A stretch of 64,000 nt of DNA from Frankia sp. QA3 (GTDB lineage Bacteria; Actinomycetota; Actinomycetes; Frankiales; Frankiaceae). Both the position numbers and the translations under genes were made by a program. The DNA is taken from NCBI RefSeq assembly GCF_000262465.1, contig NZ_CM001489.1, positions 7,172,540 through 7,236,539 on the forward strand. Reading direction: 5' to 3'. A model generated the notes under the pieces. The model was given only the letters and a program-made list of their open reading frames with translations. It had not been told where the DNA came from and made no database searches. Below, piece by piece: positions 1 to 64,000 of the stretch. Each line of letters opens with the position of its first letter. The stretch's first letter is position 1.

Positions 1-252
1 CCGGCTGGTGCCGCGGGAGCTGGACCGTGCTCGCCCCGTCGGATCCGGGCGACGCCCGGGCAGGTGCGGCCCGCCGGCCTCGGGCAGCGGGGCGGCCTCG
101 GGGGCGGGTCTGGCCGGCCATCCCAGGACGACCAGCGCGATCCCGGCCAGCATGATCCCGGCGAGGGTCGGGGCGCCGAGGACGGGCAGCGAGACGGCCG
201 GGCGTCTCGTGGTCAGGGGTGACCCGCCGCGGTTGGCCGCCTTGCGGCGCAT
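1..252 (-). CDS. N-terminal part of a single-pass membrane protein, possibly a sortase
   Basis: The reading frame starts at an ATG at 252 and is still open at the window edge, so only 84 residues are visible. The N-terminus is basic, followed by one hydrophobic helix at about residues 22-45 and a Pro/Ala/Gly-rich linker, with GC-rich third positions throughout. Actinobacterial class E/F sortases begin this way, and the gene lies 16 bp downstream of a surface-protein-like gene with a C-terminal helix and Arg tail, a common substrate-sortase arrangement. The catalytic His-Cys-Arg region lies outside the window, so the sortase call is inference from context. Any secreted anchored protein would fit the visible part. 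Confidence 0.45.
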   Translation of the reverse strand, partial: MRRKAANRGGSPLTTRRPAVSLPVLGAPTLAGIMLAGIALVVLGWPARPAPEAAPLPEAGGPHLPGRRPDPTGRARSSSRGTSR

Positions 253-268
253 TCCACCGGCGGTCGGG

Positions 269-596
269 TCAACGCCGGCGTCTGGTCCGCCGGGCGCCGA
301 GCGCCCCGAGCGCGGCGAGCGCACCGCCGGCGGTGACCGTGCCGAGTACGACCAGCTCAAGACCGCTGCGGCCGGGCTCGTCGGGCTGCCCCCCCCGCCA
401 CGGCGCCGCCCGCCATGGGGCTGTCGAAGCCGGGGTGGTCGAAGCCGGGGTGATCGGGAAGAGCGTTGGGGAATCCGGGTAGCCCCGGCGGGGGTGGGAA
501 GATGACGAACGGCCTGACGGTCGGGATCGGCACGCTGGCGAAGGCGGGCGGCGCGACCACCTGCCCGCCCTGAGCGGCTGCGGACGCGTTCGCCAC
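269..596 (-). pseudogene. Frameshifted secreted surface protein with C-terminal membrane anchor
   Basis: The 5' frame, from a GTG at 596, encodes a Pro/Phe/Gly-rich extracellular-looking segment with two copies of an Asp-His-Pro-Gly-Phe motif. The 3' frame encodes a Gly/Arg stretch, a hydrophobic helix (LVVLGTVTAGGALAALGALG) and a terminal run of arginines, which is the layout of a sorting or anchor signal. The two frames meet at a run of eight G/C pairs at about 389-396; removing one base joins them. Residues upstream of the GTG (ending Ala-Ser-Ala-Ala-Ala) look like the end of a signal peptide, but an in-frame stop at about 629 cuts it off from any start. No clear LPxTG motif is visible. 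The gene may be truly broken, or the slip may be a sequencing error. Confidence 0.45.
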
Positions 597-789
597 GTTG
601 GTGACGACGGCTCGGCCGATGGCGGCCGATCATGATGCCGCGGCCTCTGTCGCGGGTCCGGTGCAACGGACCCCAGGCAGAGAAGGGGCGCCGGCACCGA
701 CGGCGCCACCCGCGAGGAAAGGTCGATCGTCCGCCGAGTCCAGCAACGGTCCCGTCATCACAGGATCCCGCACGGCCCCGTCGAGCAGG

Positions 790-935
790 TGCTCGAACGG
801 CCGCGGCGTCGGGTAACCCGCTTGCCTCGGCCAGTCCCCACGAGTTCTTCCTCGGCACGTCCGCCGGCAACACCCGCACGAAGTCGGCGAACACCCGCTT
901 CGGCTCAGGCCGGTGGAACAACCAGCTCAACCCCT
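790..935 (-). pseudogene. Fragment of an IS701-type transposase N-terminus
   Basis: The minus-strand translation contains PKRVFADFVRVLPADVPRKN followed by Ser-Trp-Gly-Leu-Ala-Glu-Ala. This resembles the start of IS701-family transposases, where a conserved Arg-Lys-Asn-x-Trp-x-x-(Ala/Glu)-Glu segment follows a helical N-terminus. After this stretch the similarity continues only in another frame (RPFEHLLDGAVRD at about 775-812) and then stops. No catalytic DDE residues remain. It is a decayed remnant; the family call is from memory of the motif and is moderate at best. Confidence 0.35.
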
Positions 936-1074
936 CCGCCGCTCCCCGACGGCTTTGCTGTAACTGCGGGTATGGATTCTCCCTCTTTTTGGCGAAGGTT
1001 GTACACCTCCGCGTGATTCCGGTGCAGAATGATGCTCTGAGTAAAAGATCTGTGGCGTCGCGGGCGTAGGACTG

Positions 1075-1176
1075 TTACCGGATGCACCTCCATGACGGGG
1101 GCGAGGGCGGCCTGCGGACCGATCAGGTTGAGCAGGGTGAGCCCGGGATACAGCAGCATCGCCACCCGCGGTGGGG
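1075..1176 (-). pseudogene. Fragment of a DJ-1/PfpI (isonitrile-hydratase-like) gene
   Basis: About 30 residues, beginning Arg-Val-Ala-Met-Leu-Leu-Tyr-Pro-Gly and containing a Leu-Ile-Gly-Pro segment, match the first beta strand and loop of DJ-1/PfpI-family proteins of the isonitrile hydratase and AraC-associated type. The match ends abruptly on both sides; the catalytic Cys and His are absent. It is separate from the intact DJ-1 protein at 21996-22748. The fragment supports the view that 600-1560 is an eroded insertion site. Confidence 0.35.
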
Positions 1177-1368
1177 TGGGCGCGCCGGCGGGGCCGGAGT
1201 GACAATGTTCGACGGATAATTGCCAGGCTGGAACCGGCGGTCGGGGCTCGGTGAGCCTTTCCCGGTAATGGTCCGCGACTTTGCGTGATGGTGGCGCGGG
1301 GTGGCTGGCAGGGCCTGGCGCGGTGGGGCAGTGCAAAAGGAAACGCGGAGCCCCGGTCTGAAGACTGA

Positions 1369-1560
1369 TCCTTCCAAACCGACGCCCAGAAGAAGGACAG
1401 CCGGGTCATCCACGCGCTGCGCGCCGTCGGTGAACGCGGAAACTCCCTGCTCAAGACCGCCTTCCGTGCCCTACGACACGTCAGCCTCGACCCCTGGAAG
1501 ACCGGGCAGATCGCCGCCGCCCTCGTGATCCTCCACACCGAACACCGCAGCCCCACCTGA
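1369..1560 (+). pseudogene. C-terminal fragment of a DDE transposase (IS5-like)
   Basis: After an in-frame stop at 1366-1368, about 63 codons encode a segment with Asp-Ser-Arg-Val-Ile-His-Ala-Leu-Arg, then ERGNSLLKTAFRALRHVSL and an Ala-rich helix ending in Leu-His-Thr-Glu-His. This is the helical C-terminus typical of IS5-family transposases found in actinomycetes, where the Glu of the DDE triad sits in the Glu-Arg-Gly-Asn motif. The N-terminal two thirds are missing. No inverted-repeat end was recognised downstream. Confidence 0.6.
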
Positions 1561-1623
1561 CCGCCACGCGACCACCACGCGAGTGTGAATCACAAAGCGC
1601 AACAGATGGTTACTGGGAAAGGC

Positions 1624-2040
1624 TCAGTGAGCCGCCCAGGGGCCGACGCCGCCGACGCGGTCGATCGAGTAGCGCAGGATGAAGCCGTCGCCCTTCGGGC
1701 CCGGGAATTCGGCGTCCGGGCTCGTGTAGACCTTCGTCAGGTTGTTCAGCAGGTCCCAGGCGCCGCCGGGGGTGACGGTGGCCGTCGCGCGCAGGACGGC
1801 GTACTCGGCCAGGAAGGCTCCCGGCACCCGCGGCGCGTCGAAGGAGAGCACCACGCGGGGGTCGCGCTCCACATTGCGCACCTTCACATTGCGGGCCATA
1901 TGACCGCTGACGACGTCGTCGCCGTCCAGGCCGATCCAGATGACGCTCACCTGGGGGCTGCCATCGGCGTTGATCGTCGTCAGGTGCGCCAGCGGACCAC
2001 TGGAAATCAGGTCACGGAGTTCAGGCGTCAGCAGCGTCAT
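1624..2040 (-). CDS. PPOX-class (pyridoxamine 5'-phosphate oxidase-like) flavin or F420-dependent protein
   Basis: The 138-residue protein has the split-barrel pattern of the PPOX family. An N-terminal Leu-x-Thr-x-x-x-Asp-Gly-x-Pro-x-x-x-x-Ile-Trp motif is followed by a His/Asn-Val-x-Arg-Asp-Pro-Arg-Val cofactor-binding segment at about 55-70. Small actinobacterial members bind F420 or FMN and reduce small substrates; the cofactor cannot be settled from sequence. The start at 2040 is preferred over the upstream ATG at 2055 because a GGAG element lies about 9 bases before it and the family usually begins with Leu-Thr-x-Glu. It is transcribed alone, divergent from nothing on its left but decayed DNA. 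Confidence 0.8.
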   Translation of the reverse strand: MTLLTPELRDLISSGPLAHLTTINADGSPQVSVIWIGLDGDDVVSGHMARNVKVRNVERDPRVVLSFDAPRVPGAFLAEYAVLRATATVTPGGAWDLLNNLTKVYTSPDAEFPGPKGDGFILRYSIDRVGGVGPWAAH

Positions 2041-2215
2041 CGTCCGATGCTCCAATCCACGCCGATGAGCCTAGCATTTACCGGGTAGTTCCTCGCTAAA
2101 TGACGGGACGAGGCGCGGCCGAATTCGAGAATCTGCTGGTCATGTGGGCTGTTCGGCGGCGGACACTTCGCCGCCCTGTAGCCTGCGGCACGCTGCTGCC
2201 GGCCGCCGTTCTCGC

Positions 2216-3061
2216 TCAGCCGGCCTCGGCGCCGGTGGCGACGGGACGGCCAGGCAGGTTGGACCACTGGGACCAGGAGCCGGGGTAGAGCGCCGCGGGG
2301 TGACCGGCGACGGCCAGCGCCGCGACCTCGTGGGCGGCGGTCACGCCCGAGCCGCAGTACACCCCGACGGGCTGGCCGCCGGTGACGCCGAGCGCCGCGA
2401 ACCGGCGGGCGAGCTCGGCGGGGGAGCGGAACGTCCCGTCGGCGCTCAGGTTGTCCCCGGTCGGGGCGCTGTGCGCGCCGGGGATGTGCCCGGCGACCGG
2501 GTCGATCGGCTCGACCTCGCCGCGGTAGCGCTCGCCGGCCCGGGCGTCCAGCACGATCCCGTCGCGGGCCAGCGCCGCGACCCCGTCGGCGTCGAGCGTC
2601 GGCAGCGCGCCGGGGACGAGGGTGATGTCCCCGGGCGGCGGCTGGACCGGCTCCGTCTGGAGCGTCCCGCCCGCGGCCGTCCAGGCGGCGAGCCCGCCGT
2701 CGAGGATCAGCACCGGCTCGACCGACGCCCAGCGCAGCAGCCACCAGGCCCGCGCCGCCGACATCGCGCCCGAGTCGTCGTAGACGACGACGGTGTCCCC
2801 CGCGGACAGCCCCCAGCCGCGGGCGGCCCGCTGCAGCGCGGCCACGTCCGGCAGCGGATGGCGTCCCCGCTGCGGCGTGGGCGGCGCGGCGAGCTCGGTT
2901 TCGAGGTCGACGAAGACGGCGCCGGGGATGTGCCCGGCCAGGTAGCCGTCCCGCCCGGGCGGACCACCCAGCTGCCAGCGGACGTCGAGCACCCGCGGGG
3001 GCCGCGCGGAGTCGAGGAGCCGGGCCAGGCCCGTGGCGGAGATCAGCACATCATCGCTCAT
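2216..3061 (-). CDS. Two-domain sulfurtransferase (thiosulfate/3-mercaptopyruvate type)
   Basis: The 281-residue protein has two tandem rhodanese domains at about 5-125 and 150-275. The C-terminal domain carries the active loop Cys-Gly-Ser-Gly-Val-Thr-Ala with the nucleophilic Cys near residue 236. Cys-Gly-Ser-Gly-Val-Thr is typical of 3-mercaptopyruvate sulfurtransferases, whereas thiosulfate enzymes usually have a more basic loop. The N-terminal domain has Asp in place of Cys in its loop, as expected for the inactive half. The role would be transfer of sulfane sulfur to thiophilic acceptors in the cytoplasm. The ATG at 3061 begins Met-Ser-Asp-Asp. The P1 peptidase at 3192 is divergent and shares the 130 bp upstream region. 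Confidence 0.88.
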   Translation of the reverse strand: MSDDVLISATGLARLLDSARPPRVLDVRWQLGGPPGRDGYLAGHIPGAVFVDLETELAAPPTPQRGRHPLPDVAALQRAARGWGLSAGDTVVVYDDSGAMSAARAWWLLRWASVEPVLILDGGLAAWTAAGGTLQTEPVQPPPGDITLVPGALPTLDADGVAALARDGIVLDARAGERYRGEVEPIDPVAGHIPGAHSAPTGDNLSADGTFRSPAELARRFAALGVTGGQPVGVYCGSGVTAAHEVAALAVAGHPAALYPGSWSQWSNLPGRPVATGAEAG

Positions 3062-3191
3062 GCCCCGGACGCTACCGTCCGGGGGCGCGGCACCCGCAGC
3101 ACCCGCAGCACCCGCGGGATCGACGGCCCGCCCCGTCACGGCCGCATTCCCGATTTGTCGCCCGGGACGGATCCGTGCAAGGCTCGGCGCG

Positions 3192-4064
3192 ATGGCGATC
3201 GGGGTTGACGGGGTGCGGGTCGGGCACTGGACCGACCCGGTGGGCGTCACCGGGTGCACGGTGGTGGAGCTGCCGGTGGGCACGGTCGCCTCGGCGGAGG
3301 TGCGCGGCGGGGCGCCGGCCTCGCGCGAGCTCGACGCCCTGGCGCCGCAGATGGCGCTCGCCAGCATCGATGCCGTGCTGCTGACCGGCGGTTCGGCGTT
3401 CGGCCTGGCCGCCGCGGACGGGGTGATGCGCTACTACGCCGAGCGCGGCCGGGGCGTGCCCACGAGCGGGGGCCCGGTGCCGGTCGTCCCGGCGCTGGCC
3501 CTGTTCGACCTCGCCGTCGGCGCGCCGACCGCCCGGCCCACCGCCGACGCCGGCTACCTCGCCGCGCGGGCGACCCGCGGCGAGCAGGTGTTGCGCGGCC
3601 GGGTCGGTGCCGGCACGGGGGCGTACGCGAGCCAGTGGCGCGGACCCGAGCACCGCCGCCCCGGGGGGCTCGGCCACGCGCAACGGTGCCGCGGCGAGGT
3701 CACCGTTGCCGCGTTGTGCGTGGTCAACGCGTTCGGGGACGTCGACCACGGCGGCGACCCCGTCCCCCTCGACGCCGCCGAGTCGCAGTGGCGACCGTTC
3801 GACCTCGCCGCCGAGCGGACCCACACCACGATCGGGGTCGTCGTCACCAACGCCCGACTGGACAAGACGAGCTGCCTGCTGGTCGCGCAGGGCGCCCACG
3901 ACGGGCTGGCGCGGGCCATCACACCCCCGCACACCCGCCTCGACGGCGACGCCTTCATCGCCGCGGCGACCGGCCGGGTCGAGGCCGACGTCGACCTCGT
4001 CCGCCTGCTCGCACTGGCCGCGGTCACCGCCGCCATCCGCTCCGTCGACGACCACACGCCCTGA
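3192..4064 (+). CDS. P1 (S58) family peptidase, DmpA/L-aminopeptidase-like
   Basis: The 290-residue protein begins with Gly-Val-Arg-Val-Gly-His-Trp-Thr-Asp, the usual opening of the P1 family, and has Thr-Gly-Gly-Ser-Ala-Phe-Gly-Leu (about 65-72) and Gly-Ala-Gly-Thr-Gly-Ala (about 139-144). These enzymes self-cleave to expose an N-terminal Ser or Thr nucleophile. Thr219 in the Val-Val-Val-Thr-Asn-Ala stretch is the best candidate, by comparison with the mycobacterial type. A short region at 145-168 is richer in Arg/His than usual. The next gene's start is about 30 bp downstream, suggesting cotranscription with the ArsR-type regulator. Confidence 0.85.
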   Translation: MAIGVDGVRVGHWTDPVGVTGCTVVELPVGTVASAEVRGGAPASRELDALAPQMALASIDAVLLTGGSAFGLAAADGVMRYYAERGRGVPTSGGPVPVVPALALFDLAVGAPTARPTADAGYLAARATRGEQVLRGRVGAGTGAYASQWRGPEHRRPGGLGHAQRCRGEVTVAALCVVNAFGDVDHGGDPVPLDAAESQWRPFDLAAERTHTTIGVVVTNARLDKTSCLLVAQGAHDGLARAITPPHTRLDGDAFIAAATGRVEADVDLVRLLALAAVTAAIRSVDDHTP

Positions 4065-4095
4065 CGCGGCTCCGCCGCCGACGGGGGACGAACTG

Positions 4096-4776
4096 GTGCA
4101 GGTGCTGGCGACGCTGGCGAACCCGCACCGGTTGCGGGTCCTCGCGGCGCTGGTGGGCGAGCGGAACTACGTGAGCCGGCTCGCCCGCGGCCTCGGCATC
4201 AGCCGGGCGCTGCTGCAGGTCCGTCTGCGCAAGCTCGAGGCGGCCGGGTTGGTCTCGGCCAGCCTGGAGGTGTCCGAGGACGGCAAAGCGATGAAGTTCT
4301 ACGAGGTCGCACCGTTCACCGTCCACCTGACGCCGCAGACCGTCGCGAAGGCGGCACGCACCTCAGGCCCCAGTGGCCCGGCGCCGCTGTCGGTGCAGGG
4401 TGCGGGTAGCCCTACTGGGCCGGGCGGTCCCGCCGGCTGCCCGGTCGCGCCGGGTGTCGACCCCGGCGGACGGTCAGCGCGCGGGTCGACGCTGCCGGCG
4501 GGTGTGCCGCGCGGGGGCCGCGACGGGCCGGCGTCGGCTCGGGGTGGCCGGTTCGGCCGGTTCGGCGTCCTGCGTGGTCGCCGCCGGCGCCGGGGTCGAC
4601 GGCGGAGCCTGGAAGACGACGCTGGCGACCTGTGCGACCGAGACCGGCTGCGGGCCGGCCTCCGCGGCGGGCCGGCCGAAGTCGGGCATCCGGAAGGGGC
4701 GGGTCGTCGGCGGCGGAAGCTCTCGCCTCGGCTGCGACCGGGCTGCCCGCGGCGCGGAGAAACGAGGGATCGATGA
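4096..4776 (+). CDS. ArsR-type winged helix-turn-helix regulator with long basic tail
   Basis: The first 90 residues form a winged HTH: Leu-Ala-Asn-Pro-His-Arg-Leu-Arg-Val-Leu near the N-terminus, a recognition helix around Leu-Gly-Ile-Ser-Arg-Ala-Leu-Leu-Gln, and a wing ending Phe-Tyr-Glu-Val. No metal-binding Cys cluster is present, so it is probably not an arsenic sensor. The GTG at 4096 is the only plausible start after the preceding gene stops at 4064. Beyond about residue 100 the translation turns into a low-complexity Gly/Arg/Pro tail with weaker codon bias, while the opposite strand in 4474-4725 has better third-position bias. The true C-terminus may therefore lie near 4400 or the reading frame may have slipped. 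Confidence 0.7.
   Translation: MQVLATLANPHRLRVLAALVGERNYVSRLARGLGISRALLQVRLRKLEAAGLVSASLEVSEDGKAMKFYEVAPFTVHLTPQTVAKAARTSGPSGPAPLSVQGAGSPTGPGGPAGCPVAPGVDPGGRSARGSTLPAGVPRGGRDGPASARGGRFGRFGVLRGRRRRRGRRRSLEDDAGDLCDRDRLRAGLRGGPAEVGHPEGAGRRRRKLSPRLRPGCPRRGETRDR
4474..4725 (-). CDS. Unrecognised Pro/Ala-rich C-terminal segment, possibly a gene remnant
   Basis: This minus-strand stretch, within an open frame that could start at 4878, has almost pure G/C third positions from about 4725 down to its stop at 4474. It encodes a Pro/Ala/Thr-rich segment that ends in several basic residues. The first part (4726-4878) lacks that bias and looks non-coding. It overlaps the tail of the ArsR-type gene on the other strand, and the two cannot both be conserved. 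No family was recognised. It may be the surviving 3' end of a larger gene. Confidence 0.22.
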   Translation of the reverse strand, partial: RELPPPTTRPFRMPDFGRPAAEAGPQPVSVAQVASVVFQAPPSTPAPAATTQDAEPAEPATPSRRRPVAAPARHTRRQRRPAR

Positions 4777-4919
4777 GGCGGCGATGAGGGTTGTCTCGCT
4801 TTCGGGAATGGATCGTCGCAAAGACGATCGGGCAGGCGACCGCAGTGGCGGCCGCGCCACGCCGGAGCTGCTGTCCACGGCGCGATGCCCGTGGATTGAT
4901 GCGGACCGTAACCGGGTCG

Positions 4920-5141
4920 TCAGAGACGGTACATCCGGCTGAACGGGCTCGGTATGCGCTCCTGCCGGGAACCGAAATCAACATCCACGGAGGTTTCTCC
5001 GGTGACCCCGATGACCCGGCCGAGTCCATACACGTCGTGAGTGACCCGGTCTCCGACCGCAAACCGCTCTTGTGCCGGGAGCGCCGGAACCTTGAAGGGG
5101 CTGTTGGGAAGGCGACGTCGGGGTACCGCTGACTCGGTCAT
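4920..5141 (-). CDS. Small conserved actinobacterial protein with CarD/KOW-like beta fold
   Basis: The 73-residue protein has a flexible basic N-terminus (Arg-Arg-Arg-Leu-Pro-Asn-Ser-Pro-Phe) and a C-terminal module GDRVTHDVYGLGRVIGV...VDVDFGSRQERI ending in Phe-Ser-Arg-Met-Tyr-Arg-Leu. The Gly-Asp-x-Val-x-His-x-x-x-Gly-x-Gly-x-Val pattern is that of CarD/TRCF interaction domains and related KOW-like barrels. Proteins of this size are widespread in Streptomyces and Frankia, usually annotated as hypothetical. The ATG at 5141 follows a GGAGG that is unusually close (2 bases). A role in RNA polymerase or nucleic-acid binding is inference from the fold. Confidence 0.68.
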   Translation of the reverse strand: MTESAVPRRRLPNSPFKVPALPAQERFAVGDRVTHDVYGLGRVIGVTGETSVDVDFGSRQERIPSPFSRMYRL

Positions 5142-5351
5142 CACCTCCAGTATGCACCTCCGCCCGGGGATGGCCAGTCGTCTGCCACGCCGGGGGCGAC
5201 ACGGACCCACGCGCACCGATCCCGGGAGACGGGTGGTCTGCGCCGTGGAGATCCCCGCAGTGGCCCCGGGCCGGTGCCGATGCCCCGTCATCCCGGCGTC
5301 CCGTACCGGGGTCCCGCGCCGAGCGGGGGCCGGAAAGTGCCTACCCGTGGC

Positions 5352-5367
5352 TAGTCTGGGTGCTGTG
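5352..5367 (+). promoter_or_regulatory. Candidate -10 element for a leaderless GTG start
   Basis: TAGTCT at 5352-5357 matches the actinobacterial TAnnnT -10 pattern and ends 7 bases before the GTG at 5365. That spacing would place transcription initiation at or next to the start codon. No ribosome-binding site precedes the GTG. No convincing -35 was seen. Confidence 0.35.
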
Positions 5368-6726
5368 GAACGCGGGCCGGTGGGGGAACGGGCCCACCCT
5401 CTGCAGGGCTACGGCACACGGGTGGCCGACCCCATCCGCCTGGCCGCCGTCCATGCCTGCGGGCTGCTCGACACCGACCCGGAGGAGCCGTTCGACCGGC
5501 TCACCCGACTGGCCTCGATGATGCTGGACGCGCCGCTGGCGTTCCTCACCGTGGTCGACGACCGCCGCGCCTTCGTCAAGTCCCAGGCCGGCGTCGAGTC
5601 CCAGGCCGGCGTCGAGTCCCAGGCTGGCGTCGAGTCCCAGGCTGGCGTCGAGTCCCAGGCCGGCCTGGACCCGGTGGCCCGGACCGACCGGCGCCGCCCG
5701 CTCGCCGAGACGTTCTGCCCGCTGGTCATCGACGCCGCCGGGCCGCTCGTCGTGTCCGACACGGCGTCGGACACCCGTACCCGCGGCAACCCGATGAGCG
5801 CCACGCTCGGCGTGGCGGCGTGGGCCGGCTATCCGATCTTCAGTCCGGACCGTCAGATCGTCGGGGTTTTCAGCGTCGCGGACACCCACCCACGCCCCTG
5901 GACCGCACGCGACCTCACCGTTCTGGAGACGCTGTCCGAGGCGGCGTCCGGTGAGATCGCGTTGCGGGCGACGCTCGCGCGCGCCACCGAGCTGGCCCGC
6001 ACCCTGCAGGCAAGCCTGCTACCGCCCCGGCTGCCCGAGGTGCCCGGCCTGGACCTGTCGGCCCGGTACCGGCCGGCCGGTACCGGGTCCCAGGTGCTCG
6101 GCGACTTCTTCGACGTCTTCCATACCGGGCCCGCCGGTCTGGGCGTCGTGCTCGGCGATGTCGCGGGCAAGGGCGTCGAGGCGGCGCGGGTGACCGCCCT
6201 GGCCCACTACACGATCCGGGCGGCGGCCAGCCGCAGCACCAGTCCCGCCGCCATCCTGGGCCAGCTGAACACGGCGCTGCTGACACAGCGCCCGGACAGC
6301 GAACGGTTCCTCACCGCCGCCTACCTGGACGTCCGCAAGGAGCGCTCGGGCCGTCGGGTCACCCTCTGCTCGGCCGGCCACACCCCCGTCCTGCTCCGCC
6401 GCGCCCAGGGCGACGTGCGACCGGTCGGCGTCCACGGCCTCGTGCTCGGGGTCTTCGACGACGCCGATCTGGTGGACACCCCGATCCGGCTGCGCCGCGG
6501 CGACATGCTCCTGCTTTACACCGATGGTGTCACCGAGGCCCGCCGCGGCCGCGAACAGTACGGAGACGAACGCCTCCGCTCCCTGGTCGGCGCCCTGGGC
6601 CCGGTCAGCGCCGACCGGCTCACGGCGGCCGTCGAGGCGGAGGTCCTCGACTTCGCCGAGGGCTCACCGCACGACGACATCGCCATTCTCGCGCTCGGTC
6701 TGCCGAGCGGGCCCGGCCACCGGTGA
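5365..6726 (+). CDS. GAF-domain PP2C (SpoIIE/RsbU-type) serine phosphatase
   Basis: A GAF domain occupies about residues 15-195, followed by a helical linker and a SpoIIE-type PP2C domain (about 215-450). Metal-binding motifs are present: Leu-Gly-Asp-Phe-Phe-Asp, Gly-Asp-Val-Ala-Gly-Lys-Gly, Leu-Tyr-Thr-Asp-Gly-Val-Thr-Glu and a final His-Asp-Asp-Ile-Ala. Such proteins dephosphorylate anti-anti-sigma factors in stress-sigma pathways; the partner is not in this window. The GAF domain contains an expanded tandem repeat at the conserved Lys-Ser-x-x-Gly loop (5581-5667). The start could also be the GTG at 5347 or 5380; 5365 is chosen for the leaderless -10 spacing. Confidence 0.85.
   Translation: MERGPVGERAHPLQGYGTRVADPIRLAAVHACGLLDTDPEEPFDRLTRLASMMLDAPLAFLTVVDDRRAFVKSQAGVESQAGVESQAGVESQAGVESQAGLDPVARTDRRRPLAETFCPLVIDAAGPLVVSDTASDTRTRGNPMSATLGVAAWAGYPIFSPDRQIVGVFSVADTHPRPWTARDLTVLETLSEAASGEIALRATLARATELARTLQASLLPPRLPEVPGLDLSARYRPAGTGSQVLGDFFDVFHTGPAGLGVVLGDVAGKGVEAARVTALAHYTIRAAASRSTSPAAILGQLNTALLTQRPDSERFLTAAYLDVRKERSGRRVTLCSAGHTPVLLRRAQGDVRPVGVHGLVLGVFDDADLVDTPIRLRRGDMLLLYTDGVTEARRGREQYGDERLRSLVGALGPVSADRLTAAVEAEVLDFAEGSPHDDIAILALGLPSGPGHR
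5581..5667 (+). repeat. In-frame 18-bp tandem repeat inside the GAF domain
   Basis: Four full copies and most of a fifth of an 18-bp unit (TCCCAGGCCGGCGTCGAG) encode Ser-Gln-Ala-Gly-Val-Glu repeats. Copies 1 and 2 have GCC where copies 3 and 4 have GCT, so the array grew by duplicating pairs or has partly homogenised. The unit is derived from the Lys-Ser-Gln-Ala-Gly-Leu motif that GAF domains normally have once. Confidence 0.95.
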
Positions 6727-6759
6727 CCGGGCCGGCAATCTCGCGGGCCAGCGCGGCCG

Positions 6760-6835
6760 GTGCGGAGGCGGCCGGTGCGGTGGCGGCCGGTGCGGTGGCG
6801 GCCGGTGCGGACACGGCCGGCGCGGACGCGGTCAG
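6760..6835 (+). repeat. 15-bp GC-rich tandem repeat between convergent genes
   Basis: Copies of a CGGCCGGTGCGGTGG-like unit fill the short gap between the phosphatase stop (6726) and the antiporter stop (6832), the later copies diverged. It is non-coding or at the extreme 3' end of the antiporter. No terminator hairpin with a T tract is visible here. Confidence 0.7.
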
Positions 6836-8433
6836 GAGGGTGGCGGTGGGGGCAGCGCGCCCTCCTCGTGATCGAGCTCGTTCTCGAGCAGGCGCAGGGA
6901 GGCATCGGACAGATGCCCGGTGTCCCGCCAGAGCTGGAGCTCGTCCCGTTCCGCCTCGATCATCGTGCGGCGGACCCGGCCGAACGCCTCTGTGAGGCTC
7001 GCGGTGGGGGGTCGCCCCGAGTCGGCGCGGCTCAGCGCGCGCAGGCTGTCCTCGCTGCGCCGCTTGCGCTCCTCGGCGACCGTGCGCAGGCGCAGGACGA
7101 GATCGTCGGGAAGCCGGCCGCGATCATGAACAGAGGCCAGCGTCCGCAGGCCGGCGTCGGCCGCCGCGACCCGGGCGCGGGCGCGCTGCCGCCGGCCCTC
7201 GTCGAGGTCGGGTCGCACTCCCAACCAGTGCAGGACCGGTCCGAACGTGAGCCCCTGTCCGACGAGCGTCACCAGCACCGCGACGTAGGCGCAGAACACC
7301 AGCAGGTCCCGATGCGGGAATCCAGCCCCGTCGGCGGACAGCGGCAGCGCGAAGACGGCGGCGAGGGAGATCACTCCGCGCATCCCGGACCAGGACAGTG
7401 CCGCGAGTTCGCGGGTCGAAAGGTACGGATGGGGGGACAGGAAACGCAGGCGGGTCGGCAGCATCGCGGGCAGCAGCAGCCACAGCGGCCGGACCAGCAC
7501 GACCGCGCCGGTGGTCACCGCCGTCGCGGCCGCCACGGTCGACAGCGGATAGTTCCCGATCGCCGGGATGACCGCCGCGAGCTGCTGGCCGATGAGAAGG
7601 AAGACGAAGCCCTCCAGCAGGAGATCCACGAGGCGCCACACCGCGAGCGCATGCAGCCGCGCGGGCCCGGACAGCAGGCTGCGGGACCGGGTGCCCAGGA
7701 TCAGCCCCGCGGTCACCACCGCGAGGACCCCGGAGGCGTGCAGCGCCTCGGCCGGCACATAGGCGGCGAAGGGAGTCGCCAGGGAAACGGTCGTCTCGGT
7801 CACCGGATCCTCGATGCGGCGCCGCAGCTGGCCGATCAACCAGGAGACGGCGAGTCCGATGGCGAGCCCGCCGATGACCGCGAGCAGGAAACGCCCGGCA
7901 ACCCACGGGACGTCGAACCGTCCGTCGACCACCGCGGCCACCGCCACCGAGTACAGGGTCAGCGCCGTCGCGTCGTTGAACAGGCTCTCGCCCTCGATGA
8001 CGGTGCGCAGCCGGTCCGGCAGGCCCACCCGCCGTCCGATCGACAGGGCCGACACGGCGTCGGGCGGCGCCAGCGCGGCCCCGAGAGCGCAGGCGGCGGC
8101 GAACGACAGGCCCGGCACCACGGCGACGAGCGCCGCGCCGGTAACCAGCGCGGTGATGACGACGAGCAGGACGGACAGTGAGACCACTGCGCGCAGGTTC
8201 GCGCGGATTTCCACCAGGCTCGAGCTCAGGGCGGCGGAGAAGAGCAGGGGCGGAATGATCAGCGCAAGGACGAGGTCCGGCTCGAGCCGCACGGTGGGTC
8301 CGGGCAGCAGCGCGTAGACCGCGCTCGCCCCGACCAGTAGCACGGGTGCCGGTAGGCCGAACCGGCGCGCCGCCAGCGCGGCCGTCACCACGAGCGCCAC
8401 TCCGAGCAGTCCGAAAGCTATCTCTCCCAGCAC
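6832..8433 (-). CDS. CPA1-family Na+/H+ (cation/proton) antiporter
   Basis: The 533-residue protein has about 12 hydrophobic segments across residues 1-400 and a cytoplasmic charged C-terminal tail. Ion-translocation motifs are visible: Ala-Pro-Pro-Asp-Ala-Val at about 120 and Glu-Gly-Glu-Ser-Leu-Phe-Asn-Asp-Ala at about 150, where the Asn-Asp pair is the CPA1 signature. A Trp-Ser-Gly-Met-Arg-Gly-Val motif at about 345 is also typical of NhaP/NHE proteins. The tail (400-530) is predicted helical and probably regulatory. It is convergent with the phosphatase and separated from it by the 6760 repeat. Confidence 0.92.
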
Positions 8434-8493
8434 GTGCTGCTCCCAGTGGGACGCGGCTCGCGCCGACGGGTACCGGCGGCGTGGCCGGGACCG

Positions 8494-8688
8494 TCAGAGA
8501 TCAGGACGGCCTTCGGTCAGCCAGGCCTCGATGTCGCGCGCCCGCCACAGGACGAAATGGCCCACGGTGTGGATGGGCGGGGGGAAATCGTCGCGAGCGC
8601 ACAGCCGCCGGGCGCGGTGCGCCGAGATGGACAGCCGATGCGCGATATCGGCGGTCGTCCACAGATCGTCTACCGCCATACTGGTCAT
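8494..8688 (-). CDS. Small excisionase/MerR-like DNA-binding protein
   Basis: The 64-residue protein is a lone helix-turn-helix of the excisionase type: a Leu-Trp-Thr-Thr-Ala-Asp-Ile-Ala-(His)-Arg-Leu helix, a turn, then Arg-Ala-Arg-Arg-Leu-Cys, a wing-like Val-Gly-His-Phe-Val-Leu-Trp, and a final Asp-Ile-Glu-Ala-Trp-Leu. Such proteins serve as Xis factors of integrated elements or as small transcription factors. No integrase or att site is nearby, so a mobile-element role is not supported. The ATG at 8688 or 8679 could be the start. Confidence 0.72.
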
Positions 8689-8959
8689 GCTATGCGACAA
8701 CGGCACCCCTCGCGCCGCCACCGGGTGCCCTGCCCCGCCCGCGGCGGGGACCACGGACGGGCGTCACTCGTCGACCCGGACGGTCGGTCCCGCCCGGCGC
8801 TCGCGCCGCGTACCGGGTACGCTTTTTGATGTTGCTCTTCTTCGTGGCGCCGCCGGTCACCTTCAGGATGGCATGAGGCGGCGATCGGAGCGATCCGGTC
8901 GTCGGAGGTACCCGGTGCATTGTATGGGTGCGCCGCGGCAGGGACAGCGAGGAGCGACC

Positions 8960-9166
8960 GTGTCAGCAGGAACTGTCAAGTGGTTCAACGCCGAGAAGGG
9001 CTTCGGTTTCATCTCGGTGGACGGTGGGGGCGGCGACGTCTTCGTCCCTTTCTCCTCGATTGTGAGTGAGGGCTTCAAGTCCCTCGACGAGGGCCAGCGC
9101 GTCAGCTTCGACATCGAGCAGGGCCAGAAGGGTCTGCAGGCCGCGAAGGTCCAGGCGATCGGGTAG
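8960..9166 (+). CDS. Cold-shock protein (CspA family)
   Basis: The 68-residue protein is a single cold-shock domain with both RNA-binding motifs intact: Lys-Gly-Phe-Gly-Phe-Ile (RNP1) and Val-Phe-Val-Pro-Phe (RNP2-like; the usual His is replaced by Pro). It should bind single-stranded RNA or DNA. The GTG start at 8960 follows a GAGGAG element. A long leader (roughly 8840-8959), common for csp genes, precedes it, but no specific structure was proven. Confidence 0.93.
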
Positions 9167-9385
9167 CCAGGCGGCTCTCACGGGCCGGCTGTCCCACGGT
9201 TCCCGGCCAGAACGGGAGCGCCTGGACGGCCCGCCCCGGGCAGGCCGCGTGCCCACCGGCTCACGCGGCCCGCCGCCCGTCCCGTCCTCGCAGTGCCGAG
9301 GGCGCACGGATGGCCGTCCGATCCCGCCCGCCGCCAGCTCGCCGAAGGCCCTCGGTCGACGATGGCGCAATGCCAGAATTGACCG

Positions 9386-12307
9386 GTGCGCGGGGAACCG
9401 GCCGATGGATCGCCGACGGTGTTCGTCAGCTACGCTGCGGCCGACCGGCCGTGGGCGGAATGGGTCGCCTGGCATCTCGTCGAATGCGGCTACGACCCCG
9501 CGCTGGAGGCCTGGCACGCGGTTCCCGGCTCGAACGGCGCCGCCTGGCTTGACCGTGCGCTCGGCGCCGAGCGGATGGTGCTGATCCTCAGCGAGGACTA
9601 TCTGGCCGAGGCCGCCGCTGTGGCCCAGTGGCAGGCCGGCTACGGGCCTGCGCCCGGACGGCTGGTGCCGGTGCGGGTCGGCCCCTGCACCCCTCGGGGC
9701 CTGCTGGCGAGCCTGATCGCGATCGACCTCGTCGGCCTGGACGAGCAGGCCGCCGCGGCGGAACTGCGCGACGGGCTGCAGGCGGCGGTCGCCGGTTCGG
9801 CGGCGCCGGGGCAGGCTCCGCTGTTTCCCGGCCCGGCCAGCTCCGCTCGGTCCCAGGCCACCCGCTCCCGCGCCACCCGCGCCCGCGCCACCCGCGCCCG
9901 CGCCACTCGGTCCAGCGCCGGCGCCGGCGGCCCCCGGGAGCTGCCGCTGGCCACCCGATTCTTCACCGGCCGCCGCGACGAGTTCGCCCGGATCCTCACG
10001 CTGGGCCGGGCGGTCGCGGGCGGCGGTCATCACGATCGGCTCCGGACGGCCGCCGACGGCCCTGCGCCGGCGGGCGCAATGGCGGACGGCGTGGTGACGG
10101 TCCTGGCCGTCGATGGGATGGCAGGCATCGGCAAGACGACTCTTGCCGTGCAGGCCGCGCACCAACTCGCCGACGACTTTCCCGACGGCTGCCTGTTTCT
10201 CGACCTGCACGGGTCGACGCCGACGGTGACGCCGATGGATCCTGCCGCCGCGCTGGAGCATCTGCTGCGCCAACTCGGCGTGCCGGGGGATGCGCTGCCG
10301 CCGTCGCAGCAGGCCCGCGCCGCGCTGTACCGCGACCGCCTCGCCGGCACCGCAACCCTGATCGTCCTGGACAACGCCGGTTCCGCCGAGCAGGTCCGAC
10401 CGCTGCTGCCGGCCGCGTCGCGGTGCCTCGTACTCGTGACCAGTCGTCGCCGGCTCGCCGCGCTGGACGAGGCCCGCCCGTTGCGTCTGGACGTCCTGCC
10501 CCGATCGGATGCGCTCGCGATGTTCGCGGCCGTCGCCGGGAAGGACCGTGTCACCGTGGAGGACCGAGCCCTCGGGGAGGATCGCTCCGGCTCCGGCTCC
10601 GGCGCCGGCGCCGGGGGCGGGGGCGGGGGCGGGGTGGCGGGGCAGGTGATCGACCTGTGCGGTCGGCTTCCGCTGGCCCTGCGGATCGCGGCCGCCCGCT
10701 TGCGGGTACGCCCCGCGTGGACGCTCGCCGACCTCGCGGATCTGCTGGCCGACCAGCACCAGCACGTCTCGCTCGCCGAGCTGGACGACGGCGAGCGCAG
10801 CGTGGCCGCCGCCTTCGCCGTGTCCTACCGGGACCTGACGCCGGACGAACAGCGGATGCTGCGAAGGCTCGGCCTGCACCCGGGCGTGGAGTTCGACGCC
10901 GCCGCCGCGGCGGCACTCACCGGCGAGCTGCCGGTGCCGGCGGCCCGACTGTGCGAGCAGCTTCTCGACGTCCACCTGCTCGCCGAGACCGCGCGGGATC
11001 GTTACCGCTTCCATGACCTCGTGCGTGTCTTCGCCCGCGAACTCGCCGTCGAGCAGGACTCGGCGGATGCCCGCCGCCAGGCGCTCACCGCCCTGTTCGA
11101 CCATTACGTCACCACCGCGGCGCTCGCCGTCCGACTGTTGTTTCCCGCCGAGGTCGCCCACCTGCCGCCGCCGCGTACGCCCTACCCCGTACCGCGCTGG
11201 ACCGACGACCCACAGGGTGCCCGGGCCTGGCTCGACCGGGAGCGCGCCAACCTCGTCCTGGTCGCGGGCCACGCCGCCGAGAACGGCTGGCCGGACGTCG
11301 CCACCGACCTGGCCGCCATCCTCTTCCGCCACCTTGACCTCGGCGCACATCTCGGCGACGCCACCGTCCTGTACGGACACGCTGGCCGGGCGGCCCGGGC
11401 CCGCGGCGACCGGGCGGGCGAGGCGCACGTGCTGGCCAGCCTCGCCGGAATTCACCGCCATCAGGGCCGCTACCAGGACGCCGCCGACGCGGCCGGCCGG
11501 GCGTTGGAACTGTTCCGCGAGGTCGCCGACGAGCCGGGCCAGGGCCGGGCGTTGACGAGCCTGGGAATCATCCGGTGGCGGCAGGGCCGCTACGACGAGG
11601 CGCTCGACCACGACCGCCGAGCCCTGGCGCTGTACGAACGTGCCGACGACCCGCGCGGCCAGGCCCGCGCGCTGGGCAACATGGCCCACGTGCACTGGCG
11701 GCAGGGCCGGTATGAGCAGGCCGTCGAGCACAACCTGCGGTCTCTGGAGCTGTACCGCCGCGGCGACGATCTGCGCGGGCAGGCGCACGCGCTGGGCAAT
11801 CTCGGCAACGTCCGCTGGTCCCGCGGTGAGACGTGCCAGGCGGCCGCCGATCACCTGGCGGCACTCGGGATCTACACCCGTCTCGACGACCGCAACGGTC
11901 AGGCCGACGCCATGACCAACCTCGGCCTGGTCCGCCAGGCGCAGGGCCACCACGATCTGGCGGGCGGACTGCACCGCCGCGCGCTCGACCTGTACGAGCG
12001 GATCGGCGACCGCAACGGCCAGGCGCGGGCCCACAACGGGCTGGGCGAACACTTCACCGCCACCGCCCGCCCCGAGCTGGCCCGCGACCATCACGCCCGC
12101 GCCCTGACTCTTACCCTCGACACCGAGGACCGCTACGAGCAGGCTCGCTCGCATGCCGGGCTCGGCCACGCCCACCACCGTCTCGGCGAGCGCAGCGCCG
12201 CCCGTCGAGAGTGGGAACACGCCCGGACTATCTACGCCCGTCTCGGCGCGCCGGAGATGGGCGAGGCCGACCAGGCCCTGCGCGACCTGACCAGGCCATC
12301 GGTGTAG
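9386..12307 (+). CDS. TIR - NB-ARC - TPR protein (STAND-type signalling/defence ATPase)
   Basis: The 973-residue protein has an N-terminal TIR domain (about 11-135, starting Thr-Val-Phe-Val-Ser-Tyr), an Arg/Ala-Thr-rich repeat linker (about 150-180), an NB-ARC NTPase (P-loop Gly-Met-Ala-Gly-Ile-Gly-Lys-Thr-Thr at about 244-252, Leu-Ile-Val-Leu-Asp-Asn Walker B near 325, Leu-Pro-Leu-Ala near 427), a winged helix, and at least six 40-residue TPR units from about 650 to the end. STAND proteins of this layout sense a trigger through the TPRs and oligomerise the TIRs, often to consume NAD+. The position of the catalytic Glu (Ser-x-Tyr-Leu-(x)8-Glu-Trp) is Gln81 here. The GTG start has no ribosome-binding site but a CAGAAT sequence lies 6 bases upstream. 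Confidence 0.9.
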   Translation: MRGEPADGSPTVFVSYAAADRPWAEWVAWHLVECGYDPALEAWHAVPGSNGAAWLDRALGAERMVLILSEDYLAEAAAVAQWQAGYGPAPGRLVPVRVGPCTPRGLLASLIAIDLVGLDEQAAAAELRDGLQAAVAGSAAPGQAPLFPGPASSARSQATRSRATRARATRARATRSSAGAGGPRELPLATRFFTGRRDEFARILTLGRAVAGGGHHDRLRTAADGPAPAGAMADGVVTVLAVDGMAGIGKTTLAVQAAHQLADDFPDGCLFLDLHGSTPTVTPMDPAAALEHLLRQLGVPGDALPPSQQARAALYRDRLAGTATLIVLDNAGSAEQVRPLLPAASRCLVLVTSRRRLAALDEARPLRLDVLPRSDALAMFAAVAGKDRVTVEDRALGEDRSGSGSGAGAGGGGGGGVAGQVIDLCGRLPLALRIAAARLRVRPAWTLADLADLLADQHQHVSLAELDDGERSVAAAFAVSYRDLTPDEQRMLRRLGLHPGVEFDAAAAAALTGELPVPAARLCEQLLDVHLLAETARDRYRFHDLVRVFARELAVEQDSADARRQALTALFDHYVTTAALAVRLLFPAEVAHLPPPRTPYPVPRWTDDPQGARAWLDRERANLVLVAGHAAENGWPDVATDLAAILFRHLDLGAHLGDATVLYGHAGRAARARGDRAGEAHVLASLAGIHRHQGRYQDAADAAGRALELFREVADEPGQGRALTSLGIIRWRQGRYDEALDHDRRALALYERADDPRGQARALGNMAHVHWRQGRYEQAVEHNLRSLELYRRGDDLRGQAHALGNLGNVRWSRGETCQAAADHLAALGIYTRLDDRNGQADAMTNLGLVRQAQGHHDLAGGLHRRALDLYERIGDRNGQARAHNGLGEHFTATARPELARDHHARALTLTLDTEDRYEQARSHAGLGHAHHRLGERSAARREWEHARTIYARLGAPEMGEADQALRDLTRPSV

Positions 12308-12382
12308 CTCGCCGGTCGCTTCTTCGCCGGGGCAGGATTACCACGAGTCCGTTCATGGCCTTCCGGGGGCTGCCGGGCCGGT

Positions 12383-13345
12383 TCAGGCGGCTCGGTGCAG
12401 GGCGGCGCCGACGAAGGCGAGCTGGGCCGGGGCGGCCGCGCGCCAGTAGGCCGGGGTGTGCCCGCCCGGGCCGAGGCTGTGTTCCTGTGGGCGCAGGTCC
12501 GCGACGGCCTGCCGGGAGACGGCGGCGAACGGGTCGGCGTCGCCGCAGTCGATCCGGTACGCCACCCCCGGCGCCGGCGCGGTACCCAGGATGCGGTGCG
12601 CGGCGAAGTCGGTGGCGGAGTCGAACGCGCCGGGGGCGCTGGCGCCGTAACTGCGCCACATCGCCGGGCTGCTCGCCGCCGCCGCGACCACGAGGTCGGG
12701 ATGGCGCCGGGCCAGCAGCAGCGCGCCATAACCGCCCATCGACCAGCCCAGCACCGCCATCCGGGCCGTGCGCAGGCCCGCCGCGGCCAGCCGGGGCCGA
12801 ACCTCGTCGAGGATCATCGCCTCCGGGTCGTCGCCGGAGGCCCGCCGATGCCAGTAGGCCGTGCCGCCGTCCACGGTCACTACGGCGAACGGCGCCACGC
12901 CCGCCCCGATCGCGGCCGGCAGCAGGCTGTCGAGGCCCAGCAGCCCGACGGCGCGGCGCGCGTCGTCACCCCGCCCGTGCAGCACGAGGCACACGGGCAG
13001 ACCACGCCCGCCGCCCGCCGGGGCGACGGTGACCATCGTGACCGACCGCCGCCGAGCCGCACTGGTGAACGTCGTAGTGGTCACCACGGCCGGACCGATG
13101 GGCGGGTCCGGCGACGCCGCGACCGGTGACGCCGCGACCGGTGACGCCGCGCCGGGTGCCACGCTCTCGCCGCCGGCACGCGGGGCGATGGCGGACGTCG
13201 TCCGGTCTGCCGCGGTGAACCCGTCGGTGGGCGAGGAGTGGCCGACTCCACCGGCCACCCGTCCGCCGGCGACAAACCCGCCGGCGAGGGCGCCGGCCAC
13301 CGCGACCGGTGCCGCAATCACCAGGGCTCGCCGGCTCGGTCGCAT
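12383..13345 (-). CDS. Secreted or membrane-anchored alpha/beta-hydrolase (esterase-like)
   Basis: The 320-residue protein has a twin-arginine-like start (Arg-Pro-Ser-Arg-Arg-Ala) with one hydrophobic helix, then a low-complexity Ala/Ser/Pro linker containing a tandem repeat (about 65-85), then an alpha/beta-hydrolase domain. The oxyanion loop Leu-His-Gly-Arg-Gly, the nucleophile elbow Gly-Trp-Ser-Met-Gly-Gly-Tyr-Gly and a late Gly-Gly-His-Thr are visible; the acid is probably in the Gly-Asp-Ala-Asp segment. This resembles the esterase D/antigen-85-like group. The substrate is unknown. Confidence 0.82.
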   Translation of the reverse strand: MRPSRRALVIAAPVAVAGALAGGFVAGGRVAGGVGHSSPTDGFTAADRTTSAIAPRAGGESVAPGAASPVAASPVAASPDPPIGPAVVTTTTFTSAARRRSVTMVTVAPAGGGRGLPVCLVLHGRGDDARRAVGLLGLDSLLPAAIGAGVAPFAVVTVDGGTAYWHRRASGDDPEAMILDEVRPRLAAAGLRTARMAVLGWSMGGYGALLLARRHPDLVVAAAASSPAMWRSYGASAPGAFDSATDFAAHRILGTAPAPGVAYRIDCGDADPFAAVSRQAVADLRPQEHSLGPGGHTPAYWRAAAPAQLAFVGAALHRAA

Positions 13346-13517
13346 GGCGCCGATCGTCCCATCTAGCCCGTGCGGGCCAGGCCGCGAGGCCGGCGTGACC
13401 TACCGGCCGGCCCGCGCGGCGTGCACGCCGTGCACGCCGAATTCAGTGCATTCGTCGCACCCTATGGGGCTCCTCACTCGTCGTCCCAGAGCCGTGTCGG
13501 TGAGGGACCGTGGTCGA

Positions 13518-13934
13518 GTGACCGATGATGACGACGACTGGGCCCCGCCGCCCGTGCCCTACGGCGGTGGCGATCCGGCGGTGGCCGCCGCCGAGGCGCT
13601 GGCCGAGGCCGAGGCCGCGCTGCGGGCCGGCGCCTGGCGGCCGGACCCCGATGAGATCGACGCGGCCGTGACCATCCTGCATCGGATGGATCTCGCCCGC
13701 CGCACCCCCGACATCCCCCTGCGGCGCACCGTCCATCGTGCGCTGGACGAGACGTATCCGCAGCTCACCGTCTGGCGGGCCCGCCCGATGTACCTGTACG
13801 CGGCGGTGAAGACCGTCCAGTTGCTGGCCGCGGGCCCCCCGACCGGCGCGAACGCCGCGGCCGCCCAGGCCGCCTGGGACCGTCTCGGCGAGCTGCTGGG
13901 CGACGTGACCGCGAACGCCGAGGCCGGCCCCTGA
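13518..13934 (+). CDS. Hypothetical small soluble protein
   Basis: The 138-residue acidic protein begins Thr-Asp-Asp-Asp-Asp-Asp-Trp, then has an Ala/Glu-rich helix and a charged C-terminal half with Asp-Glu-Thr-Tyr-Pro and two or three further helices. No motif or membrane segment was found. The GTG at 13518 follows GAGGGA by about 10 bases. It is not recognisably linked in function to the NERD helicase that follows 127 bp later. Confidence 0.62.
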   Translation: MTDDDDDWAPPPVPYGGGDPAVAAAEALAEAEAALRAGAWRPDPDEIDAAVTILHRMDLARRTPDIPLRRTVHRALDETYPQLTVWRARPMYLYAAVKTVQLLAAGPPTGANAAAAQAAWDRLGELLGDVTANAEAGP

Positions 13935-14061
13935 GCAGGTCGCCGGTGGACCGTGGCGGTCGCGGGCGTTGGCAGCTACAGGACGCCATCGACGGCAAAC
14001 GTCGCTAAAAAGGCGATATAGGAATACCATTCCTGGTGACTCTGGGTGGGGAGGAGATGAC

Positions 14062-16320
14062 ATGTCGCCAGGTCGGTCGGGTGTGCCGGTTGCCGCCCAG
14101 CCCGAGCCGTCGGCATTCGGCCAGGCCGTCCTGATCGGCATGGAGATCGACGGGGTTCAACGGCAGATCCAGCACCTGACCGACCTGCTCCGCGAGCTGC
14201 GCCGCAGCCGACGGGCCTGGGAGGCGGGGGCGCGAGGAGAACGCGACGTCGTCCGGGTGCTCGTCGGGATGGACGATGCCGGGTGGCGGGTGCTGCCCGA
14301 CCGCCGTTGGCCCGGCACCCGCCGGGCCAACATCGACGTGCTGGTGGTCGGCCCGGGCGGCGTCTTCGTAGTGGACGTGAAGAACTGGCGCGAGGTCCGG
14401 GTCGACGGCGGCCGGCTGTGGCGGGGCGACGAGGACGCCGAGGACGAACTACGCAAGCTGACCGATCAGACGGCGGCGGTCGAGCAGGTGCTGGCGGACG
14501 CCGGCCTGCCGCCGACCGAGGTGGTGCCGCTGCTGGTCCTCGTGGGACGGCGGGGCACCGAGCAGCTCGACCGGGTGCAGGTCACCGGCGAACTCGATCT
14601 GACCCGTGACCTGGTGCGGCGCGGCCTGCGCCTGGAACCCGCCGTCGTGGAGCGCGTGCTGGCCTGCCTGGACGAGGCGTGCCCGCCGATGCAGGACGCC
14701 GCCGTGGCCGCCTCCCCGACCGACCCGCCCCGCCGAGTGCGCCCGTCGCGAGCCCCCCGCACACCACCGCTCGCCGCGCCGGCACAGTCCGGCGCGCCGG
14801 CACCGCCGGCCGGGCGGGCACCGGAGGTGGACGGGCTGTTCAGCCGGGACGAGCTGTGGCGGGAGCTCGTCGACGCCGCAGCGCGCGAGCCGATCGAGAC
14901 GTGGATGACCTGGCTGCATCCGATGCAGGCCCGGCTGGTCTGCCGCCGCTCGTCCGGCCCGGCGCGCATCCGCGGCGCGGCGGGCACCGGCAAGACCGTC
15001 GTCGCACTGCACCGGGCCAAGTACCTGGCCGCCCGCGGTGACCGGGTGCTGGTCACCTCGCTGGTCCGCACCCTCGGTCCGGTGAACCGGGCGTTGCTGG
15101 CCCGGATGGCCCCGGAGCACGTCAACCGGATCGAGTTCACCTCGGTCGACGCGCTTGCCGTTCGCCATCTCGAACGGCGGGGCGAGCGCGCCCGCTACCA
15201 GCGGGGGATCGCCGAGAACTGCTTCTGGCTGGCGTGGGGGCGCGTCGGGCTCCCGTCGGTCCTGAGCCGTTGCGGGGTGGAACCGGGATACTGGCGCGAC
15301 GAGATCGCCACCGTCATCAAGGGCCGGGGCCTGACCGGTTTCGAGCAGTACGCCGAGCTTGCCCGGGTCGGGCGCAGCATGCCGCTGCAGCCGACGCACC
15401 GGCGCGCCGTCTGGGAGCTGTACGAGCACTACGAGCGGCTGCGGACGGCCCGCGGGGTCCTCGACCGCGGCGACGTGCTGCTGCTGGCCCGCGACCTGGC
15501 GAGAGAGCACGCCGGGGACGAGTTCGACGCCGTCATCGTCGACGAGGTGCAGGACCTGACCTGCGTCGGCCTGCAGTTCCTGCACGCCCTCGTCGGCGAC
15601 CGGCAGGACGGCCTGCTGGTCGTCGGGGACGGGCAGCAGTCGGTCTACCCCGGCGGGTTCACGCTGGCGGAGGCCGGCGTGTCCGTCGTCGGACGGTCCA
15701 CCGTGCTCGCCCGCAACTACCGCAACCGCGAGGCGATTCTGCGCTACGCCCAGCAGGTGGTCGCCGAGGACAGCTTCGACGACCTCGACGTCGCCGGTGA
15801 ACGCGGCCGGCGCGAGGTCGAGATCGACCGTCCCGGCGGCGAGGTCGACGAGGTCGCCGTCGCCGGCCCGGCCGAGCAGGTGTCGGCGCTGCGCGCGGAT
15901 CTGGTCGACGCCCACGACGGCCGCGGGGTCCGCTACGGCGACATGGCCCTGCTCACCTCGACCAACGAGGCGGTCGGCAGCTGGCAGCGCCTCCTGGCCC
16001 GGGCCGGCATCCCGGCGGTGTCGCTGCTCGAGTACGACGGGACGACCTCCAACGCGGTCAAGGTGGGCACCTACCATCGGGCCAAGGGCCTGGACTTCGC
16101 CCGCGTGTACATCCCGGACCGCAACCGCTTCCCGCGCCCGCGGCGCGCGACCGAGTCGGACGACGCCTACCGCGAGCGCGCCGCGCTGGAACGCCGTCAG
16201 CTCTACGTCGCCCTCACGCGGGCCCGCGACAGTCTCTGGGTCGGCCTGCGGGAACCGGTCGGTGTTGGCACGGGCGCTGGCACGGGTGTGGGCGCTGGCG
16301 GGGGCAGCCCGCCACGTTGA
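14062..16320 (+). CDS. NERD-domain UvrD/PcrA-like helicase
   Basis: The 752-residue protein has a coiled N-terminus, then a NERD nuclease-like domain (about 55-165) with Ala-Asn-Ile-Asp-Val-Leu-Val-Val and Val-Val-Asp-Val-Lys-Asn-Trp motifs that correspond to the catalytic Asp and Asp-x-Lys of the fold. A Pro-rich linker leads to a superfamily 1 helicase: Walker A Gly-Ala-Ala-Gly-Thr-Gly-Lys-Thr (about 308), Asp-Glu-Val-Gln-Asp-Leu (about 492) and Leu-Tyr-Val-Ala-Leu-Thr-Arg-Ala-Arg near the C-terminus. Such fusions are thought to process DNA and are often found in defence contexts. The tail is a Gly/Thr/Val repeat. GGGGAGGAG lies just before the ATG, and an AT-rich stretch (about 14005-14030) may hold the promoter. 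Confidence 0.88.
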   Translation: MSPGRSGVPVAAQPEPSAFGQAVLIGMEIDGVQRQIQHLTDLLRELRRSRRAWEAGARGERDVVRVLVGMDDAGWRVLPDRRWPGTRRANIDVLVVGPGGVFVVDVKNWREVRVDGGRLWRGDEDAEDELRKLTDQTAAVEQVLADAGLPPTEVVPLLVLVGRRGTEQLDRVQVTGELDLTRDLVRRGLRLEPAVVERVLACLDEACPPMQDAAVAASPTDPPRRVRPSRAPRTPPLAAPAQSGAPAPPAGRAPEVDGLFSRDELWRELVDAAAREPIETWMTWLHPMQARLVCRRSSGPARIRGAAGTGKTVVALHRAKYLAARGDRVLVTSLVRTLGPVNRALLARMAPEHVNRIEFTSVDALAVRHLERRGERARYQRGIAENCFWLAWGRVGLPSVLSRCGVEPGYWRDEIATVIKGRGLTGFEQYAELARVGRSMPLQPTHRRAVWELYEHYERLRTARGVLDRGDVLLLARDLAREHAGDEFDAVIVDEVQDLTCVGLQFLHALVGDRQDGLLVVGDGQQSVYPGGFTLAEAGVSVVGRSTVLARNYRNREAILRYAQQVVAEDSFDDLDVAGERGRREVEIDRPGGEVDEVAVAGPAEQVSALRADLVDAHDGRGVRYGDMALLTSTNEAVGSWQRLLARAGIPAVSLLEYDGTTSNAVKVGTYHRAKGLDFARVYIPDRNRFPRPRRATESDDAYRERAALERRQLYVALTRARDSLWVGLREPVGVGTGAGTGVGAGGGSPPR

Positions 16321-16387
16321 CGACAAATTGTCGCACTCATAGCGTGTGAGCGGCGTCACCTGTCGGAGCGAGCGGGAGGTCGGTCGG

Positions 16388-18079
16388 ATGCGGGACCGCG
16401 TGGCGATCGTGACGGGTGGCGGGGGCGGCATCGGCGCGGAGGTGTCGGTGGAGCTCGCCCGGCGCGGCGCTACCGTCGTCGTGCTGGACAGCGGCGACGG
16501 CCTGCGCGGCGAGCCGCTGGGGGAGCGCAGCGCCGAGCGGACCGTCCGGCGTATCGAGGCGGCGGGCGGGCGCGCCGTAGCCGCGCCGATCTCCGTCACG
16601 GACGCCGACGCCGTGCGCGGGCTCGTGGAGGAGACCGTCGCCCGGTTCGGCTCGTTGGACGTCGTGGTCAACGCGGCTGGGATCGTGCGCTTCCCCCGCA
16701 TCGGCGACGCCGCCGCCGACGTCGCCGCGGACGACTGGGCGGCGCTGCTCGGCGTGCACCTCGGCGGGTATCTCACCCTGCTGGCCGCCGCGCTGCCGCG
16801 GATGACGGCCGCCGGGTACGGCCGGATCGTCGGCGTCACCTCCGGCGTCGGGCTGGCGCGGACCTCGGTCGACGGGCCGGCCTACGGCAGCGCCAAGCGG
16901 GCCGTCGCCGCCCTGACCTGGCAGCTTGGCCCGGTCCTGCCCCCCGGGGTGGCGGTGAACGCGCTGTCGCCCATCGCCGCGACCCGGATGGTGACCGAGG
17001 GCCTCGTCGCCGCCGGCGCCGATCCGCGCGGCCTCGACCTGTCCGCGATGCCGCAGCCGGAGCACATGGCCCCCGCCGCCGCCCGGCTGGCGAGTGAGGA
17101 GTTCGGCTGGTGCCGCGGGCGGGTGCTGTTCTCCGCCGGTTCGGAAGTGTCCCTGATCGCGCCGCCGCGCCTGGTCGAGGCGGTGGCGACGGGCGGCGCG
17201 GGCGCGGCCGCCGCCCTGGGCGCGCTCGTGCGCCCGGTGCTGGCGCCGGCCCACGCGCAGCAGCGCTCGACCGGCGGCTCGAACCCGCGATCCGCCCCAC
17301 TCGCCGCCGCCCCCCCCGATCCCGCGGGACCGAGCGGTTCCGCGGAACCGGGCGTGGGGGCGTGCCTCGTCGCTGGCGATGATCGTGCGCTCATCGACCA
17401 GCTCGCCGCCGCACTCGCCCCGTGGGGCTACCCGACCGCCGCGGTGCCGGTCGGCGTCACCGGGACCGCCGACGCGGCCGCCGGCTTCGCCGCCGCCGAG
17501 CGGGGCCTGCGTCGGGCCGCGGCGAGCACCGCCGGACTCGACGCCGTGGTCGTCATCCACGGCACCCAGGCGATCGGCGTCGGCGGGCAACCGGTCGTGG
17601 ACTGGCCCGCCATCCTGGCCAGCCACGCGGGGACGGCGGCGACGATCCTCGGGCATGCCGCGTGGTCCCGTGCCGCCGCGCGGCACGTGGCGGCGACCGG
17701 ACGGGCGCTGCGCGTCGTGCACGTCGTGCCCGCGCTGACCCCCGGCGGTCGCAGCGCCGCCCAGGCCGTCACCCAGCTCGCCCGCTCCGTCAACGACACC
17801 CCGATCACCTCGACTGGGCCCGAGCCCGGGCTGCTGGAGTTCGCGGTCAGCGTGGAGAGCCCCCATCCGGCCGACCGCGTCGGGCTCGTCGAACTGGTGG
17901 CGAGCCTCGTCGCCGCGCCGGACACGGCGTCGCTGGCCGGCGCCGAACTCGTCGTCCGGCCCGGCTGGCTGGGCCTGCGCGCGCACCCGGCGCCGGCCGT
18001 CACCGCGTCGCTGGCCGGGGCCGAACTCGGCCCCTGGACCGACGACGTGCTACGCGACGCCCTCGCACCGTTCGGCTGA
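16388..18079 (+). CDS. Double short-chain dehydrogenase/reductase (active half plus degenerate half)
   Basis: Residues 1-270 are a classical SDR with Thr-Gly-Gly-Gly-Gly-Gly-Ile-Gly cofactor loop, Asn-Ala-Ala-Gly, a catalytic Ser in Val-Thr-Ser-Gly and Tyr-Gly-Ser-Ala-Lys. Residues 330-563 look like a second Rossmann SDR-like half without the Gly-rich loop or the Tyr-x-x-x-Lys pair, so it is probably structural. This tandem arrangement is known in some fatty-acyl or steroid-type oxidoreductases, but usually both halves are better kept. The ATG at 16388 follows GGGAGG by 8 bases. The amidohydrolase starts 50 bp downstream and probably shares the transcript. Confidence 0.82.
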   Translation: MRDRVAIVTGGGGGIGAEVSVELARRGATVVVLDSGDGLRGEPLGERSAERTVRRIEAAGGRAVAAPISVTDADAVRGLVEETVARFGSLDVVVNAAGIVRFPRIGDAAADVAADDWAALLGVHLGGYLTLLAAALPRMTAAGYGRIVGVTSGVGLARTSVDGPAYGSAKRAVAALTWQLGPVLPPGVAVNALSPIAATRMVTEGLVAAGADPRGLDLSAMPQPEHMAPAAARLASEEFGWCRGRVLFSAGSEVSLIAPPRLVEAVATGGAGAAAALGALVRPVLAPAHAQQRSTGGSNPRSAPLAAAPPDPAGPSGSAEPGVGACLVAGDDRALIDQLAAALAPWGYPTAAVPVGVTGTADAAAGFAAAERGLRRAAASTAGLDAVVVIHGTQAIGVGGQPVVDWPAILASHAGTAATILGHAAWSRAAARHVAATGRALRVVHVVPALTPGGRSAAQAVTQLARSVNDTPITSTGPEPGLLEFAVSVESPHPADRVGLVELVASLVAAPDTASLAGAELVVRPGWLGLRAHPAPAVTASLAGAELGPWTDDVLRDALAPFG

Positions 18080-18128
18080 TCGCCCCGTGCACCGGTCGGC
18101 TGATCGCTTTCGCCCCCGGGAGGTTGCT

Positions 18129-19004
18129 GTGGAACATCCGCAACGGGTCGTCGATGCGCACGTCCACCACTGGGATCCGGCGCGCACCGACTGGTACCCG
18201 TTCCTCGCCGCCGCCGACACCTCGCTCGCCGCCGCCGGCATGCCCGCCGCCGACCGGATGCGCCGCCCGTTCGACCAGCCGACGTACCTCACCGAGGCGG
18301 GGCGCTGGAACGTCGAGGCCTACGTGCACGTCACCGCCGCGCCCGAGCACTTCGTGGCCGAGACCGCCAAGATCGCCGGCCTCGCCAAGGCCACCGGCCA
18401 GCCGCAGGCGATCATCGGCGGGGTCGACGACCGGGACGGCGCCGCCGGGATCGTGGCGCAGCTCGACGCCCAGGCGGGCGCCCCGGGTTTTCGGGGCGTG
18501 CGGGCCAGCGCCGGTCTCGACCTCGACACCGACACCGGGCACACCCTGCTCGGCGCGCTCCAGGACCGCGGCCTGGTCTACGACCTCGTCGTCCATCCGG
18601 ACGGGATCCGGGCGGCCGCCGCGGCGCTCGCCGCATTCCCGGACCTCACCGTCGTCGTCGAGCACACCGGCTGGCCGCTGGCGCAGGACCCGGAGCACGC
18701 CGCGGTGTGGCGCGACGGCCTGGCCCGCCTGGCCGCGCTCGGCCCGCGGGTGCACCTGAAGCTGTCCGGGTTGGCGATGACGCTGCACCGCATCGACGTC
18801 GCGTCGTTCCGGCCGTGGGTGGCGCACAGCCTGGAGGTGTTCGGCACGGCCCGCTGCTTCTTCGCGTCGAACTTCCCCGTCGACGGCATGTTCGGCAGCT
18901 ACGACGACCTGTACGGGACGTACGCGCAGCTCGTCGACGAGCTCGCCGCCCCGGCCCGCGACGGCCTGTTCGCCGCCAACGCCGCCCGGGTCTACCGCTG
19001 CTGA
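18129..19004 (+). CDS. Amidohydrolase-2 family (TIM-barrel) hydrolase
   Basis: The 291-residue protein begins Val-Val-Asp-Ala-His-Val-His-His-Trp-Asp-Pro, the metal-binding start of the amidohydrolase_2 family, and later has Val-Glu-His-Thr-Gly-Trp-Pro and Ala-Ser-Asn-Phe-Pro-Val-Asp, which supply the His and final Asp. Relatives hydrolyse lactones such as L-fuconolactone or decarboxylate aromatic acids. With the SDR upstream it fits an oxidation-then-lactone-hydrolysis pair for a sugar or small ring compound; the actual substrate is unknown. The GTG at 18129 follows GGGAGG. Its 3' end overlaps the convergent small membrane gene by 13 bp. Confidence 0.85.
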   Translation: MEHPQRVVDAHVHHWDPARTDWYPFLAAADTSLAAAGMPAADRMRRPFDQPTYLTEAGRWNVEAYVHVTAAPEHFVAETAKIAGLAKATGQPQAIIGGVDDRDGAAGIVAQLDAQAGAPGFRGVRASAGLDLDTDTGHTLLGALQDRGLVYDLVVHPDGIRAAAAALAAFPDLTVVVEHTGWPLAQDPEHAAVWRDGLARLAALGPRVHLKLSGLAMTLHRIDVASFRPWVAHSLEVFGTARCFFASNFPVDGMFGSYDDLYGTYAQLVDELAAPARDGLFAANAARVYRC

Positions 19005-19315
19005 GCGGAAGAGGCGGCGGGACGGTCGGCGAGCAGGTAGGTCGTGGCCGTGGCGGCGGCGGTGACGGTGAGGACGGAGGGCCAGGCTCCGAGCTTCTTC
19101 GCGAGCGGGTGGGCCGCCCCGAACGCCGCCGTGTACGTGCCGAGCAGCACGCCCGTCAGCACGGGACCGCGGGAGCGCAGCCAGCTGCGTCCGCAGACCG
19201 TGCCGGCGACGGCGAGGACGACGCCGGCGAGTTCCCGGCGCCCGCTGAGACGGGCGGCCGAATAGCCTCCGACGAGACCGGTCGCGACGACGGGTGCAGT
19301 GGGTACCGATGCCAT
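18992..19315 (-). CDS. Small multi-pass membrane protein
   Basis: The 107-residue protein, starting at the ATG at 19315, has three hydrophobic stretches (about 8-22, 28-45 and 52-90) separated by short basic loops. No motif is recognised. It overlaps the end of the amidohydrolase on the opposite strand. The region upstream (19316-19560) contains only weak open frames. Confidence 0.62.
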   Translation of the reverse strand: MASVPTAPVVATGLVGGYSAARLSGRRELAGVVLAVAGTVCGRSWLRSRGPVLTGVLLGTYTAAFGAAHPLAKKLGAWPSVLTVTAAATATTYLLADRPAASSAQQR

Positions 19316-19537
19316 ACCCGGAACGCTACGCCGCCGCCGGGCACCCGCCGGGGGCCCAAGGTCATGCCCGTTCGGGACCGGCGGCCCTGCCGCAGCGGCG
19401 TCCGGGCGAAAACCGCTGGCCGCGGCGTCCCCGCCAGCCAGTCGCCGACGAGGTTCCCGCCGCGCCCGACGATCCGCGTTGACGTTCATCACGCCAGGGT
19501 GAGCGCCGGCCTTCCCCGCGCGGGGGCTGCGCTCAGG

Positions 19538-19571
19538 TGGCCGCGCCGGTCAGGTGGCCGCGCCGGTCAGG
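19538..19571 (+). repeat. 17-bp direct repeat
   Basis: Two adjacent copies of GTGGCCGCGCCGGTCAG precede a third partial copy. The array sits at the 3' end of the truncated oxygenase gene and may mark the same rearrangement that removed its C-terminus. Confidence 0.85.
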
Positions 19572-19966
19572 TGGCGAGGCGATCGGTGGCCTGCATGACG
19601 TTCGGCGCCCGCCCGGTGCGCCCGGCGAAGTAGTCCTCGGGCAGGTCCAGAGCCTGGGCGAACGCGGACATCAGCGTCCCGGCGAGCCGGGCGAGCGCGT
19701 CGAAGTACGCCACGTACACCGCCCGCATCCGCTCCGGGCGCGCGCCTCGCTGCCGTACGGGCGCGTAGCCCCGGTTGACCGCCGGCCCCGGCGGCAGCAG
19801 CCGCACCTTCTCGTCGACAGGCAGCTCGAAGAACTCCAAGGTGACGGCCAACATGTCGGCGATCAGCCCCGCCGGCACCCCATGCCCGACGACCTGCGCG
19901 AACCCCACCGTCCGACACACCTCATCCAGCCGCCGCGCCACCCCCCGCCGCTCGGCTGCCCGCCCG
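19567..19966 (-). pseudogene. Broken 2OG-Fe(II) oxygenase (isopenicillin-N-synthase-like)
   Basis: The frame encodes ARRLDEVCRTVGFAQVVGHG followed by a helix and Asp-Glu-Lys-Val-Arg, which is the N-terminal (DIOX_N) domain of isopenicillin-N-synthase-type oxygenases. After Asn-Arg-Gly-Tyr-Ala-Pro-Val about 40 residues expected in the family are missing. A later helix (Tyr-Phe-Asp-Ala-Leu-Ala-Arg) follows, and the protein then stops soon after Pro-Glu-Asp-Tyr-Phe-Ala-Gly. The catalytic His-x-Asp...His core is entirely absent. The 5' end is also lost: it meets the PIN-domain gene head to head at about 19970. Confidence 0.75.
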
Positions 19967-19980
19967 TCCCCGGCCGGCGG

Positions 19981-20367
19981 CTGATCCTCGACACCAACAT
20001 CCTCATCGCCTACGAAGGCGGCGTCATCGGCACCGCGGCGCTCGACGACGACGAGCTCGCTGTCGCGTCCGTGACGGTCGCCGAATACCGGGTCGGCATC
20101 GAGCTGGCCGACTCTGCCGCTCGGGCAGCGGACCGGGCACGTTCGCTGGCCGCCATGACGACCGTGCTGGAAGTACTCGATTACACCGCGACCACGGCAG
20201 TCCACCACGCGCGCCTTATAGCCGCGACCCGGCAAAGCGGGCGGCGGCGGGGAGCTCGCGATCTGATCATCGCAGCTCATGCGGCCGAGACCGGGCGGAT
20301 CATCGTCAGCTCGGATGCCAAGGCGCGCTTCGCGGACCTTCCCGGGGTTCTCGCCACCCAACCGTGA
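19981..20367 (+). CDS. PIN-domain (VapC-like) ribonuclease lacking a normal start codon
   Basis: From the CTG at 19981 the frame gives a nearly complete PIN domain: Leu-Ile-Leu-Asp-Thr-Asn-Ile-Leu-Ile-Ala-Tyr-Glu at the N-terminus, Val-Ala-Glu-Tyr (about residue 36), Ala-Arg-Asp-Leu-Ile-Ile-Ala-Ala (about 93) and Ser-Ser-Asp-Ala (about 110), so all four acidic metal ligands are present. VapC toxins usually start one or two residues before this Leu with ATG or GTG. Here only CTG is available and no antitoxin gene lies upstream. The gene is either started at CTG or has lost its first codon in the rearrangement that also cut the oxygenase. Confidence 0.7.
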   Translation: MILDTNILIAYEGGVIGTAALDDDELAVASVTVAEYRVGIELADSAARAADRARSLAAMTTVLEVLDYTATTAVHHARLIAATRQSGRRRGARDLIIAAHAAETGRIIVSSDAKARFADLPGVLATQP

Positions 20368-20481
20368 GGTCGCATCCCGCGGCTCAGCCGCGGGCGGGGA
20401 CGGGGTCCCGGCCCGTCCGTGGTGGTGCCGCGGACGGGCCGGGGGTGGGATGCGGGCGGGGGCGGGGCGCCCGCGTGGGGG

Positions 20482-21684
20482 TCAGCGGCCGAGCGGCTCG
20501 GCGATCGACTGGCCGGCGGCGGCACCGAGAGCCGCGTCGAGGGCGGCGTGCCGGTGGTGCAGGCCGGGCTCGTTGCGGCCGAACACCAGCTCGGGGCGAA
20601 CGCCGGTCGCCATGGTCCGCTGGATGTCGCTGGCCAGCACGTAGTCCTCGTCGCGGACGGTGGCGTGGGCGTACTCGAAGATCTCGTCCGCCGCCTTCCG
20701 GGTCCCCTCGTCGCTGAGGTCCATCGGGGTGGCGTTCTGGTGGAAGGTCACCGAGTGGCCCGGCCCGGTTCCGGGGTAGACCCGGAACACCTCGCCGTTG
20801 GCCACGGTGCACGACAGGACGATGTTCGGGAACAGTGCGTAGATCACCACGAAGTTGTGCAGCGGCTCCCAGCTCTCCTCCGGCTGGTCGGCGATATCGC
20901 CGATGTGGCGCATCGGGAACACCAGCCGGTGGTGCGGGCCGTAGGAGTCGAACAGCGCGCAGTTGCTTCGGGTGAACAGGGCGAACGTGTCCTTGTGCAC
21001 GGTCGCGAAATGGTAGTTCTCCGCGAACGTGTCCAGCGCGAGCTTCCAGTTGATCGGGAAGTCGAGGGTCTTCTCGCCGATCGGAGCCCAGTTGCCGATG
21101 TTCCAGGACTCGAGCTCCGGGCCCAGATCGCCGAGGTGGGTGCCGATGTCGAGCGGCCCGGCGTCCGGCCGCAGGCCCACCCACAGGAAGCCGGAATGCT
21201 CGGCGGCGGGCAGCTCGGTGAGGCGGACGCCGCCCGCCATCGTGGCAGGGAAGCCCTCCCGGCCGGGGCCGCCGGTGAAGCAGCCGCGGTTGTCGTACGT
21301 CCACGCGTGGTACGGGCAGACGAACCGCTCGGCCTCGCCGCAGCCCTGCGCCACTGGCGCCTGACGATGGGCGCACACATTCTGAAAGGCCCGGACAATG
21401 CCGTCCGACCCACGGGTCAACAGCACGGGAACGTCCATGACGGTCTTCGTGCAGAAGCTTCCCGGGTTCGGCAGCTCGGACCGGTACCCGACGAGCTGCG
21501 GCGAGTTCAGGACGAGTTCCCGCTCCTGGTCGAAGCGTTCCCGGTCCGTGTACACGGCCGCCGGTTGACGCCGCTCCTCGGGCGTCATGTCCGTTGTCTT
21601 GTCGGTGACGATTTTGAGCGCCCGTCGAGTCAGGTCGATGAGCTCGTTGCGGTCTATCGGATGCCTCCCTGATGCGGCGGACAT
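20482..21684 (-). CDS. Rieske aromatic-ring-hydroxylating oxygenase, alpha subunit
   Basis: The 400-residue protein has a Rieske [2Fe-2S] domain (about 60-165) with Cys-Ala-His-Arg and Cys-Pro-Tyr-His-Ala-Trp ligand pairs. The catalytic domain has an Asp-Thr-Phe-Ala-Glu-Asn-Tyr-His-Phe-Ala-Thr-Val-His segment that supplies the two His of the mononuclear iron site, with an Asp later. This is the catalytic subunit of a ring hydroxylase or a related N-demethylase. No beta subunit, ferredoxin or reductase gene is adjacent, so electrons must come from elsewhere. The substrate is unknown. It is divergent from the DJ-1 gene with a 311 bp gap. Confidence 0.9.
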   Translation of the reverse strand: MSAASGRHPIDRNELIDLTRRALKIVTDKTTDMTPEERRQPAAVYTDRERFDQERELVLNSPQLVGYRSELPNPGSFCTKTVMDVPVLLTRGSDGIVRAFQNVCAHRQAPVAQGCGEAERFVCPYHAWTYDNRGCFTGGPGREGFPATMAGGVRLTELPAAEHSGFLWVGLRPDAGPLDIGTHLGDLGPELESWNIGNWAPIGEKTLDFPINWKLALDTFAENYHFATVHKDTFALFTRSNCALFDSYGPHHRLVFPMRHIGDIADQPEESWEPLHNFVVIYALFPNIVLSCTVANGEVFRVYPGTGPGHSVTFHQNATPMDLSDEGTRKAADEIFEYAHATVRDEDYVLASDIQRTMATGVRPELVFGRNEPGLHHRHAALDAALGAAAGQSIAEPLGR

Positions 21685-21995
21685 GTCTTAGGGAAGCCGC
21701 CACACCGGCGACCCAAGATCATATGTCCCGGTCGGAGGAAATCGTATGTGGCCGTCTTCAATGGCCGATGCTCCGGGATGAGTCGTCATTCCGACAGGAG
21801 TGGATGTGTTGCATTCGGTGATGAATCAAGGGCGGTCGCCGGATCTTCCGCCGAAAAGCGTCATCGTGATGTTGCAAGGAGTCGTCGTCGGATCGGTGCG
21901 TGGCGGACCTGCGTAACCGGGCCGAGGTCGGGCAGGGCTCCAAGAGCAGACCGCCGACGGAGAGCCGACGGAGAACGGACGAGAGGAACACGCTG
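21685..21995 (+). other. Divergent intergenic region, no gene supported
   Basis: The gap between the Rieske gene and the DJ-1 gene is less GC-rich than its surroundings, as expected of a double promoter region. An 82-codon open frame (21748-21996) lacks codon bias and protein character and was not accepted. No clear palindrome was found. Confidence 0.5.
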
Positions 21996-22748
21996 ATGAC
22001 GAAGGATCTTGCGGGCACCCGCATCGCGTTCCTGGCGGCGCCCGATGGCGTCGAGCAGGTGGAACTGACAGAGCCCTGGGAGGCCGTCCGGGATGCCGGC
22101 GGCGAGCCGGTCCTCGTGTCGACCGCACCCGGGAAGATCCAGGCGTTCCACCACCTCGACCGGGCCGACCGCTTCGACGTCGACGAGACGGTCGACCAGG
22201 CCGACCCCGCCGCCTTCGATGCCCTGGTCCTGCCCGGCGGCGTCGCGAACCCGGACTTTCTGCGCACGCATCGCGACGCCGTCCGGTTCACCCGGGCCTT
22301 CTTCGACGCCGGCCGGCCGGTCGCGGTGATCTGTCATGGCCCGTGGACGCTCATCGACGCCGAGGTCGTGCGCGACCGGCGGATCACGAGCTGGCCGAGC
22401 GTGCGCACCGACCTCGTCAACGCCGGCGCCCACTGGGTCGACGAGGAGGTCGTCATCGACACGGCGGGAGGGAACACACTGATCAGCAGCCGGCGCCCGG
22501 ATGATCTGAAGGCCTTCTGCGCGGCGATCGTGGACCACTTCCGCCCCGCGGACCAGCAGCAGTCCCGCCCGGCGGACCAGCAGCGGTCCCGCCCGGCCGG
22601 CGCCGGCCTGTCCGACGCCGAGGCGGCGCGCGAGGTCGCCGGGCAGACGTCCGCCGACCGCCGGGCCGCCGACGTGTTCGCCCGCGAGTCGGGCGGCACC
22701 GACACCGACACCGAGGCCGCCCGCGCGAGCGCCGACGACCTGCGCTGA
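21996..22748 (+). CDS. DJ-1/PfpI (YhbO-like) family protein
   Basis: The first 175 residues are a DJ-1/PfpI domain: Ile-Ala-Phe-Leu-Ala-Ala-Pro-Asp-Gly-Val-Glu at the N-terminus with the catalytic Glu, Val-Leu-Pro-Gly-Gly near 75, and the nucleophile elbow Val-Ile-Cys-His-Gly-Pro-Trp near 112. Members act as glyoxalase-III-like or protein deglycase enzymes or as stress proteases. The C-terminal 75 residues are a charged, Gln/Asp/Ala-rich tail with two copies of an Arg-Pro-Ala-Asp-Gln-Gln repeat; this tail is not part of the family. The ATG at 21996 follows GAGAGGAA. Confidence 0.88.
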   Translation: MTKDLAGTRIAFLAAPDGVEQVELTEPWEAVRDAGGEPVLVSTAPGKIQAFHHLDRADRFDVDETVDQADPAAFDALVLPGGVANPDFLRTHRDAVRFTRAFFDAGRPVAVICHGPWTLIDAEVVRDRRITSWPSVRTDLVNAGAHWVDEEVVIDTAGGNTLISSRRPDDLKAFCAAIVDHFRPADQQQSRPADQQRSRPAGAGLSDAEAAREVAGQTSADRRAADVFARESGGTDTDTEAARASADDLR

Positions 22749-23009
22749 CCCCACCAGCCCCAGCCGGGCCGGCGCTGGCTGCCTGACCCCGCTCCGGCGG
22801 GGCCAGGCCGGTCGGACCAGCCCCCCGTGAACGGACGGTGGGACGTGGCCCGCGGTGGACAGTGACCAGGATCGGATGGTGAACGACGGGTCGCGGGTCT
22901 TCGGGATCACCACGCCGGTGACATCACCGCCGTATGCTGTCCATAGGCGAGAGGGCCGCCGTATCGCGGTACTCCGAATGCGGCGAGTCATGAAAGGCGC
23001 ATCATCGCT

Positions 23010-23609
23010 ATGCACGGTGGCGGTTCCGCTCCGGCGTTTCTCGACGTGATGGCGGTGCTGCGGCAGCGCACGGCGGCAGCGCATACCCGGCTCGAAAACG
23101 CACTTGAGCTACTGTCACCTGACCTTTCGGTCAGCCGTTATCGTGATGTCCTGATGCGGATGCATGGTTTCTACGCTGCGCTGGAGCCGCGGCTCGACGA
23201 AATGCTGACCGGCCCCGGATCGCCGCTGCCCGACTGGCCGTCGCGGCGGAAGGTGCCGCTGTTGCGGCGCGATCTGCGGCTGCTCGGCGTCGAGGAGGTC
23301 GTGCTCGCCATGCTGCCGCGCCCCCGGGTGCCGGCGGTCGGCGACGTGGCGGCGGCCCTGGGCGTGCTGTACGTGTTCGAGGGGGCCACGCTGGGTGGCC
23401 GGTTCATCGTCCGGCACGTCCTGACGACGGCGGTGCCGCCGGCGGCGACGGCGTTCTTCGGCTCCTACGGAGACGAGGTCGGCCGACGCTGGAGCCAGGT
23501 CCGCCACGCGATCCGAGCCTGGACGGCCGGCGAGGCGGCACGGGTGGAGTCCTGCGCGGGCGCCGCGGCGGCCCTCTTCGGCGCTCTTGAGGCGGAATTC
23601 GCCCGGTGA
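23010..23609 (+). CDS. bphO: Biliverdin-producing haem oxygenase (BphO-like)
   Basis: The 199-residue helical protein has the haem-oxygenase pattern: Arg-Thr-Ala-Ala-Ala-His-Thr-Arg-Leu-Glu near residue 25, with the His as likely proximal haem ligand, and Gly-Ala-Thr-Leu-Gly-Gly-Arg-Phe-Ile near 130 on the distal helix. It opens haem to biliverdin IX-alpha, the chromophore of bacteriophytochromes. Its stop overlaps the GTG start of the phytochrome gene by 4 bp, so the two are translationally coupled and the pigment is made with its apoprotein. The symbol is given by context. Confidence 0.88.
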   Translation: MHGGGSAPAFLDVMAVLRQRTAAAHTRLENALELLSPDLSVSRYRDVLMRMHGFYAALEPRLDEMLTGPGSPLPDWPSRRKVPLLRRDLRLLGVEEVVLAMLPRPRVPAVGDVAAALGVLYVFEGATLGGRFIVRHVLTTAVPPAATAFFGSYGDEVGRRWSQVRHAIRAWTAGEAARVESCAGAAAALFGALEAEFAR

Positions 23610-25987
23610 GCGGCGCCGGCGAGTTCATCGCGGTGCCGCCGTCGGAGCCCGTGGACCTGACGAACTGCGACCGCGAGCCCATCCACATCCCGGGCAGCAT
23701 CCAGCCGCACGGCGCGTTGCTGGCGGTCCGCGCGGACGACGACCTCACGGTGGTGCAGGTCTCCGCCAACGCCGGCGAGGCCCTCGGCTACGAGCCCGCG
23801 GCCGCGATCGGCCGGCCCCTGCGCGAGGTCTTCGGCGAGGCGGCGGCGAAGATGGTCCGTGACGTCGTGCGGACCGCGTTCGACCTGCGCGAGGCGAGCC
23901 CGGTCGATCTCACCCTCGGCGACGGCGACGACCTGCGCCGTTATGACGCGCTGCTGCACCGGGTGGGCGGGCAGATCGTCGTCGAGCTGCAACCCGCCCG
24001 CAGCGCCCGGCCGCTGTCCTATTCCGGGACCTATGCACGGACCCGACAGTCCGTGCTGCGCCTGAACGGCTCCCGTTCGCTCGCCGACCTCTACGACGTG
24101 GTGGTCGAGGAGGTCCGGCGGCTGACCGGATTCGACCGGGTGATGGTCTACCGGTTCGACGCGGAGTGGAACGGCGAGGTCGTCGCCGAGGCGAAAACCG
24201 GCCGCCTGAACAGCTTTCGCGGACTGCGCTATCCGGCCACGGACATTCCCGCGCAGGCCCGCGCTCTCTACGAGCGGTCGTGGCTGCGGCTGATCCCGGA
24301 CGTGGATTACCGGCCGGTCCCGCTCGTCCCGGCGGTGAACGCGGTCACCGGCGGGCCCCTCGACCTCGGCGACGCCTGGCTGCGCAGCGTCTCGCCCATC
24401 CACCTCGAATACCTGAAGAACATGGGCGTCACCGCGTCCATGTCCATCTCGCTGCTGCGCGACGGCCGGTTGTGGGGCCTCATCGCCTGCCATCACTACT
24501 CCGGCCCGCACGAACCCGGCTACGAGATCTGCGCCGCCGCCGAGTTCCTCGGCCACCTGTTCTCGCTGCGGCTGGTGTCCCGGGAGAACGAGCAGATCCT
24601 GGAATCGACGCTGGCGACCCGCCAGGCGTTCGACCGGCTCCTCGCCGAGGCGCAGGGGGACGGCGCGTCGCTGGTCGACGTCCTGACCGCGGGCGGGCCG
24701 AACCTCGCCGACCTGATCTCCTGCGGCGGGGTCGCGGTCGCGATCGACGGCGAGTACCGCACGTTCGGCGCCGTCCCGCCGCGGCAGGCGCAGCGGGCGG
24801 CCTTCGACGCCCTCGCCACCGAGGGCGCCATCCTCGCCTGCGACGCGCTGCCCCGCGACGCCCCGCACCTGGCCGAACACCGCGACGTGGCCTGCGGGAT
24901 GCTGGCTTTCCGGCTGTCCGGCGACGAGGGGGTCGCCTGGTTTCGTCCGGAGACCGTCCGCACCGTCGACTGGGGCGGCGACCCGCACAACAAGGAGCTG
25001 ATCGCCCGGGAGGGCGCCGGGGTCCGGCTCAGCCCGCGCCGGTCGTTCGACCGCTGGCGCGAGGTCGTCCGCGGCCGCGCCCGCCCCTGGTCGGCCCACG
25101 ACCTCGCGATCGCCGGCGAGCTGCGCCAGCATCTGCTGCGGCTGGTGTACCCGCGGGCCCGCCACGGCGCCGACCTCGCCCGGCTGATGCAGGAGAGCCT
25201 GCTGCCCGAGCGCCTCCCGTCGATCCCCGGCTTCGAGATCGAGGCGTGGTACGACCCGGCGGCGGCCGGGCGGGTCGGCGGGGACTGGTACGACGCGGTC
25301 CCGCTGCCCGACGGCCGGGTGGCCGTCATCGTCGGCGACGTCGCCGGGCACGGTGTCGCCGCCGCCGGCACGATGGCGCAGCTGCGCAACGCCCTGCGCG
25401 CCTACGTCGTCGACCTCGACCCCGCCGAGCCGCGGCCCGCCCGCGCCGTCCTCGACCGCCTCGACCGGCTCGCCGCCGCCCTGCTGCCGCAGGCCCTCGC
25501 CACGGTCGCCGTCGCCGTCACCGACCCGGCGACCGGGCTCGCCCAGGTCGCCTCGTCCGGCCACCCGCCGCCGCTGGTCCTGCCGGCCGTGGGGGAGCCG
25601 GTCGTCGTCGAGGTGGAGACCGCCCCGCCGGTGGGCGCCGCGATCCCCGGTCCGGCGCCCGCCAGGTTCTCGGCGCCGGGCGACGTGCCCGCCGGCGCAG
25701 CCCTCGGCGAGATGTCCGCCGGCCGGGGGGAGGGCGGGTGGACGGCGCAGGTGCGCCTCGCGCCCGGGGACGTACTGGCCCTGTACAGCGACGGACTCAC
25801 CGAGCGGCGCACCGAGGCACCCGACGTCGGCATCGAACGCCTGCGCACCCAGGCCGCGTCCGCGCTGGCCGCCCGCCCGGACCTGCGCGGCCTGGGTGAC
25901 TCGCTGTTCCGGACCTGCCGGGACCCGGACAACGACGACGACGCCACCCTGCTCCTGCTGCGCCGCCGGCCCGCCGGGCCGCGCTGA
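23606..25987 (+). CDS. Bacteriophytochrome fused to a SpoIIE-type PP2C phosphatase
   Basis: The 793-residue protein has PAS (about 15-125), GAF (about 140-320) and PHY (about 325-510) domains, then a PP2C phosphatase (about 540-790). Cys21 in Thr-Asn-Cys-Asp-Arg-Glu-Pro-Ile-His is the expected biliverdin attachment site. The GAF has Tyr-Pro-Ala-Thr-Asp-Ile-Pro (the Asp-Ile-Pro motif) and Leu-Ile-Ala-Cys-His-His-Tyr. The PHY tongue has Trp-Phe-Arg-Pro-Glu and Ser-Pro-Arg-Arg-Ser-Phe. The phosphatase has Gly-Gly-Asp-Trp-Tyr-Asp, Gly-Asp-Val-Ala-Gly-His-Gly, Leu-Tyr-Ser-Asp-Gly-Leu-Thr-Glu and Asp-Asp-Asp-Ala-Thr. It replaces the usual histidine-kinase output, so red/far-red light should control a partner-switching sigma pathway. 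A Gly/Ala/Pro insertion interrupts the phosphatase near 690. Confidence 0.92.
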   Translation: MSGAGEFIAVPPSEPVDLTNCDREPIHIPGSIQPHGALLAVRADDDLTVVQVSANAGEALGYEPAAAIGRPLREVFGEAAAKMVRDVVRTAFDLREASPVDLTLGDGDDLRRYDALLHRVGGQIVVELQPARSARPLSYSGTYARTRQSVLRLNGSRSLADLYDVVVEEVRRLTGFDRVMVYRFDAEWNGEVVAEAKTGRLNSFRGLRYPATDIPAQARALYERSWLRLIPDVDYRPVPLVPAVNAVTGGPLDLGDAWLRSVSPIHLEYLKNMGVTASMSISLLRDGRLWGLIACHHYSGPHEPGYEICAAAEFLGHLFSLRLVSRENEQILESTLATRQAFDRLLAEAQGDGASLVDVLTAGGPNLADLISCGGVAVAIDGEYRTFGAVPPRQAQRAAFDALATEGAILACDALPRDAPHLAEHRDVACGMLAFRLSGDEGVAWFRPETVRTVDWGGDPHNKELIAREGAGVRLSPRRSFDRWREVVRGRARPWSAHDLAIAGELRQHLLRLVYPRARHGADLARLMQESLLPERLPSIPGFEIEAWYDPAAAGRVGGDWYDAVPLPDGRVAVIVGDVAGHGVAAAGTMAQLRNALRAYVVDLDPAEPRPARAVLDRLDRLAAALLPQALATVAVAVTDPATGLAQVASSGHPPPLVLPAVGEPVVVEVETAPPVGAAIPGPAPARFSAPGDVPAGAALGEMSAGRGEGGWTAQVRLAPGDVLALYSDGLTERRTEAPDVGIERLRTQAASALAARPDLRGLGDSLFRTCRDPDNDDDATLLLLRRRPAGPR

Positions 25988-26232
25988 CGCCGCCGACCCG
26001 CCCTGAGCGCGGACAGGCGGCAGCCGACCGTCGATGCGCCGGCCTTCAGCACAGGCCGCTGGGCCGAGCACCGCGAGACCCGTCATCGCGTCCATCCGGG
26101 CGCCGTCGTCCCCACCGCCTGGAAGGATGAGCGGCGGCAGGATCGTGCCGGCGACCCGGTGCCGCGAGGGTGACGACACCGTGTGTCCCGCCCGCGGTGC
26201 CGGGTCCGGCATCCGACGGAGGGGAGCTATCG

Positions 26233-26403
26233 ATGGTCGACTTCAAGGGCGCGCTCGGCAAGCTCGGCGACCTGGCGGAAGAGCACGACGACAAGATCGA
26301 CGCCGCCGTCGCCAAGCTCGGCGACGTGGTCGACGACCGCACCGACCACAAGCACTCCGACCACATCGACCGCGCCGTCCGCGAGATCCAGGACCGCACC
26401 TGA
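26233..26403 (+). CDS. MT0933/Rv0910-like small antitoxin-family protein
   Basis: The 56-residue protein is highly charged and helical, with Lys-Gly-Ala-Leu-Gly-Lys-Leu-Gly-Asp, a Glu-Glu-His-Asp-Asp-Lys-Ile motif and Asp-Asp-Arg-Thr-Asp-His-Lys-His-Ser-Asp, the usual pattern of the actinobacterial antitoxin family found in Mycobacterium as Rv0909/Rv0910 partners. No toxin gene lies next to it. Many orphan copies exist in actinomycetes and their role is unclear. The ATG at 26233 follows GGAGGGGAG. Confidence 0.65.
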   Translation: MVDFKGALGKLGDLAEEHDDKIDAAVAKLGDVVDDRTDHKHSDHIDRAVREIQDRT

Positions 26404-26488
26404 GCTCCCCCCGCCGCCCCCACCCGGGGGCGGCGGGCACCCCGGCGCGCCCCTCGACGGTCGCCCAGCCCGCACCGACCGGCCGTCG

Positions 26489-26866
26489 TCATGCCGGCGG
26501 GTCGTCCGGGGGGTCGTCCGGGGGGTCGGGGACGGTGGCCCGCAGCACGTCCACCGAGATGCGGTACAGCAGGGTGGTCATCGCCAGCAGCAGGCCCGCG
26601 ACCACCACCCCGCGCACCACGGCGCTGTCCGTGATCACCCCGGCGAGCACCAGCACGTCGACGACCAGCGTCGCCATCGTCGCGGCCGTCACCGCCAGGA
26701 TGAACACCCGCACCCGCGGCTTCGTCCAGAAGAAGCCGCCGGTCCCGGCGCGGCGAGCCGGCCGGCGCTCGGCGCGCAGCCGGTCCAGATACGCCGAGTC
26801 CCACATCAGCGCCAGCAGGAACACCGGGATGACCTGCGCGACCGTCGAGTACAGCTCCGCGTGCAC
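26489..26866 (-). CDS. Small integral membrane protein
   Basis: The 125-residue protein has one hydrophobic segment near the N-terminus (about 8-22), a basic cytosolic loop (25-50), and two more segments (about 52-75 and 82-105), then a Pro/Asp-rich tail made of a repeated Pro-Asp-Asp-Pro-Pro unit. The GTG at 26866 is preferred over the more upstream ATG (26971) because a GGGAGGGGG run precedes it and upstream codons lack bias. No family was recognised. Confidence 0.6.
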   Translation of the reverse strand: MHAELYSTVAQVIPVFLLALMWDSAYLDRLRAERRPARRAGTGGFFWTKPRVRVFILAVTAATMATLVVDVLVLAGVITDSAVVRGVVVAGLLLAMTTLLYRISVDVLRATVPDPPDDPPDDPPA

Positions 26867-27161
26867 CGCACCGCCCCCTCCCGCGCGGCCGCCAGCCGGG
26901 CACCCGCTCCGGCCGCTAGCTGGCAACCGGCCCGGCCGTCGCCGACCCGTACGCTCCCACCGCACAGCCATGATCTGTCGTCCGGTGGGACACGGATGAC
27001 GCAGGTTCCAGACCGGTGACGGACGGTGCCGGCGCCCCCGAGCGCCGGCACCGTCCGTGGGCTCCCCGGTCCGCCGCAGGAACGGACTCCGCGGCCGACC
27101 GGGGCGTGCTGGGCCCGGTCCGCGCCGGGACAGCCGGGCGCGGCACGGCGCTGTATGCCGT

Positions 27162-27428
27162 TCACGGGGCGTGGCGTCCGTCGCGGTCCGCCGATCGGGC
27201 CCGGGAACGACGGCCGGGGCGCGGGCCGAGGGCGCTGTCGAGCGCCGCGAGGACCGAGGCGACGGTGCCGAGCGCCGCGCCCAGCGCGGGGTCGACGATG
27301 ACGACCGCCCCGCTGCCGATGCCGGCGGCGAGGATCAGCGCCCCGGCGAGGCGGCGGCCGTGCCGCGGTTCGGCGTCCGAGGTCTCGTTCTGCTCGGGGT
27401 CGGGGCTGTCTCGACCGTGATCAACCAT
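27162..27428 (-). CDS. Small membrane protein of unknown function
   Basis: The 88-residue protein has a charged N-terminal 25 residues, then two hydrophobic segments (about 27-45 and 47-65) and an Arg-rich tail. A good GGAAGGAG site precedes the ATG at 27428. It lies 61 bp downstream of the sugar-isomerase stop on the same strand and could be its last operon gene. Confidence 0.55.
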   Translation of the reverse strand: MVDHGRDSPDPEQNETSDAEPRHGRRLAGALILAAGIGSGAVVIVDPALGAALGTVASVLAALDSALGPRPGRRSRARSADRDGRHAP

Positions 27429-27489
27429 GGCGGGCTCCTTCCACGTCCCTGGCGCGGGAACGGGCCGGCGCGGCGGCGCGCGACGGCCG

Positions 27490-28413
27490 TCAGCCGACGA
27501 GCGGGCGCAGGGTGCCGTAGGCGACCCGCAGCCCGCGCTCGACCCGCTCCACGGACCCGCTCCAGACGGGGTCCTCGTGCTCGACGACGACCGCGCCGTC
27601 GTAACCGCCCTCGTCCAGGACGTCGATGATCCGCCGCCAGTCGAGGTCGCCGCGGCCGGGCACCCGGTAGCGCCACCAGCCGGGCTTGGCCGGCTCGTCC
27701 GCGCGGCGCACCAGGCCGTGGATTCCCTGCCGGGCTCGGGCCAGCGCGTCGATCTCGGTGTCCTTCGCCTGGACGTGGGCGACGAGGCCCAGGTTCTCGC
27801 GCAGCGCGAGGACCGGGTCGATCCCGAGGACCAGCAGGTGCGACGGGTCGTAGTTCAGCCGGAAACCCAGCTTCTCCGCCGCCCACCGCCACAGCTGTGG
27901 CGAGTGGGCCAGGTTGCCCAGGTAGCCGTCCGGATGCCAGCTGCCCATCGGGCAGTTCTCCGTGGTGAGCGTGACGCCGTGCCGGTCGGCGTAGTCCGCC
28001 AGCGGCGGGAGCACCCTCTCGGCGAGCTTCAGGTTGTCCTCCTCGGAAAGGGTCACGTCCCGACCGATGAAGGTGTTCACGTAGGGGACTTCCAGGCTCT
28101 TCGCGGCGTCCACGCACCACCGGACCTGCGCATGGCTGCGTTCCCGCTCCCACTCGGACGCGTGCAGGTTGTTGCCGTAGAAACCGATCCCGGACGCCGT
28201 CAGCCCGTACCGCTCGAGGATGCGCGCGGTTTCCCTGATGCTCTCGCCGCCGCGGTCGGTGACGTCGAGATGGCAGGCATGTGGATGGTCGCCGCGGTGG
28301 TCCGGCGGCCAGGCGGCGATCTCCAGAGAGTCGTATCCGGTCTCGCGCGCCCAGCTCGCGATCCGCGCGAGGGACAGGTCGGGCAGGCAGTCGGTGAGAA
28401 AGCCGAGCTTCAT
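27490..28413 (-). CDS. Sugar phosphate isomerase/epimerase (xylose-isomerase-like TIM barrel)
   Basis: The 307-residue protein begins Lys-Leu-Gly-Phe-Leu-Thr-Asp-Cys-Leu and has metal-ligand motifs of the AP-endonuclease-2/xylose-isomerase-like barrel: Leu-Glu-Ile-Ala-Ala-Trp, Leu-Thr-Thr-Glu-Asn-Cys, Asn-Tyr-Asp-Pro-Ser-His, His-Val-Gln-Ala-Lys-Asp and a late Val-Val-Glu-His-Glu-Asp. Members include inosose dehydratase and hydroxypyruvate isomerase. It is divergent from the ROK regulator, which suggests regulation by a sugar. The 286 bp intergenic region holds an unusual AT-rich inverted repeat. Confidence 0.85.
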   Translation of the reverse strand: MKLGFLTDCLPDLSLARIASWARETGYDSLEIAAWPPDHRGDHPHACHLDVTDRGGESIRETARILERYGLTASGIGFYGNNLHASEWERERSHAQVRWCVDAAKSLEVPYVNTFIGRDVTLSEEDNLKLAERVLPPLADYADRHGVTLTTENCPMGSWHPDGYLGNLAHSPQLWRWAAEKLGFRLNYDPSHLLVLGIDPVLALRENLGLVAHVQAKDTEIDALARARQGIHGLVRRADEPAKPGWWRYRVPGRGDLDWRRIIDVLDEGGYDGAVVVEHEDPVWSGSVERVERGLRVAYGTLRPLVG

Positions 28414-28572
28414 GGTTGCTCCCAGACAGAAAAAGGGCGGCGGTCGGGTGCGGAGGCGCGAACTGGGTGGCCTGACCGGCGGATAACCGTTTCCGCGGGT
28501 CGTCTGCTCCGGTGCCGTCGAGATAGCCGGCAAAGTTACGGTGGCGAGTGGGGCTAGCTGTCGCGGAAAGAA

Positions 28573-28629
28573 GCGTAAGATGCCCCTAGTTCGGCCGTCA
28601 ACGGCCTTATTTTATTTTTTTACGAACTA
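28573..28629 (-). promoter_or_regulatory. Candidate promoter and ROK-type operator between divergent genes
   Basis: Outer arms TAGTTCG (28587-28593) and CGAACTA (28623-28629) are perfect inverted repeats. They resemble the TTAGTTTG/CAAACTAA arms of XylR-class ROK operators but are spaced 29 bp apart. Inside lies GGCCGT-CA-ACGGCC followed by a T-rich run, which reads on the plus strand like an intrinsic terminator. On the minus strand TTGACG (28601 to 28596) and TTACGC (28578 to 28573), 17 bp apart, could be the isomerase promoter. The ROK protein binding here is inference. Confidence 0.5.
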
Positions 28630-28698
28630 AAAAGAGAGCAATTAGCGTAGGCTGAGCGCAGGCGAGCCGCGTATGACGCGGAGAAAGGGGCACCGCTC

Positions 28699-29871
28699 AT
28701 GTCGGAGTCCCGGGTCCTGGCGACGACCGGCGAACTCCTGTCACGGATCGCGAGCGGCACCGCCGTCACCCGGGCGGCCCTGGCGAAGGAGACCGGGCTG
28801 GCGCCGTCCACCGTGACCCAGCGGGTGGGGGCGCTCGTGGACCAGGGGATTCTCCTCGAGGATGTCGTCGAGAGGACCCGTGGCCGGCCGGCGAAGCACC
28901 TCGCGTTCGCCCCGAAGGTGGGGGTCCTGCTCACCGCCGATCTGGGCGTCACGCGCGCCCGGCTGGCGGTCACCGATCTCGGTGGCGCCAGCCTCGATCA
29001 CCATGAGGGCGACATCACGATCGGTGATGGCCCGGGGCCCATCCTCACCTGGGTCGACGCGCAGTTCCGGGCCATGCTGGGCGACCTCGGCCTCAGCCCG
29101 GTCGACGTCCTCGCCGTCGCCTGCGGAGTGCCCGGCCCCGTCGACTACGCGGCAGGACGGGTGGTGCGGCCGCCGGTGATGCCCGGCTGGGAGGGCTACG
29201 GGATCGCCTCCTTCCTGCGCAGCCGCTACGAGGTACCGGTCGAGGTCGACAACGATGTCAACCTCATGGCTATCGGCGCGCACCTCACGCGCCGAAACGT
29301 CGAGCACATGCTGTTCGTCAAGATCGGTACCGGGATCGGCTGCGGCGTGATCAGCGGGGGCCAGTTGCACCGCGGCGCCAACGGCGCCGCCGGCGACATC
29401 GGGCACGTCCTCGTGCCGGGCAGCGAGGCACCCTGCAACTGCGGGTATCTCGGCTGCCTGGAGGCGGTGGCCAGCGGCGGCGCGCTCGCCGCGGCGCTGC
29501 GCAGCGAAGGCATGGACGTCCCCACGGCTCGCCGGGTGGCCGCGCTTGCTGCGGAGGGCAACGGGAAGGCGCGGCGGGCCATCCAGGCCGCGGCCGAGCA
29601 GATCGGCGGCGTTCTGGCCGCCGTCGTCAACTTCCACAACCCGTCGCTGATCGTCCTCGGCGGCGCCCTCACCGCGTTCCAGGAGACGCTTGTCGCAGGC
29701 ATCCGCGGCCAGATCTTCGGCCGAGCCCTCGCGCTCGGGACGAGCTCGCTGAGCATCGAGATCAGCAAGGAAGAGGACAATGCCGGGACGGCCGGCGCCG
29801 CCCACCTCGCGCGGAAGGCCGCCCTGTCCCCGCCGGGACTGGCCCGACTGCTCGCCCGCCGATCGGGGTAG
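28699..29871 (+). CDS. ROK-family transcriptional regulator/sugar kinase-like
   Basis: The 390-residue protein has an N-terminal winged HTH (about 12-65: Thr-Arg-Ala-Ala-Leu-Ala-Lys-Glu-Thr-Gly-Leu-Ala-Pro-Ser-Thr-Val), then an ROK domain with Thr-Ala-Asp-Leu-Gly-Val-Thr, Gly-Val-Pro-Gly-Pro-Val-Asp, Gly-Thr-Gly-Ile-Gly-Cys-Gly and a zinc motif GHVLVPGSEAPCNCGYLGCL. The catalytic Asp is kept in Glu-Val-Asp-Asn-Asp. ROK repressors release DNA when a sugar or sugar phosphate binds. It probably controls itself and the divergent sugar isomerase. Confidence 0.92.
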   Translation: MSESRVLATTGELLSRIASGTAVTRAALAKETGLAPSTVTQRVGALVDQGILLEDVVERTRGRPAKHLAFAPKVGVLLTADLGVTRARLAVTDLGGASLDHHEGDITIGDGPGPILTWVDAQFRAMLGDLGLSPVDVLAVACGVPGPVDYAAGRVVRPPVMPGWEGYGIASFLRSRYEVPVEVDNDVNLMAIGAHLTRRNVEHMLFVKIGTGIGCGVISGGQLHRGANGAAGDIGHVLVPGSEAPCNCGYLGCLEAVASGGALAAALRSEGMDVPTARRVAALAAEGNGKARRAIQAAAEQIGGVLAAVVNFHNPSLIVLGGALTAFQETLVAGIRGQIFGRALALGTSSLSIEISKEEDNAGTAGAAHLARKAALSPPGLARLLARRSG

Positions 29872-29896
29872 GGACACAGCCCGAGGAGGAGTCGCC

Positions 29897-30766
29897 ATGT
29901 CCGCCGCCGACGTCGCCCGCGCGGCCTTCGCCGCCTACCGGGGCCAGGACCGCGAGCGTGCCGCCCGGCTGCTCGCCCCCGAGTTCACCTTCACCAGTCC
30001 CCAGGACGACCATCTCGACCGGGATGTGCCGGGCGGAGCGCCGGGCAGCGTGGCGGACGGGTCCTGCCCGTTCACCGTCGAGCGGCCCACGATGACGCAG
30101 CGCTGGGGGGAGCTCACGTTCGTGCACTGGGCGTTCGACCCGGCGGTCGTGTCGCGGCTGGTGCCCGCGCACCTGCGGGTCGAGGTCCTCGACGGCGCAG
30201 CCTGGGTGGGACTGGTGCCGTTTCGGATGCGGGTGGCGACCGCGGGCGGCCGGGGGCTCGGGCGGGTGACGACGTTCTGCGAGACGAACGTGCGCACCTA
30301 CGTCGTCGACGCCGCGGGCCGGCGCGGGGTGTGGTTCCTGTCGCTGGACGCCGCGCGGCTCGGCGCCGTCGTCGTCGCCCGCACGCGATTCCGGTTGCCG
30401 TACTTCTGGTCGTCGATGGCGCTGACCCGGGTCGGGGACGAGATCGCCTACCGGTGCCGGCGGCGGGCCCCGCGGCCGGCGGCGGCGGAGAGCCGGGTGC
30501 GGGTGCGCATCGGGGCGCCGTTCGCCGCCGCCGAGCTCGGCCCGCGCGAGCACTTCCTGACCGCCCGCTGGCGGCTGTTCAGCGCCGCCGGCGGGCGGCA
30601 CCGGCACGCCCCGGCCTGGCACGAGCCGTGGCCGCTGCGCCGCGCCGACCTGCTCGACGTCGACGATCACCTGCTCGCCGCGGCCGGGCTGCCGCACCCC
30701 ACCGGCGACCCGCTCGTGCACTACTCGCCGGGCGTCGACGTCCGGATCGGACCGCAGCGACCATAG
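29897..30766 (+). CDS. DUF2071 protein with a truncated SnoaL-like N-terminus
   Basis: The first 42 residues (Ala-Phe-Ala-Ala-Tyr-Arg-Gly-Gln-Asp...Phe-Thr-Phe-Thr-Ser-Pro) match the first helix and strand of SnoaL/NTF2-like proteins, then that fold stops. From about residue 62 (Arg-Pro-Thr-Met-Thr-Gln-Arg-Trp) a complete DUF2071 domain runs to the end, including Val-Pro-Ala-His-Leu-Arg-Val and Trp-Val-Gly-Leu-Val-Pro-Phe-Arg-Met. DUF2071 proteins normally start where the join occurs. The gene therefore looks like a fusion left by a deletion, with the ribosome-binding site of the lost SnoaL gene now driving DUF2071. DUF2071's biochemical role is not known. Confidence 0.85.
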   Translation: MSAADVARAAFAAYRGQDRERAARLLAPEFTFTSPQDDHLDRDVPGGAPGSVADGSCPFTVERPTMTQRWGELTFVHWAFDPAVVSRLVPAHLRVEVLDGAAWVGLVPFRMRVATAGGRGLGRVTTFCETNVRTYVVDAAGRRGVWFLSLDAARLGAVVVARTRFRLPYFWSSMALTRVGDEIAYRCRRRAPRPAAAESRVRVRIGAPFAAAELGPREHFLTARWRLFSAAGGRHRHAPAWHEPWPLRRADLLDVDDHLLAAAGLPHPTGDPLVHYSPGVDVRIGPQRP

Positions 30767-30807
30767 TGCTGGTCCCGTTCTCGCCGGCTTCCGGCTGCTA
30801 CCGATCT

Positions 30808-31095
30808 TCAATTCGCCGGGTCGGGCTGGCGGGGAACCCGTCCGGTTCCGGTTCCGCGGAACACTTTGATCACCGACTGAGGGCGGGAGGCGGCCGGGTC
30901 GGGGGCTGGGGCCGGTTCCGCATTGATCGAGTGTCCCCGCGGGGCCATCCACGCCGCCCGGCAACGCGCGCAGCGCACCGCATCCAGCGAACGCTCGCGG
31001 CCGACGAACGAGGCATGGTGGTACTCGCGCAGTGTGGGGGTCGGCAGCAGGCTGACTGTGGAAATGTCCCATTCGAAACAGACGTTTCGTTCCAC
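30808..31095 (-). CDS. Hypothetical small protein with a CxxC motif
   Basis: The 95-residue protein starts at a GTG with an AAGGA site nine bases upstream. It contains Glu-Tyr-His-His-Ala-Ser and Val-Arg-Cys-Ala-Arg-Cys-Arg-Ala, which might form half of a zinc site with the earlier Cys6 or His residues. The C-terminal 40 residues are Pro/Ala-rich and basic. Third-position bias is good over the whole length. No family is recognised; it is divergent from the APH-like gene. Confidence 0.55.
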   Translation of the reverse strand: MERNVCFEWDISTVSLLPTPTLREYHHASFVGRERSLDAVRCARCRAAWMAPRGHSINAEPAPAPDPAASRPQSVIKVFRGTGTGRVPRQPDPAN

Positions 31096-31162
31096 GTCGC
31101 CGTCCTTGGGTCCTACCCGAGGTGAGGGTCAACCGCCACGCCGGCTGGCATGGCATGAGGGG

Positions 31163-32374
31163 GTGCGCGCCGTGGCCGTCCCGTTCCAGGACGATCCCGA
31201 CCGGCTGCGGGTTCGACTCGCGGCCTGGCTCGCCGCGCATGACGCGGGGGGCGACGAGGCCGCTGGTGACGAGGCCGCTGGTGACGAGGCCGCTGGTGAC
31301 GAGGCCGCTGGCGGCGGCGCGGCGGCGGGGACGGCGGGGATGGCTGGAGTGCGGTGGGAGCTTGGCGAGCCGACCGTGCCGTCGGGACAGGGACTGTCGG
31401 CGGAGCTGGTGCTGCTGCCAGCGCATCGCATCGGCGGCGACGGCCGGGCCGAGCAGCGGCCGCTGGTGGTGCGCCTGGCGCCGCGGCGGTTCCGGCTCTA
31501 CCCGTGGGACCGGTTCGCCGAGCAGTGCCGCGTCGCCGAGATCCTGGCCCGCGACACCGACGTCCCGGTGCCGCCGGTGTACGGCCACGAGCTCGACCCG
31601 GCGGTGCTCGGCGCGCCGTTCGTCGTGCTCGGTCGGGTCGACGGCGACGTGCCCGCCGACATCCCGCCCTACCACATGCAGGGCTTCATGATCGAGATGA
31701 CGCTCGCCGCGCGGGCCCGGGTCTGGGACGCAGGCCTGGTCGCGATGGCCGGGATCCACCGGCTCGACCCGCGGCGGCTCGGGCTCGGCTTCGCGGGGCA
31801 ACCGGAGTACGGCCCGGTCGGGGCGGTCCAGCAGCTTGCCGCCTACGAGCGGCACCTGGAGTTCTTCGCCGTCGACGACGCCGTCCGGGGCGTGGTGGGC
31901 GACGCGCTGGCCTGGCTGCACGACCATCCGCCGGCCGAACGCCATCCCGTCCGGCTGGTATGGGGGGATGCCCGGCTCGGCAACATGATTTTCCAGGGGG
32001 AGCGGGTCGCGGCCGTGCTCGACTGGGAGATGGTGTCGCTCGGCCAGCCCGAGACCGACCTCGGCTGGTTCCTGCACCTCGACCGCCACCTCAGCGAGGG
32101 CGTCGGGTTGGCGCGCATGCCCGGCCTGCCGGACCGCGCGGCGACGGTGGCCCGCTACGCCGAGCTCCTCGGCCGGCCGATGGAGGACATGGACTACTAC
32201 CTCCTGCTCGCCTCGCTGCGTCATACCCTGCTCGCCGCCCGGGTGACCCGCCTGCTCGGGCAGTACGGCCCGCTGCCGATCGGCGGGGTGCCGCCGATCG
32301 ACCGGTTTGCCGCCCGGCTGCTCGCCCGTGTCCTCGACGAGGCCCGCAGCGGGGTGAGCCTGGGCGCCGGCTGA
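31163..32374 (+). CDS. Aminoglycoside-phosphotransferase-fold protein (ACAD10-like APH family)
   Basis: The 403-residue protein has a kinase-like APH fold: a Leu-Val-Val-Arg-Leu-Ala-Pro nucleotide strand, Leu-Val-Trp-Gly-Asp-Ala-Arg-Leu-Gly-Asn-Met near residue 270 as the catalytic loop (Trp-Gly-Asp instead of His-Gly-Asp), and Val-Leu-Asp-Trp-Glu-Met as the metal-binding loop. This is the group associated with acyl-CoA dehydrogenases, not a typical antibiotic-resistance enzyme. An Asp-Glu-Ala-Ala-Gly repeat near residue 32 is an insertion of four tandem copies. GTG starts at 31163 and 31172 are both possible after GAGGGG. Confidence 0.82.
   Translation: MRAVAVPFQDDPDRLRVRLAAWLAAHDAGGDEAAGDEAAGDEAAGDEAAGGGAAAGTAGMAGVRWELGEPTVPSGQGLSAELVLLPAHRIGGDGRAEQRPLVVRLAPRRFRLYPWDRFAEQCRVAEILARDTDVPVPPVYGHELDPAVLGAPFVVLGRVDGDVPADIPPYHMQGFMIEMTLAARARVWDAGLVAMAGIHRLDPRRLGLGFAGQPEYGPVGAVQQLAAYERHLEFFAVDDAVRGVVGDALAWLHDHPPAERHPVRLVWGDARLGNMIFQGERVAAVLDWEMVSLGQPETDLGWFLHLDRHLSEGVGLARMPGLPDRAATVARYAELLGRPMEDMDYYLLLASLRHTLLAARVTRLLGQYGPLPIGGVPPIDRFAARLLARVLDEARSGVSLGAG
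31253..31311 (+). repeat. In-frame 15-bp tandem repeat
   Basis: Four copies of GACGAGGCCGCTGGT encode Asp-Glu-Ala-Ala-Gly units in the APH-like protein. Copies are almost identical, which suggests recent expansion. Confidence 0.95.
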
Positions 32375-32391
32375 CGCCCGCCGCCAGACGT

Positions 32392-32426
32392 TTGTCAGGC
32401 CAGACTTATCAACCTAGCCTGATGAA
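32392..32426 (+). promoter_or_regulatory. Promoter for a leaderless MarR-MFS transcript
   Basis: TTGTCA (32392-32397) and TAGCCT (32415-32420) are separated by exactly 17 bp and the -10 ends six bases before the ATG at 32427, so transcription should begin at the start codon. TATCA and TGATGA flank the -10 and could be halves of a MarR operator, though symmetry is imperfect. No ribosome-binding site precedes the ATG, in line with leaderless translation. Confidence 0.6.
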
Positions 32427-32864
32427 ATGTCCTCGGATCCTGATGTCCGTCAGCTTGCCGTCGCCCTGCGGCTGAGCCTCGGGATGCTGGTGCGCCGGCT
32501 GCGCCAGGCCCAGCCCGCGGGGGAGCTGACGATGCCCGAGTCGGCGGCGCTGGCCCGCCTGGACCGGGGCGGCCCGGCCACGGCGGCGGCGCTCGCCCGG
32601 CTCGAACAGATCAGCCCGCAGGCCATGGGCGCCACCCTCGGCGCGCTGGAGGCCCGCGGCCTGGTCGAACGCCGCCGCGACCCGGCCGACGGCCGGCAGG
32701 TGATCCTCTCGCCGACCGAGTCGGGACTCGCGGCGCTGCGCAGCCGCCGCGACGCGCGCACCGAGCTGCTCGCCGGGGCGCTGTCGGCCGGGTTCACCCG
32801 GGCCGAACTGGACCAGCTCGCCGCGGCCGCGCCGCTGCTCGAACGCCTCGCGGAGCGCGTCTGA
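32427..32864 (+). CDS. MarR-family transcriptional regulator
   Basis: The 145-residue protein has the MarR winged HTH: Ala-Leu-Ala-Arg-Leu-Glu-Gln-Ile-Ser-Pro-Gln-Ala-Met as recognition helix and a wing Glu-Arg-Arg-Arg-Asp-Pro-Ala-Asp-Gly-Arg-Gln-Val. Long N- and C-terminal helices form the dimer region. It overlaps the MFS gene by one base (TGATG), so it most likely represses the operon until a drug-like ligand binds. Confidence 0.9.
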   Translation: MSSDPDVRQLAVALRLSLGMLVRRLRQAQPAGELTMPESAALARLDRGGPATAAALARLEQISPQAMGATLGALEARGLVERRRDPADGRQVILSPTESGLAALRSRRDARTELLAGALSAGFTRAELDQLAAAAPLLERLAERV

Positions 32865-34702
32865 TGCCGGCGTCCGGCGCGGGGACATTCGGCACGGGGA
32901 CATTCGGCACGGGGACCTCCGTCGGGGCGGCGGGTGCGGACGGCAACTACCGCTGGGTGGTGCTGGCGAACACGACCGCGGCGGTGTTCATGTCCGCGCT
33001 CGACGGGTCGATCGTCCTCATCGCGCTGCCGCCGATCTTCCGCGGCATCCACCTGGACCCGCTGGCCCCGGGCAACGTCGGCTACCTGCTCTGGATGATC
33101 ATGGGCTACCGGCTCGTCCAGGCGGTGCTCGTCGTCGCCCTCGGCCGGCTCGGCGACATGTTCGGCCGGGTCCGGATCTACAACGCCGGGTTCGCGGTGT
33201 TCACGCTCGCCTCCGTCCTGCTGTCGTTCGACCCGTTCGACGCCGGCCGCGGGGCGCTGTGGCTGATCGGCTGGCGGGTGCTGCAGGCGGTCGGCGGGTC
33301 GATGCTCACCGCGAACTCCGCCGCGATCCTCACCGACGCCTTCCCCGCCGACCAGCGTGGCCTGGCGCTCGGCATCAACCAGGTCGCCTCGCTCGCCGGC
33401 CAGTTCGTCGGCCTCGTCGCCGGCGGCGTGCTCGCGGTGCTGGACTGGCGGGCCGTGTTCTGGGTGAACGTGCCCGTCGGGGTGTTCGGGACGGTGTGGG
33501 CATACCGGCGGCTGCGCGAGACCGCGACGCCGCGCGGCGGTCCACGGCGCATCGACTGGTGGGGCAACATCACCTTCGCGGTCGGCCTCGCCGCCGTGCT
33601 CATCGCCGTCACCGAGGGCCTGCAGCCCTACCGCGGCCACGCCATGGGCTGGACCAATCCCGTGGTCGTCGGCCTGCTCGTCGGGGGAGTGGCGCTGCTC
33701 GTCGCCTTCGTCGCCGTCGAGCGCCGGCACCCCGAGCCGATGTTCGCGCTCGGCCTGTTCCGGATCAGGGCGTTCACCGCCGGCAACGTCGCCGGGCTCG
33801 CCGTCTCCGTCGCCCGCGGCGGCCTGCAGTTCATGCTCATCATCTGGTTGCAGGGGATCTGGCTACCGCTGCACGGCTACGACTACGAGGACACCCCCCT
33901 GTGGGCCGGGATCTACCTGCTGCCGCTGACGGTCGGCATCCTGGTCGCCGGGCCGGTGGCCGGCATCCTGTCCGACCGGTTCGGCGCCCGCGGTCTCGCC
34001 TCCGCCGGGATGGCCGTGTTCGTCGCGAGCTTCCTCGGCCTCATGCTGCTGCCCGTCGACTTCCCCTACTGGGCGTTCGCCCTGATCATCGGGCTGAACG
34101 GGATCGGCGGCGGGATGTTCGCCGCGCCCAACTCATCGGCGATCATGGGTAGCGTGCCGGCGGAGCAACGCGGCGCCGCCTCCGGGATGCGCGCGACGTT
34201 CCAGAACTCGGGCACGGCGCTGTCCATCGGCGTGTTCTTCTCCCTGATGATCGCGGGTCTCGCGGCCAGCCTGCCGGACGCGCTGGACGGCGGCCTGCGC
34301 GGGCAGGGCGTGCCGGCGGCGGCCGCCCACGACGTCGCCGCGCTGCCGCCGGTGTCGTCGCTGTTCGCCACCGTCCTCGGCGTGAACCCGGTCGAGCACC
34401 TGCTGTCGGCCGGCGGCGGCCTGGCCGCCGTGCCGCCCGCGAACCGGGCGACGCTGACCGGCCGCGAGTTCTTCCCCGAGCTGCTCGCCGGGCCCTTCCA
34501 CCACGGGCTCGTCATCGTGTTCGCGGTGGCCGCCGGCCTCGGCGTCCTCGCCGGCCTCGCGTCGGTGCTGCGCGGCGCCACCCCCGCCCGCCCGGCCGCC
34601 GCTCCCGCTCCGCTCCCGCGACCGGCGGCTGCGCCGCGCCGTGACGGCGGCGTCGACGGTGAAACCGGATCCGACCGCGCCGTGGGAAAGGCCGACCGGT
34701 AG
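32864..34702 (+). CDS. MFS exporter, DHA2 (14-TM) family
   Basis: The 612-residue protein has about 14 hydrophobic segments. Family motifs are visible: Ala-Leu-Asp-Gly-Ser-Ile-Val in TM1, Gly-Arg-Leu-Gly-Asp-Met-Phe-Gly-Arg-Val-Arg (motif A) and a Gly-Trp-Arg-Val-Leu-Gln-Ala-Val-Gly-Gly (motif B-like) segment. A Gly-Thr-Phe-Gly-Thr-Gly-Thr repeat fills the N-terminal tail, and a Pro/Ala-rich tail closes the protein. Such transporters export drugs or secondary metabolites by proton exchange. MarR control is indicated by the overlapping upstream gene. Confidence 0.9.
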   Translation: MPASGAGTFGTGTFGTGTSVGAAGADGNYRWVVLANTTAAVFMSALDGSIVLIALPPIFRGIHLDPLAPGNVGYLLWMIMGYRLVQAVLVVALGRLGDMFGRVRIYNAGFAVFTLASVLLSFDPFDAGRGALWLIGWRVLQAVGGSMLTANSAAILTDAFPADQRGLALGINQVASLAGQFVGLVAGGVLAVLDWRAVFWVNVPVGVFGTVWAYRRLRETATPRGGPRRIDWWGNITFAVGLAAVLIAVTEGLQPYRGHAMGWTNPVVVGLLVGGVALLVAFVAVERRHPEPMFALGLFRIRAFTAGNVAGLAVSVARGGLQFMLIIWLQGIWLPLHGYDYEDTPLWAGIYLLPLTVGILVAGPVAGILSDRFGARGLASAGMAVFVASFLGLMLLPVDFPYWAFALIIGLNGIGGGMFAAPNSSAIMGSVPAEQRGAASGMRATFQNSGTALSIGVFFSLMIAGLAASLPDALDGGLRGQGVPAAAAHDVAALPPVSSLFATVLGVNPVEHLLSAGGGLAAVPPANRATLTGREFFPELLAGPFHHGLVIVFAVAAGLGVLAGLASVLRGATPARPAAAPAPLPRPAAAPRRDGGVDGETGSDRAVGKADR

Positions 34703-34776
34703 GTCCGCGGCCGTGATGACGACCCGCTGCCGGACCGCCCTACCCGCGGCTCCCAGCGGGCATGGTCGGCTGAGGG

Positions 34777-36626
34777 TCAGTAGATGTCGCGCAGGTAGCG
34801 GCGGTCGGCGGTGAGCTGGCGGACGTAGGCGGCAGCGCCGTCGGCGTCGAGGCCGCCGTGCAGGGCGACGATCTCACGCAGGGTCCGGTCGACGTCCGCC
34901 GCCATCCGGCTGGCGTCGCCGCAGACGTAGAGGTGGGCGCCGTCCTGCAACCATGACCACAGCCGGGCGCTGTGCTCGCGCATCCGGTCCTGGACGTAGA
35001 CCTTGGTCCGCTGATCGCGGGAGAAGGCGACGTCCAGGCGGTTGAGCGTGCCGTCCGCCTGCAACGCGGCGAGCTCGTCGGCGTGGTAGAAGTCGGTGGC
35101 CCGGCGCTGCTCGCCGAAGAACAGCCAGGTCCGGCCGCGGGCGCCGCGGGCGCGGCGGTCCTGCAGGAACGCAAGGAACGGGGCCACGCCCGTCCCCGGC
35201 CCGATCATCACCAGTGGCGTGTCCGGGTCGGCCGGCGGGCGGAAGTGGGCTGAGCGCTGCACGAACACCGGCACCGGCACCTCCCCCGGCCCGTCGGCGA
35301 GGAACGTGGAGCACACGCCCCCGCGGGCCCGGCCGCCCTGGCCGTCGAACCGGACCACCGACACCGTCAGATGCACCTCGCCGGGATGGGCCAGCGGGCT
35401 GGACGAGATCGAGTACAGCCGGGGCTGCAACCGGCGCAGCACCCCCGCCCACTCGGCCGCCCCGGCCCGCACGGGCAGCTCGGCGAGCACGTCCGCCGCC
35501 TGGCGCCCCCACGTCCATCGCGCGAGCGCGTCGGAGTTGTCCGGGCGCAGCAGGGTGCGCAGGTCGCGGTCACCGCTGCGCTCAGCGACGAACCGCAGCA
35601 ACGCCGGGGTGATCTTCGTGATGTCCAGGTGGCTGCGCAGCGCCGTGGCGAACGGCACCTCGCCCACCCCGCTGACGGGCACCGGCTGCGCCGGGTCGGC
35701 ACCGGTGCGCTCCAGCCACTCCGCGACGAGGTCGGCGCCGTTCACCGGCCAGACGCCGAGGGCGTCGCCGACCTCGTAGGTCAGCGCGGTGCCGGCGGTG
35801 CGGAAGGCGAACCGCCGTACCTCCTTCGCCGAACCGGGCCGGCTGAGCAGCTCGTTGCCGATCAGCGGCACCACGGCCGGTGCCGCGCGGGAGGGGCGGC
35901 CGGCGAGAGCAGCCGGCGCCGTGCCCGCGGAGGCGGCGCCGGTGGGTTGCGGCCCGCCCGTGGCTGGTGAGGGCGTCGGCGCCGAATGGGTGGGGCTCGG
36001 GTCCGCGGCGTTCCCGGGGTCCGCGGCGTTCTCGGGGGCGGCGGGGTACGCGGGGGTCAGCGCGGCGAGTACGGCGTCGAGCCAGCTCGCGGCGTCCTGC
36101 TCGTAGTCCGGTTCGCAGTCGGTCCGGGGCACCAGCCGCACCGCACCGAGCTCGCCGAGCCGCTCGTCGACGCGCCGGCCGTGGCCGCAGAAGTCCGCGT
36201 AGCTGGAGTCGCCGAACGCCAGCACCGCGTAGCGCAGGTGCGGCAGGCGGGGCGCCTGCGGCGCCGACAGCGACTCCAGGAAGCCACCGCCGTTGTCGGG
36301 CGCCTCGCCGTCGCCGAAGGTGCTCGTGATGACGAGCAGGTCGCCGCCGCCGCGCAGCTCCTCGGGCGGGCACTCGCCCATGGACCGTACCCGCGCCGTC
36401 CAACCGGCGGTGGTGAGCCGCTCGGCGGCGGTCGTGACGGCGAAGTCCTCGGCGGTGCCCGTCTGGGACGCCCACAGCACGGTGATCTCCCGCGTCGCCG
36501 GTTGCGTACCGGCCTCCGCGTCCGTGGCGGTCGGACCGGCGGGACCGTCGGGACCGTCGGGACTGGCGGGACCGTCGGGGGCGGCGGGGCGGAGCCGCCG
36601 CGGCGCTGGGTGGGGACGTCGGCCGC
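34777..36626 (-). CDS. CysJ-like flavoprotein half of the nitrate reductase fusion (frameshifted from it)
   Basis: This frame encodes a Pro-rich linker, a flavodoxin domain ([15 protein letters not shown]...), an FAD domain with Arg-Leu-Tyr-Ser-Ile-Ser-Ser-Ser-Pro and Gly-Gly-Val-Cys-Ser-Thr, and an NADPH domain with [10 protein letters not shown] and Tyr-Val-Cys-Gly-Asp-Ala, ending Tyr-Leu-Arg-Asp-Ile-Tyr. It is the sulfite-reductase-flavoprotein/cytochrome P450-reductase fold that passes electrons from NADPH via FAD and FMN. It has no start of its own. It is the continuation of the nitrate reductase at 36626-39298 after one base in a C6/G6 run near 36626-36631; a fused form of the two is known in actinomycetes. 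Confidence 0.85.
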
Positions 36627-39298
36627 GGGGGGCGGGCGGGGGCACGGGGCGCCCGGGAGAACACCCCGGCGAGCGCGCCGTTGACCCACGCTGCCTTGCC
36701 AGGGGCCAGGGGAGAGCCGGGCGGCAGGACCGGGACCCCGCCCGCTGCCCCCGGGACCGCTGCCCCCGGGAGCGCGGCGCCCAACGCGGCGACGAAGCCC
36801 GCGAGGTAGCGCCGCTCGTCGTCACCGAGGGCGGGTGCGACGATCCCCTGCAGGCCGAACAGCTCCCCGAGCGCCTCCGCCGCGGTCGGCCCGGCATCCG
36901 CCGCCGACGGTGCCGCGCCGCCGAGCCCGGATTCCGCTGGCGGTGCCGCCCCGTACGGCGTGGATTCCGCCGGCGCCGGCGCGGCCGCGGAGCTTGGTTC
37001 GCCCGGGTGCGCGTCCGCCGCGATCGGCGCGGTTCGCGCGTCCGCGGGGAGGGTGTTCGTCGTGGGGACAGTGGTCGGCGCGTCGGTGGGCGCGGCGGCG
37101 ACCCGGGTGAGGGCGACCGCGCAGACCTTCAGCTCCGGCTGGAACGAGATCGGGTCGACGGCGTCGGAGGTCACCGCGTTGACGCTGAGGTACTCGCCGA
37201 ACAGGTCGTTCCAGTGGATCGGCGCGAAGCAGCTCCCGGGGAGCACCCGGTCGGTGACGACCGCCGGCAGCACCGCCCGGCCGCGCCGGGAGGCGACCTC
37301 GACCGCGTCGGAGTCGCCGATCCCGAGGGCCTCGGCGTCGCGCGGATGGATCTCCACGAACGGGCGCGGGTTGAGCCGGTTGAGCTTCGCGACCTTGCCG
37401 GTCTTGGTCAGGGTGTGCCACTGGTGCTGGACCCGGCCGGTGTTCAGCACGAACGGGAAGTCGTCGTCGGGCAGCTCGGCGGCGGGCAGGTGCGGGCGCG
37501 GATGGAACACCGCCCGCCCCGACGGGGTCGGGAACGCCAGGCGCGGCCGCGTCCCGTCGGGCCGTTCGACGAGCCGCTGGCTGACCCCGTCGTTGCGGTA
37601 GCGGACGGGGTTGCGGGCGGGGCCGTCCGCCGCCGCGGCCGGCCACTGCACCGGCGTCTCGCGCAGCCGGTCGTAGCTGACGCCGCGCAGGTCATAGCCG
37701 GTCGCCGGGTTGTGGAAGGCCTTGATCTCCTCGAAGATCTCCTCGGCGTCGCGGTAGGCGAAGGCGTCGGCGTAGCCCATCTCGGCGGCGACGCGGGCGA
37801 TGAGCCGCCAGTCCGGCAGCGCCTGGCCGGGCGGGTCGGCGGCCTGCTGGACCAGGGTGAGGTTCCGCTCGGAGTTGATCATCACGCCGGTGCCCTCGGC
37901 CCACATCGCGGCGGGCAGCAGCACGTCGGCGTAGGCGTTCGTCTCCGTCTCGGCGAAGGCGTCCTGGGCGACGACGAACTCGGCGGCCTCCAGCCCCTCG
38001 ATCACCGTGCGCCGGTTGGCGACCGAGGCCACCGGGTTCGTGCAGATGATCCAGCAGGCCTTGATCTCGCCGGCGGCCATCCGGGCGAACATGTCGACGG
38101 TGCCCCGGCCGGCGTCGGTGCGCAGCGTGCCCGCCGGCAGCTCCCAGCGCTGCTCGACGAAGACGCGGTCGTCGGCGGCCAGCACCGAGCGCTGCCCCGG
38201 CAGGCCCGGACCCATGTAGCCCATCTCCCGCCCGCCCATCGCGTTCGGCTGGCCGGTCAGCGAGAACGGGCCCGCGCCCGGCCGGCAGATCGCCCCGGTC
38301 GCCAGGTGCAGGTTGCACAGCGCGTTGGTGTTCCAGGTGCCGTGGGTCGACTGGTTCAGGCCCATCGTCCACAGGCTCATCCACGCCCCGGCCGCGCCGA
38401 TCCACTGCGCCGCCCGGCGGATGTCCGGCTCCGGGATGCCGGTGATCTCCGCGACCCGGTCCGGTGGGTAGTCCGCGAGGAACGCCGGCATCGCCTCCCA
38501 GCCCTCGGTGTGCTCGGCGATGAACGCCTCGTCGATGTGCCCGTCGGCGACCAGCAGGTGCAGCAGGCCGTTGAGCAGCGCGAGGTCCGTGCCCGGGTTG
38601 ATCTGCAGGAACAGGTCGGCCTTGGCGGCCGTCGCGGAGCGCCGGGGGTCGACGACGATGAGCCGGGCGCCGGCCTTGACCCGGTCGAGCAGCCGCAGGA
38701 ACAGGATCGGATGGCAGTCGGCCATGTTCGAGCCGATGACGAAGAACACCTCCGCGTGGTCGAAGTCCTCGTACGAGCCCGGCGGCCCGTCGGCACCCAG
38801 CGACAGCTTGTAGCCGCTGCCGGCGCTGGCCATGCACAGCCGCGAGTTCGACTCGATCTGGTTGGTGCCGACGAACCCCTTCGCGAGCTTGTTCGCCAGG
38901 TACTGCGCCTCCAGTGACATCTGGCCCGACACGTAGAAGGCGACCGCGTCGGGGCCGTCGGTGTCGATGATCCGGCGCAGCTCCCGGGCGACCCGGCTGA
39001 CGGCGGCGTCCACGTCGACCGCCGTCGGCTCACCCTGCCGGTCGCCGCGCACGAGCGCACTGGTCAGCCGGCCCGGCGCGGCCAGCATCTCCGCGCTGGT
39101 GGCGCCCTTGGTGCACAGCCGGCCGCGGTTGGCCGGATGGTCGCGGTCACCCGCGGCCTTGACGACGCGGCGCCGGCCGTCGTCGCCCACCTCGACGTCG
39201 AGCACCATCCCGCAGCCGACGCCGCAGTAGGAGCAGACCGACCGCACCTGACCCGTCGAGTCCTGGCGGGTCGGAGCCGGATGGGCAGGTGCGGTCAC
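36626..39298 (-). CDS. Assimilatory nitrate reductase catalytic (molybdopterin) half
   Basis: From a GTG at 39298 (GGGAGGGGAG upstream) the protein has a [4Fe-4S] motif Cys22-x2-Cys-x3-Cys...Cys62 (Cys-Ser-Tyr-Cys-Gly-Val-Gly-Cys), a bis-MGD molybdopterin domain with [10 protein letters not shown] and Gly-Ser-Asn-Met-Ala-Asp-Cys-His, and a molybdopterin dinucleotide-binding C-terminal domain. This matches NasC/NapA-type cytoplasmic nitrate reductases. After about residue 885 (Leu-Ala-Gly-Val-Phe-Ser) a Pro-rich linker begins and one base too many shifts the frame; the wrong frame stays open to 35582. With the flavoprotein half, nitrate would be reduced to nitrite with NADPH. The M24 gene is divergent. 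Confidence 0.9.
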
Positions 39299-39475
39299 GG
39301 GTGCTCCCCTCCCTGACCGGCGGCAGTCGGTCAATGTCCCCGTCGACTGTAGGAACGGCCCGTTTCGGGGGCATCGCACGCGCCGGCGGCGGCGGTAACG
39401 TCTCGCGCAACCCGGCCGTCGGCCCGATGTGAGACGCCCCCCGCCGGCCGGAGGGGGGCCGTACGATGAGCCATC

Positions 39476-40249
39476 GTGGATCTCGAAGCTGACCGGGTGG
39501 CCCGCCTGCTCGACGCGCAGCGTCGCGCGGCGGAGCTGTTCGCTGAGGTGACCGCGCGTGGCCTGATCGCCCCCGGCCGCGGGGAACGCGAGGTCAGCGA
39601 CCAGATCCGCGACCTCGCCCACGAGATGTTCGGCGTCGAGCGGCACTGGCACAAGCGGATCGTCCGCGCCGGGCCGAACACCCTGCACCCCTACGCCGAC
39701 AACCCGCCCGACCGGCCGATCGGCGCCGACGACATCGTCTTCTGCGACTTCGGGCCGGTCTTCGACGGCTGGGAGGCCGACTTCGGCCGCACCTTCGTCC
39801 TCGGCGACGACCCGGTCAAGCACCGGCTGCTCGCCGACCTGCCGCGGCTGTTCGACGCCGGCCGCCGGTACTTCGAGGCCCGCCCGGACATCACCGGCGC
39901 CGAGCTCTTCGCCGCCGTCGAGCGGCTCGCCGCGGACGCCGGCTGGGCCTACGGCGGCCCGATCGCCGGCCACCTCGTCGGCGAGTTCCCGCACACCCGC
40001 ATCCCCGGCAACAAGATCGAGTACTACGTCACCCCCGGCAGCGACCAGCCGATGCGGCGGGTCGACGGCGACGGCCGGCCCTGCCACTGGATCCTGGAGA
40101 TCCACCTCGTCGACCGCGACCGCGGCTTCGGCGGCTTCCACGAGGAACTACTCGACCTCGGCCACGGCACCGCCGGCCCGGGGCAGAGGTCACCAGCCGC
40201 GACTGATCTGCCTCGAGCGCGGCGTCGAGATCATGTCCTGGCGCCGTGA
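39476..40249 (+). CDS. M24-family metallopeptidase-like protein (aminopeptidase P type)
   Basis: The 257-residue protein carries the pita-bread metal-binding motifs of M24: Asp-Ile-Val-Phe-Cys-Asp-Phe-Gly-Pro-Val, Ala-Asp-Phe-Gly-Arg-Thr-Phe, Gly-His-Leu-Val-Gly-Glu-Phe-Pro-His and Ile-Leu-Glu-Ile-His-Leu-Val-Asp. It lacks the N-terminal creatinase domain of many relatives. Small stand-alone M24 proteins of this kind can be Xaa-Pro peptidases or have lost activity. The last 30 residues after Phe-His-Glu-Glu-Leu-Leu look non-homologous and overlap the convergent next gene. Confidence 0.8.
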   Translation: MDLEADRVARLLDAQRRAAELFAEVTARGLIAPGRGEREVSDQIRDLAHEMFGVERHWHKRIVRAGPNTLHPYADNPPDRPIGADDIVFCDFGPVFDGWEADFGRTFVLGDDPVKHRLLADLPRLFDAGRRYFEARPDITGAELFAAVERLAADAGWAYGGPIAGHLVGEFPHTRIPGNKIEYYVTPGSDQPMRRVDGDGRPCHWILEIHLVDRDRGFGGFHEELLDLGHGTAGPGQRSPAATDLPRARRRDHVLAP

Positions 40250-40587
40250 AGCCGCGCTCTCAGGTCGTCGCCCAGGTCGAGGCGGCGCGGCACACTCCCG
40301 AGCAGGGCCGGTGGGGGTACTACCCCGAACTCGTGCAGACGTTCGGCGAGTAGTTCCCAGTCCTGCGCTCCGCCGGTGTTCTCAACCTCGGCGAGGTCGG
40401 GCGGCAGCGGGTTGTCCACGTCGACCCAGTCCGGCAGCAGCACCATAGAAGCGGTGCGTTCGATGTCTTGAACCGTGAGCTGTGACCATTGCTCATCGAG
40501 GGTCATGCCGCGGCACGATGTCGTCCATCCTCGATCGTCGAGGAGCGTGAATTCCCGCCCGTCCGACAGCGCGGCAAACTCGAACAC
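40231..40587 (-). CDS. Hypothetical protein with unclear start
   Basis: The frame encodes an acidic protein with Phe-Glu-Phe-Ala-Ala-Leu-Ser-Asp-Gly-Arg, Leu-Leu-Asp-Asp-Arg-Gly-Trp and Asp-Glu-Gln-Trp-Ser-Gln-Leu-Thr, ending in a Leu-Gly-Asp-Asp-Leu-Arg-Ala motif common to small hypothetical proteins of Frankia-like genomes. The GTG at 40587 is the minimum start. Coding character reaches upstream to about 40690 (Gln-Trp-Cys-Asp-Leu-Asp-Pro-Ser-Ala-His-Tyr) but no start codon was found there, so the 5' end may be damaged. It overlaps the M24 gene by 19 bp on the opposite strand. Confidence 0.6.
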   Translation of the reverse strand: MFEFAALSDGREFTLLDDRGWTTSCRGMTLDEQWSQLTVQDIERTASMVLLPDWVDVDNPLPPDLAEVENTGGAQDWELLAERLHEFGVVPPPALLGSVPRRLDLGDDLRARLHGART

Positions 40588-40751
40588 GCGGAAAGATATT
40601 CCGCCCGGACTGGCGGTGTAATGAGCCGACGGATCAAGGTCGCACCACTGCGCAGGCCCACGACGGTTGGACTCACCGGCTTCATGGCAAAATTTTACCG
40701 CCGGTGGGCGGCGCCCGACAGATCCACCCGGCGTGCTGGCCGCGCGCTGAA

Positions 40752-40996
40752 TTAGTTGTCGCCGTCTATGACGCTGGGACGGCGCGGTGTGAGAGCCGAG
40801 CCCGGATCGGTGAGGGCGGGGTGGGCGTTGTCGCCGCGCCAGAGCAGTGAGTGCGGGTGGACCGGCGTCGGGTTGTGCAGGGCGATGCGCCGTAGGCCGT
40901 AGTCGGGGGCCAGACGATCCGGGTCTGCTCGCCGACGAGGAGCGCCGGTACCGCGGAGTCGGCGACCACATCGAGGAGGGCCTCGCTGTCGTGTTG
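40752..40996 (-). pseudogene. C-terminal fragment of a LysR-type regulator
   Basis: Two adjacent frames carry the end of a LysR substrate-binding domain: Leu-Leu-Val-Gly-Glu-Gln-Thr-Arg-Ile-Val-Trp in one, then Leu-Ala-Pro-Asp-Tyr-Gly-Leu-Arg-Arg and PVHPHSLLWRGDNAHPALTD in the other, with a stop at 40752. The Ser-Leu-Leu-Trp-Arg-x-Asp-Asn-x-His-Pro-Ala pattern is typical of the last strand and helix in this family. The N-terminal HTH is missing and a frameshift lies near 40900. It sits directly beside an intact LysR gene, which may be the replacement. Confidence 0.62.
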
Positions 40997-41034
40997 CGTT
41001 GACGGCGTGGGCGGGTCTGGAGACGCTGGCCCGG

Positions 41035-41952
41035 TCAGCCGGCCTGGCGTTCGGCGCGGTACTGGGCGGCCTGGGTGAGCAGGATGTTCTGCAACCGGCG
41101 CACCGCGGCGGGCAGGTGGCGGGTCCGGCGGCGTTGGATGACGAGGATGACCGTGGCGTCGTCGGTCTCCAGCGGACGGTAGGTGATCAGGCCGGCGCGT
41201 TCCAGCGGGTCGCCCGCGATGCTGTAGTCGGGCAGCACCGTCACGCCCAGGCCCTGGGCGACCATGAGCTTGCCCATCTCCGCGCCGTCGGTCGAGTAGG
41301 ACAGCGCCGGGTTGGCGTCGCGGAACAGCCGGTGCACGTAGCGGTGCATCAGGTAACCCGAGCGCATCGCGATGAACGGCTCGGACAGCAGCTGCGCCGG
41401 GCGGATGCTGGCGTGGCGGGCCAGCGGGCTGTCGGTCCGGCAGCACAGCACGGCGCGGCCGCGGAACAGCTCCGCGGTCTCCAGGTCGGGGGCGACGTCG
41501 TCGCCGTCCATGAGGTTGACCAGCCCGAGATCGAGCCCGCCGTCGAGTAGCAGCCGGTGGATGTCGGCCTGCTGGGTGTTGACGACCTCGACCTGGGTGT
41601 TCGGCTGGGCGGCGCGGAACTCGATCAGGGCGGGGGCGAGCAGCGGCACCGTGGCGGCGTTCACCGTCCCGATCCGGATCATGCGACTGGAGCGGTGCTG
41701 GTCGTCGGCGGCGGCGCGCAGCCGGTCGACCGACTCCAGCACGTCGGTGACGAAGGGCAGCAGCTCCCCGCCGGTCGCGCTGATGGTCGCGCCGGTGCGG
41801 CGGCGGTCGAGCAAGGTCAGCCCGAGCTCGCGTTCCAGGTTGCGGATGGTCTCGCTCAGCGCCGGCTGGGACATGTGCAGCGCGTCGCTCGCGGCCCGCA
41901 TCGAGCCGAGCCGGACGACCGCGGCGAGGCACTCGAGCTGTTCGATCCGCAC
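41035..41952 (-). CDS. LysR-type transcriptional regulator of the organosulfur operon
   Basis: The 305-residue protein has an N-terminal winged HTH (Arg-Ala-Ala-Ser-Asp-Ala-Leu-His-Met-Ser-Gln-Pro-Ala-Leu-Ser as recognition helix) and a periplasmic-binding-type effector domain at about 90-300. LysR proteins such as CysB, Cbl and SsuR control sulfonate-use genes in response to sulfur intermediates. The gene is divergent from the SfnG-like gene across 565 bp, the classic layout for control of that operon. The start is the GTG at 41952, read as Val-Arg-Ile-Glu-Gln-Leu-Glu. Confidence 0.9.
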   Translation of the reverse strand: MRIEQLECLAAVVRLGSMRAASDALHMSQPALSETIRNLERELGLTLLDRRRTGATISATGGELLPFVTDVLESVDRLRAAADDQHRSSRMIRIGTVNAATVPLLAPALIEFRAAQPNTQVEVVNTQQADIHRLLLDGGLDLGLVNLMDGDDVAPDLETAELFRGRAVLCCRTDSPLARHASIRPAQLLSEPFIAMRSGYLMHRYVHRLFRDANPALSYSTDGAEMGKLMVAQGLGVTVLPDYSIAGDPLERAGLITYRPLETDDATVILVIQRRRTRHLPAAVRRLQNILLTQAAQYRAERQAG

Positions 41953-42517
41953 CGCAGCCTTCCCGCCCGGACGGTTCAAGGGCCGCCCTATCGCACCCTC
42001 GCCGAGCCCTGATTGACCGGTCCGGACGGCGCGGGCAGACTGGTCACCATGTCGATGGGCATTATAGGGATCGCCGGGCAGCGCCGGCCGTCCGTCGATG
42101 CGGGCGCTGGTCGTGCCACCGTGGCCCGGCGCGCCTGTCGCCGGGCCGAGCCCTGTCGCCGGTCCGGACGATGTGGGGTCCGCCCCGCCGCCTGACCGAC
42201 GCTCCGGGCAGCCGCGGTCGGGTCAGTACACCGGCCTGGCCTCGACGGCCCCAACTCCCCGGGCCTACTGTTTTCGGTGTAGTTCCAGCATTCCTGCACC
42301 TGCTATTCCCGCATCGTCGCCGTTCCGGCGTGGCCTGCTGCCGATAATGCCGGCGTGGGCGGGATCGCCGCGTTCCGGCGTCACCCTTATTCATACCGCG
42401 GTCTGTTCGTGCTGTCTTCTCGGTGTCGCCGCGTGCCGCCGGTCGCCGCGTTCTCGCGTTGCGCCGCCGAGCCGGTTCCATTACCCGCCCGCACCACTGC
42501 CATGGAGGTACTACCCG
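41953..42517 (+). other. Long regulatory leader between LysR and SfnG genes
   Basis: No protein is firmly supported. A 60-codon frame (42013-42195) ends with three Cys in Arg-rich context. The frame continuous with SfnG (no stop between about 42098 and 42518) includes Val-Cys-Ser-Cys-Cys-Leu-Leu...Ala-Cys at about 42407-42445. The Cys clusters may be remnants of, or part of, cysteine-sensing leader peptides. AT-rich pockets near 42272 (GTTTTCGG) and 42340-42400 may hold promoter or operator elements. Confidence 0.4.
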
Positions 42518-43651
42518 ATGTCAGATGAGGTCGACGTCGGTCGCGAGCCGATCAAGTTCGCCTACTGGGTGCCGAACGTCAGCGGCGGCCTGGTGGTCAG
42601 CAGGATCGAGCAGCGCACCGACTGGAGCTACGACTACAACCGGCGCCTCGCCGTGCTCGCGGAGAACAACGGCTTCGACTACGCGCTCAGCCAGGTCCGC
42701 TACACCGCCTCCTACGGCGCCGCCTACCAGCACGAGTCGACCGGCTTCAGCCTGGCACTGCTGCTGGCCACCGAGCGGCTGAAGGTGATCGCCGCGATTC
42801 ACCCGGGGCTGTGGCATCCGGGCGTGCTGGCCAAGTTCATCGCCACCGCCGATCAGATCACCGGCGGCCGGGCCGCCGTCAACGTCGTCAGCGGCTGGTT
42901 CAAGGACGAGTTCACCAAGCTCGGCGAGCCCTGGCTGGAACACGACGAGCGGTACCGGCGCAGCGAGGAGTTCATCCGCTACCTGCGCGAGATCTGGACC
43001 GACGACCACGCCGAGTTCCGCGGCGACTTCTACCGGCTGCACGACTTCGACCTCAAGCCCAAGCCGGTGACGGCCCTCGACCGGCCGCATCCGGAGATCT
43101 TCCAGGGCGGCAACTCGACGGCCGCGCGGGCGATGGCGGGCCGGGTGTCGGACTGGTATTTCAGCAACGGCCGCGACCTCGACGGCGTCAGCGAGCAGAT
43201 CGCCGAGGTCAACGCCGAGGCGGCCCGCCAGGGCCGCCGCGTCCGATTCGGCCTCAACGGTTTCCTCATCGCCCGCGACACCGAGGCCGAGGCCCGCGAG
43301 GTGCTCCGCGAGATCATCGCCAAGGCGGACCGGGAGGCCGTCGAGGGCTTCGGCTCCGCGGTCAGGCAGGCGGGCCGGTCGACCTCGGACGGCAAGGGCA
43401 TGTGGCAGGACTCGGAGTTCGCCGACCTGGTCCAGTACAACGACGGCTTCCGTACCGGCCTCGTCGGCACGCCCGAGCAGATCGCCGAGCGCATCGTCGC
43501 CTACCGCCGCCGCGGCGTCGACCTGATCCTGCTCGGCTTCCTGCACTACCTGGAGGACGTCGAGTACTTCGGCCGCCGGATCCTGCCGCTCGTGCGGGAA
43601 CTGGAGGCCGACGCCGCCGAGCGCGGCGAGCTGGTCCGGGGAGTCTCCTGA
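42518..43651 (+). CDS. sfnG: FMNH2-dependent sulfone monooxygenase (SfnG-like, bacterial luciferase fold)
   Basis: The 377-residue protein is an LLM-type flavin monooxygenase. It begins Ile-Lys-Phe-Ala-Tyr-Trp-Val-Pro-Asn-Val-Ser-Gly-Gly-Leu-Val, which matches dimethylsulfone monooxygenases. It has Ala-Ala-Ile-His-Pro-Gly-Leu-Trp-His-Pro, Asn-Val-Val-Ser-Gly-Trp-Phe-Lys-Asp-Glu-Phe and Gln-Gly-Gly-Asn-Ser substrate/flavin segments. It should use FMNH2 and O2 to turn dimethylsulfone into methanesulfinate. The ATG at 42518 has TGGAGG upstream. The leader peptide starts 2 bp after its stop. Confidence 0.85.
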   Translation: MSDEVDVGREPIKFAYWVPNVSGGLVVSRIEQRTDWSYDYNRRLAVLAENNGFDYALSQVRYTASYGAAYQHESTGFSLALLLATERLKVIAAIHPGLWHPGVLAKFIATADQITGGRAAVNVVSGWFKDEFTKLGEPWLEHDERYRRSEEFIRYLREIWTDDHAEFRGDFYRLHDFDLKPKPVTALDRPHPEIFQGGNSTAARAMAGRVSDWYFSNGRDLDGVSEQIAEVNAEAARQGRRVRFGLNGFLIARDTEAEAREVLREIIAKADREAVEGFGSAVRQAGRSTSDGKGMWQDSEFADLVQYNDGFRTGLVGTPEQIAERIVAYRRRGVDLILLGFLHYLEDVEYFGRRILPLVRELEADAAERGELVRGVS

Positions 43652-43653
43652 TC

Positions 43654-43746
43654 ATGGCTTTCGACAGCCCGCGCGCGGGCCACCGGCGGCTGGTCCGGCG
43701 GCGCCACGTCGACTTCCGCCGCACGGGCAGCGCCCAGTGTCCGTGA
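43654..43746 (+). CDS. Putative cysteine-responsive leader peptide
   Basis: A 30-residue open frame starts with ATG 2 bp after the SfnG stop and reads MAFDSPRAGHRRLVRRRHVD..., followed by Phe-Arg-Arg-Thr-Gly-Ser-Ala-Gln-Cys-Pro and stop. The Arg-Arg-His-Val-Asp core followed after a few residues by Ser-Ala-x-Cys is the hallmark of the short leader peptides found upstream of sulfur and cysteine genes in Streptomyces and relatives. Ribosome pausing at the terminal Cys codon is thought to sense cysteine-tRNA. Here it lies within an operon, directly before an enzyme gene and its hairpin. Confidence 0.78.
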   Translation: MAFDSPRAGHRRLVRRRHVDFRRTGSAQCP

Positions 43747-43765
43747 CCAGCCTCCGCCTCCACGG

Positions 43766-43787
43766 TGCACGCGCCCCACCGCGTGCA
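43766..43787 (+). promoter_or_regulatory. Hairpin between leader peptide and acyl-CoA-dehydrogenase-like gene
   Basis: TGCACGCG-CCCCAC-CGCGTGCA is an 8-bp perfect stem with a 6-base loop, 19 bp after the leader-peptide stop and about 18 bp before the GAGGAG of the next gene. It could occlude the ribosome-binding region or act as an attenuator. No T tract follows, so control would be through translation or Rho. Confidence 0.55.
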
Positions 43788-43816
43788 TGTCCATCTCCCT
43801 CATCGAGGAGCCTCGC

Positions 43817-45115
43817 ATGTCTCTCGACGCCGACCGGCGGCCGTCCCCGTCCGCCGCCGCGACCGCCCAGGAACCCACCGCGACCGTCCCGTCCGCGCCC
43901 GACGCGCCCGCGCCCGACGCGCCCGCCGCCGAGGACAACGCGGCACGCTTCGCCGCGGCGCTGGCCCGTGCCGACCTCGTCGCCGCCGAGCTGCGCACGA
44001 CCGCCGCGGAACGCGACCACGCGAACGCCACCCCGCGCGCCGAGGTCGAGCTGCTGCGCCGCCACGACCTGCTCGCAGTCCAGGAGCCCATCGCCTACGG
44101 TGGCGACGGTCTCGACTACGCCCAGGCCGCCCAGCTCACCCGCCGCCTCGCCCGCGGCGACACCTCCATCGCCCACCTGCTCGGCTACCACTACGCCCAG
44201 ACCCGCATCGCCCCGCTGTTCGGCACGCCCGAGCAGGCCGACGCCCAGTCGCGGCGCAACGGCGCCGAGAAGCTGTTCTGGGGCGGCGTGCAGAACCCGC
44301 GCGGCGGCTCCGACCTCGTGCTGACCCGTGACGGCGACGCCTTCCGCCTCAACGGCCGGCGTTCCTTCGCCTCGGGGGCGAGCCTCGGCGACCAGCTGTC
44401 CGTCACCGCCGCGCTCGACGGCGAGCTGGTGTTCGTCTCGCTGCCCGCCGGGCGCGAGGGCTTCCAGGCCCTGGCGGACTGGGACAACATCGGCCAGCGG
44501 CTCACCGACTCCGGCGGGGTCGTGTTCGACAACGCCCGCATCGAACGCGCCGAACTGCTCGGCGACGACCCGCTCACCGGCCGCATCCCGTCGCCGTACC
44601 AGACGCTGGTCACGCCGCACTGGCAGCTCGCGTTCGTCAACTTCTACATCGGCACCGCCGAGGGCGCGCTGGAGGAGGCGCTGGACTGGACCCGCCTGCA
44701 CGCCGCGCCGTGGGAGACCTCCGGCGTCGAGCGGGCCACCGACGACGCCTACATCCTGCAGACGGTGGGGGAGCTGCGCAGCGAGATCCGCGCCGCCGCG
44801 CTGCTGGCCGACCGGGCGGGTGCGGCGTTGCAGGAAGCCCTGAACGTCGGCCCGGAGCTGACCGCCGACGAGCGGGCCGAGGCGGCGATCGCCGTCTACG
44901 AGGCGAAGTACCTGACGACGAAGGTGTCGCTGGCGGCGGCGAGCCGGCTGTTCGAGATCCAGGGCTCGCGGGCGACGACCAGCGCCTACGGCTTCGACCG
45001 CCACTGGCGCAACCTGCGCACCCACACCGTCCACGACCCGGTGGCCTACAAGGCGCGCGAGGTCGGCGACTGGACGCTCAACCGCCGCGCCCCGGAGTTC
45101 TCGCTCTACCGCTGA
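43817..45115 (+). CDS. Acyl-CoA-dehydrogenase-fold monooxygenase (SfnB/DszC-like), first copy
   Basis: The 432-residue protein has the three-part acyl-CoA dehydrogenase fold (N-terminal helices, middle beta domain with Trp-Gly-Gly-Val-Gln-Asn-Pro-Arg-Gly-Gly, C-terminal helices ending Asp-Arg-His-Trp-Arg-Asn-Leu-Arg-Thr-His-Thr-Val-His-Asp-Pro). The final Arg-Thr-His-Thr-x-His-Asp-Pro segment is typical of the SfnB/DszC/TdsC group, flavin monooxygenases that act on sulfur compounds instead of dehydrogenating CoA thioesters. No catalytic Glu of a true dehydrogenase is evident. The N-terminal 40 residues are a Pro/Ala/Asp low-complexity tail. Its translation is probably governed by the upstream leader peptide. 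Confidence 0.85.
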   Translation: MSLDADRRPSPSAAATAQEPTATVPSAPDAPAPDAPAAEDNAARFAAALARADLVAAELRTTAAERDHANATPRAEVELLRRHDLLAVQEPIAYGGDGLDYAQAAQLTRRLARGDTSIAHLLGYHYAQTRIAPLFGTPEQADAQSRRNGAEKLFWGGVQNPRGGSDLVLTRDGDAFRLNGRRSFASGASLGDQLSVTAALDGELVFVSLPAGREGFQALADWDNIGQRLTDSGGVVFDNARIERAELLGDDPLTGRIPSPYQTLVTPHWQLAFVNFYIGTAEGALEEALDWTRLHAAPWETSGVERATDDAYILQTVGELRSEIRAAALLADRAGAALQEALNVGPELTADERAEAAIAVYEAKYLTTKVSLAAASRLFEIQGSRATTSAYGFDRHWRNLRTHTVHDPVAYKAREVGDWTLNRRAPEFSLYR

Positions 45116-45263
45116 CCCCACGGCCGGCGGCCCGCCGACAGGGGGCCTGACGGCCGGACGTCGGAAAGCCGGCGTCGACGAACCCCGCAGGGGACGGCGA
45201 TGATGGCGGGCGCCGCGACGTGGTGCCCGCCATCATCTGCCCCTCGACCACAGGAGTGCCGCC

Positions 45264-46517
45264 GTGTCCGATCGCCCGTTCGCCGCCGCAGTCGTCCCGA
45301 CCGTCGTCGACCGTCCGGTCGCGGTGCTGCGTTCGGACGCCGAGGCGATCGAGGCCGCGGGCTCGCTCGCGGTGCGGTTCGCGGCGGGCGCCGGCGGCCG
45401 GGACGCCGAACGGCGGCTGCCCACCGTCGAGGTCGAGGAACTGTCCGCCTCGGGGCTGCTCGGCAGCACCGTGCCGGCGCGCTTCGGCGGGGCGGACGTG
45501 TCGGTGGCGACGCTGACCGAGGTGTTCCGGCTGCTCGCCACCGCCGACGCGAGCCTCGCCCAGATCCCGCACAGCCACTTCGTCTTCCTCGACGCCCTGC
45601 GCCGCCAGGGCGACGCCGACCAGCAGGGCTTCTACTTCGCCCAGGCGCTCGCCGGGCGGCGCTTCGCCAACGCGCAGAGCGAACGCGGCGGGCGGACCAT
45701 CGCCGACGACGCCACCACGCTGCGCCGCCGCCCCGACGGCGGCTACCTGCTCACCGGGGAGAAGTTCTACTGCACCGGCGCGCTGTTCGCCCACTGGCTG
45801 GTCGTGCGCGCCGTCCTCGCCGACACCCCGGCGCGCCCCGACGGCTCGCCGGTCAAGGCGCTGGCCTACATCGCCCGGGACACCCCCGGCGTGCGGGTCG
45901 CCGACGACTGGGACGGCATGGGCCAGCGCACCACGGCCAGCGGCACCGTCCGCCTCGACGAGGTGGCGGTCGAGGCGAACCAGGTCGTGCCCTTCTCGCC
46001 GATCTTCGACGGCCCGACGACGTACGGCGCCCGCGCGCAGGTCCTGCACGCCGCGCTGGACACCGGCATCGCCCGCGGCGCCCTCGACGACGCCGCCGCC
46101 CAGGTCGCGAAGGCCCGGCCGTGGTTCGAAAGCGGCGCTGCGCGGGCCGCCGACGATCCGCTGCTCGTCCAGCAGGCCGGCGAGCTGGAGATCGAGGTCC
46201 GGGCGGCGGAGGCGCTGCTGCGCGAGGCGGCGGCGGCTGTCGACGCCGCCGAGCTCGACCCGACCGACGACGCCACCGCGCGGGCGTCCGTCGCCACCGC
46301 CGTGGCCAAGGTCGCCGGCGCGCGGGCCGCGGTGCGTGCCGCGTCCGAGCTGTTCGAGCTCGGCGGCACCCGCTCGGCCGCCGGCACGCTGAACCTCGCC
46401 CGCCACTGGCGCGACGGCCGCACCCACACACTGCACGACCCGAGCCGCTGGAAGGTCCAGCACATCGGCCGCTGGCTGCTGTCCGGCACCCCGCCGCCCC
46501 GCCACGGCCAGCTCTGA
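45264..46517 (+). CDS. Acyl-CoA-dehydrogenase-fold monooxygenase (SfnB-like), second copy
   Basis: The 417-residue protein has the same fold as the preceding one and is a diverged paralogue: Ile-Pro-His-Ser-His-Phe-Val-Phe-Leu-Asp, Gly-Glu-Lys-Phe-Tyr-Cys-Thr-Gly-Ala-Leu-Phe and a C-terminal Arg-Asp-Gly-Arg-Thr-His-Thr-Leu-His-Asp-Pro. This one is closer to SfnB itself. The GTG at 45264 follows AGGAG. A 148 bp gap with its own AT-poor sequence separates it from the first copy. Together they suggest oxidation of two related sulfur substrates or two successive steps. Confidence 0.87.
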   Translation: MSDRPFAAAVVPTVVDRPVAVLRSDAEAIEAAGSLAVRFAAGAGGRDAERRLPTVEVEELSASGLLGSTVPARFGGADVSVATLTEVFRLLATADASLAQIPHSHFVFLDALRRQGDADQQGFYFAQALAGRRFANAQSERGGRTIADDATTLRRRPDGGYLLTGEKFYCTGALFAHWLVVRAVLADTPARPDGSPVKALAYIARDTPGVRVADDWDGMGQRTTASGTVRLDEVAVEANQVVPFSPIFDGPTTYGARAQVLHAALDTGIARGALDDAAAQVAKARPWFESGAARAADDPLLVQQAGELEIEVRAAEALLREAAAAVDAAELDPTDDATARASVATAVAKVAGARAAVRAASELFELGGTRSAAGTLNLARHWRDGRTHTLHDPSRWKVQHIGRWLLSGTPPPRHGQL

Positions 46518-46662
46518 ACTCCCCGCCCGGCCCGGACCCGCCGGCTCCCCCGACTCCCCCCGACCCGACGGCCCCATCGGATCACCGGTCCGATCCGACC
46601 ATCGGCCCGCGAGACCACCGGCCCCGGGGGACCAGCGGTCGCGATCCCTGGAGGTATCCCGC

Positions 46663-47835
46663 ATGACGCTGCGGCTGCACTGGTTCCTGCCCACCTACGG
46701 CGACTCGCGCTTCATCGTCGGCGGCGGCCACGGCCTGCCCGCGGGGGTCGCGGCCGGCGACCGGCGGTCCACCATCGGCTACCTGTCGTCGATCGCCCGC
46801 GCCGCCGAGGAGTTCGGCTTCGCCGGCGCGCTCACCCCGACCGGGGCGTGGTGTCAGGACGCCTGGCTGACGACGGCGATGCTGGCCCGCGAGTCCGAGC
46901 GGCTGGCGTTCCTCGTCGCGTTCCGGCCAGGCCTGATCAGCCCGACGCTCGCCGCGCAGATGGCCGCCACGTTCAGCGCGCACGCCCCCGGCCGACTGCT
47001 GCTCAACGTCGTCACCGGCGGGGAGGCGCACGAGCAGCGTGCCTACGGCGACCATCTGGACAAGGACGCCCGCTACGCCCGCTGCGACGAGTTCCTCTCC
47101 GTCGTGCGCCGGCTGTGGGCGGGGGAGAGCGTGACCCACCGCGGCACCCACCTCGACGTCGAGGCCGCCCGGCTGCCCACCCTGCCCGACCCCGTCCCGT
47201 CGCTGTACTTCGGCGGTTCCTCGTCCGCGGCCGGCCCCGTCGCCGCGACCCACGCGGATGTGTATCTGACCTGGGGCGAGCCGCTGGCCGCCGTCGCCGA
47301 GAAGATCGCCTGGATCCGCGGCCTCGCCGCCGAGCGGGGCCGGACGATCCGGTTCGGCATCCGGCTGCACGTCATCACCCGCGACAGCGCCGAGGACGCC
47401 TGGCGGGAGGCCGGCCGCCTGCTCGACGCCCTCGGTGAGGACGTCGTCACCGCCGCCCAGGCCGGCCTCGCCCGCAGCGAGTCCACCGGCCAGTCCCGGA
47501 TGCTCGCCCTGCACGCCCGCCACCGCGCCGACGGCAGCTGGCGCGACCCGCGCGCCCTGGAGATCGCCCCGAACCTGTGGGCCGGGGTCGGGCTGGTGCG
47601 CGGCGGCGCCGGCACCGCGCTGGTCGGCAGCCACGGCGAGGTGGCCGAGCGGATCGCCGAGTACGCCGCACTCGGCATCGACGAGTTCGTCTTCTCCGGC
47701 TATCCCCACCTGGAGGAGCTGTACTGGTTCGGCGAGGGCGTGCTGCCCCAGCTCGCCCGCGCCGGCCTGCTCCCCGCCGCTCCCGCGACCGCCGCCGACA
47801 CCGGCAACCGCCCCTTCCTTCCCGCCGCCCACTGA
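46663..47835 (+). CDS. FMNH2-dependent alkanesulfonate monooxygenase (SsuD-like)
   Basis: The 390-residue LLM-fold protein begins Leu-Arg-Leu-His-Trp-Phe-Leu-Pro-Thr-Tyr-Gly-Asp, close to SsuD, and has Val-Ala-Phe-Arg-Pro-Gly-Leu-Ile-Ser-Pro-Thr, Asn-Val-Val-Thr-Gly-Gly, Tyr-Phe-Gly-Gly-Ser-Ser and Phe-Ser-Gly-Tyr-Pro-His-Leu-Glu-Glu. SsuD cleaves alkanesulfonates to aldehyde and sulfite. Its presence as the last gene fits conversion of methanesulfonate or similar products made by the upstream enzymes. A GGAGG precedes the ATG at 46663. Confidence 0.87.
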   Translation: MTLRLHWFLPTYGDSRFIVGGGHGLPAGVAAGDRRSTIGYLSSIARAAEEFGFAGALTPTGAWCQDAWLTTAMLARESERLAFLVAFRPGLISPTLAAQMAATFSAHAPGRLLLNVVTGGEAHEQRAYGDHLDKDARYARCDEFLSVVRRLWAGESVTHRGTHLDVEAARLPTLPDPVPSLYFGGSSSAAGPVAATHADVYLTWGEPLAAVAEKIAWIRGLAAERGRTIRFGIRLHVITRDSAEDAWREAGRLLDALGEDVVTAAQAGLARSESTGQSRMLALHARHRADGSWRDPRALEIAPNLWAGVGLVRGGAGTALVGSHGEVAERIAEYAALGIDEFVFSGYPHLEELYWFGEGVLPQLARAGLLPAAPATAADTGNRPFLPAAH

Positions 47836-47861
47836 CCGTCCCGCCGCCGATCAGGGCCCGC

Positions 47862-47932
47862 CCTGCTTATCCGGAGGCTTTTCGTGTCCGATCTATCCCT
47901 CCGGATAACCGGATAAGCAGGGGATAAGCAGG
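47862..47932 (+). terminator. Inverted-repeat cluster at the end of the organosulfur operon
   Basis: CCTGCTTATCCGG (47862-47874) and CCGGATAAGCAGG (47909-47921) are perfect 13-bp inverted repeats with a 34-base spacer. The spacer also holds TATCC/GGATA, and a third GGATAAGCAGG follows at 47922-47932. The site lies between the convergent operon and phosphatase gene, where a bidirectional terminator would be useful. A role as a regulatory or repetitive element is equally possible. Confidence 0.5.
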
Positions 47933-47956
47933 AAGGGGGCCGATCGCGGGCTGTGG

Positions 47957-48745
47957 TCAGAGCGGGCGGCAGGCGTGGGTGAGGGTCCAGCCGGCGGCGG
48001 GATCGTCGGCGGGGGCGTGGCCATCGGCGGGGGCCTGGCCAGCGCCGGGGGCGGGCGGGACGCGGCGGTGCAGCAGGGTGGCGGTCAGGGGGGCGACATC
48101 GATCCGCCAGAACACCTCCGGCGGGCACCGCAGCACGAGGAGCAGCACCGCGCGGACGACCGCCGGATGCGTCACCGCCACGACGGGCCCCGGTCGGCCG
48201 CCCACTCGGGCGAGCCAGCCACCGACGCGGTCGAGCAGGTCCGCGCGCGACTCCCCGCCCGGCGGGGCCATCATCGGGTCCTCATGCCAACGGCGCAGCT
48301 CGCCCAGCGGGATCTCGTCGAGTCCCCGGCCGCGCCAGGCCCCGACATCCAGGTCCCGCAGCGCGGCTTCGACGCCCTCGTCCGCCCCGCCACCGTCCGC
48401 CCCGCCACCGTCCGCGTCGGCGCGCGTGTGCGTGTCGGCGTTGGTGTGCGTGTCCGCGTCGGCGTTGGTGTCGGCGTTGGTGTCGGCGTTGGTGTTGGTG
48501 TCGGCGTTGGTGTTGGCACCGGCGTGGCGGAGGCCCAACGCCCGCGCGGTCTGCCGGGCGCGGGCGGAGCCGTCGGTGAGCACCCGCGCCCGGGCGGGCA
48601 GCGCTCCGGCCGCGGCCGCGGCCCGGCGCAGCCCGTCGGCGTCGACGTCCTCGTCGACGGGGAATCGGGCCTCCCGCAATGCCTGGGTCGGCGCCGCGCT
48701 GACCAGCGCCAGCCGAACGACTCCTGCGGCCGGGGCTGACGACAT
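47957..48745 (-). CDS. Histidine-phosphatase-fold protein lacking the RHG motif
   Basis: The 262-residue protein fits the histidine phosphatase superfamily (Val-Leu-Thr-Asp-Gly-Ser-Ala-Arg-Ala-Arg-Gln-Thr-Ala and Pro-Gly-Gly-Glu-Ser at about residue 158, Ala-Val-Thr-His-Pro-Ala-Val at about 190). The catalytic Arg-His-Gly near the N-terminus is replaced by Val-Ser-Ala-Ala-Pro-Thr. An Asn/Ala/Asp/Thr repeat of hexamer units fills residues 70-110. The second His is present, so partial or altered chemistry is possible. The frame remains open upstream of the ATG at 48745 as far as about 48888. The C-terminal region is a Pro/Ala/Asp linker. Confidence 0.7.
   Translation of the reverse strand: MSSAPAAGVVRLALVSAAPTQALREARFPVDEDVDADGLRRAAAAAGALPARARVLTDGSARARQTARALGLRHAGANTNADTNTNADTNADTNADADTHTNADTHTRADADGGGADGGGADEGVEAALRDLDVGAWRGRGLDEIPLGELRRWHEDPMMAPPGGESRADLLDRVGGWLARVGGRPGPVVAVTHPAVVRAVLLLVLRCPPEVFWRIDVAPLTATLLHRRVPPAPGAGQAPADGHAPADDPAAGWTLTHACRPL
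48415..48530 (+). repeat. Hexanucleotide-type repeat inside the phosphatase-like gene
   Basis: Variants of TCGGCGTTGGTG and shorter units recur across about 115 bp and encode Asn-Ala-Asp-Thr/Thr-Asn-Ala-Asp repeats on the minus strand. Array sizes of this kind often vary between strains. Confidence 0.85.
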
Positions 48746-48886
48746 CACCGGCCGAGGTAACCAGCGCCGCGCCATCGCGTCAACGCCGGCCTCCCGCAGC
48801 GCGTGCGCGAGGCGCCTAGCGGCGTCGGTCAGGTCGGGGACGGCACCGTCCGGCTGCCAGCCGGTGGACCTTCCTGGCAGGTCCGT

Positions 48887-48986
48887 CTGTCAGCGGTCGT
48901 GAACAGAATCGTGCCGAGGCTTAGTTGCGGTTCTGGGCCGGAAAACCGTGATTAAGCCTCGGCGTGATCTGACCGCTGTCTGACAG
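48887..48986 (+). repeat. 100-bp nested inverted-repeat element (MITE-like or long hairpin)
   Basis: Outer arms CTGTCA/TGACAG (48887-48892, 48981-48986) and CAGCGGTC/GACCGCTG (48891-48898, 48971-48978) enclose GCCGAGGCTTA/TAAGCCTCGGC (48913-48923, 48953-48963) and an inner CGGTT/AACCG. The whole 100 bp folds on itself with a few mismatches. It may be a short inverted-repeat transposable element, a terminator of the upstream gene, or a structured RNA. No transposase lies here and no target duplication was found. Confidence 0.75.
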
Positions 48987-49064
48987 TGAAACGAGTTTCG
49001 AGCCGGTGGGGTGGATGAGGGTGGCGGGCGGGTCCGATGGACCGGGCGGGTTGGACCGCGGCGG

Positions 49065-51077
49065 TCAGGTGTTGAACGGGGAACGGTCCGGGGCCTCGGC
49101 GTGGCGCGTGCGGGTGGGTCGGGCTGCCCTGTGCGGGGAGCGGCGGGCGCTGTCGCGGGAATGGCTGCCCTCGTCGGCCTGTCCGGTCTCCCGGCCGCGT
49201 CGGCCCTCACGGGAATGGCCGCCGTCCGCTGGATGAAGTCCCTCCCGGCGGCGGCCGATGGACCGTGGCGGGGAGGCAGCCCGCCCGGACGTCACGGGCG
49301 GCGCGTGCCCGCCCGTGACGTCGCCCGCCGCCCGGGCGCCCGGGGTGTCGTGCGCCGTGGGCTCCGAGCTTCCGACGGCGGGTGTCGAGGGCAGGCGCGG
49401 CAGGCGGGTGGAACGGGGGAGCAGGGCCTCGGCGCGCAGGGCGGCGAGTAGGACGCGGGGCAGGTCGCGGGTGGTCGGATAGCAGCCGTAGCGGGGCTGC
49501 CAGTCCGGGTCGAACTTGGCGTTGAAGCGGTAGATCGACTCGATCTGGAACCAGCGGGACGCCGCGAGCAGCAGCCCGCGCCACAGCCGCAGCGCGGGGG
49601 TGGCGCCCAGCCGCTCGCCGCGGGCCAGGGTCGCGCGGAAGGCGGCGAAGTTCAGCGACACCCGGGCGACGCCCAGCCGGTCGGCCTCGCGCAGCAGGGC
49701 CACGACCATGAACTCGGTCAGGCCGTTCGCGGCGGTCCGATCGCGGCGCATCGCGTCCAGGGACAGGCCGTCGCAGCCCCAGGGCAGGAAGGTCAGCAGG
49801 CCGCGCAACCGTCCGTCCTCGAACGCCCGCACGACCACGCAGTCGCCGTCCTCCGGTGCGCCAACGCGGCCCAGCGCCATGGAGAAGCCGCGTTCGGTGC
49901 CGCAGGAGCGCCAGGCCGCCGCCCGGTCCGCCAGCGCCGCCCGGTCAGTGGAGTCGAGATCGGCGATGCGGTCGATCCGCGCGGTGTAACCGGCGCGCTC
50001 GACCCGTGCCACCGCCTGCCGCACGCCGCGCATCGCCCGCCCGTCCAGACTGAACGCCGCGGGCCGCACGATCGCCTCGTCGCCGAGCTCCAGCACCCGC
50101 AGGCCGGCCCGCTGGTAGGCCCGCCCGCCGGCCGGGCCGCAGCCCAGCACCGCCGGCACCCAGGCGTGGGCGGCGGCGAGGTCGAGGAACGGGCGGATCA
50201 CCCCGGGCCACGCCTCCGGGTCGCCGATCGGGTCACCGGCGGCCAGCGCCACCCCGCCGACGACGCGGTAGCTGATCGCGGCCTTCTCCGACGGCGACCA
50301 CAGCACGCTGCGGTCGCGGCGCAGCGCCACGTAGCCCAGCGAGTCCCGACCGCCGTGGCGGGCCAGCAGCGCCCGCAGCCGGGCCGTGTCGGCCGCCGTC
50401 AGCGTGGCGACCGGGGTGGCCGGGCGCAACGCCAGGTAGCCGGGGACGGCGACGCTCAGCGCGCCGAGGGCCAGCAGGACCGCCCCGACGAGATCGCCGT
50501 CGCCGGGGGCGAACCGGACCGGCCCGCTCACCCCGGCCAGGCCCATCAGCACGTGCTCGACCTGCGCTCCGAGGCCGCCGCTGCCGTGCCGGAACCGGAT
50601 CAGGGCGAGCCCCACGATCAGGTCCGCGGCGCCCAGGGCGGCGAGCGCGCCGAGGGCCCGCCACCTGGTCCGCGGGTCGCCGGCGGCCGGGAAGTGGCGC
50701 CGGGTGGCGACCAGGACGGCGAACGGCACGAGGTCGATCGCGGCCGGGATCACGGCGAGGCCGCGGGCGAGGTCCAGCAGAACGGCCGCGCCGGACAGGG
50801 CCACCGCCGCCCGCCAGGCCCGCCGCTTGCGTCGGCGCAGGCCGTGAGCCAGGCCCATGAGCAGCAGGCCCGCGGCGACGCTGGTACCTGTGGCGGCCTG
50901 CGTCACCAAGCCGGGGATCAGCCGGCCGAGCCAGGTCCACCGGGTCGGTCGGTGACTGATCGCACCGACGACGTCGACCAGCCCGACGAAGGCGGTCAGC
51001 GTCGCGATCAGGGCGGGCGCGGGCAGGCGCCCGCCGGTCGGGGCGGTCGGCGCCGCCCTATCCTTGCGACGCATCAT
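49065..51077 (-). CDS. DUF2156/lysyl-phosphatidylglycerol-synthase-like membrane protein
   Basis: The 670-residue protein has about six hydrophobic segments (about 20-220) and then a DUF2156 domain (about 250-560) with Lys-Ala-Ala-Ile-Ser-Tyr-Arg-Val, Leu-Asp-Ala-Met-Arg-Arg-Asp and a late Tyr-Arg-Phe-Asn-Ala-Lys-Phe-Asp-Pro-Asp-Trp. This is the architecture of MprF-type aminoacyl-phosphatidylglycerol synthases, which transfer Lys or Ala from tRNA to membrane lipids, although other DUF2156 proteins have other acyl or aminoacyl roles. The C-terminal 110 residues are Arg/Ser/Pro low-complexity. The ATG at 51077 starts Met-Met-Arg-Arg-Lys-Asp. Confidence 0.82.
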   Translation of the reverse strand: MMRRKDRAAPTAPTGGRLPAPALIATLTAFVGLVDVVGAISHRPTRWTWLGRLIPGLVTQAATGTSVAAGLLLMGLAHGLRRRKRRAWRAAVALSGAAVLLDLARGLAVIPAAIDLVPFAVLVATRRHFPAAGDPRTRWRALGALAALGAADLIVGLALIRFRHGSGGLGAQVEHVLMGLAGVSGPVRFAPGDGDLVGAVLLALGALSVAVPGYLALRPATPVATLTAADTARLRALLARHGGRDSLGYVALRRDRSVLWSPSEKAAISYRVVGGVALAAGDPIGDPEAWPGVIRPFLDLAAAHAWVPAVLGCGPAGGRAYQRAGLRVLELGDEAIVRPAAFSLDGRAMRGVRQAVARVERAGYTARIDRIADLDSTDRAALADRAAAWRSCGTERGFSMALGRVGAPEDGDCVVVRAFEDGRLRGLLTFLPWGCDGLSLDAMRRDRTAANGLTEFMVVALLREADRLGVARVSLNFAAFRATLARGERLGATPALRLWRGLLLAASRWFQIESIYRFNAKFDPDWQPRYGCYPTTRDLPRVLLAALRAEALLPRSTRLPRLPSTPAVGSSEPTAHDTPGARAAGDVTGGHAPPVTSGRAASPPRSIGRRREGLHPADGGHSREGRRGRETGQADEGSHSRDSARRSPHRAARPTRTRHAEAPDRSPFNT

Positions 51078-51503
51078 GTGACAGGCACTCCAAGGGCGCG
51101 GGCCGGGGGCAGGGGCCCGGCGGAGCGGCCTGGGACGCCACCGCCGGCACGCCGCCCGGGTCACGACGGCGGCGGTTCGGGCCCGCGCCGTCGCGGCCTG
51201 GGGAGACCTCGCTGGGCTCCCCGTCCCGGGGGCGGTCCCGGGACCTCGATCGGCCGCCGGGACCGGCGTACGGTACATCCCCCGCGCACCCGACGGTCCG
51301 GCGGTTCGCCAGATCTTTTGGCGGCGGCGACGGACCGTCGTCCCGGCGGCGGGCGGCGCCTGTCGGTGCGGTGTTGCCCGTCGGTGCAGTGTCGCCTCAG
51401 CCGAGGGAGGCCTCGGCGCCTGCGGTCATGTGGACGCCGGCGGCGAAGTCGGCCACCGTGGCGGCATCCCGGTGCAGCCGGCCGTGAGGCACTCATGCCC
51501 GGG
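51078..51503 (+). other. Intergenic stretch with no supported gene
   Basis: Open frames here are antisense-type and lack codon bias. A 31-codon minus-strand frame at about 51400-51492 (Gly-Arg-Leu-His-Arg-Asp-Ala-Ala-Thr-Val-Ala-Asp-Phe) has good bias and may be the last trace of an old gene, but has no ribosome-binding site. Nothing else is recognisable. Confidence 0.5.
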
Positions 51504-52826
51504 TCACGTGGCAGTTGCGCGGCGTCCGATCTTTGTCGGGAACGGGCGCGACGGAAGGAGAACGGGCGTGACGGTCCCCGGCTGGTCCACGGGTGGGGCG
51601 GCGGGCCCGTCGTCCTCGTCGGGACTGGTGAGCAGCAGTTCGGCGGTGATGTATCCGAGGCGTCGGCCATCCCGGTCGCGGACGACGACGATCCCGCCAG
51701 GATCGCGAGCCAGGGTGCGTCGGACCGCCTCGAGCGGGGCGTCCGGAGGCACGAAGTCCGCCGGATGAATCAGTCCGGTGATCCGCTCGATCGACGGGGA
51801 GCCCTGGGCGGCGGCGAGCCGCTGCGCCAGGTCGGACAGTCGGATGACGCCGACGAGTTCGGAACCCGCCTCCACCGCGGCCACCTGGGCCTCGGCGGCG
51901 AACATCCGTTCCAGCGTCTCGTGCACGGTCGTTCTGGCGGAGATCACGGGGACGGGGACGTCGTTGCGCATCACGTCGGCGACCGTCCTGGCGGCGGGCC
52001 GACTGATTCTTCCGACGGGCCGGATCTGCTGATCGATCGGCTGGAGATCGTGGGCCGGCGGTACCAGCACAAAACGAGGGTTGAATGTACAGACCTCCCC
52101 GAGGACTCTCATCTCCTCGGTCCGAAGAGCACGTGGATGTCTGACCACCCGGGGTCGGAAATCGCAGGCCTCCAAGGTGTGTTTCCGGAACAGGGAAAAT
52201 CCTCGGAGGTCCACCGCGAGAATCGTCACGGTGGAATAACGAAAACGCAGGCCGAGATCGTTACGAACATCGGAATGGTGCTCCACCGCGGTGGGGTCTA
52301 CCAGCCGCCCGGCCAGCTCCGCCTCGATCCAGGACGTCCACCGGGAGGCCGGCAGGAGTTCTGGCGCGCCTTCCCCTTCCGGCCGCAGGTGGTTGGCCGG
52401 GAGGAGTAGATCGTCGGAGCTGCCCGCCGTCGAGATCTGCGCGGACCGCTCCGGATCGGGGGACTGTCCGCTGGTGCCGGCAGCCTGGGGGGTGCCGGTA
52501 CCGGTGCCGGTCGCGGGGGCGACGGCGTCCGCGGCGCGGTCCGCCAGGATGCGGGCGAGGTGGTCCTCGGCCTCGCCGACGCCGGCGTCGGCGGCGATGC
52601 GCAGCAGCGGTTCGGCCGCGTGGTCGTCGCCGGCCGCCAGATGCTCGAGTGCCTGGGCGTAGATGGCGTCCTCGACGTCGAGGAGATCGGCGAGGTGCTG
52701 GATTCGGCGGCGCTCCCGCGGGTCCTCGTCGGCACCCTGCATGATCTCGAAGAAAGTCCGCCCGGAATCCCCGTCGGTCGGCTCTTCGGGGTCGGTAAGG
52801 GTCCTCAGCAGAGATTCGACGTCCAT
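51504..52826 (-). CDS. CBS-domain protein coupled to a sigma factor
   Basis: The 440-residue protein has an acidic helical N-terminus (about 1-100) with Sel1/TPR-like helices (Tyr-Ala-Gln-Ala-Leu-Glu-His-Leu-Ala-Ala-Gly-Asp). A variable, unrecognised middle follows (about 130-270, Phe-Arg-Tyr-Ser-Thr-Val-Thr-Ile-Leu-Ala-Val-Asp). Two CBS motifs lie at the C-terminus (about 285-410: Thr-Val-Ala-Asp-Val-Met and Gly-Gly-Ile-Val-Val-Val-Arg-Asp-Arg-Asp-Gly-Arg). CBS pairs bind adenine nucleotides and report energy status. Its start overlaps the sigma stop by one base, so the two are made together. It may act as regulator or effector of that sigma. Confidence 0.78.
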   Translation of the reverse strand: MDVESLLRTLTDPEEPTDGDSGRTFFEIMQGADEDPRERRRIQHLADLLDVEDAIYAQALEHLAAGDDHAAEPLLRIAADAGVGEAEDHLARILADRAADAVAPATGTGTGTPQAAGTSGQSPDPERSAQISTAGSSDDLLLPANHLRPEGEGAPELLPASRWTSWIEAELAGRLVDPTAVEHHSDVRNDLGLRFRYSTVTILAVDLRGFSLFRKHTLEACDFRPRVVRHPRALRTEEMRVLGEVCTFNPRFVLVPPAHDLQPIDQQIRPVGRISRPAARTVADVMRNDVPVPVISARTTVHETLERMFAAEAQVAAVEAGSELVGVIRLSDLAQRLAAAQGSPSIERITGLIHPADFVPPDAPLEAVRRTLARDPGGIVVVRDRDGRRLGYITAELLLTSPDEDDGPAAPPVDQPGTVTPVLLPSRPFPTKIGRRATAT

Positions 52827-53389
52827 CAGTTGGTGCCCTCCTCCCGAGTTTCCCCGGAGCCCTCCACGAACTTCCTCATGTTCTTCTTGGCGTCGCTGAA
52901 CTGCGACTTCACCGTGCCGACGGAGATCTGGAGCACGTCCGCCGTCTCGGCCTCGCTGAATCCCACCACGACCCGCAGCCAGAGCACCTGCCGTTGTCGC
53001 AGCGGAAGGCGGTGCACGAGCGCGAGCGCGGCCTGCCGGCCGTCCGGATCGACCGCCCCTTCCACCGGGTCTGGGAGTGCCTGAAGATAGTCGGCCGGAT
53101 CACCGGGAAGTGATCGGTCGCGCCGCTCCTTCAAGATCTTCCACACCAGGCGGCTGGCGATCCGGTACCAATACGTCCGGACCATCTCCGGATGGTCGAG
53201 ACTCGCGTACCTACGGGCAACGATCAGGATGCTGTCCTGGATGACGTCGTCGACGTCGGGTTCCGGGCAGCCGACGGAGAGCAGATACCCGCGGAGCCGG
53301 GCGGCGTTGTCGTCGAAGAGTTTCTCCACCTCACTCGGCCAGACGCTCGGAAAGGACACGGCCCGAGATCGCTCGGGCAGGCCGTTCAC
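52826..53389 (-). CDS. ECF-type sigma factor, module A
   Basis: The 187-residue protein has sigma region 2 (about 22-85: Leu-Phe-Asp-Asp-Asn-Ala...Asp-Asp-Val-Ile-Gln-Asp) and region 4 (about 125-180: Leu-Pro-Leu-Arg-Gln-Arg-Gln-Val-Leu-Trp-Leu-Arg and Val-Gly-Thr-Val-Lys-Ser-Gln-Phe as recognition helix). No anti-sigma gene is adjacent; the coupled CBS protein is the natural candidate. The GTG at 53389 follows GGAG by about 8 bases. A later GTG at 53359 is possible. The region upstream (53390-53625) is non-coding and probably holds the promoter. Confidence 0.85.
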   Translation of the reverse strand: MNGLPERSRAVSFPSVWPSEVEKLFDDNAARLRGYLLSVGCPEPDVDDVIQDSILIVARRYASLDHPEMVRTYWYRIASRLVWKILKERRDRSLPGDPADYLQALPDPVEGAVDPDGRQAALALVHRLPLRQRQVLWLRVVVGFSEAETADVLQISVGTVKSQFSDAKKNMRKFVEGSGETREEGTN

Positions 53390-53625
53390 CGCGGCGCTCC
53401 GGCTGCCTGTGGCGAAGCGCCGCCGTCGGGTTCGTGCGTCGTCGTCATCCTGCTGGGCCCTCCATTCCCGCTGCTTCGCGGTTGTGCCACTGACTGCACA
53501 GAGCACCGCCGGGCAGGAAAGGTTGGGCCACGCCGAAAAAATTGTTCGAGGACATCTCGGATAGATCATCTAGCTATGTCGGGCCGGGGCGCCGCAGTGG
53601 CGCCCGAGCCAGGCATGCGCGCTGG

Positions 53626-53856
53626 TCAGATGGGCAGTCCGGGCAGATTCGCGACCCACTCCCAGAAGTGCCCGGCCGGATAGGCGGCGAAGGCACCCGC
53701 TACTCCGGCGAGGACCGCGCTGCCGGCGAAGCGGGTAGCCCGGCGGGTCAGCCGGATGCCGCGGCGATCAGGATCGGGCCGGCTTGAGACGACTTCCGTG
53801 GACGGGGCCTGCTGGTCCTTCGGGTGCGAGGTGGTGACGGGGTGGGCAGTTGCCAT
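53626..53856 (-). CDS. Small single-pass membrane protein
   Basis: The 76-residue protein has a polar N-terminus of about 45 residues with several Arg, a hydrophobic helix (about 46-62) and a short aromatic tail (His-Phe-Trp-Glu-Trp-Val). The ATG at 53856 has an AAGAGG site about 8 bases upstream. It lies upstream of the sigma-CBS pair and downstream of the double-TIR gene, both on the same strand, so it could belong to either. No homology was recognised. Confidence 0.6.
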   Translation of the reverse strand: MATAHPVTTSHPKDQQAPSTEVVSSRPDPDRRGIRLTRRATRFAGSAVLAGVAGAFAAYPAGHFWEWVANLPGLPI

Positions 53857-53990
53857 GGGCAGACCTCTTCATGCGGGGATGGATGCCGGGCCCCGGCGTG
53901 CCGGCATGCGGCGGTCCGGACGCGAGAACCCGGGAGCCGAACAGACGCCTTGGCCCTGAGACAGGGACCGGGCGTCAGCGGACTCCACCC

Positions 53991-56078
53991 CTACAGAGGG
54001 TCCGGGTTCCCGAAAGGTTGGCCGTCGCGCTGAACCTGTGCCCTCAGCGCCCGCGCCAGGTCGTCGAGGACCTGCTCGGCCTCCTCCGCGGGCATGGCGG
54101 CGAGCGTTCGGCCGCCGGGGTTGATGTGCTGGAAGCGGGCCAGCTCCGGGGTCTCGGTGAAAGCGCTGGCGCGCACGAGGACGGGCAGGACACGGCAGCC
54201 ACCCTCGGCGGCGGCGTCGAGCAGGCGGGGGAGCTCGACCTCGCGGATGAAGCTCGACGCGAGGAAGTCGGCGCTGACGAGGAGGATCGCGTGCCGGGCG
54301 CTGGCCAGCGCGGCGTCGATCTCGGAGCGCCAGTCGTCGCCCGGGCGGATGTCCTCATCGGACCAGACGCTGACGAGCTTGTCGCGTTCGAGGGGACTGA
54401 GGTGAACCCGTAGGCGCTTCAGCCAGTCGACGTCCTGGTGGCTGTAGCAGACGAAGGCCTGATGGCGCACAGGAGGCGGGCGTTTGCCCGCGTCCCGGAC
54501 CAGCCGTTGCCGGTCGAGCTGGCGGATGTAGAACATGAACTGTGGGTCGTCCGCGATCAACCGCCGGCGGGCGGCGTCGTAGTAGAGGATTCGGGCGATG
54601 GTCTCGTCCGCAGTCATCGCAGCCCCGACCCGGTTCGCGAAGACTTTGTCGATCTTCCTGGTCGCGCCGGTCTGCGCACGGGCGTGCTCGTACAGGTCGA
54701 GTATGCCGTCCGGGTTCTTCGCCAGGCCGAGGAGAAGGTCGATGCACACCGTCTCGTCCAGCCCGTCCAGCGAGACGAACGACTCCACCGCATCCTGGTA
54801 CTTCAGCTCGAGTTCCTCGGCGACCTGGATGCGTGCCTGCCGGACGTCGGTGCGGATCGTGATGTGATCCGGGACGGTCTCCTCGATCCGCGACAGGCCC
54901 AGCAGATGCCAGCACAGCGCCTGGGCGGTGATGAGGCTGCCCGCGGCCGCCCGCACGATCGCGGGTCGGTCGTCGAAGCTGATGTTCAGCGCTCGCTCGC
55001 CTTTGTCGATCAGCTCGATGATCTGGTCGTCGGTTGCCCGTCCCGGCCGGAAGACGCGGATCCTGTTCGCTACGTCGAAGCTCACCTTTACCAGGGAACG
55101 GGCCGTGTCCGGGATGCCCACGACCACGAGCTTGCGGGTCCGGTCGCCGGTGTCGGCAAGGTGCTTGAGGTAGTCGACCACCCTGCCCTGCTGATCCGCC
55201 GACAGGCGATGGTAGTCGTCGATAGCCACGATGCCGGTGTGGCCGGCGCCGTCGATCATCGCGTCTATCTCGGCCCGATGTTCCTCGACCCGCGCACTGA
55301 AGATGCGTGGTTCCTGCAGGCGTGCGGCGTCCTGCTCGATTGCGTGCCGGAGGAACGTGGTCTTGCCGACTCCCGACGGCCCTTCCAGCACGATGCTCAG
55401 GCCGGGTTGACGCAGAGCCATCCCGAACGCCACGAAACGTTTCGGCTGGACGAACGTGATCTCCGGTATACCCGTCGGCTGAAAGACCTCACCGACATCC
55501 CACACCCGCCCCCTGCGCGCCGCGGAAGGCAGCGGAGGAGGTTCCGAGTCCGGTTCGGAAGCCGGGAAGTCGGGCTCCGCCGTCGCGGTTCTGGTTCCGA
55601 TCGGAAAGGCCGGTGCAGAGGCTGGCTTGGCCCTGCCGCCGATCGCCGAGCGGACACCGCTGAGGAGCACTTGCCGGGCCGTCGCAGCCTCGAGGCCGAA
55701 CAGATCAAAAGACACGATCTGGCCGAGTAGGCCTGGCCGTGGGCAGTCCTCGACGCGCACCGGAACGAGCTTGCGCGTCAACCCGGTCGGATCAGCGCGG
55801 ACGGCCGCCTGCCACTCCGCTTGGCCGTAGACCGACCGGAGATAGGAATGGGACAGCACGGCGATCGTCCGGGCCGCATGCTCGATGCCATCGGCCATCG
55901 AGGCCGTCCAGTTCGAGCCGGGTACGAAATCCCAGGCCTGGATCAGGACGCGGTAGCCGGTGTCTTCAAGCTGCCACGCTAGCCACTCGGCCCAGGCCCG
56001 GTCCGCCGTTGTATAGGAGACAAAGAAATCCCAGCCATCCCCAGATCGCCCCCGGTCAACCACTCCGTCATTATGCAT
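53991..56078 (-). CDS. TIR - NTPase - TIR protein (double-TIR STAND-like)
   Basis: The 695-residue protein has an N-terminal TIR (about 15-145: Trp-Asp-Phe-Phe-Val-Ser-Tyr, Phe-Val-Pro-Gly-Ser-Asn-Trp), a Pro-rich linker, and a P-loop NTPase (Glu-Gly-Pro-Ser-Gly-Val-Gly-Lys-Thr-Thr near 233, Val-Ala-Ile-Asp-Asp-Tyr-His near 287) of the STAND/AAA type. A helical region follows, and a second, different TIR closes the protein (about 539-680: Ala-Phe-Val-Cys-Tyr-Ser-His-Gln-Asp, Ile-Arg-Pro-Gly-Asp-Asp-Trp). The expected catalytic Glu is present in both: Glu88 in Gln-Ala-Glu-Trp and Glu613 or Glu615 in the second. TIRs of this kind consume NAD+ or make signalling nucleotides. No ribosome-binding site precedes the ATG. 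Confidence 0.9.
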   Translation of the reverse strand: MHNDGVVDRGRSGDGWDFFVSYTTADRAWAEWLAWQLEDTGYRVLIQAWDFVPGSNWTASMADGIEHAARTIAVLSHSYLRSVYGQAEWQAAVRADPTGLTRKLVPVRVEDCPRPGLLGQIVSFDLFGLEAATARQVLLSGVRSAIGGRAKPASAPAFPIGTRTATAEPDFPASEPDSEPPPLPSAARRGRVWDVGEVFQPTGIPEITFVQPKRFVAFGMALRQPGLSIVLEGPSGVGKTTFLRHAIEQDAARLQEPRIFSARVEEHRAEIDAMIDGAGHTGIVAIDDYHRLSADQQGRVVDYLKHLADTGDRTRKLVVVGIPDTARSLVKVSFDVANRIRVFRPGRATDDQIIELIDKGERALNISFDDRPAIVRAAAGSLITAQALCWHLLGLSRIEETVPDHITIRTDVRQARIQVAEELELKYQDAVESFVSLDGLDETVCIDLLLGLAKNPDGILDLYEHARAQTGATRKIDKVFANRVGAAMTADETIARILYYDAARRRLIADDPQFMFYIRQLDRQRLVRDAGKRPPPVRHQAFVCYSHQDVDWLKRLRVHLSPLERDKLVSVWSDEDIRPGDDWRSEIDAALASARHAILLVSADFLASSFIREVELPRLLDAAAEGGCRVLPVLVRASAFTETPELARFQHINPGGRTLAAMPAEEAEQVLDDLARALRAQVQRDGQPFGNPDPL

Positions 56079-56284
56079 CGGCCGGTACTGCGGGTATAGC
56101 TCGGGCTACGGCTCGCGCGAGACCTCGGACAGGCTCGTATCCGGCCTCGGTTGTTTGCCGTCAAAACCACTGCCCTACCCGTAACGCTCGGCTATCCCGT
56201 GCAGGAACGCCGCCATCCCGGCCGCCGCCCCTTGCCCGCACGTGACGGGCTGGGGTGCGGGGGCCAGTCACGGCCTCTGGCCGG

Positions 56285-57813
56285 TCAGGTCGCGGCTGAG
56301 GAGGACGGGGCCGTCGGCACCGGCCCGGGTGCGGTCGTGAGCTCGCCGGTGCCCACGCCCATGTCGGTCGCGGTGGCCGACGGCGCGCGAGAGGTGCGCA
56401 ACAGGACGGCCACGGCACAGGCGGCCACGGCGGTGGCGACCGCGCCGCCGAGGAAGGCGATCTGCATGCCGTCGACGAACGCCGTCCGGGCGTGGCCGAG
56501 ATCGGTTCGCCGAGGTGGGCGGCCACGCCCAGAGAGGAGCGGGCCTTGTCGGCGAGGGCCGGCGGGAGGCTGGCGGGCAGGGCCAGGTGGCTACGGTAGG
56601 TGGAGCTGAGCAGGCTGCCGAGCACGGCGATGCCAAGCGCGCCGCCGAGCTCGCGGGACAGGTCGTTGACGGCGGAGCCGACGCCCTGCAGCGCCGGGGG
56701 CAGGCTGTCGGTGACGGCGGTGGTCGCGGGCGTCATCGCCAGGCCCATGCCGACGCCGAGCGGGAACAGCCCGGCCAGCAGCAGCCAGTACGTGCTGTCC
56801 TGGTCGAGCCGGGACAGCACGACCATCCCGGCGGTCACCAGGACCAGCCCGGCCACGCAGCAGGCGCGGGTGCCCACGGCGGCGGCGACCTTCGGGGCGA
56901 GGCGGGCGGCCGGCATCATCCCGGCCGCCATCGGCAGCACGCTGAGCGCGGCCACGAGCGCGCTGTCGCCGCGGACGAGCTGCAGGTACTGCATCGTGAC
57001 GAAGATCAGGCCGAAGAAGCCGAAGAACTGCAGCAGGATCGACACCGTGCCGGCGGCGAACGCCGGCCGGGTGAACAGCCGCGGGTCCAGCGGCGGGCCG
57101 TCCGGGGCGGCCGAGTCGGGCACGAACAGCCAGGTCCCCACCGCGGCGAGGGCGGCGAGCACGACGCCGAGCAGGAACACCGAGCGCCACGACCACGCCT
57201 GCAGCAGCAGGCCGGAGACGAGCAGGCCGACGACGGCGCTGGCCCCGGCGACGGCCGCCCACACACCGACCGCCGCCGCCCGCCGCCCCCGCGGGAACGT
57301 CCCGGTGATCGTCGACAGGGTCGCCGGCATCACCAGCGCCGCGCCGACGCCGAGGACGCAGCGCAGCCCGATCAACGCCGCCGCGCTGCTCGTGAACGGC
57401 GCCGTCGCCGACCCGGCACCGAAGATCACCAGGCCGGCCAGCAGGGCGCGGCGCCGCCCGAACCGGTCGCCCAGGGCGCCGGCCGGCAGCAGCAGCGCGG
57501 CGAAGACCAGGCTGTAGGCGTCGATGATCCATGACAGCCGGGTCTGGGAGGCGTGCGTGTCGGCGGCGATCGACGGCAGGGCGACGTTCAGCGACGACAT
57601 CGCCGAGATCACCGTGGCCAGCGCCCCGCAGGTGACCAGCAGCACCCGGGTGTGATGGCTGGCGGGCCCCGCCGTCGGCATCGGGTGCGGCGAGGTGTCG
57701 GGGAGGTCCGTCGTCGTCGCCGTCGCTGCCGCGGCCGTGCCCGTGGGCAGGTCGGCTCCGGTTCCGGGGGTGGCGGCCGGCTGGGTTTCCGTTGCCGATC
57801 CCGATGCGGTCAT
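56285..57813 (-). CDS. MFS exporter, DHA2 family, with an internal frameshift
   Basis: The protein has 14 hydrophobic segments; motif A Gly-Asp-Arg-Phe-Gly-Arg-Arg-Arg and a Ser-Ala-Met-Ser-Ser-Leu-Asn-Val-Ala-Leu-Pro start in TM1 are typical of EmrB/QacA-type exporters. After His-Leu-Gly-Glu-Pro-Ile-Ser-Ala near 56492 the frame becomes low-complexity. Adding one C there restores Phe-Val-Asp-Gly-Met-Gln-Ile-Ala-Phe-Leu, the last TM helix and a stop at 56285. Without correction the original frame runs on to 56161. It is divergent from the TetR gene, which overlaps a perfect palindrome. The start is the ATG at 57813. Confidence 0.82.
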
Positions 57814-57862
57814 CTTGGTACCTCCAGCTCGGTGCGCTGGACCGACCTTGGCGGGCTTGGCT

Positions 57863-57878
57863 ACGGTTGTTCAACCGT
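57863..57878 (+). promoter_or_regulatory. Perfect palindrome at the TetR start, likely operator
   Basis: ACGGTTG-TT-CAACCGT is a 16-bp inverted repeat ending 1 base before the TetR ATG at 57880 and about 50 bp from the divergent MFS start. TetR repressors bind 15-30 bp palindromes of this type and control themselves plus the neighbouring pump. Confidence 0.7.
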
Positions 57879-57879
57879 G

Positions 57880-58527
57880 ATGAATTCTTCGCCGCGGCGC
57901 GGGCGGCGGGCCGGCAGCCCCGACGTGCGGGCCCAGATCCTCGCCGTCGCCCGGGAGCGGTTCCGCCGCGAGGGCTACGAGGCGGTCACGATGCGCTCCC
58001 TCGCGGCGGACGCCGGTGTCGACGCGGCCCTGATCAGCTACTACTTCGGCTCCAAGCGCGGCCTGTTCGCCGCCGTCCTGGAGCTCGCCCTCAACCCGGC
58101 AGACGTCCTCGCCAGCCTGCTCGAAGGCGAGCTGGAATCCCTGCCCCAGCGGGCGATCCGCGTCCTGGTGGCCGGCTGGGACCGGCCCGAGATCGGCCTG
58201 CCGCTGCTCACCGCGGTCCGCGCGGCGGCGGCCGACCCCGAGCTCGCGACGCTGATCCGTGGCGGCCTGCAGCGGGAGATGGTCGACCGGCTGGCCGATC
58301 GCCTCAGCGGCGCCGACGCCCGCCACCGCGCGGGCGCGTTCGTCGGTCAGCTCGGCGGCCTGGTGTTCACCCGCTACCTGCTCGCCGTCGAACCGCTCGC
58401 CTCCATGACCGTTGATGAAATAGTCCGCGCCCTCGGCCCGGCCCTGCGCACCACCCTGTTCGGCCCCGTCGGCGGCCATGCCCGCCGTCCGGACGCCGAT
58501 GGTGGCTGCCCGGCTGTCCGTCGATAG
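57880..58527 (+). CDS. TetR-family transcriptional regulator
   Basis: The 215-residue protein has a TetR HTH at about 15-60 (Ala-Arg-Glu-Arg-Phe-Arg-Arg-Glu-Gly-Tyr-Glu-Ala-Val-Thr-Met-Arg-Ser-Leu-Ala, then Ala-Leu-Ile-Ser-Tyr-Tyr-Phe-Gly-Ser-Lys) and a helical ligand-binding domain. It should repress the divergent MFS gene and itself through the palindrome just upstream. The ATG at 57880 or the GTG at 57877 could be the start. Confidence 0.92.
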   Translation: MNSSPRRGRRAGSPDVRAQILAVARERFRREGYEAVTMRSLAADAGVDAALISYYFGSKRGLFAAVLELALNPADVLASLLEGELESLPQRAIRVLVAGWDRPEIGLPLLTAVRAAAADPELATLIRGGLQREMVDRLADRLSGADARHRAGAFVGQLGGLVFTRYLLAVEPLASMTVDEIVRALGPALRTTLFGPVGGHARRPDADGGCPAVRR

Positions 58528-58587
58528 TCGGCCGGGCGCGGGGTTCGTGTCCTTGCCTTGTGCAGGAGCGGCTCCGGAGCGTTCCGC

Positions 58588-59661
58588 TCAGGAATCGACC
58601 AGGGCCATCGCGGTATCCACATCTGCCATACCGTCACGGATCTCGAAGACTCCGGGCTCGACCTCCTCGGAACGCTGTTCAATCAGCTCCCGCCACGCCG
58701 GTGGCCAGCGGGTGGTAAGGGACCAGCGGACACCGATCAGCGGAACACCAACCAAATTGGCATCCCGTAGGTCAGCCTCGGTGAAGTCGTTACGGGCCCG
58801 GACGAGATCGTCCAGCAGAGCGCCGTTCACAGCGGTGTCGAGCTCGGGTTGGACCGTGAAGGCTTCGGCGAGTGCCCGGGCACGGTCGCAGGCTCGGGCG
58901 AGGTCACGGCCATGAGACAGATCGGTGACGAAGACGTCGGCCAATCCGCGACCGGGTGAGGGCATGCGGTCGAGCGCCCGGTCGAGAACACGGGCGAGGA
59001 CGCGGGCTCGGGTGAGGACGAGGTCGACGGCCATGTCCCGGGTGAGGGTGTCGGCCTCCGCATGGACTGCCGCGTGGTCGTGGGCCAGGTATCGGGCAAG
59101 GCCGCGGATGCGGTCGTAGGAGGCGTCGAGATCGAAGGCGAGGTCCCATCCGAGGTCGAGGTCGAACTCGCGGGCGAGGTCCCGCGCAAGTGTGAGATTT
59201 CGTCCGAGTGCAAGAGCGAGATCCCGGCCTGGAGTGCGCATAAGGCCGCCAGCAAGGTTGACGACGATGTCGAGCCGTAGCACCAGGACGAGACCGACAA
59301 TGGCAGGGTGACCGCGCAGGGCCAGTCGCTCGGGAGGTGACAGGGCTCGGAGATGGCGGGCCGTCGCGGTTTCCGGCCCCCCGGGTCTGTCCGTACTCGG
59401 TGTCGTGGCAGCCCGTGTCCGCAGCGGGGAGGCTGGCTCGGTGGCCGGCACGATCGCCGCCAGGCCGGCGCCGACATCAAGCGCTGAATGCAGATCGTCG
59501 ATGACGGCGGCGTGCCGGCCCGGCAGGAGCGCGTCGCGTAGGCCGGCATCAAGGTCCAGGACCTGACTCAGTTCCCTGATCAAGGCGGTCTGGGACGCCG
59601 CGATCCAGGCCTGCGGGTCGTCCGTGATCCAGGCCTGCGGGTCGTCCTCGGGCCGGGTCAT
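58588..59661 (-). CDS. Unknown helical repeat protein coupled to a sigma factor, module B
   Basis: The 357-residue protein has Asp-Pro-Gln-Ala-Trp-Ile repeated twice at the start, an Ala/Leu-rich helical region, and from about 140 to 260 a run of Arg-Asp-Leu-Ala-like elements (Arg-Asp-Leu-Ala-Leu-Ala-Leu-Gly-Arg-Asn-Leu, Arg-Asp-Leu-Ala-Arg-Glu-Phe-Asp-Leu-Asp). It ends with a pentapeptide-like segment (Phe-Thr-Glu-Ala-Asp-Leu-Arg-Asp-Ala-Asn-Leu) and a Trp-rich tail. No domain was recognised. It overlaps the sigma gene by four bases (ATGA), so the two are translationally coupled. Confidence 0.75.
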   Translation of the reverse strand: MTRPEDDPQAWITDDPQAWIAASQTALIRELSQVLDLDAGLRDALLPGRHAAVIDDLHSALDVGAGLAAIVPATEPASPLRTRAATTPSTDRPGGPETATARHLRALSPPERLALRGHPAIVGLVLVLRLDIVVNLAGGLMRTPGRDLALALGRNLTLARDLAREFDLDLGWDLAFDLDASYDRIRGLARYLAHDHAAVHAEADTLTRDMAVDLVLTRARVLARVLDRALDRMPSPGRGLADVFVTDLSHGRDLARACDRARALAEAFTVQPELDTAVNGALLDDLVRARNDFTEADLRDANLVGVPLIGVRWSLTTRWPPAWRELIEQRSEEVEPGVFEIRDGMADVDTAMALVDS

Positions 59662-60245
59662 GGCGCATCCACCTCCCTCGCCGGGAGAATCTGGGATGCG
59701 AGCGTCCGGCGCGCCTTGTAAAGATTGGCCCGTACTGCTCCCGAGTTCATCCCGAGTTCCTCGGCGATTTCGGCGGGGGTGTAGCCGTCGCAGTGCCAGG
59801 CCATGATCTGTCGCTGACGCGGGGGGAGCAGCGCCAGTAGGCGTAAGACCTCGTGCCGCTCGACCACCGCATCAAGACTGTTACTGTCCCGGACCAGTAC
59901 CGAGGTCGGCTCCGGGACGTCGACGACGAGATCCTCGGGGAGGCTGGCGATCCGCCGGACGTATGCACGGGATGCCACCCGCCGTGTCCAGGCTTCTGGG
60001 TGTCTGATCCGGTCCCAGTCGCGGAAGGCCATTGTCATGGTGTCCTGTGCGATCTCGGCGGCGTCGGCGGGACGGACTCCTTGCCAGACCAGGAAATTCA
60101 CCAGCTTGGGGACAAACGCTCGGTAGAATATACTGAATTCGGCCACTTTCGTTGCGGAGGGGCCGGCAAGCTCGCCGGCGACCGGGCCGGTGGGCGTTGT
60201 TCCATGTAGCGCGGCAGGGTCAGGGGGGTCGATTCGGCTGTCCAT
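59658..60245 (-). CDS. ECF-type sigma factor, module B
   Basis: The 195-residue protein has region 2 (Phe-Tyr-Arg-Ala-Phe-Val-Pro-Lys-Leu-Val-Asn-Phe, then Asp-Ala-Ala-Glu-Ile-Ala-Gln-Asp) and region 4 (Leu-Pro-Pro-Arg-Gln-Arg-Gln-Ile-Met-Ala-Trp and Met-Asn-Ser-Gly-Ala-Val-Arg-Ala-Asn-Leu-Tyr). The first 35 residues are an acidic linker. The ATG at 60245 is 14 bp downstream of the small membrane gene's stop. It resembles module A in size and position but differs in sequence. Confidence 0.85.
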   Translation of the reverse strand: MDSRIDPPDPAALHGTTPTGPVAGELAGPSATKVAEFSIFYRAFVPKLVNFLVWQGVRPADAAEIAQDTMTMAFRDWDRIRHPEAWTRRVASRAYVRRIASLPEDLVVDVPEPTSVLVRDSNSLDAVVERHEVLRLLALLPPRQRQIMAWHCDGYTPAEIAEELGMNSGAVRANLYKARRTLASQILPAREVDAP

Positions 60246-60259
60246 CGCGTCGCGCTCCG

Positions 60260-60481
60260 TCAGTTGGCCACGTTGGACTTCACGATCATGGCGAGTCGCG
60301 TCCCGTCGGGGCGACGCTCGAGCAACGCGCTGCCGGGCGGCAGGGTCTGTGCGAGGTCGACCAGCAGGCGGCGATGGGCATCCTCCTGTCGCCGCGAGGA
60401 GCGGAGGCGAAGGCTTAGCTCCACCAGGGCAAGCACATTGCCGGCGACGACTGTCGAAGCCGCGACGAGAACCGGATCCAT
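60260..60481 (-). CDS. Small membrane-anchored protein upstream of sigma factor B
   Basis: The 73-residue protein has an N-terminal hydrophobic helix (about 4-25, Leu-Val-Ala-Ala-Ser-Thr-Val-Val-Ala-Gly-Asn-Val-Leu) and a basic soluble part containing Arg-Arg-Gln-Glu-Asp-Ala and Asp-Gly-Thr-Arg-Leu. It begins the three-gene operon. The role is unknown; a membrane tether or sensor for the sigma pathway is speculation. A small membrane protein also precedes the other sigma module. Confidence 0.62.
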   Translation of the reverse strand: MDPVLVAASTVVAGNVLALVELSLRLRSSRRQEDAHRRLLVDLAQTLPPGSALLERRPDGTRLAMIVKSNVAN

Positions 60482-60699
60482 CTATCTGCTCCTTGTACAA
60501 AACGCGCGTCAGCGTTGACGTCCACAGGTAGAGCAGCCCGAGGGCCCCGGCCGTTAACCGAGTTGGCAAGATTGTTCATATTCGTCCGGCGCCGCGCTGG
60601 CTCCCAGCGCGGCCTGTATGCTGCCGGGCTTCGAGCTGTCTCTCGGCCCGGCGGATCTCGGGTTCCGGAAGGCGCTGCGGGGGCGCGGGTCGTCAAGCG

Positions 60700-61450
60700 T
60701 CCGGGGGATGCCTGCCCACCGGCCCCTGTCGGACTGCCGGAGCAGGTGCTCCTCGACGAATGGCAGATGGTGCCGACGGTACTCGGCGCGATCAAGCGTG
60801 CGGTGGACGCCGACCCCCGGCCCGGTCGGTTCCTCGTGACGGGCTCCGTGCGGGCGGACGGCGAGGCCGACAACTGGCCTGGGACCGGCCGCCTCGTCCG
60901 GGTGGCCATGACCAGCCTCGCCGTCCGCGAGATCGCGGGTCGGACCGAGGGAGCGACCTTCCTCGACCGCCTGTCCGCCGACGGCACGGACTCGCTGGCA
61001 CTCCCGCCGGATGTTCCCGACCTGCGCGGCTACGTCGAGATGGCGCTGCACAGTGGGTGCCCCGAGCCCGCCCTGCACCTGTCGGAGCGGGGGCGGGGCT
61101 ACTGGCTGGAAAGCTACGTGGATCAGTCGCTCACCCGGGACGTCGAGACGCTGCGGGAGAACCGGGATCCCCATCGACTCCGGCGTTGCTTCGAGGCGCT
61201 GGCGCTCAACTCCGCCGGCCTGGTGAACGCCAAGACGTTGCACGAGTTCGCCGGCATCAACGCAAAGACCGCCGAAGCCTACGAGCATCTGCTCGCAAAC
61301 CTGCTGGTCGTGGAGTCGGTTCCCGCCTGGACGACGAACCGGTTCAAGCGGCTCCTCCGGGGGCCAAGAAGTACATCGTGGATGCGGGGCTGATCGGCAT
61401 CGGGGTGAAGGTGGACGCGGCGCCGGGCGCAGTCGAGACCGAGATCGCTC
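60700..61450 (+). pseudogene. Truncated DUF4143-type ATPase
   Basis: The frame contains Val-Leu-Leu-Asp-Glu-Trp-Gln (Walker B), Arg-Phe-Leu-Val-Thr-Gly-Ser-Val and a DUF4143 domain with a Tyr-Trp-Leu-Glu-Ser-Tyr segment and Leu-Leu-Val-Val-Glu-Ser-Val-Pro-Ala-Trp. The Walker A region that should precede it is missing. The frame breaks near 61365, where the rest (Lys-Lys-Tyr-Ile-Val-Asp-Ala-Gly-Leu) continues in another frame. Such ATPases often belong to toxin-antitoxin-like or defence loci. This copy is dead. Confidence 0.75.
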
Positions 61451-61532
61451 AGGCGGCGCAGGGTGGGACCGAACCGTTGTCCTCTTCTGTGAGGATATCT
61501 GTGATTCCACAGCGGTTCGGAGGAGGAAACGG

Positions 61533-62267
61533 GTGCCTTTCACGTTGAGCCATCCTGCGGCGGTGCTGCCGCTGCGGTGGCTTGGCCTGCCGATGAGCGC
61601 GATGGTGGCCGGGTCGATGGTTCCCGACGTGCCGGTGTTCTTCGGGTGGCCGGAGATGTACCGGCTCACGCACAGCCTGCTCGGTGTCGTGACCGTCGTT
61701 CCGGTGCTGTCGCTGGCCGCGTTGGGGATGTGGTCCTACCTGATTCGCGATGCCGTGGTCGATCTGGCGCCGGATCCGGTCCGGTTGCGGCTGCCTGCCC
61801 GAGCGCGGCTCACGGGACGCCAGTGGCTGCTGGCACCGGTGGCCGCGGGCGTGGGAGCCGTGACGCACGTCGGCTGGGACGACTTCACCCACGAAGATCG
61901 ATGGGGCGTCCGCCAAGTGGCCTGGCTGAGCGCCCAGCACGGCGCCCTGCCCGGCTACAAGTGGCTTCAGTACGGCATGAGCGCCGCCGGGCTGGTCGTC
62001 GTCGCGGCGGCGATCGTCGCCCACCTGCGGGCGTTGCCCCGAGGGCCGCGGCGGCCACGTCGGCATCCGTCGGAGTCGATGGTCCTGCCGGCGGTGGTGA
62101 TCGTCGCCGCGGGAGTCGGCGGTGTCGTCGGCCTGGCGAACGTGCCGCACGGACTGCATGCCGTCACCTTCCACGGGGTCGTCACCGGCGTGATGGCGCT
62201 GGTAGCCGGGTTGCTTCTCGTCGCCGTCGGCTGGCAGGCGGCAACGCGCGGGCCGACCGTCGAGTAG
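61533..62267 (+). CDS. DUF4184 membrane protein
   Basis: The 244-residue protein starts Pro-Phe-Thr-Leu-Ser-His-Pro-Ala-Ala-Val-Leu-Pro, the conserved opening of DUF4184, followed by Met-Val-Pro-Asp-Val-Pro-Val-Phe and Thr-His-Ser, both family features resembling the metal sites of YdjM-like hydrolases. About six hydrophobic segments follow. The GTG at 61533 has GGAGGAAAC about 8 bases upstream. Function is unknown. Confidence 0.85.
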   Translation: MPFTLSHPAAVLPLRWLGLPMSAMVAGSMVPDVPVFFGWPEMYRLTHSLLGVVTVVPVLSLAALGMWSYLIRDAVVDLAPDPVRLRLPARARLTGRQWLLAPVAAGVGAVTHVGWDDFTHEDRWGVRQVAWLSAQHGALPGYKWLQYGMSAAGLVVVAAAIVAHLRALPRGPRRPRRHPSESMVLPAVVIVAAGVGGVVGLANVPHGLHAVTFHGVVTGVMALVAGLLLVAVGWQAATRGPTVE

Positions 62268-62295
62268 TCGGCGCGGGTGGCGGCGGTCCGGTCGC

Positions 62296-62676
62296 TCAGG
62301 CGGCGCCGGAGTGCATGCTGACGACGTTGCCCTTGATGTGGTTGACGACGAGGTCCTCCAGGCAGCCGCGCAGCCGGCGGCGGGTGTCGTCGGGCAGGGA
62401 GGGGCGCAGCACGGCCCGGTAGGTCCGCTCGCCCGCCGCGACCGGCTCGTCCTCGCCGGTCCAGCCGATCGTGGCGATGCACGTCTGCCACAGGGCCGTC
62501 GCGGCGAAGTCGTCGCCGTGGCCGAACCCGTTGTCCTTGATCGAGAACAGCACGGTCGTCTGCGCCTCGACGCCGGCGCCGCCGTGGTATTCGGTCGCCT
62601 CCCGCAGCAGGTGCACCCCGCCGAGGACGACCGCGACGGCGACCACGAGCACGACCAGCGGGCGCAGCGCCCTCAT
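62296..62676 (-). CDS. Signal-anchored secreted protein of unknown function
   Basis: The 126-residue protein has a hydrophobic helix at about 6-24 and then a soluble domain with Thr-Val-Leu-Phe-Ser-Ile-Lys-Asp-Asn-Gly-Phe, Cys-Ile-Ala-Thr and a second Cys in Arg-Gly-Cys-Leu-Glu-Asp, so a disulfide is possible. It starts at the ATG at 62676, overlapping the stop of the preceding gene by four bases. It is the last gene of a three-gene coupled operon. Confidence 0.7.
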   Translation of the reverse strand: MRALRPLVVLVVAVAVVLGGVHLLREATEYHGGAGVEAQTTVLFSIKDNGFGHGDDFAATALWQTCIATIGWTGEDEPVAAGERTYRAVLRPSLPDDTRRRLRGCLEDLVVNHIKGNVVSMHSGAA

Positions 62677-63185
62677 CGCGGGCTGGTCGGCTGGCGCAGC
62701 AGGCGCAACGGGTCCGCCGAGTCGTCGAGCAGGCCGCCCGGCGGCGGGCCGAGCTTCGCCATCGTCGCCGCGACCCCGGGGTCGGCGGCGCTGCCGGCGG
62801 TCGCGCGGGCCAGCCGCTCCACCGCCCAGGCCAGGCCCGACAGCAGCAGCCCGGCGCCCATGAGGATCGGGATGAACACCGGCGCGGACGAGCCGTCGGG
62901 GCGCAGCCAGTCGAACACCGCCGTGCGCTGCGGCGGGGCCTCCCGCAACCGGGCCTCGATCCGCCGGCGCCGCTCGGGGGTCGCCTCGGCGGCGGCGGCG
63001 AGCCGCCCGATGCGCCGCCACAGCGTCACCCCGACCAGCATGACCTCGACGGCGAGGAAGATGACCCCGCTGGTCAGCGCCCGGTTCCACTCCCACCGGT
63101 ACAGGTAGACGAAGAAGTAGGCCCCCGAGGCGATCAGCGTGATCGCGCCGATCCCGGGAACGACGAATCTTCTCACCGCGCTCAA
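62673..63185 (-). CDS. Membrane protein, middle gene of coupled operon
   Basis: The 170-residue protein has two N-terminal hydrophobic segments (about 8-30 and 36-55), a charged cytosolic region (60-100), a third segment (about 105-125) and a C-terminal soluble tail. It overlaps both neighbours by four bases, so all three are translated together. No family was recognised; association with the PEP-utiliser protein is by operon only. Confidence 0.7.
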   Translation of the reverse strand: MSAVRRFVVPGIGAITLIASGAYFFVYLYRWEWNRALTSGVIFLAVEVMLVGVTLWRRIGRLAAAAEATPERRRRIEARLREAPPQRTAVFDWLRPDGSSAPVFIPILMGAGLLLSGLAWAVERLARATAGSAADPGVAATMAKLGPPPGGLLDDSADPLRLLRQPTSPR

Positions 63186-64000
63186 CCCCCGATCTCGGCG
63201 TCGACAGCCTTGCCGGCGCCGTTTCCGGCACCGCCGTCGCCGATGTCACCGTCGCCGGTGTCACCGTCTTCGACGCGTTCCACCTCGCCGGCGCTGCCGT
63301 CCACGATCACCTCGTCGCCGTCGGCGAACGTCGTCGCGGCGTCGGCGACGCCGATCACCGCGGGGATGCCGTACTCGCGGGCGAGGATCGCGAGGTGGCT
63401 CAGCGGGCTGCCGGTCACCGACACCAGCCCGGCCAGTCCCGGCAGTGCGCCGGCCAGCGCCGGGTCGAGGGTGTCGACGACCAGCACCCGGCCGGCGGCG
63501 TCGGACGGGTCGTGGGTGACCAGGCCCCGGGCCCGCCCGGGGCTGACCCCCTGGGTGGCGCCGGCGCTGCGCTGCGCCGCGACGATGCGCCCGTCGGCCG
63601 ACAGCCGGAACGCGGCGGGCAGGGCCGTGGCGCGGGCTGCGGGCGCCTGCGCCGCGACGGTCGCGGCGAGGTCGTGCGAGATCGTCAGCTCCCGCAGCCG
63701 GTCGAGGGTCAGGTGGCGGACGTCGGCGGGATGGTGCAACTGGCCGTGGCGGGCCAGGCGCCGGCCGAGCTCCATCGCCGCCTGCGCGGTCAGTTCGTGC
63801 AGCCAGCGGGCCCGCAGCCGGACCGCCTCGCGGGCCACCGCGACCGGGTCGTCGCCCTCACCGGTGGGCAGCCGCACGTAGGCGGGGGTCGGCGGCAGGG
63901 CACCCGGGCTGCCGATGGCGGGCGGGACCAGCGCCAGGCTCTCAGGGTGGCGCGAGACGATCTCCGCGTCGGTCATCCCGTCCTCCCGGGCGCGGGAGAC
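63182..64000 (-). CDS. PEP-utilising enzyme mobile (phosphohistidine) domain protein, 5'-truncated by window
   Basis: The frame is open through the right edge, so the gene begins outside. The visible 270 residues have a helical part and then the swivelling phosphohistidine domain: Leu-Val-Ser-Val-Thr-Gly-Ser-Pro-Leu-Ser-His-Leu-Ala-Ile-Leu-Ala-Arg-Glu-Tyr-Gly-Ile-Pro-Ala-Val-Ile-Gly-Val, where the His is the phosphate carrier. This is the C-terminal domain of pyruvate-phosphate-dikinase/PEP-synthase-type enzymes and rifampicin phosphotransferases. A Gly/Asp repeat tail follows. An ATG at 63976 is a possible internal start but upstream codons continue in frame. Confidence 0.82.
   Translation of the reverse strand, partial: VSRAREDGMTDAEIVSRHPESLALVPPAIGSPGALPPTPAYVRLPTGEGDDPVAVAREAVRLRARWLHELTAQAAMELGRRLARHGQLHHPADVRHLTLDRLRELTISHDLAATVAAQAPAARATALPAAFRLSADGRIVAAQRSAGATQGVSPGRARGLVTHDPSDAAGRVLVVDTLDPALAGALPGLAGLVSVTGSPLSHLAILAREYGIPAVIGVADAATTFADGDEVIVDGSAGEVERVEDGDTGDGDIGDGGAGNGAGKAVDAEIGG

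Follow-up and report, generated by a model that had tools for sequence, protein, structure and literature searches.

The 64-kb stretch of Frankia sp. QA3 DNA analyzed here (64,000 nucleotides, hereafter the window) carries a short open reading frame for a cysteine-type leader peptide between the first and second of four organosulfur genes, with the leader and all four genes on the + strand. The first gene, sfnG (42518..43651), encodes a dimethylsulfone monooxygenase (TIGR04021, 626.8 bits against a cut-off of 382.95). Its stop codon (43649-43651) is followed by 2 nt and then by the 30-codon leader frame (43654..43746), and a gap of 70 nt separates the leader from the ATG of gene 2 at 43817. 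A GGGGAG sequence within the 3′ end of sfnG (43638..43643) may serve as the Shine-Dalgarno sequence of the leader, and GAGGAG (43805..43810) is that of gene 2. Gene 2 (43817..45115), the first behind the leader, encodes a DszC/SfnB-like flavin-dependent monooxygenase (NF043015, 271.6 bits; TIGR04022, 265.7 bits), gene 3 (45264..46517) an SfnB family oxidoreductase (TIGR04022, 495 bits against 430.9), and gene 4 (46663..47835) an SsuD-like alkanesulfonate monooxygenase (NF001939, 434.2 bits against 510). The SfnG and SfnB assignments thus pass their curated cut-offs, and the DszC-like and SsuD-like assignments fall below theirs. An earlier reading of the sequence alone (the sequence-only reading) had placed "SfnB-like enzymes" behind the leader; the one that passes the SfnB cut-off is gene 3, and gene 2 scores about equally as DszC and as SfnB and passes neither cut-off.

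The leader frame encodes a 30-residue peptide with the core LVRRRHVDFRRTGSAQC (43690-43740), in which the single cysteine, residue 29, is encoded by TGT (43738-43740). Two leader-peptide profiles match it with significant E-values at scores below their curated cut-offs: NF042936, the Ms4527A family Cys-rich leader peptide (23.1 bits, E = 4e-5, cut-off 45), and NF042934, labeled cis_reg_atten and "putative leader peptide" (20.2 bits, E = 3.4e-4, cut-off 27). The NF042934 match spans profile positions 2-19 of 19, a full-length core with the cysteine near the C-terminus. Among four homologues typed with the same profile, two pass the cut-off of 27 (28.6 and 27.4; L086 and the L092/L100 type) and two fail (22.8 and 21.9). 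Pfam yielded no match to the leader peptide. We also scored the peptide with a position matrix built from 18 of 22 candidate leaders of the same genome, excluding the window leader itself, L025 and L028 (whose core ends at the cysteine) and L008 (weaker). The window peptide scores 36.5; in the control, reversed sequence from 20 loci among the 80 named sfnG loci described below, no score exceeds 12.7. The profile E-values and the matrix score together argue that the peptide is not a chance reading frame, and by its sequence the frame belongs to the actinobacterial kind of cysteine leader peptides, as the sequence-only reading had proposed for position 43654.

The Frankia sp. genome encodes about 20 leaders of this kind, several of them before sulfur genes. 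A six-frame scan with NF042934 listed 30 matches at E-values up to 10, seven over the cut-off; the window leader ranks 16th of the 30 (18.9 bits, E = 0.0175). The same scan gave matches in 10 of 14 control genomes, none over the cut-off. Twenty-two leader-like peptides of the genome combine an R-x-x-[VI]-D-type core with a cysteine near the end. The next frame was scanned at 17 of these loci and gave a match in 10 and none in 7 at the thresholds used. The matched genes include SsuD-like (L016), NirA/sulfite-reductase-like (L010), NtaA/DmoA-like (L008) and MsnO8-like (L026) genes, nickel/peptide-type substrate-binding proteins (L009, L017, L021), an Xaa-Pro dipeptidase-like protein (L018), a short-chain dehydrogenase (L022) and an Mlc/NagC-like regulator (L028), a sulfur theme that is not exclusive. 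A pattern search of the 64-kb window for further leaders returned the window leader only. A long same-strand frame ends no more than 60 nt before the core in 3 of the 22 cases (the window leader, L014 and L022); the frames before L014 and L022 are candidate genes. In another family, a leader of the same kind (L201, genome G089) starts 37 nt after a 475-codon same-strand frame, possibly a second internal case.

The internal position of the leader, 2 bp after gene 1, is borne out in the window and conserved in Frankia and Actinomadura. The nearest sfnG loci are those of Frankia tisae and F. torreyi (SfnG identity 98 and 97%). Of 80 named sfnG loci, 43 have the leader core upstream of sfnG and 8 have it directly downstream, and the stored flanks of the other 29 contain none. 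A second set of 52 loci, obtained by drawing 393 genomes across the class and sharing three genomes with the named set, has 7 upstream cores, 4 downstream cores and 41 loci without one. No locus in either set carries a leader on both sides of sfnG. Downstream leaders occur in four Frankia loci (the window, F. tisae, F. torreyi and Ca. F. californiensis) and in five Actinomadura loci (L084, L086, L092, L094, L100), and in all nine the leader ATG is positioned 2-16 nt behind the sfnG stop. Streptomyces, Kutzneria, Streptosporangium and Nocardia instead carry the leader 84-363 nt upstream of sfnG, with weak scores for two of these upstream leaders (L146, 19.4; L161, 18.8). Five Gordonia loci (L089, L090, L093, L096, L103) have small ORFs ending in R-C-x-stop about 55-130 nt upstream of sfnG. 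These are possibly a different cysteine leader before the whole operon, in sequence where Cys-bearing short ORFs are common by chance.

The SfnG tree has 81 rows, one for the window and 80 for the named loci, and leaves out the 52 class-draw loci. The nine rows with a downstream leader all belong to a single 14-member clade (support 97/87), and the 43 rows with an upstream leader all belong to another of 47 members (support 95/96), in a tree whose bootstrap was still short of convergence. The clade with the internal leader comprises Frankia, Actinomadura and Spongiactinospora. One of its rows marked as lacking a leader (L097) is not assessable, as its contig ends 46 nt after sfnG. The sequence-only reading had proposed that absence of the peptide from homologous operons would speak against it; the outcome is mixed, with the leader present in 9 of the 13 assessable clade members and absent in 4 (L085, L091, L101, L102). 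Two Frankia loci outside the tree, G007 and G012, retain both the leader and the DszC-like gene, the G012 contig (L050) starting just before the leader. In G007 (L051:4300-6050) sfnG is broken by an apparent IS200/IS605-type insertion of two genes (judged by reading). Searching 297 genomes from the family to which G263 belongs for the DszC-like protein gave no match, a result with no bearing on Actinomadura.

The nine internal leaders share 11 invariant columns. Over all pairs of 11 core sequences, which are not independent, pS is 0.415, pN 0.136 and pN/pS 0.33; synonymous sites vary freely, which indicates that conservation acts on the peptide and not on an RNA fold. These data also bear on the idea that the copy in Frankia sp. 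QA3 is a decaying relic without function. The window leader has one Cys codon, having lost one of the two found in the other internal copies, its profile scores lie below the cut-offs and 4 of 13 assessable clade members lack a leader, all as expected of decay. Against this, Frankia and Actinomadura share the core, most of the changes in it being synonymous, and G007 has kept its leader despite its broken sfnG. We consider a relic improbable.

Leaders of this kind normally stand at transcript starts, and the window leader could likewise be the ordinary start of a second transcript, driven by a promoter in the 3′ part of sfnG. A TANNNT motif at leaderless distance precedes 7 of 21 leaders of the own genome (the window leader counted in), 5 of 43 upstream sfnG leaders and 6 of 1,531 background start codons. 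None of the nine internal leaders (eight named and the window) has such a motif; the window leader lies directly behind sfnG without a leaderless −10 motif. No sigma-70-like promoter was found in 41900-43900 by a scan that is crude for this group. The missing motif and the tight spacing to the sfnG stop argue, if weakly, that coupling to sfnG translation fits better than a leaderless promoter of the leader's own, and we regard a separate promoter as unlikely. Farther upstream, about 450 nt 5′ of sfnG, a 5-bp inverted repeat with one mismatch (ATGTC-GATG-GGCAT, 42049-42070) is followed by TATAGGG. The repeat is perfect in Ca. F. californiensis and the site is kept in all four Frankia loci examined. 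It is a candidate operator and promoter, which would imply a long 5′ untranslated region for sfnG.

The 8-bp perfect stem that the sequence-only reading had placed before the ribosome-binding site of the next gene is present (43766..43787, 6-nt loop) and ends 17 nt before GAGGAG. In a classical attenuator this stem would terminate transcription or block the ribosome-binding site unless a ribosome stalled at the Cys codon prevented it from forming. The stem is perfect in the window, and such a stem appears in just 32 of 5,000 dinucleotide shuffles of the 70-nt gap and in 3.6% of 70-nt stretches of the window; the hairpin is only mildly unusual. A classical attenuator requires a conserved hairpin between leader and gene, and here two or three of the eight pairs are lost in the two nearest relatives: when the gaps of the three Frankia are aligned, 5 of the 8 pairs remain in F. 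tisae and 6 (one G-U) in F. torreyi, and no pair has changed on both sides. No counterpart was seen by eye in the gaps of Ca. F. californiensis, G007 or Actinomadura. There is no T tract and no terminator-like site at the stem, and no Rfam riboswitch or leader family matches 42000-48000 at gathering score. The Shine-Dalgarno sequence of gene 2 lies outside the stem, and its calculated accessibility with and without a stalled ribosome differs by no more than 0.05 at 10 of 10 loci. A consensus fold of the three Frankia gaps (RNAalifold) pairs CC(T/A)C behind the leader stop with the Shine-Dalgarno sequence, but shows no compensatory changes, and three sequences are too few for such a fold. For its lack of conservation we rejected the hairpin as the switch; the regulatory role that had been proposed for it does not survive the comparison with relatives, and the stem is most likely incidental. 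A classical attenuator at this site is accordingly very improbable.

The end of the leader frame is variable as well. The frame ends one residue past the last cysteine in the window, F. tisae, F. torreyi, L086 and L087, nine residues past it in G007 and 12 residues past it in L084, right at the Shine-Dalgarno sequence of the next gene. In L100, L094 and L092 it continues for 59, 87 and 99 codons beyond the core, respectively, and overlaps the next gene out of frame. In G012 (L050:1-200) no stop separates the leader from the DszC-like gene in the same frame, the open frame being 478 aa long, and ribosomes passing the cysteine there could yield an N-extended DszC-like enzyme. As high G+C content keeps frames open by default, these overlaps are no evidence of selection for overlap. 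The variants show, at the level of sequence, that a fixed leader stop is dispensable.

These frame variants also bear on a Rho-dependent mechanism, in which full reading of the leader would expose an untranslated C-rich gap and transcription would stop before gene 2, while a paused ribosome would hinder termination. Rho was proposed for mycobacterial cys leaders by Seliverstov et al. (PMC1262725), and 8 of the 10 leader loci have a gap with a C/G ratio of 2 or more, compared with 3.3% of 50-nt stretches in eight of those loci. Gaps without a leader are equally C-rich, however (9 of 13), and we rejected the argument for a Rho site from composition because leader gaps do not exceed leaderless ones. 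Moreover, in L092, L094, L100 and G012 the leader frame spans the gap and would leave no untranslated stretch under ample cysteine. We regard termination by Rho here as unlikely.

Our preferred reading, which we hold somewhat better than even, is that the peptide is a cysteine-sensing leader at the junction of sfnG and gene 2, coupled to sfnG translation and acting by ribosome pausing rather than through a hairpin. Ribosomes finishing sfnG would restart at the leader start 2 nt further on. When charged Cys-tRNA is scarce, they would pause on the Cys codon with the help of the conserved RRHVDxxR..SA.C peptide, and the pause would raise expression of the DszC-like, SfnB and SsuD-like genes; ample cysteine would lower it. 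We infer cysteine sensing from the resemblance of the peptide to its family, and the direction of the response is carried over by analogy from mycobacterial leaders. The pause may act on gene 2 through the position of the ribosome; since hairpin and stop codon both vary among relatives, we favor such control at the level of translation over a hairpin terminator. Counting against this reading are the calculated accessibility of the Shine-Dalgarno sequence, nearly unchanged by stalling, the single Cys codon, the scores below cut-off, the rank of 16 among 30 and the absence of the leader in 4 of 13 assessable clade members.

Lying 5′ of the leader, sfnG would be free of its control, and from this position it is plausible, as the sequence-only reading suggested, that the genes behind the leader are controlled separately from sfnG. 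A more specific model, which we put forward tentatively and consider doubtful as a whole, is that a leader inside the operon, fed by the ribosomes of gene 1 and needing neither hairpin nor fixed stop, divides the operon in two, with sfnG independent of cysteine and the genes behind it under cysteine control. In this model, as relatives have leaders that enter the next gene, in frame or not, it would be the pausing that carries the signal, and ribosomes failing to pause would pass over the next start site. If such models are correct, the point at which cysteine acts can shift along an operon in evolution, with control of the whole operon in Streptomyces and control from gene 2 onward in Frankia and Actinomadura. 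The natural variants (a stop after the cysteine, a stop at the Shine-Dalgarno sequence, out-of-frame overlap and in-frame run-on) would then be material for learning how actinobacterial leaders act without conserved hairpins.

Cysteine leader peptides were predicted upstream of cys operons of mycobacteria and others, without obvious terminators, in a comparative study of 2005 (PMC1262725). A 2015 mycobacterial study described cysteine-rich upstream ORFs, one with ribosome occupancy (PMC4633059), translation attenuation of M. smegmatis cysteine genes is cited in a paper of 2026 (PMC13236596), and a reannotation of S. lividans lists eight leader peptides, none termed cysteine-dependent (PMC8079986). 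In the portions of these four papers available to us, the leaders are upstream of their assigned operons. Our literature search, with most subscription papers beyond its reach, found no report of a cysteine leader inside an sfnG operon. By sequence comparison, the new point is the internal placement of the leader, kept in Frankia and Actinomadura.

The window leader resembles the NF042934 and NF042936 families in its full-length core match and significant E-values, and differs from them in its sub-cut-off scores (20.2 against 27 and 23.1 against 45), its single cysteine and its place inside an operon. The mycobacterial polycysteine leaderless short ORFs (Canestrari et al. 2020) are reported to be likewise short Cys-ending ORFs before sulfur genes and are cited as a case of translation attenuation; they begin their transcripts and carry several Cys codons in a row, whereas the window leader is intercistronic with one Cys codon. 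The upstream leader of Streptomyces, Kutzneria, Streptosporangium and Nocardia is the same kind of peptide next to genes of the same pathway (L117, the one tested, passes NF042934 with 29.9 bits), but its location before sfnG would place the whole operon under control.

What the first reader, a model, noticed from the sequence alone, without database searches (positions are those of the whole stretch)
53991..56078. A TIR domain at each end of one NTPase: double-TIR STAND-like protein
The N- and C-terminal TIR domains are different types and both keep the expected Glu (Glu88; Glu613 or Glu615). Most TIR-STAND proteins have one TIR as output and repeats as sensor; here no sensor repeat is visible and both ends are effectors. 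Two TIRs flanking an ATPase could form a self-contained NADase that oligomerises through either end, or one TIR could act on the other. It lies between two sigma-factor modules in a region with no obvious defence island.
Basis: partly seen in the sequence, partly recalled or inferred. Interest (0 to 1): 0.82.

Follow-up and report, generated by a model that had tools for sequence, protein, structure and literature searches.

The report
AAA+ ATPase with two TIR ends
This gene makes one protein with an NAD-cleaving-type (TIR) domain at each end of an ATP-driven switch; the switch plus its C-terminal TIR is a widespread, uncharacterised gene carried by prophages and plasmids, to which this actinomycete group has added a second, exchangeable TIR, so it is probably an anti-phage suicide protein in an unusual build.

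Summary
In detail: window 53991-56078 (-) is one intact 695-aa ORF with a TIR_2 domain at each end and a P-loop ATPase between. Both TIRs are real, of different subtypes, under purifying selection, and keep the Glu (E88; E615, not E613). "STAND-like" is not supported: the ATPase is AAA+ of clamp-loader/ORC/RuvB type with an invariant, arginine-finger-like Arg339.

Relatives explain the build. The widespread form is AAA-TIR (about 500 aa, no N-terminal TIR), found in many phyla, between structural genes of prophages and in a plasmid defence island. One clade (actinomycetes, Chloroflexota) carries extra N-terminal modules. In this genome the N-TIR is a plug-in also fused to NB-ARC-TPR, WD40, Hsp90/HD-CE and DUF559 proteins. 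Where the standard N-TIR is present, the C-TIR was lost twice (EAD1-TIR-AAA; TIR-AAA); all 20 sampled AAA-TIR proteins without one keep it. That suggests the two TIRs are interchangeable outputs.

Most likely: an autonomous anti-phage AAA+ switch whose C-TIR is the family's usual NADase and whose N-TIR is a recruited second output. Function is inferred; nothing was assayed. New variant of a known kind.

The parts
53991..56078 (-). CDS, TIR-AAA+-TIR protein, 695 aa
55674..56033 (-). N-terminal TIR (residues 16-135), actinobacterial WAEWxAW type
   Evidence: Pfam TIR_2 E 2.4e-38 alone; Foldseek TIR hits
55815..55817 (-). Glu88 codon, WxxxE-type catalytic position of the N-TIR
   Evidence: E in 40 of 42 N-TIR copies
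55512..55628 (-). Low-complexity linker, residues 151-189
   Evidence: pLDDT below 50; fastest-changing part, 38% identity to G002
54480..55496 (-). AAA+ ATPase with helical lid and C-terminal region (residues 195-533)
55359..55382 (-). Walker A GPSGVGKT (233-240)
   Evidence: conserved in the 32-row alignment
55215..55232 (-). Walker B IVAIDD (283-288)
   Evidence: DD invariant in 32 rows
55062..55064 (-). Arg339, invariant, SRC-like position (putative arginine finger)
   Evidence: invariant in 32 of 32 rows; finger role inferred
54033..54467 (-). C-terminal TIR (residues 538-682), VELP type
   Evidence: Pfam TIR_2 E 1.3e-17 alone; PdTIR/AbTIR alignment
54234..54236 (-). Glu615 codon, catalytic position of the C-TIR
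   Evidence: E in 7 of 8 C-TIRs of this clade, Q in Thermogemmatispora

Best explanation
An autonomous anti-phage (abortive-infection) protein. An AAA+ ATPase of the clamp-loader/ORC/RuvB group senses an infection cue by itself or through a partner, oligomerises with ATP, and brings TIR domains together so that they cleave NAD+. The C-terminal TIR is the usual output of this ATPase family; the N-terminal TIR is a second output recruited from the organism's large pool of exchangeable N-TIR modules and able to replace the first. Shown by sequence: domain order, motif and Glu conservation, purifying selection, the prophage and plasmid settings of AAA-TIR relatives, and two losses of the C-TIR where the N-TIR is present. 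Inferred: oligomerisation, NADase activity, phage trigger, cell death.
For: AAA-TIR relatives without an N-TIR occur in Pseudomonadota, Myxococcota, Acidobacteriota, Cyanobacteriota, Bacteroidota, Thermomicrobiota and Actinomycetota, as single cargo genes beside terminase, neck, tape-measure and baseplate genes in viral contigs, and on plasmids, once next to a CBASS phospholipase and further TIR genes and once near a caspase and a TIR gene. In all 20 AAA-TIR rows the C-TIR keeps a WxxxE-type glutamate. Both TIRs of the window protein are under purifying selection, the C-TIR most. The C-TIR was lost twice (AU test rejects a single group, p 0.0075), only in proteins with an N-TIR that keeps E88. 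Seven other own-genome copies of this N-TIR are fused to NB-ARC-TPR, WD40, Hsp90/HD-CE, DUF559 or nothing recognised. EAD1, present in three C-TIR-less relatives, is a predicted coupling adaptor of conflict systems (PMC7159879). The ATPase is distantly related to the PADLOC phage-defence candidate PDC-S59.
Against: No assay of any member. The trigger is unknown and no sensor domain is recognisable. The window locus is not a defence island. C-TIRs of the two big clades belong to different TIR subtypes (10-17% identity), so a C-TIR was swapped or gained twice, and the C-TIR of this clade need not be ancestral to the family. Thermogemmatispora has Gln at the C-TIR position. Presence of a Glu does not prove NADase activity. 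Some C-TIR-less relatives come from draft contigs.
Confidence: 0.55

Rival explanations
1. Division of labour: the C-TIR is the NADase and the N-TIR is a docking surface that recruits, or is recruited by, the many other N-TIR proteins of the cell (homotypic TIR-TIR coupling), comparable to what EAD1 is proposed to do in the related EAD1-TIR-AAA proteins.
For: 28 matches in this genome, most of them N-TIR copies; EAD1 and the C-TIR do not occur in the same polypeptide in the set (small numbers); two relatives have a divergent EAD1-cyclase-like-TIR neighbour; the C-TIR-less relative in G002 is followed by a TIR-NB-ARC-TPR gene.
Against: E88 is conserved in 40 of 42 N-TIRs, which a pure scaffold would not need; proteins that lost the C-TIR would then have no output of their own.
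Confidence: 0.25
2. Regulatory or developmental role: a TIR/AAA+ signalling protein of a multicellular actinomycete with no link to phage.
For: The window locus has ordinary neighbours (MFS, TetR, sigma, CBS); the gene is syntenic in a related genome.
Against: Patchy presence: 9 of 35 family genomes hold a strong match; relatives are cargo of prophages and plasmids.
Confidence: 0.12
3. Evolutionary leftover: one of the two TIRs is no longer functional and is on its way out.
For: C-TIR lost twice in close relatives.
Against: Low dN/dS in both TIRs between window and G001 (0.21, 0.12); both catalytic Glu kept.
Confidence: 0.08

Closest known systems
AAA-TIR proteins of prophages and plasmids (phrog_6841 match; distant to PADLOC candidate PDC-S59)
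   Same: Same AAA+ module with Walker A, Walker B DD and invariant Arg, followed by a TIR with a conserved Glu
   Different: No N-terminal TIR; C-TIR of another subtype (FALSFAG...WTKFE instead of VELP)
EAD1-TIR-AAA proteins of the same family
   Same: Homologous N-TIR and AAA+ module
   Different: EAD1 in front, no C-TIR
Actinobacterial TIR-NB-ARC-TPR proteins (group 6 TIR, PMC7075850)
   Same: Same type of N-terminal TIR
   Different: NB-ARC STAND ATPase and TPR sensor; no second TIR
TIR-SAVED and ThsB defence TIRs
   Same: C-TIR resembles their TIR profiles; TIR-SAVED structure 7qqk is a sequence hit
   Different: No SAVED domain or Thoeris partner found; an AAA+ ATPase lies in the same chain

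Membership tests
TIR domain (both ends) | Curated TIR profile above cut-off for each end alone | tested here: met
TIR domain (both ends) | TIR fold | tested here: met
   N-TIR: Foldseek hits nearly all TIR at the top, though the model is weak, pLDDT 55. C-TIR: only by sequence alignment to TIR structures and secondary-structure pattern
TIR NADase | Glu at the WxxxE position in each TIR | tested here: met
   E88, E615
TIR NADase | NAD+ cleavage | not testable with these tools
   needs an assay
STAND NTPase | Match to a STAND model (NACHT, NB-ARC, nSTAND) above cut-off | tested here: not met
   nSTAND5 13.9 of 34, NACHT 14.9 of 26.7, nSTAND3 11.7 of 27.2 bits; NB-ARC not listed
STAND NTPase | Repeat sensor at the C-terminus | tested here: not met
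   no repeat domain found
AAA+ ATPase (clamp-loader/ORC/RuvB group) | AAA profile above cut-off | tested here: met
   PF00004 28.2 vs 21.2 bits
AAA+ ATPase (clamp-loader/ORC/RuvB group) | Fold most like RFC, ORC, RuvB | tested here: met
   top 50 PDB hits dominated by RFC, ORC/Cdc6 and RuvB; TM over target mostly 0.3-0.6
AAA+ ATPase (clamp-loader/ORC/RuvB group) | Arginine finger | tested here: inconclusive
   Arg339 invariant in 32 rows; finger role inferred from position
Anti-phage defence system | Protection against phage | not testable with these tools
   only genomic context available
PADLOC PDC-S59 | Full-length profile match | tested here: not met
   partial, profile 155-300 of 428, E 1.6e-11

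The most novel reading that the evidence does not exclude
A one-protein relay: the two TIRs do different chemistry, one making a cyclic ADP-ribose-type signal or nucleating a TIR filament and the other executing NAD+ destruction, both gated by one AAA+ ring, so that sensor, signal and effector lie in a single chain.
Probability: 0.1. Interest if true: 0.85.

Novelty: new variant of a known kind. Interest (0 to 1): 0.52.

Why it matters
It links an odd double-TIR protein to a widespread, uncharacterised AAA-TIR gene family carried by prophages and plasmids, and supplies natural variants (AAA-TIR, TIR-AAA-TIR, TIR-AAA, EAD1-TIR-AAA) with which to ask whether TIR outputs at the two ends of an ATPase are interchangeable.

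Tried and rejected
Frameshift or assembly fusion: rejected, the order is conserved in G001. STAND membership: rejected by cut-offs and fold. Sigma-factor operon: not supported, other genes lie between in G001 and the best G002 match is weak and on another contig. Glu613 as the catalytic residue: rejected, not conserved. N-TIR relatives in viral contigs: none confirmed. AAA module in 396 genomes of the phylum: only the own genome matched at E 1e-20, with few candidates scored. E. coli relative by DNA: none. Papers naming PDC-S59: none; papers on an AAA-TIR or TIR-AAA order: none among those found in the held library.

Full report
Observation. Window 53991-56078 (-) is a single ORF of 695 aa. 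Pfam TIR_2 matches both ends independently (E 2.4e-38 and 1.3e-17) and AAA (PF00004) passes its cut-off in the middle. A genome of the same genus, G001, has the same order at 89% identity with the same MFS neighbour. Pairwise dN/dS is 0.21, 0.16 and 0.12 for N-TIR, AAA and C-TIR (the rows used were printed before that script stopped on an error in a later pair).

The TIRs. The N-TIR is of the actinobacterial WAEWxAW type, which fits the group 6 TIRs of PMC7075850 (mostly actinobacterial, often followed by TPRs); that assignment is mine. Its Glu88 is kept in 40 of 42 copies examined; the exceptions are a second TIR in this window (Gln) and the TIR-NB-ARC-TPR gene beside the G002 homologue (Val). 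The C-TIR is of VELP type; Glu615, not Glu613, aligns with the WxxxE glutamate of PdTIR and AbTIR and is kept in 7 of 8 C-TIRs of the clade. Structure models: full length mean pLDDT 71, AAA core about 90, C-TIR about 50-85, N-TIR poorer; an N-TIR model with only three sequences has pLDDT 55, but Foldseek still returns TIR structures.

The ATPase. Foldseek of the full model against the PDB is led by RFC, ORC/Cdc6 and RuvB chains; a profile of ten relatives finds RarA, VCP-like, TnsC and RuvB sequences weakly. nSTAND and NACHT models do not reach their cut-offs. The Walker A GKT/GKS, a DD Walker B and an Arg in a D-x-x-x-R segment after the sensor-1 strand are invariant in 32 aligned relatives. 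The position of that Arg resembles the SRC arginine finger of clamp loaders; the role is inferred.

Relatives. Strong matches to the AAA module occur in 9 of 35 genomes of the family. Named relatives reach Saccharothrix, Thermogemmatispora and many phyla. The 20 more distant rows are AAA-TIR of about 500 aa with no N-TIR; two further hits with interrupted frames (L069, L074) were left out. The other clade holds 12 rows: window and G001 (TIR-AAA-TIR); G008 and G006 (TIR-AAA-TIR); the own-genome paralogue (AAA-TIR, with an N-TIR stretch in another frame and a masked stretch between); Saccharothrix, whose N-terminal region scores as a ThsB-like TIR, Thermogemmatispora and G025, each with more than one TIR_2-matching stretch; and four without C-TIR. 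Of these, G002 is TIR-AAA, and G007, G010 and G018 are EAD1-TIR-AAA (EAD1 by Pfam). Each of the four ends at or just before the point where the C-TIR would begin.

C-TIR loss. On the AAA tree, G002 groups with window and G001 (100/97), and the three EAD1 forms make a separate clade. The fewest changes for the C-TIR is two, and holding the four together is rejected (p-AU 0.0075, with the group named after the tree was seen). Loss twice is the simplest reading; one loss and a regain is not excluded. All 20 sampled AAA-TIR proteins without an N-TIR keep the C-TIR.

Context. In viral contigs the AAA-TIR gene sits among terminase, neck, tape-measure and baseplate genes, as cargo does. On a Pantoea plasmid it precedes TIR genes and a CBASS phospholipase; on a Curtobacterium plasmid a caspase and a TIR gene are near. 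Seven other N-TIR proteins of the own genome carry NB-ARC-TPR, WD40, Hsp90/HD-CE, DUF559 or no recognised partner, so this N-TIR is a module used with many partners.

Mechanism, committed. ATP-driven assembly of an AAA+ ring or filament clusters TIRs, which cleave NAD+ and stop phage growth together with the cell. The C-TIR is the family's usual output; the N-TIR is a recruited second output able to replace it. Domain facts, conservation, selection and context are shown; assembly, catalysis, trigger and outcome are inferred.

Limits. The samples are small (12 rows in the relevant clade, several from drafts). No experiment was possible.

Noticed in passing
window 9386-12307 (+): TIR-NB-ARC-TPR protein (973 aa) whose TIR has Gln at the catalytic Glu position; possibly a non-enzymatic TIR.
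   Followed up: partly
window 56161-57813 (-): MFS gene upstream of the TIR gene: against the 574-aa G001 copy it lacks an internal stretch and its C-terminal part reads in another frame, which suggests decay.
   Followed up: partly
L083 11114-12733, L086 11328-12767: Divergent EAD1-cyclase-like-TIR gene beside the AAA-TIR gene in two genomes, next to a ThiC-like gene on the same side in L086 and nearby in L083.
   Followed up: partly
L092-L101: AAA-TIR genes as single cargo genes among phage structural genes; the one tested matches phrog_6841 of unknown function.
   Followed up: partly
window 53629-53856 (-): 76-aa ORF between the TIR gene and the sigma gene, no Pfam match.
   Followed up: no
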